This document shows, piece after piece, positions 1-64,000 of a DNA stretch of 64,000 nucleotides (position 1 is its first letter; each line of letters opens with the position of its first letter). The DNA comes from Anaeramoeba flamelloides (Eukaryota > Metamonada > Anaeramoebidae): the NCBI GenBank assembly GCA_027625915.1, contig JANTQA010000047.1, forward strand, positions 12,524,001-12,588,000, given 5' to 3'. The notes under the pieces are model-generated. The model was not told the DNA's origin, ran no database searches, and was given only the letters and a program-made list of their open reading frames with translations. The translations under genes were made by a program, and so were the position numbers.

Positions 1-297
1 CAAATTTTAACCGATCAGCCAGAAAATCCAGAGTTTCGGAAAAGTACAATCAAAATAAGGGAAATTGGTATTGAAGTTTGGTTGTCGAAGATAGGAACCT
101 TGAAGAGTTGCAAATGGGATAATGATCCAAAATTGTATACAGATAAAAATGATATCATGGTGTTTTACATTGTTGAGCCGAGTGGATTAGATTATTTTAT
201 TATTAAATTCAATAATTTGATTTTAAAAAGAACCATAATTTTTCTAATTTTAATTTATAACCAATCCAAGGGCAAAGATCCTCAAATAGGAGAATAA
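1..297 (+). CDS. 3' end of an unrecognised gene, cut by the window edge
   Basis: The first forward frame is open from base 1 to a TAA at 295-297, giving about 98 residues with no need for a start codon. The first half has ordinary protein composition (mixed charges, Trp, Cys, for example REIGIEVWLSKIG and TDKNDIMVFYIVEPSG). The last 30 residues are rich in Leu, Ile and Phe and may already be non-coding. I do not recognise a family. It could be the tail of a real gene, a last exon whose true splice end lies near base 200, or a decayed transposon fragment. Existence as a functional gene is uncertain. Confidence 0.3.
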   Translation, partial: QILTDQPENPEFRKSTIKIREIGIEVWLSKIGTLKSCKWDNDPKLYTDKNDIMVFYIVEPSGLDYFIIKFNNLILKRTIIFLILIYNQSKGKDPQIGE

Positions 298-444
298 TCC
301 AACAACAAAATACGTCAATCCGAATAATGTTAATACAGAAATTTTTCATCCCTTAAATAAATATTTTGCAGAAGGTCAAACAAATAAATAGCCGTTTGTC
401 AAGTTGGAAAATTTGCAAAAAAATGAATCCTTCAATTAAACCCC

Positions 445-965
445 ATTCCAAAAATTTGGACAAACCCAAAATCAAAAATAGGCAAACAAAAAATCCACAA
501 TTTATTATATTTTTCCAAACCTAATATAAAATCACATTTAAGATAATAGAGTATTAATGTTTTTATAAGTAATCATTTTCATCCAAATAAAAGAAAAAAA
601 TATAAAATGAAAAAAAAAAAAAACAGGTGTGTCCAAAATGATGAAACGAGCTGAACAAAAAATATATTGATAAATTGGTTGAAATTTCACCAAAAATTGT
701 TGATCGATCAATTGATAAGATACCATCAACCAATTGTATTTCATTTTTCAATTAGTCAAACTCAACACAAACCTTCTATCAACCATCGAAAAAAATAACA
801 GATCTAACGAAACAGATTACAAAAACTGGAAAAAGGGAAATGAAAACAATACAAAAAAGACAAAAAATGAAATAGTTTGTAAAATCAAAAATCTTTCCCA
901 AATTGAGTTAAAATGTATTATTGCTATTCTTATAACAGTTTAAACTGTGTCCAAATTTTTGGAAT
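445..965. mobile_element. Possible Tc1/mariner-like remnant with 18-bp inverted repeats
   Basis: An 18-bp perfect inverted pair, ATTCCAAAAATTTGGACA at 445-462 and its complement at 948-965, flanks about 485 bp. The pattern 'CCAAAAATTTGGACA' read inwards is like the ends of many Tc1-type elements. The inside has short coding-like runs on the plus strand but no readable transposase. The repeat core is partly self-palindromic, which raises the chance of coincidence. Target-site duplications are not evident. Confidence 0.4.
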
Positions 966-1572
966 TTAGTTTAGTTGCAATTTGTATGTCCCTACGACCC
1001 AAAAAACATTAAAAATTGAAAACTGATCAAATACCTTCCATTAAAAAATTTAAAAAAACAAAATGAAAAAATAAAAATAAATAAAGTTTCAATTTAACTT
1101 TTTCTTGAAAACATTTTTTGCCAAAATGATTGAATTCAAACTTGAAAATATGTATATTTTTATATACAATATCTTATTTTAACTCATTTACTAAAACAAA
1201 TTCGAAATTATGGGAATTTTATTTTCACAAAAGGGACTAATTTGGTTTTCAAATGTTTTTTTTATTTTCAAATGGTAAAATTAAAAAAAAAGTTATTTAA
1301 AAAGACAAATTCTCTGGAAAAGTATTCTAATTTAATATATTAGCTTATTCTTTGATTTCAAAATTTTCTCAAGTCCAATTTTTAAAAAAAAAATAAAAAA
1401 GTGCGCAGTAATTTCAAAAAATATTTTCGATATTCAAAAGTTGGGAGTGTTTTTATTCTAAAAAAAAATATCCCAGTGGTTAATTGAATTAAGTTATAAG
1501 GCTAGATTTCGAAAAATATTAATCATAAAAAAATAGTGCTTAATTTTATTAAGGGCATATGAACAGGAATTA
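966..1572. other. Non-coding AT-rich stretch
   Basis: Only A/T tracts and short random frames are visible. I see no gene, RNA or repeat that I can support here. Confidence 0.5.
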
Positions 1573-2521
1573 TTGCAAATTAATTTTACAATTGAACAAT
1601 ATTATTTGCAGTGTGGTGTAGATTTTCAAGTGTATTTAATGGTGAAACGGGAATTCACATTTGAGACAGGATTTTTGAAAATTAGAAAGTGGGGGGGGGT
1701 TAATTATCCTATCAATTATCAGCGAAATTCGCGAAATTCGATTAGGTCCCAAATTTAAAAGAATCCCTTTTCCAAACGATGATAAATTATTTTTAATCAA
1801 AACAATTACTTTTTATAAAATTAATTTTTTTAATTTTAAAACAAAAAATAAAGTTCGAAATATCAATCATAATAATGGTGATGATAGTAATCATGGTGAT
1901 TTTGATTGTTTCGGTAGTGATGATAGTTTTGGTAGTGATGACAGTCATAAAAATAATAATAAAAATATCAATTATGTGATAATGGTGGCAGAATCAACTA
2001 AAGATAGAGATTTGATTATTTCCGCTATTTTATATTTTATTGAACAAAAAAGGCCATTAATACTTAAAAAAAGAAATAAATATCATGAAATTTTAAAAAC
2101 TTGGAAATTTATAAAACCTTTGATAAAAAAAATTAAAATGTGCAACTAATAAAAAGAATATTAAAGATTCCTTTATTGAGCAATCCTCTGGTATTGGGTA
2201 TGGTGATTATGATTCTGATGATGATGGTGATGATGATGGTGATGATGATGATAATTCATCCAAGTAGACTTTTTCCAATTAGATTAAAATAATTATAATA
2301 ATAATACATATTATTAATAATTATAATTATAATAATGAGAACGATAAAGAAAATAACAGTTATTGTGAAGAGGGTGGTGAAATTTATAAATATGGTGGAA
2401 ATAATGGCAGCGATCATGAAAGAAATGAAGAAAATATGGAATATGACCATTGTGGTTATAATTCTGATACAAGTCGTGATATTGGTGGTGGGGGGAGTAA
2501 TGGTTATGAAGGTGGCGATTA
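1573..2521 (+). pseudogene. Coding-like stretches rich in Asp, Gly, Asn; unknown, probably decayed or spliced gene
   Basis: Three forward frames in turn carry protein-like sequence. About 1573-1700 in one frame reads ...MVKREFTFETGFLKIRKW. From 1679 to a stop near 2150, another frame carries repeated GSDDSFGSDD-type units and then a normal-looking segment (ESTKDRDLIISAILYFIEQ). About 2150-2265 ends in a run of DDDGDDDGDDDD. About 2281-2521 carries an N/G/E-rich segment (EEGGEIYKYGGNNGSDHE) ending in GGD and TAA. A run of nine G lies at 1691-1699, at the first change of frame. The composition is far from random AT-rich spacer. It may be one old gene with several breaks or a gene with introns I cannot place. 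No family is recognised. Confidence 0.35.
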
Positions 2522-2574
2522 AGATGATTAAGACTATTATGGAACTGATAAAGGCATACATATTTTAAATTCAA

Positions 2575-5500
2575 ATGTAACTAAATATTCTTGGAAAAAA
2601 TCAAATTCAAAGATAAAAAACTTCGGAAAAGAAAAAAATAAATTATAAACTATATTCAGAATCAAAATATAAAACAAAATTAATTTCAATTTTAATGATA
2701 ATATTGATGTTTGCACTAATAATATTTTTTTGTGCTTTTATATTGGGTCAATAATAATAATGAAAATAATTGGAAATTGGGAAAGAATCTATTAATTTTT
2801 TAATTATTAAATAATTTCATTTTGTAAAATATTTTATATTTTATTATTAAATTTATAAAAATTCTTTTAAAATGAACAAATAATCCTTTTTAATTCAATT
2901 TTAAATTAAACATTATATAATTTTAATTTTTTTTATTTTTGACTATTGAAAATTTTTTTGGATACATTAGAAGATTTTTGGCAAAAATCTTTTTTTTCTC
3001 AAAATTCTCATTTATTTTGAAATTATTACTATTATTTTTTAAAAAAATTAGTTACTGAAACAATCCTTTTTATAAAATCAATTGTTTAGATATTTTTTAA
3101 AAATATAAAATATGTAGGTTTATGCTTAATCCCTTATTATTGTTAAAAACTTTTAAGGGTCTAGCCACCATAAAGTCAAATTTTTCACTTTTATAACATT
3201 TTGCAAGAAGATTCGAAACCAACTTTCTTTATTTACTTTGATGGTGTTTAGTTGCTTTTTAGTATTCAAAGTACTTGTTGAAAAACAATTTATTAATTTT
3301 AATTTCAAAGGTAAAATTAGAGGTCACAATAGATTGTTAAGTTTATTTGTTTCATTTACTTTGGAGAATGTTAAATGGTTTAACTTTTATTTTTATCTCA
3401 TCATCTATTGTGGTATTTTATTTTAAGTTTGGATTAAAATCTAATAAATTCTTTTTAAACAAAGGACTTTAAATGAATCAAAATTAAACAAAATCACAAC
3501 TAAATAACAAGACAGTTTTCAGACCCAATTATAAAGTATAAAAAAGTGAAATTGTTGAATTCTTGTATAAGACTCTTATTTTTATTGAAATTACTCAAAA
3601 ATTTGAAAGGAAAAATATTACTTTGATCAATATAAAAAAAATGGTAAACACTCTTAAGTCCAAATCATTTTATTTCAAACCTTTTTGTTAAATATTTTGA
3701 AATGAAACTGCTTTATTTTCAATAATTATTCTATCAAGTGATTATTTTAAGTTGGGAAAATTAAAAATAGAATTAAATCTAATGATTACTATTATCCAGT
3801 GTATTTGTCTTTTTTGTAAATCTAATATAATTATAAGTTGGGATTCAAGGATTTATTACTGAAATAATAAGTATTGTCTATGTAAATGTTCAAACAATCA
3901 AGATATCTAATCAGTTATAAACCCAGAAGAAAAATATTTATTGATCTGACAACTGTTTAATTTGTTTTATTTTAGTTTATTTTTCAAATTTTATTTTTTT
4001 TTTTTGATCTTTAAATTGATCAAATTATTATATAAGGAAGTAAGTACATTTTAAGATTTTCAAAATTGTTAATTGTGATAAGATTACTGAAAAATATTTT
4101 TTGAGTATCACCACATATTGAAACTTTGTAATTAAAACATCACTGATTGTATTATTTGTGATTAGAAAGTTAACCCAAAGTAATTCAGAGTTGAATCTTT
4201 TCATTTTTTCATATTTTGAAACATTTTTTTTTTTTTAAATTTTGAGTTTTATTAAATTTGGTTTTTGATCTCGAAATGTGTTTATATGAATAAGTGAAAT
4301 TAATCAATTGAGTAAATAAAAAAATATACTCCAAAAGATGTGTCTTTGAAACAGATTTTTTCTTTTAGAAGACAAACAGAAAGATTACATTTTCGAATAA
4401 TTTATTGAAATCAAAAATGAAAAAAAAAAAAAATCCATAAAAAAATATTTCCAACGATTTTTTTTCAATATTTTCTTAAATTGGATGAACCCAAACAATT
4501 TATAACCTTGAATTTTTCACCCCATTACTATTTATTATTATTTTAAAAAACATTTTTTTACAAATTTGCTTTCAAAATACTTTTTTCAAATATTTTTTAT
4601 CAAAAAAAAAAAAATAATAACGAATACTATTTCAAAAATGAAAATAAAAGGGTGGAATTCTCGGAATCAAAAAACAGTTACAAAAGATTCAAATCAAAAT
4701 ATAAGAAAATTTTCATGAAAAAATTTCAATCAGATTCAGAATTATTTTGAGTTCTCATTTTAATGGACAATAAATAATTATAAAATCAAACAAATTTGTA
4801 CAATAAATTTTTATTTCGGAAGAGGAAATTAAAAAATATCATATTTTCTGAGCCCAATCAAGAATTAGATGAATTAAATTAAAATGGGATTTTTAAATTC
4901 ATTTTAGAAATTCTTTTGAAATAAAAAGTTATTTGTTGATAAAAAAATCTTAAAAACAAAAGTATTTCCATAAAGAATTAAAAATAAAATCAAATTAAAA
5001 AGATACAAGTGTATTAAATATTACCAATCAGATTAAGAAATAAATAATTTTTAGTTATTTTTATTTTGATCAATCTTTCCATTATTTTGAATTCTAATTT
5101 TTTTTGTTGGTATGAAAATATATTATACTAGGATATATTCCATTTTTGTATTTATTAAAATGTCAATATAGTTTGTTAACAAATGATTTGATTAATTCTG
5201 CTTTGAATAAATTGTGGCACCCCAAATGTGAAAAATGTACTTACTCCCTTAACTAATACTAAAATATGTTAAAATTGCTTAAAAAGTTACAAAGGGGAAA
5301 ATTCAAATAATTTTTAACACTGGTCTAAAGATCAATATCATGATTTGAGATTTAAATCTTATAAAATAGAATCTCACAATTACAAATAATTACACATTCT
5401 AATTAAAACTGATTAGGAATTGAAATAAAAATGCTAAATTAATCTTTACTTATTCGAAATTTATGTTTATTATGAATATAAGTGGGTATTTTAAAAAATG

Positions 5501-6182
5501 TACAAAATAACGAATTTTAAAGATTGGAAAAGTAATAGAAATATTTTGTAGTTTTTTTTTGATTTTAATGTTCTGAAATATTGTGTTAAATTGGTTAATT
5601 GAATTTGAGTAAATATTTTAAAAAATCGTTAAAATGGATCTTATAATAGTTTAATACTTTTAGATAATTCTTTTGAATTTTAATAAATACAAATTTATCC
5701 TTATTTTAGAAAATATTATGAAGCTTTTCTAAGATAAAAATAAAATGTGGTTTAGAATTTTATTAATAATAAGTTACGAAAACAGTTCAAGCAAGGTCGA
5801 AAAAAAAAAAAAGAAATTAAAAAATTAACAGAAAATTGTTTGATAATATTAAAGGGATATTATCAAATAAAGTTAATTGCTTTTTTTAAAAAGGTATGAC
5901 ACTATTAAATTTAAAAATTATCTCGAAATACCAATAAAACCCGAAATTCTCTTTTCTACATAGAAGTTGAAAAAAACATGATTATTATTATAATTATATT
6001 TTGAGATCTCTAAAATAATTATATTTGGGGAATATTTGCCAATCTAGTTGAAATCAAATAATTAAAAAGTATTATATAAATATAATCTTAAAATACAAAG
6101 TGGAATGTTTTAGTCTTATATCTCAAAAAATAATATCCATAAAAAATTCAATAAATTTCTCCAAATTTAATATTTTTTTCAA
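2575..6182. other. Long gene-free AT-rich stretch
   Basis: No convincing coding sequence on either strand. The short open frame at 3238-3426 has the Phe/Leu/Ile bias expected by chance. A weak inverted pair around TTTCACTTTTATA (near 3185 and 3540) may mark another degenerate TIR element. Otherwise only poly-A/T tracts are seen. Confidence 0.5.
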
Positions 6183-6642
6183 ACTGTCGAGAGAAAAATG
6201 TTTGACACAGAAAAATGGTTGGACACCTTTTTTCATTGGGAACATTACTGAAATTGATTATCAAATCCTATTGATAACTGGGTGAATTTTATATAAATCC
6301 GGGTTTAAAGGTGTTACAAGTTCATTAATCTGGGGTGTGTGTAGAATACTCATTTGAATGGTTGATAACTAAAATAGATCATGCTATTTTAACAAAAATC
6401 CAAGTTGTCGTAAAGTTTACTATTAATTCTGAAAATGGTAATTTTTAAACTTGCTTTAGATTATAAGAGATAAGGTTTTGAAAAAGTAGAATTACTTTAA
6501 TTCTTATTCTAATAAGTATATTATTGTTATTTTCTTTAGTTATTTCACAAACGATTGAAATTAAAAATCATTTTCAGTAATGTTCCCAATTAAAAATGGT
6601 GTCCAACTATTTTTCTGTGTCAAACATTTTTCTCTCAACAGT
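6183..6642. mobile_element. Non-autonomous TIR element with about 77-bp arms
   Basis: Bases 6183-6259 and the reverse complement of 6566-6642 agree at about 72 of 77 positions. They begin ACTGT(C/T)GAGAGAAAAATG and include TTTGACACAGAAAAAT and TTGGACACC. The roughly 306 bp between the arms hold no transposase, so this is a MITE-like element of about 460 bp. The GGTTGGACACC core recalls Tc1-type ends. No clear target duplication is visible. The short open frames crossing each arm (both reading REKCLTQKN) are mirror copies of the repeat, not genes. Confidence 0.75.
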
Positions 6643-7276
6643 AAGAAGAACATTTTCTCTGAAATTTTAATTGTTGATATTAGCAAAATTAATGTTTTAG
6701 ATTTTTGTTTTTTTTTAACATTTTTTGAAAATCTAGAACTTAAGAGAAGCAATATAATTTTGAATAAACTATCACACACTTCAATTCGAGTGGTTGATAT
6801 GGTGTTGCTACTCCCCTAAAATCTTTCGTGTAAAATTCCAATTTTTTTCGGTTCAAAATTGAATAAATAATCGAAAAAATAAAGCAAATGAAAAGCAAAA
6901 GTTAGAGTTGGTTGTGGTCGTTAAAAATCCCCGTTTTCAAGATTGTAGGAGATTTGTGATCTCATAAATGGTTTTTCAACAAGGAATTTGGAATTTGTTT
7001 TTTTTGAAAACAACAAAAAAGAATAATAAAAAATGATAAAAATTAATAAAAAGGAATCTATAATTAGACAAACAAAAGAAAAAAAAGTGTTGTTTTATTG
7101 TCTTACATAATTGTTTATTGTTTCTTTTTTGATCAAGACATTTAGTTATTCAAAATAAATAAATAAAAAAACAAAAAAAAAAAAAAATATGTACTAAACT
7201 CGAAAAACTAAACTTTTCAAAATTAAAGATTACTATGACTAAAACTGTAATTTGAATTTTAAATTCAATTTCAATT
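6643..7276. other. Spacer downstream of the Tim16 gene
   Basis: AT-rich, with long A and T tracts, lying on the 3' side of the minus-strand Tim16 gene. The plus-strand frame continuing from the TIR arm to about 6816 has no recognisable content. I see nothing else to report. Confidence 0.45.
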
Positions 7277-7699
7277 TCAATTTTCTTTTTCATTTTCATT
7301 TTCAGTCTCACCCTCTTGACTGTTTTCATTTTGTCGATATTGTGGGGGGTTTTTTTCTAAATGTTCAAGCAAAAGTTTTGTTGACAGCAGGATTTTTTCT
7401 TGCAAATACACCGATCCACCTTTCTCTGGGTTGTTGTCTTCCCAAAGCTTTTCACTTCTCTTTCTTACTAACAAAGGATCTGTCAGCTTTTCGATCCCTA
7501 AGATCGAGAGCGACTCTGGGAGTGTCAAAGGCGATCGGAATTCGATCCCAAAAATGCCTGCAAGAAAGCGTTTCAGAATATTCTTGGAACTTGGGCTATT
7601 CACAGCTGCTGTTTCAGTAAAGGATTTGGAAATCACACTTGTTACGTTTTTTGTGGCTAACCATCCGATTTTGGTCAGATCTTGAAGTGCATAAACCAT
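7277..7699 (-). CDS. PAM16: Mitochondrial-type import motor subunit Tim16/Pam16
   Basis: A 140-residue protein starting at an ATG (complement 7697-7699) and ending in TGA. Family knowledge: Tim16/Pam16 is a J-like protein on the matrix side of the inner membrane. It pairs with Tim14/Pam18 and recruits it to the TIM23 import motor, holding Hsp70 stimulation in check. Seen here: an N-terminal segment typical of the family (residues 1-25), then the degenerate J-like domain at about residues 58-115. That domain contains LTLPESLSILGI, a Trp-Glu-Asp-Asn-Asn turn where true J proteins have HPD, and the signature GGSVYLQEK. The tail after residue 118 is Glu/Asn rich. The length is slightly above the usual 110-130. 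There is no intron. In an anaerobic host it would act in a mitochondrion-related organelle, but that is inference. Identification rests mainly on the GGS-YLQ block and its position. Confidence 0.82.
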   Translation of the reverse strand: MVYALQDLTKIGWLATKNVTSVISKSFTETAAVNSPSSKNILKRFLAGIFGIEFRSPLTLPESLSILGIEKLTDPLLVRKRSEKLWEDNNPEKGGSVYLQEKILLSTKLLLEHLEKNPPQYRQNENSQEGETENENEKEN

Positions 7700-8288
7700 T
7701 TTGGTAATAAAAAGTCTTAGAAATGAAGGTTATGAAAAAATGATTTAAAAGATTCGACCGTTGGAAATGATAAATAGTGTAATTTTGGAGATCCACAATA
7801 TTTCGAAAAATCGACAATTGAAAATGAATCCAGTGCTGTTAATTAGGTTAGAAGAAATTAAGTGGTTTTGGTATTCCTTTCAGTGATCAAAAAAAACCTG
7901 TATAACAAAGTAGAGTACCCTTCAAGATCATCAAAACATTCTTATATTTGCTGATTTTTGAAGTTTTAATAGTTCGTTGATAATAAATACTATTTGTTAA
8001 TAAGAGGTCTTTATATAGAATTATTTTTAAAGATATTTTCCAATTTAAGTTGTTAAAACCTATTTTGAGTTAAATTAAATTTTTTTCAAATTTAAAAGTA
8101 TAAAATTATATAAAAATTTTTATGGAAATATTTATGATACAAAATCATATATTTTAAATGTATTTTTTATTTAACAAATATCTTGCAATAAGGGAACAAA
8201 TTATTTTGACTCTTAAGTAATTATTTATTGTTTTAAATAGGATAAATATTTTTTTTTGATTTTTTTATTTATTTTTGTAGTTAGGTTC
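7700..8288. other. Upstream spacer of the Tim16 gene
   Basis: AT-rich, non-coding on both strands; it should contain the promoter of the minus-strand Tim16 gene. No motif is distinct enough to name. Confidence 0.4.
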
Positions 8289-8560
8289 TCCAGAATTGAA
8301 AAGGGTGGAGTTAAATCAAAGAATTTACTCTATTCTTTTGAATTCCGGAAAACCGCCGTTAGCTTTTTTTAAATTTGAGAAATAAAAAGAAAATTTTTGA
8401 AATTTTCTTTTAATTTTTTAAAATAAAAAAAAGCTAGGCACTTGACGGCACTTCTTTAAGGTTTTTTTTTTCTTTTTGGAAAAAAACTGAAAATTTAATT
8501 ATTTGATTTCAAAAATTAAAAAGAAGCTCGGTGCTTGACAATAACTCTACGGCACTTTCC
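8289..8560. repeat. Palindromic hairpin-repeat module (copy 1)
   Basis: Consecutive imperfect palindromes. The first, 8289-8348, pairs TCCAGAATTGAAAAG...GGAGT with ACTC...CTTTTGAATTCCGGA. The second, about 8355-8445, pairs GCCGTTAGCTTTTTTT with AAAAAAAAGCTAGGCACTTGACGGC around an A/T-rich stem based on GAAATAAA..GAAAATTT. A third partial copy follows to 8560, with the phrases GCACTTGACGGCAC and GTGCTTGACA...ACGGCAC. The same two kinds of module recur in the cluster at 52.9-54.0 kb. GC-richer words such as ACGGC stand out from the background. No coding potential. Confidence 0.6.
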
Positions 8561-9204
8561 CGAATTTCTAATTTTTTTTTTTTTTGAAATTTTTTTAAAG
8601 ATTTCCTTATACTTTTATTTTTGAATAGGGGTAATAAAATTATGGCGTCTTTTTTGTGAATCATATAAAAAATATTATTATTTTTCTATATTGGGATATA
8701 TTGATTTTTTTTAATTCAGTTATTTGGTTTTAGGGTTATTTTCAATGGCTACGTAGTTTCAAAAAAATGTAGTAAAATTGTTATAATTTTATTGGAACGG
8801 GTAAAAAAAAATGAAAAAAATAACATGTCTAAAATTAAAAGTTAATTACACAAAATAGATTCTTTATTAACACCAGACTCTCTCCATTTTTGCTATTCTT
8901 AAAAATCAAAAAGTTATTATTTGTTAATAAAAATCTCTTGTTGGCTTGGTCTGTTGTCTCTATAATTATTCAAAATTGAGGAGACTTGAGTTAAATAAAA
9001 TATGGAATCTTCAGCTGGGACATGTTAATTAGTTATCAAAAAAATCGGATAAATTAAGAATTGGATAGTCTTAAATTCATCTTGCGATCTCCGTTGAGAT
9101 ATTTTTAAGGGGTTTTCAACATAACAAAAAAAAAAGTATGAGAAGTTCAGATCTTAATAAAAAATGGTTTGAGTAAGGTAATAATTCATAGTGTTTATTT
9201 TGAT

Positions 9205-9256
9205 TACTGATAAATTCAAAGAAATATCATAAAATTTTCACTTCATTTTCCATCTG
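9205..9256 (+). repeat. Possible single arm of the CTGGTATTT MITE family
   Basis: The words TTACTGATAAATTCAAAG and then ATAAAATTTTCACTTCATTTTCC match the arm of the elements at 14739-14903 and 63305-63472. No opposite arm was found, so it is a fragment at best. Confidence 0.35.
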
Positions 9257-11159
9257 ATAAATATTTTTACACAAGTTTTGATTAATGCATTGTAAATGTT
9301 TAAATGTGAAGAAACTTTGTAAAATTGGCTTTTCTTTCAAAAGATTTTTTCTCTTGAGTTTTTTTATTTGTTGAGTTAATTGATTTACATAATGGAAATC
9401 GAATTCAAAATTTAATTATATAAATTTGAATTTATCAGTATTTTATTTAGCGAAGAAAGTTGTGAGAATTTTTTGAATTTTTTTTTATTAAATACTAATG
9501 AAAACGTTGATAACTAGTACCATTCAAACTTTAACACTTGTAATTTGACTCATCTCTTAAAAAAAATAAAATAAAAGCTTTTTTGACTCCACCCACGGGA
9601 TATAAACATATCACTTTTTGAGAATTATCATAAGTATATATTTTTTGTCTTCATACTAATAATGAATGATATTCTTTAAAGTTAGCAATTCTAAAATGTG
9701 GGGTATTTACCAAATACTTGATAAGATTTTAATAGATAATAAAAAAAATCTTATTTCTTTATTCCCAAATTTAAATTTTACATAAAAGTATTTATTTGAC
9801 TTTTTCCAATTTAAACAGCCATTTGTGAAAACAATTAAACAAGGTTTTTAATTGGGGACCTATAGAGAAATAGAAAATTCAAAGAAAGATCAATTATTAA
9901 AAAATAAATAATTAAAGGCAAAATGGAAGAACTAAACAAAATGACAGTTTTTCTAATATGATCTTTTGGGTATGGGTTTTTATTTGATTTACCTCTTTGG
10001 AATTGTGATAAAAAATTTATTATTTTGGAGATCTCCAAAAACCACTTTAACATTTTGGATAATGAATGAGTTGTAAATTGTGTCTGTTGATTTGATTGAA
10101 AATAATCTAATGGATTATTCTTTTGAGGTTAATTTATTTCCTCTTTTTATTGGTTTTACTTTTTGTTTTCAGTAATGTTTCTATTGAAATAAAGTATTTC
10201 ACTTTTTTCCCCTTTTTTAAGCAGAATAAACTCAACAAATTAGACAAAGTTGACAAAACTCATTAAAACCTTACCATGTGACAAAAACTTAAGATGGTTT
10301 TTAAAACTTCCGACATCAAATAAAACTGTAACAACTGGTATTTTTTTGATTTACCTGAAAATCTAAAGATCTATGTTTTTCTTTTTTTGGTAAGAAATAT
10401 TGAACAACCAAAAGGGGTGATCCTATGGATTTTCGGTTCCATAAATTTACATGGTTTCTTATCGATCTAAGAAATAGTAAACAAGAGTTTGTTGAAAAAA
10501 ACTTTTTCTCCTTTCAAAAGTAGTTCAAAAATCAGACTTTAAAATTATTTGCTTTTTATTTGAACAGAATCTTGTATTTTGTTGTTTTACTCCCTACCAT
10601 TAAATAATTTCGCAAGAAAGAGAATATAATTTGAACAGGGAAAAGTGTAAAATGTCTTTTTATTTGGTAGAACAAATGTTAACTGATTTTTTACCCTTTT
10701 GTTGTTGTTTTTTTAAGACTGTTTGTCTAACTCTGTTGGCAAGATAATTAGTTATTTTTAATGAATTTCATTCAAAAAAACTAAATGAATCAAAATTGAA
10801 AAGGGTAATTTGGTGAATGGGCTTTCTTTTCGTCGTTGTTTTGTTTTGATGAATGGTTAAAATGAAAATTGAAAAAAGTTTTTAGAAGAAAAAGGGAAAA
10901 AATCAAAAATTGAAAAAATAAAAATGTCTTAAAATATTAAACCAAACTGAAAAAATTGGAGAAACATGCGGAAATCGTTATAAGAAATCTGTGAATTCAA
11001 ACTCTTAAAAAAACTCTAAAACAAATAATTATCTTTAAATACAGAGTTTTGAAATAACTTTTTAAATTTAAAATTATTATCAATGATACCATCTCTTTCA
11101 TTAAAGAAAGGATCACTAAATTAAATATTAAAACAAAATAATGTTGCAAGAAACTCATT
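9257..11159. other. Gene-free stretch upstream of actin
   Basis: AT-rich with no supported gene. The minus-strand open frame at 9835-10053 is hydrophobic and chance-like. Confidence 0.45.
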
Positions 11160-12519
<1,360 letters not shown>

Positions 12520-13100
12520 GTTAATAAAAAAAAAATTTTTTTATTTACTCCTTTCTCTTAATTCTTATATTGTTGTTACTTTATTTAACTTGGTTTTTAA
12601 TTTAATTTTAAGAATTAGGCTTGTTTTTATTTTATATTAACTCAATTTTTTCTTTTGATTATTTTTTTTATTAAGACTCTGAATTTTATTTTAAGAGTTT
12701 ATCTCAACCGTTTCCATTCAAAATAAAATTTTCATCTTATTAATATAAGAAAAAAACTATTTTTTACCACTTTTTTTTTGTTTTTATATTGAATTTTATT
12801 TTTATGACAAATATAAAAATATTTTTAATCTTTTTATAGTTTTTTTGATCAGAGTTGTGATTTTTGCATTAAATGATAATACTTATCCGTTATATACAAA
12901 TGACTAAGAATCTTGACAAATATATTTGACAAATTTTGTAACATTCGGTTGTTTTCAAAAAAGAAAGGAAATGAATTTGATTCAATAAACAACAAGAAAA
13001 AATCGAAAATAATTTTTTTCAAATCGAAAAACTGACAAGCTTCTACACTTACAATGATCTATTAAATGGGATTTTTTGTTACAGCTGTTCCAAGGCTTTA
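12520..13100. other. Actin 3' spacer
   Basis: AT-rich, with repeated TTTTATT words. No gene is seen. Confidence 0.45.
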
Positions 13101-13509
13101 ATAAAATTTTAAATAAAACACAATTGATTTTTCTATTCTGATTTTCTATTTTCAAAAAATTCGGAAATAAGAGTTATTATTCAAAAAAAAATTTCAATAA
13201 ATGAGCTATTATTCAAATTTTTTAAACATCAAAAAAAAAAATTCAAGATCCCCTGAAACTTAAAAATTATTGGTCTAAAAGAGCCCCAAAAAATATCAAT
13301 ATTGACTGATCTTTAAAAATTTACCTTTTTTGAAAAATATTTTAAAGTGCTTCATGAATCTTCAAAATTTTTTTTTTTTTATTGTTTCAAAAATTTGAAT
13401 AATAGCTTATTTATTAAAAAAATTTTGGAATAATAACTCTTATTTCCGAATTTTTTGAAAATAGAAAATCAGAATAGAAAAATCAAATCTGTTTTATTTA
13501 AAATTTTAT
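13101..13509. mobile_element. Foldback element with about 128-bp inverted arms
   Basis: Bases 13101-13230 and the reverse complement of 13382-13509 are nearly identical, with only a handful of differences. They share ATAAAATTTTAAATAAAACA, TTTTTCTATTCTGATTTTC and TCGGAAATAAGAGTTATTATT. Weaker pairing continues inwards, so almost the whole 409 bp can fold into one hairpin. There is no coding capacity. The near-identity of the arms suggests a fairly young element or ongoing arm homogenisation. Target duplications are not clear. Confidence 0.75.
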
Positions 13510-14522
13510 GGTAGACGTGGAAAGACTGTATAAAAAATATCAAATATAATAAATAGTTTTCTCATGGTTGTATGTTAACCATAAAAGAATAGTAGTTAAT
13601 GAAACAATGCAAATTTATTAACAAACAATTTGAAAATTAAAAAAATATTCTTATATATAAACACCCCAGTAAGCAAAAGTTTCTAAATTCAATATGCTTA
13701 ATACCCCAAACCAACTTGTTTTCAAGATTATTAAACCTTCTTATTCCTAAATTTTCTAGTTTTTAAATTTTCACAGATAGCGATATTATAATTTGAAGTT
13801 TTGTGATTTTTTCAATTTTTTTTTAAAATTGACTATTTGTTGTTAAATTCGTTAAGAGTTTAAAAATATTATTTATTTTTTTTACCAAAGGTAATAGTAC
13901 ACTTATTTCAACAAGGATAATATTAAACCTATAAGAAAAAACATTTATTAACTTTTGAGAAATGAATTATCATTTTAAAAAGAATAAAATTAACACAATT
14001 AAAGTTTATTAAAAGATATAATCGGTTTTGTTATATTAATTTGATTGGAAAAGAATAAGAAAAAGTTATAAAATGATTTTAATTTTTTCATGTATCTCAT
14101 TTTTGAAATTTAAATTGGTTCAATTCGACAAACACCAGTAAAATATAATAGTAATTTAACAATACAAAAAAAATAATTTAATATTTAATTTGATTAGATC
14201 TCAAAAAAAAAAAACATCTTCACTATAAATTTGGATAATTTTTCATTATATTTTTTTGACTTTTTTGATTTTCATTTTATTTCAAAAAGCTTCAAGTCTC
14301 CTATTATTACAAAAAGTAAATAATAAATAAAAAAATATTTTTATAGGTTTAAGTTTCAAAAATGTATTTTTGAATCATCAAAAAGCACAATTTTCAAGTT
14401 ATTAATCAATGGAAATAATAACAGGCTGTTGTAACTATTAAATAAATTTCAATAAAAAATTGACCAATTTTATTCTGCAAATAATTTTAGTATACATATA
14501 TATATATATATATAAACATCTG
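13510..14522. other. Gene-free AT-rich stretch
   Basis: No supported gene or RNA. It ends in a (TA)n run at about 14496-14514 that touches the next element. Confidence 0.45.
14496..14514. repeat. (TA)n microsatellite
   Basis: A run of alternating T and A directly outside the left end of the Tc1-like element. A matching run sits outside its right end at about 15216-15240. Confidence 0.8.
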
Positions 14523-15208
14523 TTTCAGTCAAAGTGGCCTATCATTTTTTTCAAATATCAATTATTTTATATAATTGTCCTTTGAAGAAAAAATAAGAAA
14601 TAAATAGAATAATAAACAACAAATAATTGTTGATATATGTCTGAAAGAAAACTAATTAATCAATAAATTTCCATAAAAATTGAAAAACTCAATTTCTTAG
14701 GTCATATTGAGAAAAACAACAATGTTCATTTTGAACTTCTACTGGCATTTGAAAAATAAATGGGAAACAATTTCACTTCATTCTTCATACTTTTTATAGA
14801 AACCAAGTCCCCAAACCAAGTTTGTTGGGATTTGTGGTCTCTATTTGAAAAAGGAAGTGAAAATGAAGTGGAAAATTTTCACATTTTTTAAACAAATATC
14901 AGGATCAAAGATCGAATAGAATTGCAAAAGAAATCAATATAATTTCTCAAAAATCATTTCCAGGGCTTCAATAATCTTAGAATAACACATTTTTACCAAG
15001 TGACTATTGACCTTGCAATAAAGTAAATTTTTAGCAACTGAATAACGTTATAAAAATAAAATCGAAAAAAAAAAAAACAAAAATGTGTAGAAATGTGAAA
15101 AAATGATTTCAATTTTGAAAATTTCCAAAATAAAATTATTCTTCGAATATTGATGCAAACCCTTTTAACACATGTATTTTACAGATTAAAACTGGACCGT
15201 TTGACTGA

Positions 15209-15210
<2 letters not shown>
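14523..15210. mobile_element. Tc1-like non-autonomous element (copy A), carrying a nested element
   Basis: The ends are inverted: TTTCAGTCAAA at 14523-14533 and TTTGACTGAAA at 15200-15210, with further partial pairing (GTGGCC against CGGTCC). Outside each end lie TAAAC and a (TA)n run, also in inverted order. The interior matches a second copy at 50908-51404 over most of its length, for example AAATATCAATTATT, AAGAAATAA(A/G)TAGAATAA, CATATTTTTACCAA-type words and GATTTCAATTTTGAAA. Copy A is longer because another element (14739-14903) sits inside it. No transposase is encoded. CAGT-type ends fit the Tc1/mariner superfamily. Confidence 0.65.
14739..14903. mobile_element. CTGGTATTT-family MITE nested in the Tc1-like element
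   Basis: A 165-bp foldback unit. The left arm is CTACTGGCATTTGAAAAATA, then AATGGGAAACAATTTCACTT. The right arm, reverse-complemented, reads CCTGATATTTGTTTAAAAAA, then GTGAAAATTTTCCACTTC. The sequence is absent from copy B of the host element, so it is an insertion. Relatives lie at 20061-20241, 20239-20479 and 63305-63472. Confidence 0.65.
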
Positions 15211-15240
<30 letters not shown>

Positions 15241-17593
15241 TTAATTTTAACTTATGTATAAATGATCAAATATTGAAAAATATTACAATAAAGATACCCC
15301 ACAAAATTCCGAGATTAAAAAAATTATTACTTTTGATTTTTTTATTCTTTCCGAAAGAAAATTTCACATAAATATACCCATCAAAAAAAAAATAATAATA
15401 CATTTAATAAATATAATTGAATCCCTCAGAATATGTGTTTTTTTAAATAAGTTATTACTCTTATTGGTTGAATAATCAAAACGAAGAAAGATGGCTTTTT
15501 ATTATTTTGGGCACTTAAAAAAAATTTTTTTATAAACTCTATTTAAGTTTTTTGATGAAATTTGAAGACAAGAGAAGTAGAAAAATAACACCAAGACAAC
15601 TCTTTTCTATTATAACTGAAAGGGTGTTAGTTCTTTTTTCAAAGGCCTTCTCAACAACGTGGCAACATAATCACCAAATATAACATTTTTTAGAGAAAAA
15701 GATATACGATTCAACCCGAACTTGACCCATTGAAGAACGTATGAAGATTTGATTGTTTAATATATGATTTTAACCTCAATAATTCAAAATAATACAATGG
15801 AATAAACAATTATTATTTAATGTTTGTCATTACAGTTATACATCGAAAAGACCAATTGATCTTTCCAGAAAACAAAAATAAAACAGTATAAAAATCTTGA
15901 AGTGATCCCCAATTTAATCTATTACCCAAATGCCGACTTTTAAAAATAACTACTATTGTATTCCAATTAACAAAGAAAAAAGTTTATTTCAATTTCCAGA
16001 ATGAATATTAATTATTACTGCTAAAATAAAATTTTCATGATAAAACTTTTATTTTATAGTTCCATAATAAAGTTAAATTAAATGTCTAAAAATATCATTT
16101 CTAAACGATGTTGTACAGATCTTTGGTTTTACTTCAACTGAAAAACTAGAAAAATATTTTGGTATGTGTACTAAAAATTTCAGTTTTTAATTGGAAAATA
16201 ATAGTAATTTTTTTTAGGATCTTTTTTTTTTTTTTCAAGGATAACCTTAACTCTTAAAAATACTGTTAATTAGCTCTACAAACCCACCAACATTTAAATT
16301 GAGATTTAATTTGTTAATAGATGATCTTTTGGTATTTATCATTCTATTTTTACAATTATCACATTTTGTAGGAACATAACCTTTGTATTTCCAGTCAGTT
16401 TGATTTTTAAGGTATGTGCTTTGAACAAAAAGTTAAGAACCAAAATATTCTCAAATTAAGACACAAAATTCAAATTCAAGTAAAATAATTAATTTTGAAT
16501 AAAAAATCCAAAAAAATATACCTTTATTTTTAATTGGTATTTACCATAAATTTGATTCAAATACTTTGCTGTGAAAGTACAAATGGTCATAATATTGTAA
16601 TTTTTGAAGTTTTAAAGTGAAAATGCAAAAAATATTTTCAAATCTTCCATTAATTGCACAATATGTTTTCTTTTTAAAAATAATCTTAAATTTCTCTAAC
16701 ATAACATGTTTTTTGTTTTTTCAAGTTTATTAGAAACTTTGTAAAATAAGTACTCTATTCTCTTTGAAAATAATAATACAATAAAAATTAATTATCCATG
16801 AAAAAGGCAAAAAAATTTGAAAATAATTTTATATGACTTTCTTTTCATTAAAAGAATATATAAAAAATTATGTCCAAGTTAATTATTGAATATACATTTT
16901 TGTAACAATTAACAATTTCTTTCACATTTTACAGATTCTTTTCACAAATTTAACAAAGGAATATTTGATCATTTACAGAACATTTTTGTCCAGAAAATAA
17001 AAAAGTGTTTTATTTATAAAAAATGTTCAAGAAAAGACACAAACATAAGACAGTATAAAAATTTGGTTATATGTCAAATTTTGAATTTTGAGCAATCATT
17101 TATCATATTTTCAAATTATTATTACTGAAACACAAAACAATTTATCCGAACAATCACTATTTATTTAATTTTAATTGTCTCAAGTTTAAATATTTGAACA
17201 AAAATAATTGTATTTCTTTGGTATATTCTACTGATTTATGCCCAAGATTGCCTGATAAAAAACAAACTACTTGAGCCAAATTAAAAAAAATAAAGTCTGT
17301 GGAAAACACCTGTTAATTACACTCCTTTTTCAATTGAAATAAGTCTGCTTATGTTACACAACACTAATTTTCAAATTCCAAAGGATGATTATTTAAAGGA
17401 TAGAATCTTCATTTAGTAGGTATTTTAGTTTTGAAAAGAGAGAACTCAGTTTGATTAATAAAACTATTAAAAGTCAAATATTTTCTGTAGCTTTGCAAAA
17501 GTAACAATTTAAATTTGTTCCATGAAAAGCAAAAAGCGAATAAAAATACTCATTTTTCTCAAATTTTAGATTTGGGTGATTTTATTTGTTGAA
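15211..17593. other. Gene-poor stretch with one tiny coding-like frame
   Basis: A frame of 42 residues from an ATG at 15555 to TAA at 15683 has mixed composition (KFEDKRSRKITPRQLFSII) but no recognised family; it could be a relic. Around 16391-16560 a sequence starting CAGTCAGTTTGATTTTTAAGG resembles the 45365-45560 element. The rest is AT-rich spacer. Confidence 0.4.
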
Positions 17594-20500
17594 ATGGCAA
17601 CTCTAGAGGATCAAATTACACAAGTCTTTGAAAAGTTTTATTATGTCACTTATTCTTCAGAGAAATTAAAAAACAAAACAAATGAATTCAGCTATCCAGA
17701 GATCGAATTAAAATACAATTTTCCCAAACAAAAAGAAGATTCAATAATTGAAAGAATTTACCCATTTTGTTTCCCAAATTTGGAATTGTACACAACACAG
17801 AACAAACCAATTAAGTTTGTGATTTTTCTGGTTTCAAAGAATAAAAAAAAAACAAAAAATAACAAAAAAAAACAAAAAAAAAAAAAAAAAAAAAACAAAA
17901 AAAAAACAAAAAAAAAACAAAAAAAAAACAAAAACTGGAACAAAAACAAAAACAAAATTGCTTACTTATCTTTTTTTTTTCATTACAATCTTCAAACTCC
18001 AAAACATTTAGGGAACTTTACACCTTTGTTTTAACCGACTTAGATGGGTCAAGGCTCCATTCACATTGTCTTTTGTTTTGTCCAAATAGCACAAATAAAA
18101 AACCAGAAAGTCTTATTTTTGTGAGTAAATCGTAAGTAACAACCTTAAATAATTCGACTATTTCCGATCTTCCTCAATTATTACAAAAACAAACACACAA
18201 ACCTTCCCTTTAAAATCCATTGTCTTCAATTGCACCGTTTTTTACGTTTCTCTTTTTTTTTTTATTTTTTAACAATCAAAAAAAATCATTCTTTTCTACC
18301 TCTTTGGTATTTTAAAAACCAACAAACAGAACGCAAATAATTTTTTTCACAACACTCTTGGAACTTGTTTCACAGAAAAAAACTTTTAATTCATCTTCAT
18401 TTGATCTTTTTTTAAAATCAATTCGTTCTTCAGCTTTACCACACCTTGGTGAAACATTTAAAGTTTCGATCCCTCGTTCCTTAAGCATACCAAATGATTT
18501 TTTTGAATATACAACACCAAACACTTTGCTCGGTGGGGTAAGACTTTTTTTTGTTCCTTCTCCTTCTTGCAATATTTTTTTCAATTTTTTTTTATTTTTT
18601 TTTGTTTTTTTTTCCATTTAACAATTATTATTTTGTAAAGCAAAATTGTATAAGCTTACATTAAACTGAAAAGGGGTTTACAAGTGATTGCATAGTTACT
18701 GTTTGTTGTAAAAGAAAATGAACAAAATTTATGTTTTTCTTTTCCAATAAAATATTAAAAATATCTCTGCGAAATGTAAATTCCTTTCACTTTAATCCAT
18801 TAAATTGCCACACAGACGGATTTCCTGGGAACTATAATTATACAGGATCTGTTTTGAAATTTAAAGGAGCATTTATATTGTTGAAATTACACAAGAAAAA
18901 TTATGTTCATTTTAATTATAAACTTCTTGTGGAAACATGCCTCGAACCAATAATTACTTTGTTTTTACAAAAAATTTCACAGAATCGTTTTTGATCTCGT
19001 CGTGAGACAATACTAAATAAAAAATAACAATAAAACGATTTATCTTTTGTTTGAATAAAACAAAATTGGTTCGTTGTAATGATTGGTTTCTCAGAATATA
19101 TTTCATTACAATATTTTTTTGTACAACAAATTATCAAAACCAATTGTGTTCAGAAAGTTTGTAGCCTTTTTATTTTTGTTAGGTTTTTTTCCATCACAAG
19201 AGATAATATTATTCGCCTTTATTACACGTTTCAAAAAAACCATTCAAACAATCACTGAACTAATATTTCATTTGGTAGGGTTAGTGTGAATATGTAAGGG
19301 ATATAAACTCTTTTTCAAATAAAAGGGCACAGAAAATTTCAAGAATTATTCATAATTGAATCAAATTAATTGTAGTATCATTCTAAAATCTAAGAAACCC
19401 TTTAAAACATAAAAAACCACTCAACCAAATCTTTAAAACTCATTAAAACAAAAAAAATAAAAATTAAAATTAAATATTTTTAAAAATTGATGTATCCCTT
19501 TTATTTGAATGAGAAATCTCGTTTTGGAAATTGTAAAGAAAAAAAAATTATCAAATCAATTTAAATCATTGAACAAGGTGAATTAAGAAAAAGTTCTTTA
19601 CATTTTATTGATAACTCTTTACACATCAAACTTTTGTTCTTTAAAGTCTCATTTTCAATATAAAACCGCAATTTATCTGGATATTTTGTTGAATTTTTTT
19701 AAATATTTTCTTTTTTCTTTGTTCCATACATCAATCAAATAATGGGCCTTTCTTAATTCCTATATCTAACTTATTCGAAATCAAACTTAAACCGTTTTCA
19801 TTTTTATACTGACAGATTATTTCCAAATTGATTTCTTCTTGTTGTGTTTTTTCATTTTCCAACTGTTCAATATCCAAAAATAAAAAAACAAAAAATTAAA
19901 AAATGAATAATTAAAATGAAAATCACCAACAAGCAATTATCTTATTAACAATCAAATTCAATAGTATTGATGATTTGAGAGGTGTGCCCTTTTGTTTGAA
20001 AAGGAGTTTATATTCGGAAAAAATAAAAATAGTGACGCAATTTAAGAATAAAATATAAGACTGGTATTTACATAATGAATGCGAAAAAAATTTCACTTGG
20101 TTTTTATTTTTTTTCCCCGGCTAAATAGAGATCGAAACCAGAAACTACAACCCACTTCTTGGAAAACTCTATTTATAAAAGTTAAAAAAAAGGAAAATGA
20201 AACCTAAAATTTTTCACTTGATTATTCCAATACAAATACTGAAATGTGAAATTTAAATGGCACAAAATTTCAGCCGATTTTCTTTTTTTTTTTAATTCCA
20301 TAAAATCCGACTTTCGTTTTAGGATTCTTAGCTTCACCCAAAATGTATACAATAAAAAGCCCAAACAAATAAATAGAGATCACAAATTACAATCTACTTC
20401 TTTTCAGAATTTAATTGTTAAAGTGTAAATTGGGTAAATAAAGTGCAAATTCAATTCTCATTTATAATACAAATACCAGCAGCCACTAACTTTGTTCAAA

Positions 20501-23500
20501 TCATTAGATGATCGATCACTTAATATCCAATCTGGATCAGTTCAACTTTTTCAAAAATACCAAAAAAAAAAAAAAAAAAAAAGATGAAATTTGTTCTCAT
20601 TTTAAAAAATAGTCTTTATATTATAGAATACTTTTGCACCATTTCAGTATTTTATGTTTGGATTATTAGTGAAAGCTTTTTTTTCAATAAGAGAAATAAT
20701 TAAATGGTAAAAGGAATCAAGTTTTTATTTTCAAAAAATGAAACACTTTTCACTTTTTTGTCCCAAAGTAAATGGTTAAAAATATTTGTAAAATGAAAAG
20801 AATGATTATAAATTTCGAGCAAATTCACTTTACATTGTTGCCAATTAATAAAGTTTTGTATACTGTTGATGATGAATTCAAAATAAGTTTGCACATGTTT
20901 TAATACTTCATTACATTGTAAAAATCTTTTATGGAATGATTTAATCAACAATTCAAACAAAAAGCTTTCGATCTTGGTATTAGTGATTATAATTATTGAT
21001 GATTCAAGTGAAAAATAAGGTGCTAAATATATTTCCGTAAAAAATTGTATTGATTTGGTTCAGTAGTTCAAAAATTTTCATCACAACTTAAAAATTTATT
21101 AAATAGAAATAATAAGGTATTTATTTTTTATTATTAAAAATAAAGCAAAACAAGATGATTGAAAGATAAATTAATGTTTCAACCCGAATTCAATGATTAA
21201 AGATCTCGTCTTTTGAAGATAGTTACTTTATTTTCAATTGAAATTATTTTCTTTTGAAATTGTATTTCTTTCTTTCGTTTTGTTTCATTAAGGAAATGAA
21301 AAAAAAATAAAGTATCCTAAGTAATTTTTTAAAAAAATAATGTATCCTAAGTAACTTGAAAAAAAAACAATTTACCTCTAGATATTTGGGACACCGATGG
21401 ATAAACCATTTTAATATTAGCAAAATGATTTTTTTAAACGTTAATTCATTTTATTCAAAAAAAAAAATAAAAAAAAAAAGTTTTATAATATAATGGCTCT
21501 GATTACAACACTTTTCAATAGACTCTTCTACTCTAAACAAATTTTATAAATAAAATTTCTTCTTTGAAAGAAGGAGAAATCTACTTGAATTTGAATAATA
21601 AATTTTTCTTATTATTCTCCACATTTCGAAATAAAATCGGAAAATGAATAGAAAATCTTGCGCTTGTTTACTGCTCTATTTCCTTGCAAATGAGGATCAT
21701 AATAAACTATTTTCCTTTTCATCGGTTTTCAGTTGTAATGTATAAATTACGTGTGTTTAAAGGGTTTGAATGGATAATAGAAGAAGAAAAAATTTAATTT
21801 TGGAAATTTCAAAATTGGAAATCATTATTTCACATTTTTTCTTTTTTTCATTTATATTTTTCACCTAATTCATTTGCAAAATTTTCTTTTTATATCCAAG
21901 ATCGATAGCCACTAACCAAAAACGTGTTATTCTAATGTTATTGAAACAGTGAGAAAATGTTTTTAGAAAAATTATATTTATTTATATTGGGATTTTATTT
22001 AGATCTACAATTGAATATCAAAATGAACAGTGTTGTTTTTCTCAATACGATCCCTAAGAATTTTAATTTTTCTATTTTATAAGAAAATATCTTGATTGAC
22101 TAGTTTTACTTCATTTGAATATCAACTATTCTCTAATGTGTATTATTCTACTTATTTCTTATTTATTCTTCAAATGCCAATTATTAAAAATAATTGAGAT
22201 TTGAAAATTTTTTCAGGACGCTTTGACAAAAACCAAGTTTAAAAAATTTTTAAATTTTTCCAAAATGGGACTTTTTTTAATCATTTAAAAATTATTCTAA
22301 AAAAAAGAATCTTTTATTTAGGAAAAATTTCAAATGAAAAAAATAATTAAATTCATCAAAAAACAACAACACATAGAAAAAAGTCCAGAAAAATTAACCA
22401 TTCTTTTCAAAAAAAATAATAAAAGTTTTTTTATTTTTATTTTTTTTTTGAGAGATTTTTTTCGGAATGTAGGATCCCATTTTCCTGAAACTAGAAATTT
22501 TATTTTAAAGATTTTTATCCTAGCTATAATGTGGGTAAGATTATAACTCATAGAATAGCTTTTTTTTAATAAACGAAAAAAGAAATGTACTTTTTAAACA
22601 AATACAAGAAAAAGAGAAAGAAAAGCATTAAAATTAAAAAAAATAATAAAAAATGGTAAAAAATTATAAACTTAATTAAAAGTTCTGTTTTAGTACCTCA
22701 ATTGCCGAATGGCTTGTTGGTTGTTTTCTTTTATGCTGAAAATGTCTGGATTACCAGCATAATTTATTTTAATAAAGAGGCCTAAACATTTGACCAACTA
22801 TAGATCAAATGAAATATATTACTTTATTAAATTTTAAATTAGATCTTTATAGAGAAAAGGTTACATCTATAAAGTGCTGTTTTTTAAACATAAGAATTTG
22901 TTTTCGAAATTTTCTTTTTGATGTTTTGTTGGTCTTTTTGTTAGTTTGCTTTTTTTATTTAATTGTATTTTTTATTTGCAAGTTTCCCAAAATCTTGTTT
23001 TCGCAAAATCCCAGTCCAAGATACCAGCTAGAAAACAAAAAAATCCCAGTCCAAGTAACAACTTGACAAATTGTTTCGAAATATCACACCATTTCGCTTC
23101 ATTTTTATTCAGTTAAGTTCTGTTTGTTTCAGTTAAGTTCAATTTGTTTAAGATCTGCTTCCGTTGAATTCAGTTCGCTTCAGTTACTTTTAGATCTGAT
23201 CATAAACAAGTTCAATTTGTTTACGATCTAATTATAACAAGTTTATTAATAATTAAAATGAATTATTTATCCCTTTTACCATCCCCAATCACATTAAAAA
23301 AAAACAAAAAGAGGAGGAACCTAAGGAACCTAAGGAACCGAGGGAACCCAAACAACTTCAAAAAGGGAATTTATAAAAAATATAATATTTAAATTTCAAA
23401 AACTATCAAAAATTCTAAAAAATAAAAATAATTAAACAAATAAATAAATAAATAAATAGATAAATACCAAAGACTTGTTTACAATTTTTGATTCCAAACA

Positions 23501-26171
23501 ATTGATTTGTTTATTTGCTGCGTTACTATTTGAACGAAGAGTCATTTTCACATCTGATAGCTTAACAAAATTAACAACATCAATCTATTCATTTGTTGGG
23601 CTTTTATATCCATTTGAATGGGCACACGCACTAATACCCATCATTCCTTCAAATATGATTCATGCGTGTTGCGCGCCATTTCCATACATAATAGGAATTC
23701 ATAAATCGTTATTAAGCAAGGCCGAAGACGTCATTGAAGAGGAATGTGTTTATGCAGATCTTGACACACGTGAAGTTGAAATGGATCCAGTTGATCTTGT
23801 CTTATTACCTTCAAGATTAGCTACCAAATTAATGGATTCAATTAAGAAGCATCGCAAAAAGCTGAAGGCATCTGGTGAATTTGATCAAGGCTTAATTTTA
23901 AAAGAGTTTTTAAATTTCTTTGTATCAATTTTCTATGATTATGAAAGCCATTTTCAAATGAATGAAACAAACAATGAATTTGAATTTGATTTTGAATCTT
24001 TTAAAAAAAAGAAAAATAAAAGCATCAAAAGGTTTTTATTAGCCTTTTCACAAACTCAAATGTTTGAATCTTTTTTTCGAACTAAAGAAGCACAAATGAA
24101 AAATCCAAAAGAGACTACAAATTCATTTTTTGTTGAGATGGTTAATCAATATAAACAGACAGAAAATAACAATTCTGGAAGTAACTTTTTGAAAGGATTA
24201 TGGAAAAGAAAAAATTCTATAAAAAAGCAGGATCAAAAAGAAATTGGATTAGAAAAAGATAAGGATACAGAAAATGAGAATGAAAATAAAAGTGAAAATA
24301 AAAATGAAAATGAAAAAGAAAATAAAAAAGAAAAAGAAAATAAAAAAGAAAAAGAAAATAAAAAAGAAAATGAAAAAGAAAAGGATAAAGATAAGGATAA
24401 AAAAACAGAAACAACACCAGTGAATGAAACAACATCGTCATCAGGAAATAAACGTAAAAATACGGTATCGGAGAAATTTAAAGGGTTCTTTAATAGGAAT
24501 AAAAAATCATTACAATTAGAGTTTGAAGAAGTCGAGGAAGAAGAAGAACAGGAGGAAGAAAAAGTTGAAGATGAACGGTTATTATCAGTCATTCAAGGCT
24601 TTTGGAGTGGGAACAAAAATAAATTTAAAGAGTCTCGCTTTTCAAAAAGAAAAAGGAAAAATTCAAATTCTAAAAATAAACCAAAAAATCATAAAAGAAA
24701 TGATGATTTAAAAAACATAAGATCTCAAGCAAGTTTAAAATTAATTGAAAAATTCGAAAATCTATCCTTACAAAATGAACAAAGAAACCAAACATTAACA
24801 AAACATTCTAAAAATAAAAATTATAAATATTCAAACAATAAATTTTCAAATAATAAATATATTCCTAAAAAATTTTCACAAAATAAAACTCAAAAAACAA
24901 TCAAAAAAATTGAAAGTAGTAGTAGTAATAATAATAATTCAACAAAAAACAATAAAACAAGATTTAATTTAAATAATCAAAAACAAAACATTAAATTTTC
25001 AAAAATAGCAAGTAATCTGGGCTGGAAAAGTAATAAAACAGAAGAAGAAAAGCAAAGAGATTTGGAAAAAAAGAAGCAAAAGGATTTGGAAAAAAAAAAA
25101 GAAATGGAAAGAAAAAAGCAAAGAGATCTTGAAAGAAGAAAGGAATTAGAAAGAAGAAGGCAAAACGATCTTGAAAAAAAGAAACAAAAGAAAGAAGAAA
25201 AGCAAAAAGAAATGGAAAGAAAAAAGCAAAGAGATCTTGAGAGAAGAAAGGAATTAGAAAGAAGAAGGCAAAACGATCTTGAAAAAAAGAAACAAAAAAA
25301 AGAAGAAAAGCAAAAAGAAATGGGGAAAAAAAAAAAACCAAAAGCACAGACGCAACTATCAAAAGGATTTAACAGAATCTCAAAAATGTATTCGAAACCT
25401 CCAAAATCACTATCTAATAGGAACAATAATAATAATAATAATAATAAAACTTCACCAAAACCAAAAAATAACAAACAATCTATTGTTAGCAACAGAATTA
25501 AAAATTATAACACATTAAACCAAAATAGTGAAACACAAAATCAACAAAACACAAAAAATACAACTAAATTTAACTTAAAAAACAAGTTAAAAATAAATAC
25601 AAAAAAGAAAAAATCAAAAGGCCAACAATTAGAAAATAAAAATAATGGCTATGCTAAAAAAAATTCTTTATCGCCTCGGGCTACTAAATTTTCATTTCAA
25701 AGTAAATCACCCACTTTAACTCCTAATCATAACAAATTAAAAACTTATAATAGCTTTAGTGGTAGCTTATATAAAAATGGAAACAATAATAGTAACAACA
25801 GCATTAATAATAATAATAGAAACAACATCAACAACAATAATAATAGAAACAACATCAACAATAATAGAAACAATAATAATAACAATAGAAACAACACAAA
25901 TAATTTTAACAACAATAATTATAGAAATAATTTTAATAATAGAAATAATTTTGTTAATAAAAACAATTTTAATAATAAAAATAATAATAGGAATAATAGC
26001 TATAGTATTTCTAATAATGCAATTAATGCTATTAACAATCAAAAAAAACCTTTTTCTAATAATCCCGAAAATAGAACCCAATTCAATAGAAATTCAAATA
26101 ATCAAAAAGTGTATGTATTAAAATCAAAAAATTATCCGTATCCAAATAATGGCAATATAAATCAAAAATAA
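17594..26171 (+). CDS. DENN-domain protein (connecdenn/DENND1-like), four exons
   Basis: Proposed exons are 17594-17814, 18012-18131, 18330-18537 and 23460-26171 (1086 residues, stop TAA). Phases agree at every junction. DENN proteins are exchange factors that load GTP on Rab GTPases in membrane traffic. Seen here: a uDENN part in exons 1-3 (YPFCFPNLELY, then FVLTDLDGSRLHSHCLLF, then LIFVSKS and a helical linker). The cDENN core is at about residues 189-322 (FAALLFERRVIF, YPFEWAHALIPIIPS, CCAPFPYIIGIH), and a dDENN follows to about 415. The rest is low complexity: KE and EN repeats, an acidic patch, a coiled-coil with a 36-residue tandem repeat, then Asn-rich sequence. The CCAPFPYIIGIH phrase is closest to the DENND1 group. 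Introns are about 197, 198 and 4922 bp. The first donor (GTTTGT) is unusual. Joining exons 1-3 to exon 4 rests on complementary domain content and phase; it is inference. Confidence 0.72.
19561..19878 (-). pseudogene. Minus-strand coding-like segments inside the DENN intron, unknown
   Basis: Two adjoining frames on the minus strand look coding. One (19878 to 19731) contains LENEKTQQEEINLEIICQY and SLISNKLDIGIKKGPLF. The next (about 19695 to 19561) contains KYPDKLRFYIENETLKNK and LMCKELSIKCKELFLNS. Such charged, Cys- and Tyr-containing sequence is not expected from random AT-rich spacer. No start codon or splice pair is convincing and no family is recognised. A decayed gene, a nested gene with introns, or an old transposon ORF are all possible. 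Confidence 0.3.
20061..20241. mobile_element. CTGGTATTT-family MITE (copy D)
   Basis: The left end CTGGTATTTACATAATGAAT continues with AAAAAATTTCACTT. The right end, read on the other strand, is CAGTATTTGTATTGGAATAA and then CAAGTGAAAAATTTT. The middle has AATAGAGATCGAAACCAGAA, which matches the middle of the neighbouring copy and of the copies at 14739 and 63305. Confidence 0.5.
20239..20479. mobile_element. CTGGTATTT-family MITE (copy E), abutting copy D
   Basis: The right end, read on the other strand, is CTGGTATTTGTATTATAAAT followed by GAGAATTGAATTTGCAC. The left end (CTGAAATGTGAAATTTAAATGG) is a diverged form of the same arm and touches the end of copy D. The interior AATAGAGATCACAAATTACA repeats that of copy D. 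Confidence 0.45.
20700..21070 (-). pseudogene. Minus-strand coding-like exon inside the DENN intron, unknown
   Basis: A frame open for over 100 codons on the minus strand ends in TAA at 20700. It contains TKIESFLFELLIKSFHKRF, LQCNEVLKHVQTYFEF, INWQQCKVNLLEIYNHS and NHLLWDKKVKSVSFFEN. The His, Trp, Cys and Gln content argues for real or once-real coding sequence. Just upstream a different frame starts with ATG and reads KIFELLNQINTIFYGNIF before a stop. It may be a nested gene whose intron I cannot place, or a relic. Confidence 0.35.
25101..25316 (+). repeat. 108-bp in-frame tandem duplication in the DENN gene tail
   Basis: Two consecutive 108-bp units (second ATG codon at 25212, first at 25104) encode the same 36 residues, beginning EMERKKQRDLERRKELERRR. 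They differ at only a few bases. This is a recent duplication that lengthens a charged coiled-coil without breaking the frame. Confidence 0.85.
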
Positions 26172-28778
26172 TCTAATTCTAATTTTACAAAGTATAGAAA
26201 ATAAATGGTTTCAAATAAAATTTTTTATATTAATTAATTATTTAATTCATTAATTAATATTTATTATCTTTTATTTGCATATTATGATTTTTAGTTTTTT
26301 GCAAGTTTATAAATATATCATCTATACAATAAAATATTTTAGAAATTTATATTTTAACAAAGAAAAATTTAAATCTTTTTTAAAAAATTATTATTATCAT
26401 TAGAATTTTTTTTAATCAATTACTATTCTTTTTTTTTACAAAAAAATAAATATTTTGAAAAATTATTTGCGAATTTTTTTTTTTTTTTGTTTGTTACGAT
26501 GAAATGATTTATTTTTTGAGAGTTTTTGATTAAATAATATAAAATATTTTTTCTTACAGATTGTAAAATTTCATTTTTTGTTGAATAAAAGCTGGATCAT
26601 AGGGTGTGTGTATTCTTGGTGTGTGAAAATTAATAATACACTTGAAGCTTCTTTAATATTGAAACAGTTTTTTAATCTTATTTTTTTTCATTTTATAATT
26701 CGATATTTCTAACACTTGAAAATCACTTGACCCAATCAGTGAATACTTAATTTTTTATATTCAAATTGAATTTAAAATCTCATATTGAAAACAAAGTGTT
26801 TTATAATCAATAGTCTCGATTAAACATAAATAAAAATGAAAAAAAAAATCACAATAATAACTGTACACTAAACTGACAATTTTCTTGGGAAAGATTTCGT
26901 AAATTGGAGATAAAAATAAACCCCATTTCAAAAATTGTAGCTCACACGAAATAATAAATTGAAAAAAATAATTATCCTTTAGTATCCAAGAACAACTAAT
27001 AATTTATTCTGATTAGTAATTAACTTTTAAAATCATTTTAAATATATAAAAACATAATTTTTAAAAATTACTAAAAAAATATAAACAAAAACTAAAAAAA
27101 AAGTGAGTCACAATTTTTGAAATGAGCATCAATGATTTTTAATTACTGAACCTTCACTGAAAAAAAGTTTAACAAGAAGATTTTTGGATATAATTAAAGA
27201 CATTATATAGTCTCCATTTTATTAGTGATTATTTGTCTTTTCGAAGATATTTTTTTTTTCCAAATTTTCTATTGCAAAAAAAAAAAAAAAAGATCTATGA
27301 ATATAAAAAGGAAATTTAATAAAAAAAAAAAAAGAAAAGAAAAAGAACAATTAATCAAAAAAAAAAAAGAAAAAGAAAAAGAAAAAAGAAAAACAAAAAT
27401 TTGAAAAAGCAAACTAAAATTTGCAAAATTAGAAAAAATGATTCTAATCCAAAGATTTTAAAATATTTTTTTGATAATAATATGGGACAAACCCTCAAAA
27501 AAACCCCTTTCACATTATAAAGTGAGTCAAAATCATTGAAAAATATTTTCCAAAAAACTGGAATTTATTTGTAAAAAAAATATCTTTATTAAACTTCCTT
27601 CTAATATTATTTCTTAAATATACATAATTGTTCTTTGCCATTAATTAAATATTTCTGAGAAAATACTTTAATATTGAAAACATTAATTTAATTAAATATA
27701 TCAACATTTATGATGATAATTAAAAGATTTCTACCAACCAGAGGGATATTTCTTTTACATTTCATAAAAAATCCTCTTTTTTAAAGGTGGTAATCATTAA
27801 TTAACATTAAAAAATAAGTTAAATAATAATAACAATTGAACAAATGACTGAGGTATTTATTTCTAAATTTATAAGTTTGAAATATTTAAACAAATGAAAA
27901 AAAAAAAATAAAGTAGTTTTTTGGAGAAAATAAAGAACAACCAAATTCAATAGAAAACCGAAAATATGATAAGGGAACAAATAATTTTTTAAATAATCAA
28001 AAGATATTTTTTTTCTTTCGATTGGAAATTTTTTTATAATTAAAAAAGTTATAAAAATATTTTGTTCGATTCAAAAAAAAAAATATAATAAATAATAATT
28101 TTCACCCCCTAAAAAATTTCAGATTAAACATGATCAGAAATTTCAATATGTTTTATTTACTTTATGTTATACTATATTAACTAATAAATTGAATTAGTAT
28201 CAAGAATCAATAAATTTCTGTGAATGATTTCTATATTTAAATAGTAATATGACCATTGAATTTAATAAAATTATATAATAAAATTGATTTTCACCACTTT
28301 TTTGAAATAGCTTATATATCCTATAGTAACTCAAATATCCTAATTGCCTTTGAAATAAAAATTTTTAATTCGAATTGTTATCAAAGGATTATAAGATTTA
28401 AAATTAGTAAAACAATATCTTAGAAAGAAAATTTAAGAATTAAAATGTGTACAGTTATCTGCAATGAAAAAATAAAATGAAAAAAAATCTCAACATTTGG
28501 AAAATTCCTCTTGGTTTTTGCGCTTGTATAATTTTCAATCCAAATTTTTTTAAATAAAAAAATATTTTTAAATTTTTGATTTTGAAAAATTTGTCTAAGC
28601 ATTAAAAAATTCTTAGTTTTAATGACTAAAAAAGGTAATACTTTACTGGAATTTTTTTTTGGACCCTTTACATACCAAAATTATCTATAATGCTTGATTA
28701 AATAATTTATTTATTACAAAAGATATTTTGACACCACATATAAAATTTGTTTTTGCCTTTAATTATCATCCAATAGCA

Positions 28779-28806
<28 letters not shown>
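28779..28806. repeat. (TA)n microsatellite
   Basis: Uninterrupted alternating A and T. Confidence 0.85.
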
Positions 28807-28809
<3 letters not shown>

Positions 28810-30889
28810 TTCTAAAATTTTAAAAATAATAAAAAATATAAAATAAATTACAAATAAAAATAATATTTTTTTTTATTGAAAAAATTTGGGAATTTTTTCA
28901 ACAAGATATCTTTCAAATTTAAAAAATGTGGTCAATAGTTCTAGCTAGATTAATAATTGATTTTTTTGTTTTAAGGAATAATATTTTTTAATTATTGACT
29001 TTTTTGAATCTAGGCATAAAAAAACAATATTATTGAATAAGAAACCATTTATCAAAAATTATTTTCCAAGACCTGTATTATGTTCGATTGAAATATTCCA
29101 ATTTCACAAATACATTATTCAAATTTTTAGGAATAACAAAAGTATAAAAAAAATATTTGTTTTGAATAATATTTTATTATCTTTGAATAATATTTAATAT
29201 TTATTCTTTTTTTTGTTTAATTTAGTCCTGATTACTTTATCTATAAAAAAAACTTTATATTTGTTTTTTTCGATGTAATAGATGAAATTATTGTACAATT
29301 TTTTTTAATTGTTTTTTTCAAGTATTTTCTATTATTTTCTTTGAAAAAAGTTTTAGAAAATTATTCATATTAAACTTTTAATGTTTACCTACAGAAATGA
29401 ATTACATTTTTATCTTTATTTAATTTTTATTAAAAATTTATCAAAAAAAAAATTAAAATTACTCTGTAATTATTTTTTTTATTTATTTTTTATAATTAAA
29501 TTATCATTATTTATTTTTTTATTAATAATATTTCAACATTGTTATTTTCGAATTACTATTATTGTAATGAAATTTCTTATTTAAAAAATTAAAAAAACAA
29601 TAAAATATCTTTCAAAGAAAACCTAAAAATGAATCATATATTATTTTTTTTCCAAAAAACAAAACAAAAAACAATAAAATTACTACTTTATATTTTAACT
29701 AATTGAATTTTTAATAATAATTAAAATCTGAATAAAGACACACAATAAAATAAATATATTAACACATTAATATTATTTTAAATATATTATTTTAAACTTG
29801 ATTAAATTTATGCAAAGTTGGGGTGATAAGGGATATTTGGCCTATTTAAAATGACAAACTTGAAATTTTTCTCAACTTGAAGAGTTTTGTTTTGAAATTG
29901 AAATTAAATAAATTACTAGGTAAGCTTTTTAATAGAAATAAAATATGAATTTTCTTACATTATAACATACATCTCTTAGTCAAAAATACTTATTGATTTT
30001 TACAAATAAAATTAATAAGGTTTTTTTTTATAGAAATATTTAGTAAAATTTGTTTTGACTTCATAGAAAAAAGTACATGTATCTTTGAAAATCAATTTAG
30101 AAGTCTAAAAAAAAAATTGATTATTAATTTGATTTTAGCCTTACAAATCATCATAAAAATTTTAAATCTAGATAAATCTATAAAAATTATTACATAAAAA
30201 AACTTTAACCTGCTAATATTGGCAAAGAAAATAAAACTTCAAATATTTTATTAATGAATCAATTAGTAAACTTTCGTTTCTAATTAGAACTTTTATAAAG
30301 GTCATGGAATGGAAGTTCAGTGGTTCGAAAATTCTTATATACATAGCATAAAACCAGCATTTCAAATAAAAGGTGTTCTTTCCCCTTTCTTCCCTTTTTA
30401 AAGACATAATTTTCTTTCAAATACAATAATAGGTCTCCGTTAAATTTGTTTTAAAGGTTAAACTTATTTATATTTTTAGTGGATTATAATATATGAATTA
30501 ATTTTATTCAAATTTTTCTTAATTGTCCAATTTTGATATAATTTGTTATTTTGTTATTATTTAATAAAAGTTTTATATTTTTTTCAACAATTAACTCTAT
30601 TTCTGGAGAAAAATTATTAATATTTTTACCTTAGGGTAAAAAAAAATTTGTAAAAGTAGAACTTTTAGAAACCAAGATCATATTTACTTATTTTCTTAGT
30701 GTCTGATTCTTTGGCCATTTAAAGTTTTGGTCTTCTTTTAAAAAAAAATGAAATCTTTTAATTCCACTTCACTGGTTTCCCAGGGCTACAGACCATTTCA
30801 ATAACAATAAAAACAAAAAGATTTTATTCTTAATATTGTTCTTTTTTACATAATTACTAATTATTAATAAATAAATAAAGTGATCAAAA

Positions 30890-31500
30890 TAATGTGTACT
30901 CAACCAATAGAATCCGTTTTTTCAAAATATAATCTATACTTTTTAATTTCTTCTTGTTCTAATGCAACATCCAATCTACGACCACAATATTATACTGATA
31001 AATTCTCATAAATTTCAAAAAATTTTTAGTTCATATTTCCATTTTTATAAATCTTGTAACTGTTTCTTATCAAAGAGTCAACGAAAAAGAATATTTCGAA
31101 GAGAAACAAATTTTACAGAGTTTCTTAACACTTGGATTCATAAAATGCTTTATTCAAAGCTTGGGAGAAGAATTTCATAAAGGACAATCAAGTAAAAATT
31201 TCCAAACATTAAAAGCTTTTTATCGGTATCTAAGTTCAAATTAATTTCGAAATCATTCATTTGGATATTTTCAGTAAAATTTAACTAATGAATTTAATTA
31301 GTTGTAAAGTTTTCATAATATTCTATATTTTAAATTTTTTTTTTTTTTGATGTAGAAAATTCATCTTAAATTTAACTCTATTTTTTAAGATAAATTTAGC
31401 AATTTGATCCTTCATTTTTAGAATTTCTTTTTAAATACGAGAACTTTAAGATACCAGTGCCATATTTAATTAGGGTTTATTGTTGGTTTCTTTGATCGGT
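30890..31500 (+). repeat. Dispersed repeat, copy 1 (partner near 56.4 kb)
   Basis: It shares, in the same order, TCAAAAT..AATCTAT.CTTTT, then ATTTCTTCTTGTTCTAAT.CAA, and later AGGGTTTATTGTTGGTTTCTTT with the region at 56360-56720. The middle parts differ in length. The class of element is not known. Confidence 0.45.
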
Positions 31501-31843
31501 TGATGTATAGGTCTTCTATAACAAAAAAACAAGCATTTTATTTTGAAGGATGGATGAAACTTTTCTACACGCTTTATTTTAACAACAGTTCATACAAATG
31601 GGTTTTTAAACTTTTTGATTTGAATATAACAACTATTAAATGATTACAAACTTCTATAGCTAAAAGTTTTTGAATGAAATAAAGTAACTATAAATATTAG
31701 AAAATAAAAAGAAGATTATTTTAAAAATTTACCATATTTTGAATACAAATACCTACCCCAAAAGCTTTTTAAAGGAAAATCAAATTTATTTAACAAAGCC
31801 TTATATTTTGAAACAAATATAATTTTGTCGTGTTTCGCTTTAA

Positions 31844-32593
31844 GGGATTAGTTTCACCATAGATTTCTCTATAATCAAAGTATGTTGTAATTGGGTACAA
31901 ATGATATTAGTGCACCATGTATCAAATAGCTCTAAAAAATCTATTATAAATCTTATTGCACAAATAATTATTACATTTTTTACTAATGATCACAATTAAA
32001 AAAGTTTCATTTTGAAAAAAATTTTTTTTATTTCCTATTCCAAATCTAAAAATAGAAAGCCAAAATACAGTATTCAGGTATTTAATAATTTAGATTTAGA
32101 ACTTCCAAAAGTAACTATTTTGATATTTTTTGAATTTCAAAGATTAACTGAATAATATTCAACATAGAAGCACAAAGACTGATTAGTTTTGGTTACTTTT
32201 GATAAAGATACTTATAACATCAATATATTTGCATGATTTGAGAAATAATTTGTCAAAACGATTTATTCCGTAATTATTTAAATTTTAAAAAAAAACGAAT
32301 TTTTTATATAACTAATCTACATTTGGCCACAAATTTAAGAAAGATATTTTACAACTTTGGAGTCTGAATATTGATAATTCAACCCTTAAATTTATGGTGA
32401 AATGCAGATTTTATTCTGAAATTGTTGGGTTTTTTACTAATACATAGATCATTTTTAAATGATGAGATCAACAAATATTACTACTTGACTAATCAATTTT
32501 TTAGAGACATTTGAACCATGTAGCACTAATGTAGTTAGGTTCCAATAACAACATACTTTGTTCCAAGGCTTCTCCTTGGTAGACGCTAATCCC
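31844..32593. mobile_element. TIR element with TTAA target duplication (piggyBac-type MITE candidate)
   Basis: The arms 31844-31940 and 32496-32593 are inverted copies. They start GGGATTAG and share CAAAGTATGTTGT, ATTAGTGC, CATG and TCTAAAAAAT. Both ends are flanked by TTAA (31840-31843 and 32594-32597), the target duplication known for the piggyBac superfamily. The roughly 555 bp between the arms hold no transposase. It ends about 90 bp before the uS7 start codon, so it may lie in or next to that promoter. Confidence 0.65.
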
Positions 32594-32688
32594 TTAAGAT
32601 AATAAAAAATAACTTAGAAATTCAAAAGCAGAGAATGAATCTTATAAAATTTCATTTTTTTTTTATTGTTACAATTTTTATTTATTAA

Positions 32689-33788
32689 ATGACACAATAC
32701 GAGGAACAAGAATCTGAAACACAAAAAGAACCAGAAATTGAATTAGAATCAGCAACTGAAATCAAACTTTTTGGTAAATGGAGTTATGAAGGACTTAAGG
32801 TAATTTGATCTCTTCTTCTTACTTTTTTAATGTGCTTTTCTTTTTTCAACACAAAAAATTATTCAAAAAAACCAAATTTTTTTTCTTTTTTTTGTTAAAA
32901 ATAACAAAAGGTATCTGATATGTCTCTTGAAGATCAAATGTCATGGAAACCAAACTCAAGAAGATTTTTAACTCACTCTTCCGGAAGATGGCAAGTAAAA
33001 CCATTCAGAAAGATCAAGTGCCCAATTGTTGAAAGGTTTGTATGCTCCTTAATGATGCACGGAAGAAATGCTGGTAAAAAAATGATGGCAATTAGAATCC
33101 TTAAACACACTTTTGAAATTATCAATTTAATCACTGAAGAAAACCCAATCCAAGTAAATACACATCATTTTCTTATTTTTGTTTGGTGTGAAAAGATCTT
33201 GTTTGTTTAATAAGGATTTGTTTTGCTATTTTTCTTTTTTATTTGTTTTTACTTTTCTTGAAAAAAAAAAAAAAAAAAAAAAAGGTATTATTAGACGCTA
33301 TTACTAATTCAGGTCCACGTGAAGACACCACACGTGTCGGGAAAGGTGGTGGAGCAAGAAGACAAGCAGTTGATGTTTCTCCTTTGAGAAGAGTAAATAT
33401 TGGAATCTATTATCTTTGTTTTGGTGTAAGTTTTTCTTTCTTTTTCATTTTCTTTGTTTTTTTCTCTTTGCTTTTTTTTATTTTTTTTTTTCTTTTTTCT
33501 TTTGAATTCAAAATGAGTAACTTACTTTTTAATCCACCACATTTCCTTTTTTAAACTTTCTCAAACCCCAATTTCAATCAACTAAATTCACTTTGAAACA
33601 CACCACACCTCAATTAAAAAAAATTACTATTAATCAATTAATAGGCAAGAAAATCTGCCTTTAGAAACACAAAATCAATTTCAGAATGTTTAGCTGATGA
33701 ATTAATCAATGCAGCTAAAGGAAATTCAACAAGTTTTGCAGTCAAAAAGAAAGACGAAATTGAAAGAGTTGCTAGAAGTAATAGATAA
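32689..33788 (+). CDS. RPS5: Ribosomal protein uS7 (RPS5), four exons
   Basis: Exons are 32689-32799, 32911-33153, 33285-33425 and 33645-33788, giving 212 residues and a TAA stop. All three introns are phase 0 with GT..AG ends (donors GTAATT, GTAAAT, GTAAGT; lengths 111, 131, 219). uS7 sits in the head of the small subunit, near the exit site, and contacts 18S rRNA and mRNA. Diagnostic blocks are [74 protein letters not shown] and the terminal RVARSNR. The N-terminal tail is acidic (Gln/Glu rich). Every exon joins to give an uninterrupted match to the family, so the model is secure. The introns show the long T and A tracts expected in this genome. Confidence 0.97.
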
Positions 33789-36246
33789 ATTAACCAAAAT
33801 CAATTTCTTTTCTTATTATTTTTTTTTTTTTTTTTTTGTTTTAATTCCTCTTATTTTAAATCTTTAGAACACAAATACAGAATAAGTCAATAAATAAAAT
33901 AATTTTTAATAAATTATCCAAATTTCAATGTGAAAGGTAAAGGAAAATCATTACAAATTACAAAAATTCCTAATTCTTTCAATTTTGTTCATTTTTGGTT
34001 TTTTTTTTTTGTTTTTTTTTTGTTACAACAAAAAAATCAAGACTCGATCAATTTTTAATAAAAATTGTTATTTAAATTTTTTAATTAAATTTTATAATTA
34101 TTAGAACTAAATTGGTCAATTGTTAATTAATTAATTAATTACTTTTGAGAACATTTTTTTCTTTTTTGAAAAAAACAAATTAAGGGTATTGATCATTCGT
34201 GATACGATTGACACATCTTAGAAACAAATTTACTTTTTCCTCAATTTGTAAAAATATTATCCCCCCCATAAACTATATAACACCGAATAAGCATGTTGGT
34301 ACATCAGAATATTGATAAAAAGTTGAAATAAATAACAAAAATAAATTGATTTTTAATGTTTCTTTTTTTTAAATAAATTGTGTTTTCCTAAAATGAACAT
34401 TAACAAAACTATTCGTGTGGATGAAAATACATACACATTTATCGCAAAATTAATGAAATGTAGAATTTCTTTTTAAACACTATCGACAATAATAACAAGG
34501 TCATTTTAGATTATTGTGAGTCAAGATCTTTTTACTATTGATAATATCATTTCTCTCAAAGAACTTCAATCTTTTGCTAATTTAAACAAAAAATTAACAT
34601 TGTGTCAATAATTTTCTTAATCATCGATCCATAAAGTATTTTTGTGCGAGGAATTAACATTTTAAAGAAATGAATTAATATTAATCATCCCAAAGATGGA
34701 TATTTAGCTTTCAAAAGATCCATATTTATACCTTGGCCTGTAATAACAAGAAAGCCCCATATTTGTGATTTTATTAACAGTTTTAAATTTTTTAATTTTA
34801 AATTTTCAAATTTTGAATCTTTATTAATCTTTTTTGATTTAATTATACTTAATTTTTTTCAAAGGTTTTTATTGGAAAATAGATAAAACTTTCCTTGGAA
34901 GAAAAATTTTTGGGTTGTAAAAAACACTATTAACTCACAAGTAAAGATCTGATTATCCAAAATTTCAAATTCCTGAAAATGTGAAATTCCATTGTTCTTC
35001 TGGATCTTAATAGACAAAGAACATTTTTCAATAATGTTTTGACTTAAAGTTTCCCCCAAAATACTTTATTTTAGAGAGCACTTAAAAAAAACTTTTCTTT
35101 TAATATCCTATAGTTGAAGTTATTATTAGCTTTATTTTATAGATTTTCTTGTTGATTTATATACTAATTTTTAGATTCAGAACAAATTTCGGAATCATTT
35201 TTTGCTTGAATCTCGAAAAGAAAAAAAAAAAATTTGTTTTTAAGATTCTTTTGAGTGTAAAAGAAATAAAACAAATAGATACATTTAATGTCAAACCAGA
35301 TGCAAATTCGGTGAACTTTAAATTTTATTTTTTCTTTTTAAATCATACTTTTGGTTATATTTCTTAGTTGCCTTTTCTACTTTTATCCTTTTTTTGAAAA
35401 AACACCAAAATAGAATATTCAAAATAATGGAAACTAATTGAGAATCTAAAAGAACCAAATAAAAGACACTAACAAAAAAATAGCGATTAAATATCATCGA
35501 GATCTAAAAACTAATTTTAGTGATACATTCAAGATTTTTTTTTGACTTTATTTTGATTTTTATTGTGGAATCCAAAATTTTTATCTTCTATATTCAGTAA
35601 CATCTTAAATAATTATATTTTCTTTTACTTTTTTTTTATTTTTTTTAATTTTTATAAAAAGGTTACAAGGAATAGAATTCAAAAATGATTATCTTTGAAA
35701 TAAGGTTTTCTAATTAAAAATTAAATTGGAATATACACTAAAAAAATAGTTTTAAAAAATATTTATCTTTTAAAACAATTTTTCTGACTTCTTCTGATTT
35801 CATTATTTTGAAAAGAAAATTAACTCAAATTTTAAAATATTTTTAATTGATGTTTTTTATTTTTCGGAAACAAGAAAATTACTATTTTCAAATTTTATAG
35901 AACAAAAAATATTTACTTTTCAAATCATATTTTCATTCAAAATTATTTCTTAAAATTCAATCAAAGTTTTATTTATTTGGTCTTGCACTTCTATTAATTG
36001 TGTTATCCGCGATTATAATCAAAATTTTAATAATAAATAATACTGAAAAGAAAACATTTTCTTTATATATTCAAGACTTTTCATTGTGGAATATAGTTTT
36101 GAAGAATTAACTTCAATACTAATAAAAAATATAGATTTTTTTTTATTATTTGAACACAAGTAAGTCTGATTTTAAAAAATAGTCTTGTAATTAATAAATT
36201 GTTAACATAGTGTGAAACATTACATTTCATCAACTAAAATACAAAT

Positions 36247-36269
36247 TATATATATATATATATATATAT
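36247..36269. repeat. (TA)n microsatellite
   Basis: Alternating T and A. Confidence 0.8.
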
Positions 36270-36942
36270 TATTTATTTTAGGTAAGAAAATATGTAAAGT
36301 CAAAAAATTAAAAATAGTTCAAAATTATAAAAAAAATCAAATAGTGTCTTGCTCGAAATTGTTGGATAAATATTTTAAAAATTAAAAAAGTTTTTTGACC
36401 AAAAAACTATCAAATTTTACAATAAACAAATGTTATTTTTTTTTTAAATTTTATTTATATTTTTTTAATTTTTAAATTCTTTAGAATCAAAAATATAAAT
36501 TACCATTGACTTATAATCAATAGATAAAACAAATATATTTGATTTTAAAATATCTTGAAAAGCGAAGAAATTATTTATTAAAGTATGGTAGGATATTTTG
36601 GGTGTCTAAGGTAACCAAAAAAAAAAATTCCAGTAAAGAATGATACGTTTAAATCATTAAAACTATAATGTTTTTGATGTGTAGACAAACTTTTCAAAAA
36701 AATTTTTGTTTAAATTTCTTTGTAAAAATATCGAAATCACAAAAAATAAGAATAATTTTTCAAATGTTACAAAATTATTTAAAGCTATTTTTTTTAATTG
36801 TCAGGAACTATACTCTTTTTAATTATAAAATTTTCTTTCTAAAATAATTGTTTATAAATTCTATATCTCGGAATCTTTTCATAACAAAATAAATTTCGAC
36901 TTTTATTTCAAAGTCAATTAGTGTGTTTGGGGCTCTCTCGGG

Positions 36943-36965
36943 TATATATATATATATATATATAT
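36943..36965. repeat. (TA)n microsatellite
   Basis: Alternating T and A, following TCTCTCGGG. Confidence 0.8.
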
Positions 36966-37721
36966 TATATCTGTCATTATTTATATGAAGTTGAGAAAAT
37001 AAACAATTTATTTTTCTGGAGAGGGTGATATTTATCTCGCCCAGAAAGAAAAATATTATGTTTGTTGTTGAAACAATGTGTCAAATTGCGTGTATATTAT
37101 TTGTTGAAATAGGGTGGATCTTCAAGAAAAAAAAAAAAAAAACACAAAAAATAAAAAAAAATTCATTGTAGTTTTTCATGCTTTTTAGATCTTTAACGCC
37201 GGATGATTTTTTTATTTATTTAACGCTGTTTTAAAATATGAGAATTTCAACTCAAAAAGTTATTGTTTCTCAATTTCAACCTTTTTAAAAAGCTATTTTC
37301 TTCATCCCTTTTAAGCTCTTAAAATAGCTAAAACTCATTAATAGCAACACATTTTAAATTTTATTTTTTTGAATAAAAAACATAACTGGTTAAACAAGAT
37401 CAAGAGAACATTCACATTTCTTCTATTCTCCCACCTCTTTTGTTTTCAATATTAAGACACCATTTCCAAGAACTGAGCTATTAATTTCTCAAATAAAAAA
37501 ACAAAAAAATGTGAAAAATTCAATAATACTAATAATCAGTTTAGCATTATGAAATACACATCTTTTTTCTAGAAATAACCAATATAAATATGACTAGAAA
37601 AAATGTTATTTTTTATCATTTTTTTTAGCTTTGGTTTCAAAAAAATAATAACTCAATTATCAGTAATGAAACAAAAAAACAAAAAAAAAAAAAAAAAAAA
37701 AAAAAATATTGACATTATTCC

Positions 37722-38423
37722 TTAATATTTTATAATTTTTTGTTTTTTATTTATATTAAAAATTGTTTCTAATTTTTCTTTATCATTTAATAAATTATTT
37801 AATTCAAAATTTAGGGGATTATTTTGAATTGAAAATTTTTTGAAATGTTTTGATTTAAAAAGAAAAGATAAAGAAAAATCGCAAATCAAATTGTGTGATA
37901 AATTTAATTCAAACAATTCTGGCATGTTTTTAATTTTTTCTGGAATTTTCCTGATTAAATTATTCTGCAATTTAATAATTTTTAATGAAGGTATGATAAA
38001 TAAAAAATCTGGGAATTCTTTAATTAAATTATGACTAAAATCTAAATGATAAATGTCATGTAGTTCATAAATTATTATTGGTATATATTGGATTTTATTA
38101 TGAGAAATTAGAAAGGTTTTTAAATTCGTAATATATTGCAATTGGCTAGGAATTGTTGAAATATTATTTTGAGAAAAATCTAAGAATTCTAATTTTGAAA
38201 ATGATCTAAAATCTAAATTGATCTTTTTAATTTGGTTTTGGTTTAAACTTAGGCGTTTGAGATTTGTTAATCCGGTAATTGATTTTGGTATTTTAGATAT
38301 TCCACATTTTTCTATTTTTAAATTAATTAAATTTTTTAATTTACAAATTTGAGAAGGGATGATCATTATTGGGCATTTAATGATTTCAATATCAACTAAT
38401 TCTTTTTCTTGTTCATCGATTTT

Positions 38424-38455
<32 letters not shown>

Positions 38456-41114
38456 TTCCAATATCATTTTTTGTTTTGTTTTGTTTTGTTTTTTCTTCTT
38501 CTTCTTTCAGCCTTTGTTGTTGTTTGTTTAATATAAATAAAGTTTCTGGTATTGATTGTAATCCAATATTAATTAATTTTAATTTTTTTAAATTAATAAA
38601 ATCAATTAAAATCAATTTGTCTTCCCTAAGGTAGGGTAAATCCTTAAAAATTAATTTTGAAAAGGGAATTTGTTGGGTTTTTTTTTGAATATTAAATTTA
38701 TTTAAATATAAAAAATCGTTCCCATCAATGTTTAATTTGAAACCAGAACGTTTTAAATTGTTTTTTATTTCATTATCTATTTTGATGGATAGTCTATTGT
38801 TTGCGTCTTGGGATTTTTTATTTGTTAATATTTTTTCAATTATGTTTAGGATAAGAATTTTTGAAAATTGTTTACGCTCTTTCTTAAATAATTTTCTTTT
38901 CATAATTTTATTCATTTTTGTTTGATCCTTAAGAAAAACCTTTGACAATTCACAAAATAAATCTAAATTATTCACTTTTGATTGATTTTTTAAATCCAGT
39001 TCTTTTAAAAAATTGGTTTTAATCTGATTTAATAATATTGGTTTTAATAACTTTTTTTCTAATATTTTTTTTTTTTGATTTATTTCATTTTGAAGTGTAT
39101 TTTCATTGTTTTTATCATCAAAATTATCATTAGTAATGTTATCATCATTGCTATTCATCTTTTCTCGATTATTATTATTATTATTAGTGTTTTCAATGTT
39201 TTTTTTAATCCCATGATCATTGCCCTTGCCCTTGTTAGTGGTCGTGGTCGTGGTGGTAATGATGTTGTTATTTTTAGTATTGGTAATATCATCATCATCA
39301 TCATCATTGTTATCATTACTTTTACTAATATTAATGTTACTGTTACTAGTAATATCACTGCCACTTTTACTATTAGTGTCATTAGTGGGGGTGGATGTTG
39401 CTAAGGAATTTAAAGGGATTTCATTAAAAAAGGGGTTTTCACTTAAAAATATTTTTGATAACCTTTGACTAATTGGCGCTATTTGAAAGGGAAATTCTTT
39501 AATCATATTTCCAATTAAATTAATTTCTTTTAAATATTTTAAGGAAATCAATTCAATTGGTAGCTTGATTAACAAATTGTGAGAAAGTATTAAATTGGTC
39601 AATTTAGTTAAATACGAAATGCTTTTTGGGATTTTTAAGATTGAATTCCCACTCAGATCAAGGGTTTGTAAATTAATACAATTCAAAATGTCTTTCGGAA
39701 ATTCAACAAGATAATTTTTTGACAGGGACAGATATTTTAAAGATTTTGGGAGCCAATTGCCTTTTGGAAATTCAGAAATATTGTTTTCTGAAAGCTGAAG
39801 CCCCTTAAGTGTAGCCAATTTACAGAGCGAAGTATTGAATAATTGTATATTATTATTTTGAGCATTTAAATATTTTAACTTTTTCAAATTTATGAGTGAA
39901 GATAAGTCTCCACAGAGCTGGCAATTTTGGCAACTCAATTGCTCCAAATTCTTCAATTGGTGGATGCCGGTGGGCAGGCCCGTATTAAGGGTGTTGTTTG
40001 AAATATCTAAAGAAATCAATGTGGTTACAGCTAAGAGGTTTGTTGGGAAACGCAAAAATCGGCAGTTCCTTAATAGAATTATTTGCAATTGCTTAAAATT
40101 CTTGATTTGATCGGGTAAATCCGATTGGAAATAATTGTTCGAAATGTCCAACGCAGTTAGAGATGTGATGATCCATAACATTTGTGGAAAATCGTTGTTG
40201 AGATCTCCAGTAAAGTGGTCGGTGGAAAATTGTTTCTCGAGAGTCAAGGATTTGACTTGATTAAACCTGCAAGAATGAAGAACAGAACCGAGTAATTTGT
40301 TGTATTCCTCCTGATCGTTGTTTTTCGTTTCCAATCTCCTTTTTGTAAACCTTCTCATTAGCGGTTTCTTTTTTTCTTTTCCTAACAATAATTTCATACT
40401 GAATTTTCTTGTTGTTCGACTTTTGTTTCTCTTTTTTAATAACTTTGACTGCCCTGTTGTGTTTGGATGGAAAAAATATGTTTTTGATTTGCTCAATTTG
40501 ATTTTGCTTTTTGGGGTGTAGAATTTTGTTTCTTTTGCATTGGGCTGTTTTTTTTGATTTTTAATCGGACTCTTCTTTTTTTCTTTTTCTTTTTCATTAA
40601 ATTTTTCTTTTTCGAGTTCTTTTTCTTTTCCTTTTCCTTTTCCTTTTTCTTTTTCTTTTTCATTTTCCTTTTCTTTTTCTTTTTCTTTCGATTTTTCTTT
40701 TGTTTTTCTTTTTATGGAATTTTTTTTTTCAATAAGAAAATCTTTGGAAAATTTTCTTTTTTTCCTTATTTTGATTTGTTTTTTTTTTTTTTTTGGAGAC
40801 TCTGTAATTTCTTGAATATTATTCTTTTGGTTGAATTCAATAAGGATTTTATTTAAACAAAAATCACATTTCTCTTTATTTTCACATTCAAATTTATGTG
40901 AGAGATCTTGTCTATTAATTAATTCAAATATGTTTTCTTCTCGAAATATTTTTTTAATCGTCGAAAATTCGATAACCTCAACTGCTTCATTTTCTTCTAC
41001 ATTTTTATTTAAATACATTTGAATATGAAAGTTGTTTAAAACAAAATAACCCTCTTTCCAAATTTCGGATCGTGAATCATATTTTTTTAATCTTCCCAAA
41101 TATTCTTTTGTCAT
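37722..41114 (-). CDS. PH-like and leucine-rich-repeat protein
   Basis: A single open frame of 1130 residues from ATG to TAA. Residues 1-100 look like a pleckstrin-homology fold (KEYLGRLKKYD, WKEGYFVL, later KILIEF), with a short insert holding a Cys cluster (CENKEKCDFC). Residues 100-260 are Lys-rich, with a KE/GK repeat at about 140-180. A first leucine-rich-repeat block spans about 290-575 in the SALDISNN / LQTLDLSGN style. An Asn/Asp/Thr-rich spacer follows (575-680), then a charged helical region. A second repeat block spans about 800-1110, itself interrupted by a nine-Asp run near 888-896. Repeats of this type usually bind other proteins and a PH domain targets membranes or partners, so a membrane-linked scaffold or signalling role is a reasonable inference. 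Partners cannot be named. No GTPase, kinase or phosphatase domain is visible. The repeats and spacers look intact and in frame. Confidence 0.85.
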
Positions 41115-41783
41115 TATTATTCTTGTTTTTCTTGCTGGTCGGATCTTGCCAAATAAGTTGACAAAAATATTTTGGTGAAAAATGATCTAATATTTTAGTC
41201 AGAATATTTAACTTTGTAAAATCTTCGAAAAGGTTTTATTTTTTCGATTGAAAAGGATTGTTTTCACTTAAATTGAATTCTTCAATCATAAAATCAAATA
41301 ATCAGGTTAATCCAGAATAAATGGTGAAAAATTTTCATTTAATTTTGCTTATTCTTATTGAATTGTGTTTTCAAAAGAAAGAGTTGTAGTTGTTCTTTTA
41401 TTTGAAAGAAAAGGAAAAAGAAAAATGAAAAGTAAATTTTTTTTTTATTTATGTAGGTAATAACTGATTCAAAAAAATAATTAACAATTTCAAATAATTT
41501 GAAAACTCTAATAATTTTGAGAATTTAATCTAGTTGTAATAGAACCAAATTTTAAAATTCGCTTTAATGTGAAAAAAAAAATATCAAAGTATCGGTGTAT
41601 ATGGAACTGTATTTGTCAAAATTCTAAAATTTTGAATATATTATACAAGTATACCAATATAAATTAAATCAAAATTGTTGTATTCAAAATTTCATAATAA
41701 ATGTCCTAATTATTTTTTACTTTTTTTTATGGAATTTTTAGATGAAAAAACAAATATTTCGAGTATATAGAACTGAATATTAA
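41115..41783. other. Spacer between the LRR gene and the LINE
   Basis: Divergent spacer. It holds two related short words, GTATATGGAACTGTATTT near 41597 and GTATATAGAACTGAATAT near 41763, in the same orientation. No gene is seen. Confidence 0.4.
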
Positions 41784-42872
41784 AATAGTAAATTTTTTAA
41801 AGGATCAATGATTGAAATAAATTATCAATTACAAAAAATATATAAAATAATAAAAGATTTTGGAATGAATCCCAATGATGATAAAACAAAAAAAACCCTA
41901 ATACCAAAAGAAATTTTATATCTTGGTATTTGGTTAGACAAAAAAACATATCTAAAATTTAACTTTGATAAGGTCAATAATAATTTTGAAAAAATCCTAC
42001 ATATTTTTAAAGAAAGGAATTTTTCTAATGGGTTAAAAATTCAATTCTTTAAAGCCGTTTTACATAGTCAACTATTATATGGGTTGGATATATTTGACTT
42101 TACAGAATCCGATTTCAAAAAAATTGATATATGGATTAATAAGAAAATCACAGAATCGCTTTTAATAAACCCACATTCCCCAAGACTTATCTATAAAACA
42201 TAAGCAAAAATTGATTTGGCAAGAATCACAATTTACAAAAGAAAATTCAAATTAATTCAAAAATTAAAAATTTTGGGATTTGATAAATTAATAAATCTTC
42301 TCCCCTTCAGAGAAAAAGAAACAGAAAACATTAATTGGAAAGCTCGAAATTTAAAAGAATTCGAATCTGAACTCGAAGTTTACAGAATTAATCAATTAAA
42401 AAATAGTCCAAGTTGGAAAGTACAAAATTATTTGAAAATAATTTTGATACAGGGAAATATTAACAAACAGCAAAAATATTTAAAATGGAAGTGTTCAACT
42501 TCTATTCTAAAGTTAAGAAATTATACAAATTATCTTAATAGATATTCTTATTTTATGAAAAAAAATAAATCACAATTTTGTCAATTGTGTAAAATAAATA
42601 AAGATTTGGATATCATTGAAGATTTGGATCATTTTCTCTGGAACTGCCCAGCCTATAAAAATAATCGGAAAATCTGGATTTCTGAATTAGAAAAAAATAA
42701 TTTTTCACTTATTTTAAATAATAATAATATTTATAATATTATTAATAAACAAGATTCAATATCTTTATTAGCTTTAGTAGATAATAAGACTATGTTTGAA
42801 TCTAAACTAAAATTCAAAATTTTCCACCACGCTAATACGTTCCAAACAATCACAATAATACAATTTCATTGA
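41784..42872 (+). mobile_element. 5'-truncated LINE (non-LTR retrotransposon), C-terminal part of the reverse-transcriptase ORF
   Basis: One frame runs from about 41784 to TGA at 42870-42872, with a single in-frame TAA at 42201-42203. The left part matches the region just after the reverse-transcriptase catalytic core: NPNDDKTKK, LYLGIWLDKK and AVLHSQLLYGLDIF are the usual post-YADD motifs. The YADD box and everything before it are absent. The C-terminal part ends with the Cys/His cluster typical of LINE ORF2 (CQLCKINKDLDIIEDLDH, then NCPAY). 5' truncation is the normal outcome of target-primed insertion. With one stop in about 360 codons it is dead but not ancient. The 3' end of the element and a target duplication could not be fixed. 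Confidence 0.8.
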
Positions 42873-45362
42873 AATTGGAGATAATTTTGATTTTTGAAAA
42901 ATATGTAAATCATTTTTTCATCTTTTAGTTATTGTTTTCATTTCATTGTTTGAATTACGTAATTTGCTTCGTTGGATCAAAATTTTTCTCAATGATTGAC
43001 ATTATGTTAAAGTTAAGTTGTTCCAAATAGAAGAACTCAAATAAAATTAGTTGGTAGTATCTAACCATTTGATCGATCAATATTCCTAATAGAATTTCAA
43101 CAAATTTACTAATGTATTTTTTTGTTTTGCTCTCTCCAAAATTTTTAACACACCCATGATTTATTTGTATTGATAATTATTTATTTTTTTTTTTGTGAGT
43201 ATTGTAATTGATAAAAATGTGTTAACATTTCAATTAGTGAATGGTTCTAATTTGGTAAATCTTCTTGAATTGATTAAATAAGTTATTTTTTCACGAATCG
43301 GATTTTGGTGTGTTAAAAATTTTGAATTGGGGTTTATTATACGATTTCTAAATTCAAGTTTAGGAATTCGGGCAAAAAAGGGGAATTCTAAACTCCTCCC
43401 TTAAATTACAATAAAAAATAAAAAAAAAATAGTAATTTTTTCATTTAATAGATATCTTCAATTTAGAAAAATAATTATTTTCATAATTTGATTTTTAATG
43501 GGCGAATGATTTTGAAATGGGGTTTATTTAATTAGCCTCTGTACAATTGGTAAACGTTTGATCAAAATAAAAAACATGTTTCTGATTTCTTGAAGCCTTA
43601 GAAAATTAAATAATCAAAGAAATGGAAAATACAAAAAAATAAACAAATAGGATATTGGTTTAAAATAGAACTACGATTTTAAAAAAGAAATTTTAAAAAA
43701 GAAATATATAATAATAAAATTTTATCTCAATATTTTAAAGCCAATGTTTTATGCAAAAAAAAATAATAATAATTTGATAAATTGGGAATATTAGATAAAA
43801 ATTGAAACTTTATCAATTCAAATTTTTATTATGTCCAAAAAGATTAAATGGTTTATCTTCAAAATATATTTAGAAGTAATTATACTCTTGGGTACTAATT
43901 TATATATTTAATTTGGGTAAGAAGGGTAAATTTATCGGCTTTATACATTTGAAACAGATTTTGAACAATAATCTGATTTTTGCCTATTGAGTTTTGTTTT
44001 TTTAAAAAATATTTTTAATATTTAAAATTAAAATCCAAATGAAATAAATTGATTGGTATATGAGAACAAAAAGGAAATGGTTTCCAGGTTACTTTTCAAG
44101 ATAACTTGATGAAAATAAAATGACATTTGAATGAAATTTATCATTTTTATGATATTTAATAAACTATCATTGTAATAGTTATTAGAGTTACTAGGAAATT
44201 TAAATTAAATTTTTATCAAAAATATAAGAAATAAATGAAAAATGTTGAAATATGAAAGAAAAATATCGGCATAATATATGAAAATTTATTGAAATGTCAA
44301 AGGAGATTTATTTTTTTGATTTTTTTCTTGTGAAAAAAACGAAAGATCACAGAAAAATAAAGGGAAAAAAAGGAAAAAAAAAAAAAAAAGTAATAGAAAA
44401 TGCAACAATAAAAAAAATTATATCCGGAATCATCAAAAGGAATTCTTTTTACGCCATAATTATCACTTTTTTCGCTTATTGAAATACTCCTATTAAATTT
44501 AAAGTATAGATTTTCTCGTTATTATTTACTTTTAAATTTTAACTATCCGTTTTTATTTTTAGATAAACGTTTATTCTTATTAGAAAAGAAAATAAATAAG
44601 AAAAATTAATAGAACTGTTACTAAATCAAATTTCTGATCTAAATTTATCTTGGGCAATAAAAAAAAATAAATATAAAAAAATAAAAGAAAAAAAATTAAA
44701 AAAGGTATTTCTGTAATTTTATTTTATCATTTACTACTATTCAAAACAGAGTATCAATTGGGAATAAAGATGAATTATTTTAATTAATTGTAAAATTGAC
44801 TGGATCTGAAAAATTATTTTTAAAATTAATAAATTTCTTTATTTTTTGCATAATGGTTAAACAGCTTTATCAATGATGCTATTTTGTATAATAATAGTGT
44901 TTTAATTCAATTTTTTGTAAAGATGATAAAGATAAAATACAAATTTACAAAATTTTTCGTGGTGATTTATCATAATTTCGATTAAAATATAATTTAATAA
45001 ATTTAATAGGAAATTTTGTAGCTTTTTTGAGGAATATTTTCTTAACAATAACTTAATATGTAATTTGTGGTGAATTTTGGTGAAATGTTATTGAAATTTT
45101 AAAATAAAATTTTAGAATGAAATTGATTGAAGTTCAATGAAATAATCAATGATTACATATATATGGTTATACTTATCTGGGGAGATAGATTTATGTTGGT
45201 TATTTTAAAAGTTTTAAATAAAACTGTAAATTTTATCAATTGCTAAAATGTAAAAAAATGATTTAAATTTGGAAATATCCCATATATATATATTTTTTTT
45301 TTCCAACGTTATATACAAGTTCTGTGAGTAAAGTTAATTACTGTATTGTAAAAAGGTGATTA
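42873..45362. other. Gene-free stretch after the LINE
   Basis: AT-rich. Around 43350-43420 a segment (TTTAGGAATTCGGGCAAAAA, then GGGGAATTCTAAACTCC) resembles one at 53245-53300 inside the hairpin cluster. The frame at 44294-44482 is Lys-rich and not convincing. Confidence 0.4.
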
Positions 45363-45364
45363 TA

Positions 45365-45560
45365 CAGTCAGTTCCACTTTTAAGATACAAACTTTCAACG
45401 AAATACAAAGTACAAAAAAAAATATCAAATATATGACAAAATTCAAATTCTAGTAAAATAATTTGTATTAAAAAATATTTCAAAATTCTGTGCTTTAATT
45501 TGAGATTTTTTTGTACCTGGAAATTTTTTGATAGTTTTACCTTAAAAGTGGAACTGGTTG
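45365..45560. mobile_element. Short Tc1/mariner-type MITE with TA duplication
   Basis: The left end CAGTCAGTTCCACTTTTAAG (45365-45384) and the right end, reverse-complemented, CAACCAGTTCCACTTTTAAG (45541-45560), are inverted copies. TA lies directly outside both. The interior is about 156 bp, with no coding capacity. Just after the right end the phrase ACTGGTTGTAATTTAAAAAA is duplicated in tandem (45553-45600). A diverged relative starts near 16391. Confidence 0.6.
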
Positions 45561-48500
45561 TAATTTAAAAAAAAAACTGGTTGTAATTTAAAAAAAAACT
45601 ATACTTATCTATGTAAATAATTTAAAAATCTGCATTATGTATTTGCCCCAGTCAATTTATCCGATCTGTGAATTTTCTTTTATTTGTATAATCTAATTTG
45701 AAAGAAAAAAATTTCAAAATATTATTTTAGGTTGGTTGTGTTGTAACAAAAAATATATCCTTTCAATTTGTAATTTTTCATTCAGAAACTTTCAAAAAAA
45801 TTCTCTCCTTGCCCCCCCCCCCAACTTCTATTACGGTCAATTTGTGAAGCTTTTGAATTTTTGTTTCCTTTAAAGTATATTTAGAAAAAAAATTTTTTTA
45901 AATCAATTTTTGTTACAAGGTAAACTAGGAAAAAAAATGTTTTAAATGATTTTTTTCTTTCATATTATATTACAATATGAAAGAAATTTTCACAAGTTGA
46001 ATAAATTAGCTGTACAAAGTTGCCAAATGACTATTGTTATATTTTCCAAATTCTTTTTGAAATGGAAAATTACAGTATATTATATAATTCATTTTAGAGT
46101 TTTAATTTGTGTTTTTGTAAAATATTTATCTTGTATTTTGTAAATAATTGTTGATTTTTTTTTTTTTAAGGTGTTTTTTTGTTTTTAATTGATGTTTTTA
46201 GAATTTATTCTATTATTCCTTAAAAATACATTTCAGTAAAACTGTATTTTTCAAATCAAACAATATTTACAATAGTGGGTATTACCAAATCATTGTTTCA
46301 CGGCCTTCTAACTTTCGTCACCTTATTTAAGAATAACCCGATCAAATTTAAACAAACTTGTCACCTAAATCCACAACCAACAAATCTTTCAGTTTGATCT
46401 CATAAAAAAAAAAAAAAAAAAAAGAGATGAAGCTTTTTCTCAAAAACTGTTTTGTGGCTCTCTATTGAAATCTGTAAAAATGATTTCTTTAATTTTCATG
46501 TTTTTTTGAAAAAGATATGATTTAAAAAATTTCACTTTATTTTCAATTGTTGCTTTTAGCAATTAGCATTTAATATCATCTCTTGTAATTGTAGTATTTT
46601 ATTTCTTTACCACGTTCTTTTTTGGGGTGTTTATTGGGTGAGTGAGGATCCTAAATGTGGTAATATTCCAGAATTGAACAATAAATGAAACAAACAATAT
46701 TATATAACATTAAAATTCTACAAGAGCATTGTCAAATCATTAAATATAAATTTTAAATAATTACGAGATCTAATTAAATCCCAGAAAATATCAATTCTCA
46801 TAGTTTACAAAAGGATCATTTTGTTTTTCATTCAATTAGAATTTAAAACTATTTTAGGATCTTTGAAAAAAAATGTTTGATTATATCTTGATGAATGTCA
46901 AAAATTATGATCAAACTATGCTTCTTTTTGAAAAATAAACACACTCTTGAAAACTTTTAATTTCAATAACAATTAAAAACTAAAAACACTATTTAGACAA
47001 TTTTCATAACAACAATAAAAAACTAAAAAATTCCAAACAATGGTAAAAGTTTGAAAAAAAATAAATATTTAAGTCAACACGGGTTATTTAACAAACTGTA
47101 GTCTATTATGATTAAAAAAAAAACTTAATTGGATCTTATTCTCTATACATCTTGTGAAATAAGAGATGATGTCAATCTATTTTGTTGGTATTAGAGCACC
47201 AATGAGTTTTTTTGGAATTTTCTTTTTCATATCCTAATTATTTTTTCCAAACAATTCACTATTCTCAATATTTGATATCTGGAAAAATTAGGTATGATCT
47301 CTAACGCACATAATCATAGAAAAAAAGGAGGGTGGGAGGTATGATGAAAGCAATGAAAAAATATTACAGATACTTTTTTTCTCCAAAAATGATTTTCTTA
47401 ATAGATTTTTTTCATTTGAACTCTGCAAACCTTTGAAATTTAGAATTTTCTCTAAATCTTGTTGTTTTTCGATCCAAATTGGAGAAAATATTTATTACTA
47501 AGTAAATTAAAACCAAAACAAACACATATATCGAAACTATGATTTAAATAAAGACACAGATTTATTCAATATTGCCCCAATAAAAATAAATAGTCAGTAA
47601 AACTCTTTTTCCTTTCTACATTTCTTTTTGATCAACATCCTAGAACTATCCAGACAAATGAAAAATAACAGACGACGATAAAAAATTGAAATACCTACAG
47701 TAAAGAGAGTGTGGTAACGCCTTTTCAATTAATAACTTTCAAGATTTGTTGAAAAACAATCGGGATATTTGTTAAATGGGAAATATTTTCATTTTCCAAA
47801 TTAATATACCATAATCAAAAAATATTTATAAATACACCTCTTCCATTTCTTTTTGTTTTTCGTAAAAAAAATTTTGCTTTCTTTATTTTTGAAAAAGCAA
47901 CTAAAACAAAATTCGATAAAATTAATCCAAAAACATGAGTTTCTTCAAAAAGAGATCACATTTTGAGTTCTTGAAAATTGTTCATTTTTCAATTTTCGTT
48001 AAAGTAGACAAACAAAAACTTGATTTATTTGGGTAGTTTACAAAATTATTTGGGATTTTCAAGTTTTATCACAAAGCATTGTTCTCAAATCTTCCGAAAA
48101 AAAGTTTTATCGTATTCTTTTCTTTGTTGATTTAGTTTAAATATATTTTCCAATTATTCTATTTTTCTAAGGTGTTGAAACCAAAGTCGAATTGTTTCTA
48201 TTTCTTTTTTTAATTATTTTTTAAAAACGAAAAGTTTTGATTGTAAATTTATCAACATGATTTTTCTCATAAAAGACTAATTGAAAAAAAGAGTCAAAAA
48301 AACCAAAAAAAAACACTTTTACAACAATAGAATGGCATTACTTTTGAATAAAAAAGTATTTTGTCACAACAAAAAGAGTTTAATTGAAAAATTTTCAAAC
48401 CGTTTTCTCAATTCTTAAAATTTTAAAACAACTTTGAAAAGACATTGAGTCGTATTTTTCCCTAACCAGTTTCGTAGTTAAATAAAAAAAAAATTTTAAA

Positions 48501-48673
48501 AAACAGCTCTCAAGTCAATTCTTCAATTCTATTTTGATTCCAAGAGCTTGTGTTTACAGTTCATTGGAAATAATTCTTAAATTTTTGTGAAAATTTTTTC
48601 TCTTTTGAGAAAAAGAATTATCAAAAAAATTTTTGCAAACACTTCTTCTTGACATTGTACCAATTAAATATAA
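45561..48673. other. Gene-free AT-rich stretch
   Basis: It has a C10 run near 45814 and a poly-A block at about 46406-46423. No supported gene. Confidence 0.4.
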
Positions 48674-49090
48674 AACCTCAACTGTTTTGATTCAAAAAAA
48701 AAGGTGAATCCCACAAGTTTGAAAAGAAAAAGACCGAAAAAAGATGATTATGAATATTCACTTGTTCTTTTACCAAAAAATTTTTATGATAAAAAAAATA
48801 TCCAAAACAGAAATGGTAAACTCTGTATTGAGAGGAAATATCATAAAGTGATCTTTTCCCAAATTTCCAAAAAAAAAATCTCAAATAATAAAATAATTTT
48901 ATTAAAACCATCAAGTCTGACAACAAAAAAGGACTCTGAGTTGAAAAGTTTGGAACACTTCCAAAAATTAAAGGATCAAATCAAATTTATTTTTTTACTT
49001 TTTTTGTTGAAATTTATTTTTATTAACAAGACAAAAAGCTTTCACAATGATGAACAAGCCACCAAAAAGAAAAGGAAACCGAGCCAATAA
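48674..49090 (+). CDS. ATG-less coding-like frame upstream of the basic protein gene, possible exon
   Basis: The frame is open from 48674 to TAA at 49088-49090 but has no ATG at its left. It contains a strong basic patch (LKRKRPKKDDYEYSLVLL), then LPKNFYDKKNIQNRNGKL and SSLTTKKDSELKSLEHF. An AG precedes GTGAATCCC at 48703-48704, so it could be an internal exon of the gene that continues at 49047 in another frame. I cannot find a clearly good donor. It may otherwise be a fortuitous frame in the leader. Confidence 0.3.
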   Translation, partial: NLNCFDSKKKVNPTSLKRKRPKKDDYEYSLVLLPKNFYDKKNIQNRNGKLCIERKYHKVIFSQISKKKISNNKIILLKPSSLTTKKDSELKSLEHFQKLKDQIKFIFLLFLLKFIFINKTKSFHNDEQATKKKRKPSQ

Positions 49091-50522
49091 AGAATCATAC
49101 GAACCAAGTCAACTTGAGGTAAATTGCTTTCAGCGATGTACGCAAGATCAAAAATTAGCGCTCGTTAGGATCAAAAAGATGAAGCTTAACAAGAAGCGTT
49201 TTGTCGAGATCGAGAAATATTTCAGTGATCAGATCGAAAAATCAGAAGAAAACGGATCAGTTACCCTGAGTGCTGATTTAATTAATGTTCTGTGTTATGG
49301 GCTTGGCCAGGGGCGTTCCAATGTGAGGAAGAATATCGGGAATTTCTACCAAAGACAGGGCCTGATGAATGTCACGCCTCGTGAGCACAAGGGGATGGTG
49401 TTCAACAAGGTTCAACCAGGCGCAAACATAGGCAGGCATCCCAAAAACGGAAGAAAAAGAGCGAATCCGTTATTGGGTCGTGTTGGAAACCAAAAAAAAA
49501 AAAATACATTCACAAAAAGCAAAAAAGGTAAAAAGCAAAAATTGAGGTTAAAGATACCCAAAATCAAAATTAATTTGTCCAAGGCAATCTCTGATAAAAA
49601 TTTAAACCAGATCAATGGAAATGTCAATTTTGTGCAAGACAGTAAAGGAACCCCTAACGAGGAGAAAAGTGCACTTGGGATTTACAAGAAACTAAAATTA
49701 ACAGGACAAAGAAAAGAAAAACAAGATCAAAATCACAAGAAAGAAGCAACAGGGGGAAAAGAACAAAATGAACAGAATGATAATAATGAAGATCAAGAAG
49801 AAAATGATCCAAAAAATATCGGCAAAACTATCAAAAAAAGATTAAAATTCAAAACAAAATTTTCGAATTACAATAGAAAGAGAAAGTATCCACTTGTCCC
49901 TAAAAATTCTCATAAAATTAATGATCTTCAAAATCAAACACTTTGTGAAACAATAAACAATAATCAATTTAAAAAAAAAAAAGTAAATAGTAAATATGAA
50001 AACCCAATTAGACGCCGTTCGGGAAGGAAAATCCAAAAAGAAAAGAAATTCAAACGAATTGAAATGGAAATGGAAATTCAAAAAGAAGAAAGACAAAACC
50101 AAAATGAAATACGAATTGAAGAAACCGGGGTAGAGTCGTTTATTGAAAATTGCAGCAACCAAGTAACGACAAGGGACAATGCATTCAACATTAACCAACA
50201 TAAAAATTATTGCAAAAGTAAGGACCCAAATGTTTGGGTTATAAATTCTTTCCCATCTAAGAATAACAAGGCACTTTTTGATCAAGAATTTGAAAAAAAT
50301 AACAAAAAGATTTATGCAATGTTAATACTTGTAGATTTTTTATATAAACTCGATAAGACCAAATATTGCCAGACTTTGGATGAATTAGAAAATCAAGCCA
50401 AAGAATCCAATGACGAAGAATTATTAAAATATGTCATACTTAAAAAAGAAAAATTTCAATTAGAAAAAGATTCGAATGTTAATGAAAATAGGAATATCCA
50501 GAGAATTGCAAACGAATATTAA
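49047..50522 (+). CDS. Unrecognised basic, probably nuclear protein (491 residues)
   Basis: A single exon from ATG (a second ATG follows at once) to TAA. Residues 20-135 are globular and well mixed, with base composition richer in G and C than the rest. This part contains LALVRIKKMKLNKKRF, EKYFSDQIEKSEENGSV, SADLINVLCYGLGQGRSN and NIGNFYQRQGLMNVTPREH. The remainder is lysine- and asparagine-rich, with several bipartite basic patches (GNQKKKNTF, IKKRLKFKTK, RRRSGRKIQ) suitable for nuclear import or nucleic-acid binding. The C-terminal 80 residues again look folded (YAMLILVDFLYKLDKTKYC). I do not recognise the N-terminal domain as any family. A chromatin or RNA-associated role is only a guess from charge. 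Confidence 0.8.
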   Translation: MMNKPPKRKGNRANKESYEPSQLEVNCFQRCTQDQKLALVRIKKMKLNKKRFVEIEKYFSDQIEKSEENGSVTLSADLINVLCYGLGQGRSNVRKNIGNFYQRQGLMNVTPREHKGMVFNKVQPGANIGRHPKNGRKRANPLLGRVGNQKKKNTFTKSKKGKKQKLRLKIPKIKINLSKAISDKNLNQINGNVNFVQDSKGTPNEEKSALGIYKKLKLTGQRKEKQDQNHKKEATGGKEQNEQNDNNEDQEENDPKNIGKTIKKRLKFKTKFSNYNRKRKYPLVPKNSHKINDLQNQTLCETINNNQFKKKKVNSKYENPIRRRSGRKIQKEKKFKRIEMEMEIQKEERQNQNEIRIEETGVESFIENCSNQVTTRDNAFNINQHKNYCKSKDPNVWVINSFPSKNNKALFDQEFEKNNKKIYAMLILVDFLYKLDKTKYCQTLDELENQAKESNDEELLKYVILKKEKFQLEKDSNVNENRNIQRIANEY

Positions 50523-50907
50523 AAAGAACAAATTAGCATGGTATTTGTCATGCTCTAGACATATTTGGTATTAAATATTCACATTTGCAAATAATTATAC
50601 ACCCTCTTTTTCGTTTTATTTTTATTTTTCTTTTTCTTATTTTTCTTTTTATTTTTGTTTGTAACTATACACATTGGAATATGAGAACTCTATTTTTAGA
50701 GTTTATTGGATTTATTATTAAGCGTTAAAATACTTTATCTAATAATTAGAGAATTTTGAAGTGACTAAATTCGTAACTTCTTATTCAAAGAGTAAATAAA
50801 CACCATCATCATTAAAAGCATTTTAAACTTAATTTTCTAAAATAAAATTCAAATAAAGAGCCAGATAAAAAAAAAAATGAAGAATAAAAAATGAATAATA
50901 AACTTTG
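50523..50907. other. 3' spacer of the basic protein gene
   Basis: A TTTTTATTT-rich tract followed by AT-rich spacer. Nothing else is visible. Confidence 0.4.
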
Positions 50908-51404
50908 TTTCAGTCAAAGGGGAACAACATTTTTTTAAATATCAATTATTATTTATAATTAAACTTTGGAGAACAAATAAGAAATAAGTAGAATAAAATA
51001 CACATCAAAGGATAGTTGATATTCTGTATAAAGTAAAACTAATAAATCAATATATTTTCTTAAAAATTGAAAATCCAAAATTCTTATATCATATCAAGAA
51101 AAACAAAAAGGTTCATTTTGATCTTGAATTGAAGATTTGAATAAAATTTCAAGAGAAATCAATAAGATTTCTCGACAATCATTTTTACTGTTTCAGTAAC
51201 AATAGAATAACATATTTTTACCAAATGATTATCAATTTTTCAACAAATAAAAAATTTGCAAAAATGAATTATGTTTAAAAAAAATCCAAAAGAAAAAGAC
51301 AAAATGAGAAAAAATGAGAAAAAATGATTTCAATTTTGAAATTAATTTTTTTCTTCCAAAATCTATCCAAACGCTTTAAATATGCAATTCACACATAATA
51401 ACCA
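50908..51404. mobile_element. Tc1-like non-autonomous element (copy B, right end lost or diverged)
   Basis: It begins TTTCAGTCAAAGGGG, like copy A at 14523, and follows it in order through AAATATCAATTATTATTTAT, AATAAGAAATAAGTAGAATA, CATATCAAGAAAAACA and GAATAACATATTTTTACCAA to about 51404. There the terminal inverted repeat is no longer clear. It lacks the 165-bp nested element of copy A and so serves as its unfilled counterpart. Confidence 0.6.
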
Positions 51405-51779
51405 CCAATATTCGCGGGAAAATGGCTTAATGCCAAAAGAATTAAAAAAATTGATAACATAAAAAAGTTTAGAATCATTGAGATTAAGAGGAATTTGTGT
51501 GGTTAGGTTATTCAAAATCATGTGGATTTGGTGTCTTTTTTGTAAAATACCATGCGGTGTATTGTTGGTCAGAAAACATATTCTATTGTGATTTCAGAAT
51601 ATCTTTTATATTCATTTTCCTTAACAATTCATCGGAATAATTCTTTGACAATGTTATTCTAATCAAATTTTATGATTTTTTTTGTGTTATTTTTTTCAAA
51701 GTATTCTCGTTTTCTCATATTTTTTGAACCCCTTGGGTAGACATCGATATTATTATTATTATTATTATTATTATTTTTT

Positions 51780-52110
51780 TTTTGATAATCTGGATATATT
51801 TTATTATAAATCTCTTTTTCACATTTGTGTGTTTACATATTTAAACCATTTGAAAAGGCTTTTGGTTTGATCAAATTTTTGATGATTTCTTGTTTTTAAC
51901 GTGATTGCTATTTTCTTCAAAAGCTTTTCTTGGTATTTAGCTAAGTTACTATACCCTTTTAATTTCCAGGCCTCTTCTTCTTTTGGAGATTTAACTATTT
52001 TTTTTATAAATTGGCTTGAGATTCAGACTGATGCACTTTTTTCTAGATCTCTTTTTTTTTTTCATAGTTTCACTATTTTATATATTTTTAAATCTTTATC
52101 TAGATGATTC
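51780..52110 (-). pseudogene. Decayed minus-strand coding fragment, family unknown
   Basis: One minus-strand frame keeps protein-like content over about 90 codons despite a few interruptions. It contains LDKDLKIYKIVKL, FIKKIVKSPKEEEAWKLKG, YSNLAKYQEKLLKKIAIT and KSLFKWFKYVNTQM. It is probably a fragment of an old mobile-element or host gene. The plus-strand frame at 51901-52107 is its shadow. A (ATT)n run at 51749-51774 adjoins it. Confidence 0.35.
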
Positions 52111-52924
52111 AGGTCTTAGGATTTTAACCCTTTTTTAAGAAAACGAGCCCCCCCCGAGTTATATTTGGTGTGAACTCTAATATTGTTTCACAACTGGAAA
52201 ACGAAGGTGTGCGCTGGGGATTCTTTTGAACTTATATTATTTTGTTTATTTTTTTATGTTAATAAAAGCATCGATTCTTTTTTGATATTGCCCAGGTTAG
52301 ATAAAAAATGTCTAACCCTTATTATGCAAGTGATAAAATAACTATATAAAATACTTGATATCTAGCCCCATTTGATAATTATTTGATTGGTTATATTTAT
52401 AAATATGAATAAATTATTGTTGACTTATTCTAGATGTTTTTTTTTTTTTTTTTTTTTTTTGTTATTATAAAGAGACTTATACATACAGTAAAATGTAACA
52501 TAAAACAGTAATTCCCGAGTATACACCAGATCCATGAATATCATATTATTCTTATCTGAATAACTTTATTAGGAGGCATTTGATACTTTTTTTTTGTTAT
52601 TAATGTTTACTATTTTTAATCTTGTTTTTTTTTAAACAAAATAACCAACATGCACTAAAAATATATACATTGTGTTCAAGTTCCATAAATAATTGGAATT
52701 CAAGTTTTCCATCTCAAAAATAATTTAGATTTTTTTTTATTTGACTGGTTTTTTTAAAGTTCTCCTCTTCTTAGAGGTAAATCTAAATCAATTTAGAGAA
52801 AATTGAACAATTATAAGATCTGTTTGAAATGCCAAGAAAATTTAAAAATCATTAGGTATAATAACAACTTAAATAATAAAAATATAAATAAACAGTGGTG
52901 CCACCAAGTACAGTAAATTGTATC
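52111..52924. other. Gene-free AT-rich stretch
   Basis: It includes a C7-8 run near 52150 and a T22 tract near 52439-52460. No gene is seen. Confidence 0.4.
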
Positions 52925-54018
52925 CAAGTCCCCGGGTTTTTCTCGAATTCAAATGAATTGAATAAAATCCTTGGATTTTACTCCATTCTTTTAAATTTTC
53001 GAAAACTCTAGGGTTGTTTTTATGAGGTTTTCTTTTTTATTTGTTAAGGGTTCTCGGTTTTTTTGAGGTTTTCTATTTTATTTGTGAAGTGTTCTAGGTT
53101 TTTTTACTTTAGAAATAAACAGAAAATTTATTAAAATTTTCGGTTTATTTCTAAAGTAAAAAAAAAAAAAACCCAGGGAAAATCTATAATATTTACAATT
53201 AAACAGAAAAATCAAGTCAAGTTAAAAGATATTTTTTTTTACAATTTAGGAATTTGGGCAAATAAGAGGAATTAAAAACCCCACCATTAAATCATAAAAA
53301 AAAAAGATATTTTTTTTTGAATTTCAGAAATAATAAGAAAATTTCTTGAATTTTTCTTTTCTCTTTCTGAAATTCAGAAAAAAAAACAAACACCGATTAT
53401 GCCTTTCCAGAACTCAAAAGAATAGAAAAAATAAACGATTTCACACATTATTATTAAATTATGGACAATCTAAAAGTTTTTTTTTGTGATTTTCGGGTTT
53501 GAAAATCTATTAATTTTAGTTAGGTTTTTTTTAACTTTTAGAAATAAACCGAAAATTTTAATAAATTTTCTGTTTATTTCTAAAGTAAAAAAAACTAGAA
53601 CGAAAATCAATAGATTTTCTGAATAAAATAGAAAACCTCAAAAAAACCTAACAAAAATCTTTATAGTTTACAATAAAACAGAAAACTCAAGAAAAGTTAA
53701 CTGTTTTTTTTTTTTTTTTTCTAATTCTTATTAAACTTTCAAAAGTTAATTGATTTTCTAATCAAAACAAAAATTACCAAAAAAACCTAATGGTACATTT
53801 TCAGAACTCAAAAGAAATTAGTAAAAAGCAAAGATTTTACTCAATTCTTTTAAAGTAAAAAAAACCTAACAAAAATCTATTGATTTTCTAATTAAAACAT
53901 AAATTTAACAAAATCTAAAGTAACGTGTCGTAGAGTGCCTGGGTTTTTTTAATTTAAGAAATAAACCAAAAATTTTAGAAATTTTCTGTTTATTTCAAAA
54001 ATCAAAAAAAACCTAACG
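52925..54018. repeat. Cluster of hairpin modules (related to 8.3 kb)
   Basis: At least five imperfect palindromes stand in a row. Type 1 pairs a stem like ACTCAAAAGAATTGAGTAAAA with its complement: 52940-53005 and 53800-53858. Type 2 pairs GGTTTTTTTACTTTAGAAAT with AATTTCTAAAGTAAAAAAAACC around a GAAAATTT..AAATTTTC loop: 53094-53178, 53502-53620 and 53938-54016. The third type 2 copy ends in ACCTAACGGC, recalling GCCGTTAG at 8.35 kb. Between them are further arms (GAACTCAAAAGAATAG near 53412) and TTTAGGAATTTGGGCAAATA near 53245, which has a relative at 43.35 kb. No protein is encoded. Confidence 0.65.
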
Positions 54019-55117
54019 GCTGTATGAGGAAATTAATTACCTCTCTTCAAAATAATGGAAAAAACAAAAAGTTTATCTTTTAAATTGAAAATAAAACAAA
54101 GAGAAAAAAAATGATTTATGTAGAAAAGGTAACTTTTTCTTTGTGGACTAGTTTGTTATTATATTATTGTTGTGTTATCAGTGGCTATTTATGTGATAAT
54201 ATTGACCCTTTTAACACAACCATCTTCCCGTGAAAATGGCCATAGTATTTATTATATGATTTCTGTTCACTAATTCATTTTCAATAATTTCTTTTCAGTA
54301 AAATTTAGCAAGCAAAAACATTACAGAAAAAAACATGGTCTTGAAAATTTAACAAAAAATCATCTAATTTGGAATTTCTGTCCTATAATTCATTTTTATT
54401 CAAACTCATTAATTAAAAGCCCTAATTATTTGATATAAATATATATATATATATAGATATATATATATTTAATTTTGTTTATTGATATATTCGAAATTGA
54501 TTGTAAAATTTCGTTAAAATAATAATCTAATTTTTAAAAACCAATGTTGAATGGAATTCACTTGCTGAACCATCTTATATTGCAATTTATATATTATAAT
54601 ATCTCTTGTTCATTTTTTTTTCTGAAAAATAAAATATTTTCTATCATTTGTTTGCAAACAAAGCAAGGAAAATGCAATTCAAACCATTAAAAAAATTGAT
54701 TTTTCTTGAAAATTTTCAATTTTACACTAAATTGGAAATATCCTTATCTGCATAGATAAACATCCCCCCCCCCCCCCTACACACACATTCATATATTTTG
54801 GTTTAACAAATGATACTATTAAAAAAAATATTAACAATTTATATTTTTATTTGTTTGAAAAAAATTTTGCAAAAACAATATTTTTTTTTGGCATTTTTAG
54901 TTTGGCTAGTTGTTAAATAAACAATATTTCTTTTTTTTTTTCATTTCATTTCCTTCCATTAAATCCAAATTGGTTAATTGAGAGACGTTCAATAGTATCC
55001 GAAAAGATAGATTGAATTGAACTCAAAATTTTCAAAAGCAAATGAGGTGAAAAAAATATTGAATCTTATGAATCAAAATATCATAAATAGGCAGTGTTGA
55101 GATTTGGAGAACACATA
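54019..55117. other. Gene-free spacer downstream of RPC34
   Basis: It holds a (TA)n run with one G at 54439-54468 and a C15 run near 54764-54778 followed by TACACACACA. Otherwise AT-rich with no gene. Confidence 0.4.
54439..54468. repeat. (TA)n microsatellite, one interruption
   Basis: Alternating A and T, with a single G in the middle. Confidence 0.8.
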
Positions 55118-55936
55118 TTAAAAGTCTAGAAACTGTTCCAAGTAAGGGCAAGAAATGGGGTTAATTGATCCTTTAATTTTGCAGTCTGAAAATTTGGGGC
55201 AAATTCCGCAAGGCACTTTCAGCATGTTTGAGCTGAGTGAAGGAGACTCGTCGATTTGGAAAACATCCTCTTTTGTAAAACTGTACACCCTTCTCACTAT
55301 CCTCATATAAATCAGGGAGTCTATCACTCTCATCAAATCGTTGCTTGTCAAGCTTTGTTGCACCAATTTTCTTTTTTCTAATTCTTCAAGTATTTGCGCA
55401 ACGTTGGCAGTCCCAAGATCCTTGATTATAATCAAGGCGCTGTCTGTTAGCAACTCGACGAATTCCGTGTTCCATTCTTGATCGATATAAAAAACATCCC
55501 CCGTGACCTCGACCGAGGGCTCAATTTCAAAAAGAAGATAAACAAGCTGGTTTTTAAATTTGATCGACTTTTCTGTTTTGACTAGTTTTCTTTTTTTCAG
55601 ACGAGTAAGGATTTTCCTTGTTATCGTTTTTTTGAGCCCAGTCTTCTGCGAGATGTCGCGTTGCAAAATCCCCATCGATCCGCTCTCCTTAATTACTCGG
55701 TATATAAATGCCTCCTGGTTACTTAGTCCTTGCATCTTACGCGCAGCTTGCCCAGACACCTTTTGAAACACCTTTTGCCCATCTTTCCGTTGGAACAAGC
55801 GGATCCTTCCTGTTTTCAAAAGCTGATTCAGTGAGCCCAACAGTGCATTTTTTTCCGTTTTCAAGACCTTTGTTAAAGTTTCGATTGTCGTGAATTCTTC
55901 AGTCATTGCTTTTAAAATGTTGTTAGAAAAATCCAT
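55118..55936 (-). CDS. RPC34: RNA polymerase III subunit RPC6 (RPC34/POLR3F)
   Basis: A 272-residue protein from ATG (complement 55934-55936) to TAA, with no intron. RPC34 belongs to the Pol III-specific trimer that opens the promoter and contacts the TFIIIB factor Brf1, so it is needed for tRNA and 5S rRNA synthesis. Seen here: N-terminal winged-helix repeats, with LTKVLKTEKNALLGSLNQLL (about residues 20-39) and YRVIKESGSMGILQRDIS through KTITRKILTRLKKRKLV (about 80-125). A central block contains YLLFEIEPSVEVTGDVFY. The C-terminal cysteine motif is C-x2-C-x5-C-x10-C (PCGICPKFSDC ... SCPYL), which binds a 4Fe-4S cluster in the human protein. The protein is somewhat shorter than animal versions (about 316), mostly through trimmed linkers. 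The four cysteines and the ending LEQFLDF are good family marks. Base composition is richer in G and C than the surroundings. Confidence 0.93.
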   Translation of the reverse strand: MDFSNNILKAMTEEFTTIETLTKVLKTEKNALLGSLNQLLKTGRIRLFQRKDGQKVFQKVSGQAARKMQGLSNQEAFIYRVIKESGSMGILQRDISQKTGLKKTITRKILTRLKKRKLVKTEKSIKFKNQLVYLLFEIEPSVEVTGDVFYIDQEWNTEFVELLTDSALIIIKDLGTANVAQILEELEKRKLVQQSLTSNDLMRVIDSLIYMRIVRRVYSFTKEDVFQIDESPSLSSNMLKVPCGICPKFSDCKIKGSINPISCPYLEQFLDF

Positions 55937-57189
55937 TTCCGCTGTTTGTTATTTGACGGATTTGTCTATATGTAAATCAAGAATTAAATCAAAAGAAATG
56001 TTGTAAAAAAATGATTTTCTTCTTAGGTTTTCACATTGAGGATTGTAAACATTATTTTCTTTCCTAGTTTGGGAGACAATGTTTTTTTAAAAAACTAGTA
56101 ATTGGTTTAACAGAATACTTGGGTTTTTTGACAAGATAACAATTGATCTCAAAATATTTTTTAAGTTTCTTAAAGGAATTAATATATTTAATCAATTTTG
56201 AGTTTTTCTGTTTTCTTCTGAATTGAAATGTTTAGAATTATCACTTCTTTGACTTAATACATGTACATTTTAAATAAACTCGAGAGTGGGATATATCCAA
56301 GTATAATATCTTTACACCCAATTAAAAAATGATAAACCAATGAGAGTAATCAAAAAAACTGAACACAAATCCTTTCATCTTCGGTGTTATCAAAATAAAA
56401 TCTATGCTTTTATATTCTTCTTGTTCTAATTCAATAGATAATTTGTTACCCAATTGTATATAAAAGTTCAAATCATTTTTGAAGGTAAAATCATTGATAT
56501 TATATGTAGATTATAATTAGGAATTAAATTTGGTTCAAATTTTTTAGTTTTTTTTGTATTTTTTTGAAAATTTGTTATTTTTTTTATATCAAATATAAAC
56601 TCTATTATAATGAAAAACTTTCACATTCAAATTTTGATCTTTAGAATTTCATATATAATAATAAAAGTTTAAGAAAATCAATGCATACTCACTTAGGATT
56701 AGTGTTGGTTTCTTTAAAACTTAACAACTAAAATATTGAAGAACAAATAAAAATTGTTTTTATAACGATACATTGGTTAAACAGACATGTAAGCTAAAAT
56801 TTCAAAAATAGGGGCAAACTTTTTTATTATTATTTTTTTCTTTTTTGATTTGTCTTTCAAAAAATACAATGATTATACAACATTTTTATTTGTTAATCTA
56901 TATTGGCTATAGTCTCTAAAAAATTTAGTAAAATACCTTATTATCCAAAAAAAAAAACAATTAAACAAACTTTTATTCTGATGAAAAATATACCCCTATG
57001 ATTGAAATTGAGCTAACAGATTATTTTTAAAAAAAGTAATTAAAAAAATTAATGTGAAAAAATATAAAAAAAAAGCAATCATTTCTTGATCTTATATATG
57101 ATATTTGATATAACTACTCCCTCTTTGCTTGACTTTTATTTTTAAATTTAAATAAAAAATTTTGGTTTGGAAAATTTTTGTGAAACAAA
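55937..57189. other. Gene-free spacer upstream of RPC34
   Basis: AT-rich, without a gene. It contains the second copy of the 30.9-kb repeat. Confidence 0.4.
56360..56720 (+). repeat. Dispersed repeat, copy 2 (partner at 30.9 kb)
   Basis: It has the order TCAAAATAAAATCTATGC, ATTCTTCTTGTTCTAATTC and AGGATTAGTGTTGGTTTCTT, which parallels 30890-31500 with a shorter middle. Confidence 0.45.
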
Positions 57190-57192
57190 TTA

Positions 57193-58054
57193 CCATTGTG
57201 AAAAAAATTTGGGTCATTAAAAAAAATTGGGTCAGTCAAAAATTTGTTTTCGTTTTTTAAATAGTAAATATTAGCAAAATGATTTTTGATCAAAGCAAAA
57301 TTTTATGAACAAATCTTACATTTAAGAAAAACCAAAGTCACTATCAATAATAATTTTCATAGGTAAAATTAAATTGTTGCATTTTAACCTTTTAGAATTA
57401 CTGTGGAACTCTAAAAAACAAAAAATGATTTTTAATTATCAACTTTACTAAAAATAAGAGAAATATTTAATAGGAAATATTAAAATCTATTAATTCAATA
57501 AGATATTTATCATTGTTAATGAACACAAATTTATCGCGGTTAATCTTAAATAACCTTTTAAATCAAATTGAATAATAAAATCTTCCGAAAAAGATGTTTT
57601 TTCGAAAGAGATTGTTTTCCACTAATGTTTACAATCAAAACTTCAAAATACCGAAATATCAAGATTTCAGAAACCATTTAAATTCTAAAAATCCCCTTAT
57701 ACAAACCTCAATTTAAAACGGTTATTAATTTTTGGTCTTCCCAAACAATGATTAACTAGATCTTGGAATGTAATCTAATAAAAAAAATCAACATTTTTAG
57801 TAAAGTTTACAATTAAAGATAAATTTTTGTTTTTTAGAGTTCCACAGTAATTCTATAAGCACAAAATGCAACGAAATAATTTTACTTCTGAAAATTATTA
57901 TTGATAATGACTTTGGTTTTTATTAAATGTAAGATTTGTTCATAAAATTTTACTTTGATCAAAAATCATTTTGCTAATATTTACTATTTAAAAAACAAAA
58001 ACAAATTTTTGACTGACCCAATTTTTTTAATGACCCAAATTTTTTTCACAATGG
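57193..58054. mobile_element. TIR element with about 262-bp arms and TTA target duplication
   Basis: Left arm 57193-57455 and right arm 57793-58054 are inverted copies. They begin CCATTGTGAAAAAAATTTGG and share GGTCATTAAAAAAA.TTGGG, TTTTGATCAAAG and TTACTGTGGAACTCTAAAAA. The outermost 200 or so bases are nearly identical and the inner ends more diverged. The trinucleotide TTA lies outside both ends (57190-57192, 58055-58057). This fits the 3-bp TWA duplication of PIF/Harbinger elements. The roughly 337-bp centre has no transposase; the frame at 57955-58182 merely runs along the right arm. Confidence 0.7.
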
Positions 58055-58057
58055 TTA

Positions 58058-59178
58058 CTTTCTATTTCGAGAAAATTTCCAAAATGAATTATTATTCAAA
58101 TTTTTATTTAATGTATCAAAAATCAGATTCAATTATTGAAAATAAAATATATTGTAAATTCTTCCTTACAAATGAAAAATAATTGAACAGGTATATTTTC
58201 TTTTACAATAATAAAAATTCATTATTTTTTATTTTAATGCTAAAGAATTTTCATTTTATTCAGATAAAGATTTATAAAGGAAAAAAAAACCAAATTATGA
58301 CTTCTGAATGATTAGATACTCAAACGTAATAGTATGAGCAACTTAAAAATAAAAAAAAGCAAATTCAAAAAAAAATAATAAGGGTTTTTAAAAAAACTCT
58401 TACAAAAAAAAACAAGATCAACACCCCCCAACAAATATGATTGAAGATTATCAAACCAAATTAATAAACCAAAATTATAGTGTGTGTGTGTGATTTTTGG
58501 TAATATTAAGGAAATAAGAACTTTTTTTTTTTTTACTTATTGTTAACCAATTCCTAATTATTATTTTTCATTTTTTTCTATTCTTTTTCTACTTAATTAT
58601 TATTTTTTATTGGTCTTCTCTATTTATACCTTTTTTTATTTTAACTTTTTCAACCAAAAATAAATAATTTCTGAAATATTATGTTCAATTTTTGTTTTTT
58701 TATTATTCTTTAAATAAAATAAATTTGTTTATTTATAATACTTACAAAGAGATTATGATGACTAAAATCATCTAAATACATTGAACTTGTTCTCGAAAAA
58801 GGGGTAAATATATTAAGATAAATCCAGTCTTTGAAAAATAATAATAAAAAAATATATACTTTTTAAACATTTTTAGGACTTTTCCAAAAGTTCAAATTGA
58901 TTTTTTTTTTTGGTAATTGGTACTGTTTCAAGATTTTTTAGTGTGAATATACAATATTATTTTTTGGGTTCTCGAAAATGTTCCATTTTTATTTTTTTTT
59001 AGAATCACCAAAAGGTCAAATTTAGAAACCTAATAGTACAACAAATTCAATTATATTAGTTAATATAAACATTCACTGCTTGTTAAGTTATATTTTTAAA
59101 GATAATTTTCAAAAACATCAAAAATTATTTAATTATGTTACACTAAAATCAAAAAAAAGAATTTTCATGCTTTTCCAA

Positions 59179-59214
<36 letters not shown>

Positions 59215-59890
59215 AAAAGTTATTTTGATTCTATTTCAACTTAAAATTATTTTCTTATCAGGAATAAACTTAAAAACTCCAGCATTGACGAATAGATGAT
59301 TAAAACGAAAATCTCAAGATTAAAAAAACAAATTTATAGAATTTTTTTTCATTAATAATGAAATTCTTTCTAATATTTTCAAAATAATTAAAAAAAATTT
59401 TCACATAAATTAATCCCTTTTGGGAATGATTCGATTTTATGAAAAACCAACCTTCAACAAGAAATAAGTTCTAACTTTTCATTGAAAAAAAAAATGTCAT
59501 TTAATTCGATTTAATCAAAAGTAGACCCTGATTATTTTTTTTCAAACTAATTCTAAGAATTTCAAGAATAGAGAAAAAGAATCGATAGTTTTTGTTCATA
59601 ATTCACAATATATTAACAAAATATTTCTAAAAAAAAAAAAAAAAAATAAAAAAGATCTAAAAAATGAAAAGACTTCAAAATGTATTGTTTCAAAATGAAA
59701 GATTTTTCTAAAAAAAAATAAATAGATCTGAATTTACTTGATTGATTAAATTGAAAATTTTGAAAAATAATAATGAGAGTTTCAGATATATAAATATATT
59801 AAAGTAGGGAAAAATAATTAAAAATATCAAAAAAAAGAATAACAATAAGAAAAAAAGTAAGGAAATTTGTTTCCGAAATTATTTGGTTTC
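58058..59890. other. Gene-free spacer between the TIR element and the VWA gene
   Basis: AT-rich, with a (GT)n run near 58481-58491 and a (TA)n run at 59182-59209. No supported gene. Confidence 0.4.
59182..59209. repeat. (TA)n microsatellite
   Basis: Alternating T and A. Confidence 0.85.
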
Positions 59891-62226
59891 TTAATCCGAA
59901 ATATCGGACGAAGCAGTGTCTGAATCTGAAACACTTTCTGAGCTGTCTTCTGAGGATGAGGTTATTGCTCTTTTTTTTTTTACATATTTCTTCCTGTCTT
60001 CCCTTTCAAGTTCTTCATCTGAACTTGAAGTTAACACTTTTTTCTTTTTTTTGGAAAACTTTTTGGCACGGAATAATATTTTTGATGTTGTGTCCACTCT
60101 TCTTCCTGATTTTTTCCTCTTCTCTCTTTCTTTCTTATCTTTTATTTTTTCCTTTTCTCTCTTTTTCAATCTTTGCCTTTTGAGGAAAGATACTGAGAAT
60201 TTCTTTTCTTTCTTCTTTTTCTTTACTTTTTCCTTCTTCGTCGATTCTATTTCTGAATTAGTGGAGGAACCTTCTTCATCATCGGTGCTCTCCATGGAAC
60301 TTGAATTTGAAGAAAATTCTTCACTTGAAAGTGATGAACTGCTTGAAGAAAGCTCTTGTCTCATTACTTTCCGTAACACTCTTTTTTGTTTACCAAATTC
60401 CATTCTAGCCATTTTGCCTTTTTTGGATTTTTTATTTTTATCTTTATTTTTTTTTAAAAGCTTTTTAAATCTTCTCCCATGGCTTCTTAAAATATTTTTC
60501 GATTTTTTCAAATCACCCTTAATTGCATATGTTGCGCCTCTTTGAACGACATTTTGATTCCACAAATCATAATCGATCTCATTAAGGGCTTCTCCGATAT
60601 CTTGGGTTGTGGATAGCTTTTTCGTCACAGTCCTATTCCATTTCCCACCGTTCAGTGAGGTGTACCTGATTTGGAGTTGGAAATAGAGATTTTTTTGATT
60701 CTTTTTCGCTTCTTCGATGTCGTCTGCGCCAAACTCCTTGATCCCGTAATTGAAGGATAATTCGTGGTCCTCTGTCACGTTCCCAATTTCCTGCTCTAAT
60801 CTGGTGCCAACCTTCCGATCATCCTCATCATAGACAAAAAGGCACTTGTGTAAGATAACCTGGATATTCACGGAAGTTGCAATTACGGAGTTGCTCATGA
60901 TGTTTTTAAATCGATCAGCCAGCTCCACGGGCTTGAGAATCAAGGTGTCGCCACCGCTCTGTGTGGATATGGTACCTATTTTTTCCAAGTTGCAATCCGT
61001 GTCCCGAATAGTAATAATATCGAAGATCACTCCAGAGTTGGTGCACATTTCTCCCATCCTTGAATAAAATTGATCAGTCTGCTCAAGTTTTTCACCCTCA
61101 ACTTCAAGCGAGCCGATGCCGATATTGGATTGCCCATCTGTGCAAAGAATTACCTTCGATCCAACTTTTTGCGAGGCTATTGCTATTGAAAGGGCAACGG
61201 CTGGCCCCAGTGCCGTTTGGCCATTTTCATTCAGGCTATATACCTTTTTGATCATTGACCTTCCGCTTTCTTTAACTGGCGGCGGGAGTTCAAAATTTGT
61301 GCCCAAATTAATGAGCTCTTCTTCATTGTCAAGATCTTGGTCTTTAACAACCAAACTTTCATTCATGCCAGAGCCGTAGACAGTGACCTCATTCGAAAAT
61401 GTAACCAAAACTACCTTCCTATCGGGGTATTGGCGTGACAATTCTTCAATTTGATTACCAACAGCAATTTTCAAGCATTGCAGCCGAGACACCCATGAAA
61501 TTTCTTGGTTCTGCTGGCCATACCCTCCTCCACCAAATGCGGAATAATCCTGCTTGAACATCTTTTTTAATTTTTTTTGACTTAATTTGTTGCCTTCCAA
61601 TTTGGAAGTAATGGACATCGAGCCACTTTTATCTATACAAAATACAATTACAGATTCATCAGAAACATTCTCTTGTTTTTCTTCTTGCTCATTAACCAAA
61701 TAGTCAACCTCTTGTTCAGTTGGGATTTTGACTTTGTCTGCATCTTTAAATAAATTAATGTTACCACAAAATTCACACTTCCAAAGGATGGATCCCTATT
61801 TCAATTTTTTTTTTTTTTGTTTTATTTTTGATTTTTTGTTTTTTTTTTCCGCAAAAGATATTAAAGTTTTAAAATAAAAAAGATCTTCGAAAAGACCAAT
61901 AAACATTAAAAAAATTGACACTAAATCTTCTTTTAAAATGAATTTAATTATTTTAAATAAAAATCTTCTTGTTGACCTTTTTTCATTGAAAGTTCATTAA
62001 TAAAAAAATCTGTAAAAAATCATATCAAAAATTATGTTTCACTTATTTTTCGGTTTTTTAGTTTATTTTTTTTCTTAATTTTTCAAAACATAACGGTTTT
62101 GTGTGTTTGTATATAATTTAAAAGTGAATTATAAATAAGATTTCATAATTAGCTGTCGTTGTATACTAAAGAATATATATATTGTTTTTCTATTTATTAT
62201 TTCAATTGAGTTACAAATTTCGAAAT

Positions 62227-62266
<40 letters not shown>

Positions 62267-64000
62267 GTTACTGTAGTTTTGAAAACCTTTTCAAATAATC
62301 TTTAACCCATTACCAAAATTAAACACAGGCTTTTTTTTATTTATTTTTTTTTGATATTATATCTAAACCTTGGAACTATTACACCCATTCTTGGTTCAGA
62401 ACTAAACCAAGGTTTTAGGTTTGGAATTGAATAAGTGTAAATTTGTTAAAAAATATTAATTGATTTTGTTTGAAATATTACATTATAAAATTGAATCAAT
62501 TTTCACATATTTTATCAAAATCATTGTTTTTTTTTTTGTTCAAATTGAAAAAATGCAAATTAATATGTTATTTTTTACCATTTTGTATTAATAAATTGAA
62601 ATTTAATCTTAACAAATCTTCATAATTCTTTTTTAAAATTAAAAAAAACTCTATTCCTTGTTTCTTTATTGTTAAAAATCTATTTGGATCTTGCTTTTAA
62701 ATATACTCAGGAAATTTAAATTTTAGTCATGATTTAAAATTTGAGTATGGAGTTAAAATTAAAATAAAAAAATAAGATTACTTAAAACTGTTTCACAAAA
62801 ACAAGTACTCATTTTTTTTTAAAATTTGTTGACTCAAATTGTTTAATTCGCTCTTTTAAGATGGCAAAGTGACACTTTATAAAAGTTTTGATCCTGACTT
62901 TTTGAAAATGGGTGTAGGCTTTATATAATGGTATTTAAATTTTAAATTAGATACAAATGTTCACATCAGATTCTTTTTATTCATCTGTTCTTTACATTTA
63001 TAATTCCCTTTTTTGTAAAAAAAAAAAAAATAAAAAAAGTGTTGAGAACTATATAAAATTGCTTACTCAATTAAAACGAGTATAGCTTTAAAAGTCTTTG
63101 AATTTAAAAAATGTGAAACGAATTTTGAAAACGAAAAAATTTTTCTTGAAAATTTGAATATGTGGGTTCTGATCTGGGAATTCAGATCACTAATCCAGAA
63201 TTTTGAAAATTTATGTTAACCTAATTTTTTAATCTTTGTAATTATCAACCATCAAATGGAAAATTTTTAACAAAATGAAAATGGAGGGAGATTAATTTTT
63301 GTTTTACTGGTATTTGAATTTTAAATGGGGACAAAATTTTCACTTCCTTTTCCAGGTTTTTTCAATTAGAAATCAAGTCTCAAAGAAGTAAGTTGTAATT
63401 TGTGGCTCGAATTGTGAATAGGAAATTAAAATGAAGTGAAAATTTTTCCCATTTAGGATTCAAATAACAGTAGTAAAGCATTTCAAAAAAGAGTGACCAA
63501 AAAGTTTTAAAAATTTCACAAAAATTTGTTGACAAACTTGAATAAATTTGTTTTCAGAATTTTATCAACAATTTATTTACTCACACTTTGAAGAAAATGA
63601 ATTTATTTGTTTTTGTTTTTCTTATTCTCTCGGATTCTAATGTAAAATGAAAAGTTTGTTTTTTAGAATTTTCAATTAGTAACACCAAAGTAAATTGATA
63701 AATTGGAGAAAGTGAAGAAACATTTAAAAAAAATTTTTAACTTTGATTTGAAAAAAAAAAAAAAAAAATTCAAAAAATTATTACGTTGGGTATTGTTTCC
63801 TCATTAAACAAAGTTTCTTCTTCATCTTCTAGATCGTCGTCTTCAAGATCAGAATCTTTTTCGGTTTCTTTCTCATTCTCATCCTCTTTTTCTTTTTCGT
63901 TTTCGTTTTCTTTTTCTTTTTCTTTTTCTTTTTCTTCTTTTTGCTGTTTAAGGTATTCCTCTTTTGTCAGCTTTATGCTAAATTTGTTTAGTGCTGCTTC
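59891..64000 (-). CDS. VWA-domain protein, probably circularly permuted Ras type; at least two exons, 5' end beyond window
   Basis: The main exon is 61795-59891 (minus), preceded by an acceptor-like ...AATAG. It reads on without an ATG: LWKCEFCGNINLFKD (half of a zinc-ribbon like that before Sec23-type VWA folds), then the VWA domain. The VWA metal site is present: DKSGS, the Thr of NGQTALGPAVAL, and CTDGQSNIGIG. A beta-rich part follows, with KWNRTVTKKLS. Then come a Lys-rich linker, a Ser-rich acidic patch, a long KEK segment and a Ser/Asp tail, ending in TAA. The upstream exon is proposed at 64000-63785: KFSIKLTKEEYLKQQ and a Glu/Lys repeat to EETIPN, then a GTAATA donor. Both ends are phase 0, joining as IPN-GSILWK across 1.99 kb. 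Permuted-Ras proteins place a GTPase before zinc finger and VWA; the GTPase would lie outside the window. If the join is wrong, 63785-64000 ends a separate gene at TGA 63770-63772. Confidence 0.72.
62231..62263. repeat. (TA)n microsatellite
   Basis: Longest alternating T/A run in the window. Confidence 0.9.
63305..63472. mobile_element. CTGGTATTT-family MITE (copy C) with TA duplication
   Basis: The left arm CTGGTATTTGAATTTTAAAT continues GGGGACAAAATTTTCACTTC. The right arm, reverse-complemented, reads CTGTTATTTGAATCCTAAAT then GGGAAAAATTTTCACTTC. TA sits at both outer edges (63305-63306 and 63471-63472). The middle holds GTAATTTGTGGCTCGAATTG, shared with copies D and E. It is non-coding and about 168 bp including the TA. 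Confidence 0.65.

Follow-up and report, generated by a model that had tools for sequence, protein, structure and literature searches.

The window analysed here is a stretch of 64 000 nucleotides of the Anaeramoeba flamelloides genome (G000:C48:12524001-12588000; the genome comprises 254 Mb in 76 contigs). It contains an open reading frame (ORF) of 903 amino acids that begins within a DENN module, and three short exons several kilobases upstream that would encode the missing first part. This layout raises the question of whether the two pieces belong to one gene with an exceptionally long intron, or to two separate transcripts. We consider it very probable that they form one gene with four exons, spliced in cis and encoding a protein of 1086 residues with a uDENN–cDENN–dDENN module followed by a low-complexity charged tail, and that the third intron is an old and ordinary spliceosomal intron.

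Exons were read from the three-frame translation, and splice sites were picked by reading frame and homology. All features are on the forward strand. Exon 1 (17594–17814; 73 codons plus 2 nt) carries the start codon and the first part of uDENN; it ends in phase 2 at the donor GTTTGT and has a counterpart in four paralogs. Intron 1 (17815–18011; 197 nt; GTTTGT...TTTAG), whose site and phase are common to these paralogs, is followed by exon 2 (18012–18131), which includes the sequence FVLTDLDGSR, completes uDENN, opens cDENN and ends in phase 2 at the donor GTAAGT. Intron 2 (18132–18329; 198 nt; GTAAGT...AACAG) leads to exon 3 (18330–18537), which encodes the first part of cDENN and ends in phase 0 with the residues ...NTLLGG and the donor GTAAGA. 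Intron 3 (18538–23459; 4922 nt; GTAAGA...AATAG; phase 0) separates it from exon 4 (23460–26171), which carries the remainder of cDENN, dDENN and a low-complexity K/N/E-rich tail up to the stop codon TAA at 26169–26171. Exons 1–3 sum to 549 nt, or 183 codons, and join exon 4 in phase 0. The exon ends 17594, 18537 and 23460 and the count of 183 residues given by the sequence-only reading proved exact, and the intron that it had put at over twenty times the length of the others is about 25 times longer than introns 1 and 2. Intron 3 has the GT–AG ends and the intact frame over the join that are typical of a spliceosomal intron. The splicing itself is predicted from the sequence: intron 3 would be removed as an ordinary GT–AG intron from between exon 3 (...LGG) and exon 4 (INTKDLF...).

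Exon 4 alone matches the DENN profile from position 85 of 186 (E = 1.2e-28), in agreement with the earlier claim that the large exon begins in the middle of the module. The missing part is supplied by exons 1–3, as had also been claimed: the first 420 residues of the spliced protein match DENN over positions 3–185 of 186 (1.2e-33), which corresponds to a complete central DENN domain, and match uDENN at 2.5e-9 (37.8 bits versus a cut-off of 22.3). The uDENN match is weak when exon 1 is read 40 nt into intron 1 (0.0022) and in an exon-by-exon search of the genome (21.9 bits; 22.3 with its neighbours). A single continuous match in three parts had been named as the support to look for; such support was obtained from uDENN, from DENN and from the unbroken alignment to DENND1A discussed below, and the dDENN match taken alone stays below the Pfam cut-off (0.0055; 17.2 bits versus 26.8). 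The other weak Pfam matches of the same 420 residues (Avl9, SPA and DUF3970) are all below their cut-offs.

DENND1A and DENND1B, or connecdenn, are GEFs for Rab35. They were the only two matches of the spliced protein among the solved structures of the PDB (3.5e-36 and 4e-36, respectively). The alignment to DENND1A covers residues 32–412 in a single stretch and crosses the junction of exons 3 and 4 without a break; its last part, up to residue 412, includes the region of the weak dDENN match. A profile built from five paralogs again matched DENND1A (5.8e-47) and DENND1B (1.3e-46), with a very weak third match to a sulfotransferase (0.0044). The likeness to DENND1A and DENND1B (PDB 6ekk and 3tw8) consists of the uDENN–cDENN–dDENN order, collinear over residues 32–412, whereas the Anaeramoeba gene differs by its low-complexity tail, its four exons and its one long intron. 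By sequence comparison with proteins whose structures are solved, a set in which other DENN subfamilies may not be represented, the protein most resembles the DENND1 Rab-GEFs. The gene product would be a putative Rab-GEF.

Searching the genome at the DNA level with the first part of exon 4 gave five locations: the window itself, C33 (95% identity), and C41, C43 and C1 (65–68%). Counterparts of exons 1–3 are located upstream of exon 4 on the same strand in all four paralogs (tblastn against both strands of approx. 15–20 kb); exon 1 of C1 (E = 0.010) and exon 3 of C41 (0.026) are weak in this search. The exon order and splice sites are alike, and the end phases of the junctions are 2, 2 and 0 in each of the five gene models, so that the fit of phases noted for the three small exons and the large exon is repeated in every paralog. 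Such agreement in order, phases and splice sites is not expected by chance. The predicted proteins have 790 (C33), 1077 (C43), 959 (C41) and 881 (C1) residues. Introns 1 and 2 of the five genes measure 91–198 nt, with the exception of one of 887 nt in C41, and intron 3 measures 3179, 4877, 2391 and 3280 nt in the four paralogs. Between the window and C33 copies, dN/dS is 0.177 in exons 1–3 (dS 0.162, dN 0.029) and 0.063 in exon 4, measured over its first 263 codons (dS 0.284, dN 0.018). Judged by these ratios, both halves of the gene are under purifying selection.

A profile search of the whole genome gave at least 111 DENN and at least 63 uDENN matches, where one match represents an exon and not a gene and where the uDENN matches include some below cut-off (E up to 1 admitted). 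Each DENN match was paired with the nearest upstream uDENN on the same strand within 15 kb. The pair counts are lower bounds, since the Pfam search for uDENN misses the partners on C43, C41 and C1 that are found by tblastn. Groups were defined by exon layout: group A is the type of the present gene, group B has a short central exon, and group C is a third type. There are 26 group-B-like DENN matches, starting at profile positions 73–85 in an ORF of at most 190 amino acids; a uDENN lies 2.1–9.4 kb upstream of 24 of them, and two are without one. Group C comprises seven genes in which a single ORF holds uDENN together with DENN positions 4–140 and the remainder of DENN follows 1.3–7.3 kb further on; in contrast to the present gene, the long gap is at DENN position approx. 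140. Outside group C, 21 DENN matches apparently share one ORF with their own uDENN (judged by equal ORF length), and many others have no uDENN partner.

Both splice sites were read in a hand-picked sample of three more group-A, four group-B and two group-C genes, with intron lengths calculated by hand. In the three group-A genes, the donor follows LGD (once LCD) and the acceptor precedes a start of the form ...[LF]F, in phase 0 (3987, 4108 and 4024 nt). The four group-B genes have a homologous phase-0 site, with the donor after LAD, LVD or VID and the acceptor before [IVT]D[FY]..LF (4679, 4275, 2115 and 2332 nt). The donor of the two group-C genes follows HPF[SA]WP, also in phase 0 (4847 and 1311 nt). 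In one more group-A gene, on C48, the acceptor side alone was read. The phase-0 site of intron 3 is common to 12 models: this gene, seven others of group A and four of group B. As the site occurs in two DENN groups, it probably predates their split, by common descent rather than by parallel gain.

Two other gene families served as controls. There are 95 Adaptin_N matches in the genome, and 39 junctions were defined as pairs of neighbouring matches with profile continuity within 20 residues, with estimated intron lengths. Seventeen of these introns are of at most 500 nt, two of 501–1000 nt and 20 above 1 kb (1.3–4.4 kb among these well-aligned junctions). The long ones sit at three conserved positions. 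They resemble DENN intron 3 in their kilobase size, in a position kept among paralogs and, by inspection, in phase 0, although they belong to another gene family. Ribosomal protein L14 gave 32 matches forming 16 pairs, all with gaps of 112–416 nt; these gaps were taken from match coordinates, and in two pairs the match runs through stops into the intron. On these counts, long introns at fixed sites are common in adaptins and absent from L14 at the junction seen, and the DENN case is unexceptional. The oddity that the sequence-only reading had implied for the long intron does not persist in this comparison, the adaptin genes and the other DENN groups having long introns at conserved sites as well. 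A DENN-specific function of the long introns is also made unlikely by the adaptin control.

The content of intron 3 bears on a more general alternative, that some function maintains the length of the intron, for example that of an internal promoter, an enhancer or an unannotated RNA. The lengths are consistent with this: in groups A and B, all 12 models whose two intron ends were both read have an intron above 2 kb at this site, next to the short introns 1 and 2 of the five paralogs. The alignments among the five introns, however, are mostly scattered pieces under approx. 200 nt. The first 114 nt of intron 3 are 75% and the last 83 nt 71% identical to C33, and the flanks and short introns 78–83%. 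A core at 18683–19300 (forward strand) is matched elsewhere by two pieces of the C33 intron only (74% over 397 nt, corresponding to 18683–19079, and 81% over 62 nt), apart from a repeated stretch of approx. 70 nt, to which belong eight further DNA matches of approx. 55–75 nt, all to one part of the core. At 74–81%, the core shows much the same divergence as the non-coding DNA around it (71–83%). The introns of C1 and C33 share a piece of 487 nt that is also found at positions 498–973 of the window, outside the gene, and is therefore a dispersed repeat. No match was obtained in the whole window with Rfam at the gathering score or in a tRNA search. Twenty-three ORFs of at least 50 amino acids overlap intron 3, the longest one wholly inside being of 119 amino acids, and among the 10 intron ORFs compared with Pfam (67–119 amino acids) none is above cut-off, two giving sub-cut-off matches (E = 0.067 and 0.087). 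A nested gene or RNA was rejected on the basis of these Rfam, tRNA and ORF/Pfam searches. The recursive splice pattern YAG|GTA[AT][GA] is absent from four of the five introns and occurs twice in that of C33. Given also the long introns at conserved positions in adaptins, we regard a length maintained for function as improbable. The body of intron 3 is more readily described as neutral. To judge from the alignments with C33, the ancestral intron already exceeded its present ends in length, and gains or losses of kilobases have probably followed in each copy; insertions and deletions would lengthen or shorten the intron with the reading frame untouched.

A second alternative is that there are two genes, one encoding a short uDENN protein that stops behind exon 3, the other a truncated cDENN/dDENN protein with its own promoter just before 23460. 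The gap of 4.9 kb and the length of exon 4 as an ORF would suit such an arrangement, and exon 4 may also contain independent internal starts. This arrangement is nevertheless difficult to reconcile with the matching phase of the exon 3 donor and the exon 4 acceptor in all five paralogs, with the division of the cDENN domain itself between these exons, and with conserved residues that begin right at the acceptor, where there is no start codon; we consider it very improbable. It is unlikely that a separate transcript begins before 23460 or that the uDENN part is a dead fragment, because the paralogs keep the phase-0 junction and exons 1–3 are under purifying selection. Trans-splicing has been reported for split introns of Giardia. 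The joining of two separate RNAs in this way would account for a large gap kept in paralogs, but it is scarcely credible here, as exons 1–3 are ordered on the strand of exon 4 at 2.4–4.9 kb from it in four paralogs, the adaptin genes have the same layout, and just two of the 63 uDENN matches (both below cut-off) are without a DENN match on the same strand within 15 kb downstream.

Many of the DENN and adaptin introns show a compositional pattern at their ends. Donor-side skew was calculated as T minus A over the 60 nt that follow donor position +6; the counts include paralogs, which are not independent, so that the p-values calculated from them are too favourable, and the long introns represent five sites. 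T exceeds A in 13 of 13 long DENN introns (mean 0.53) and in 18 of 20 long adaptin introns (mean 0.43), that is, in 31 of 33 long introns together, against a control mean of -0.03 for random 60-mers from the interiors of five DENN introns. The short adaptin introns are skewed likewise (17 of 17; mean 0.45), and introns 1 and 2 of five DENN genes show no skew (6 of 10 positive; mean 0.01). On the acceptor side, A exceeds T in all 12 short adaptin introns with a called acceptor (five uncalled); the mean is -0.17 in long adaptin introns (T-rich in 4 of 19; one of the 20 uncalled) and -0.05 in long DENN introns (T-rich in 5 of 15). The idea that U-rich 5′ and A-rich 3′ ends set long introns apart was rejected, the short adaptin introns being skewed to an equal or greater degree. 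It is conceivable, though rather unlikely, that this genome defines introns in a distinct way, by a U-rich tract on the donor side and often an A-rich acceptor side, without an ordinary polypyrimidine tract, the ends pairing with each other or being bound by a TIA-1/Nam8-like factor, so that kilobase introns at old fixed sites are spliced reliably. The lack of skew in DENN introns 1 and 2, and an A-richness of the acceptor side that is clear in short adaptin introns alone, speak against this.

The window is AT-rich (GC 17–36% in 2-kb steps), and the K/N-rich protein tails, the large gene families and the 16 copies of ribosomal L14 fit A. flamelloides, a species reported to have more than 1100 ribosomal protein genes (PMC11550330). 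The same paper, on the symbiosome, describes an expansion of Rabs and of TBC Rab-GAP subfamilies; a word search of its main text gave no occurrence of DENN or GEF, and our literature search found no paper on the DENN domain in Anaeramoeba.

The DENN intron is best interpreted as long but ordinary: it is old, spliced in cis, and of a type that other genes of this genome also have. Two points of interest remain, namely the size of the DENN family and the U-rich tract that frequently follows the donor in introns here. There is also a practical consequence. Many DENN genes here would be halved by ORF calling, or by gene models in which introns are capped below a few kilobases: those at risk are the 24 group-B-like and seven group-C genes with kilobase gaps in the DENN module, in addition to group A. 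Such splitting would lead to an undercount of a large set of probable Rab activators.

The start of exon 4 (23460-26171) of the window DENN gene is 95% identical to that of its paralogue on C33, a contig of the same genome. Despite this identity, the protein predicted for the C33 copy is 296 residues shorter than that of the window copy, and it terminates within the charged repeat region of the low-complexity C-terminal tail. At 437-977 the window contains a dispersed repeat, roughly 0.5 kb long, which also has matches at this paralogue: pieces of it match three places in and around the gene, and the copy within the long C33 intron matches the long intron of the paralogue on contig C1 too.

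Introns of the DENN genes and of the adaptin genes, used as a control family, frequently carry a U-rich tract directly 3' of the donor. In many of them, an A-rich stretch lies ahead of the acceptor, the opposite of the usual 3' polypyrimidine tract. All five of the long-intron sites read (two DENN and three adaptin) appear to be in phase 0.

The window contains several other ORFs. An intronless actin ORF (11383-12519; 378 residues counted from the preceding stop) matches Pfam Actin at 2.1e-148, and an ORF for RNA polymerase III Rpc34 lies on the minus strand (55118-55948; Pfam, 1.2e-44). Also on the minus strand, a Sec23/24-trunk-like protein is encoded at 59891-61795 (Pfam, 1e-7); its ORF seems to begin within a coding exon, and the gene therefore probably has an upstream exon. 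ORF pieces on the plus strand (41784-42872) represent putative retroelement remnants, judged by eye only from their likeness to reverse transcriptase/RNase H; a Pfam search covering 42204-42869 of this stretch gave no match.

The DENN family is very large in this assembly, with at least 111 DENN and 63 uDENN matches genome-wide, counted by exon, and it comprises several gene layouts.
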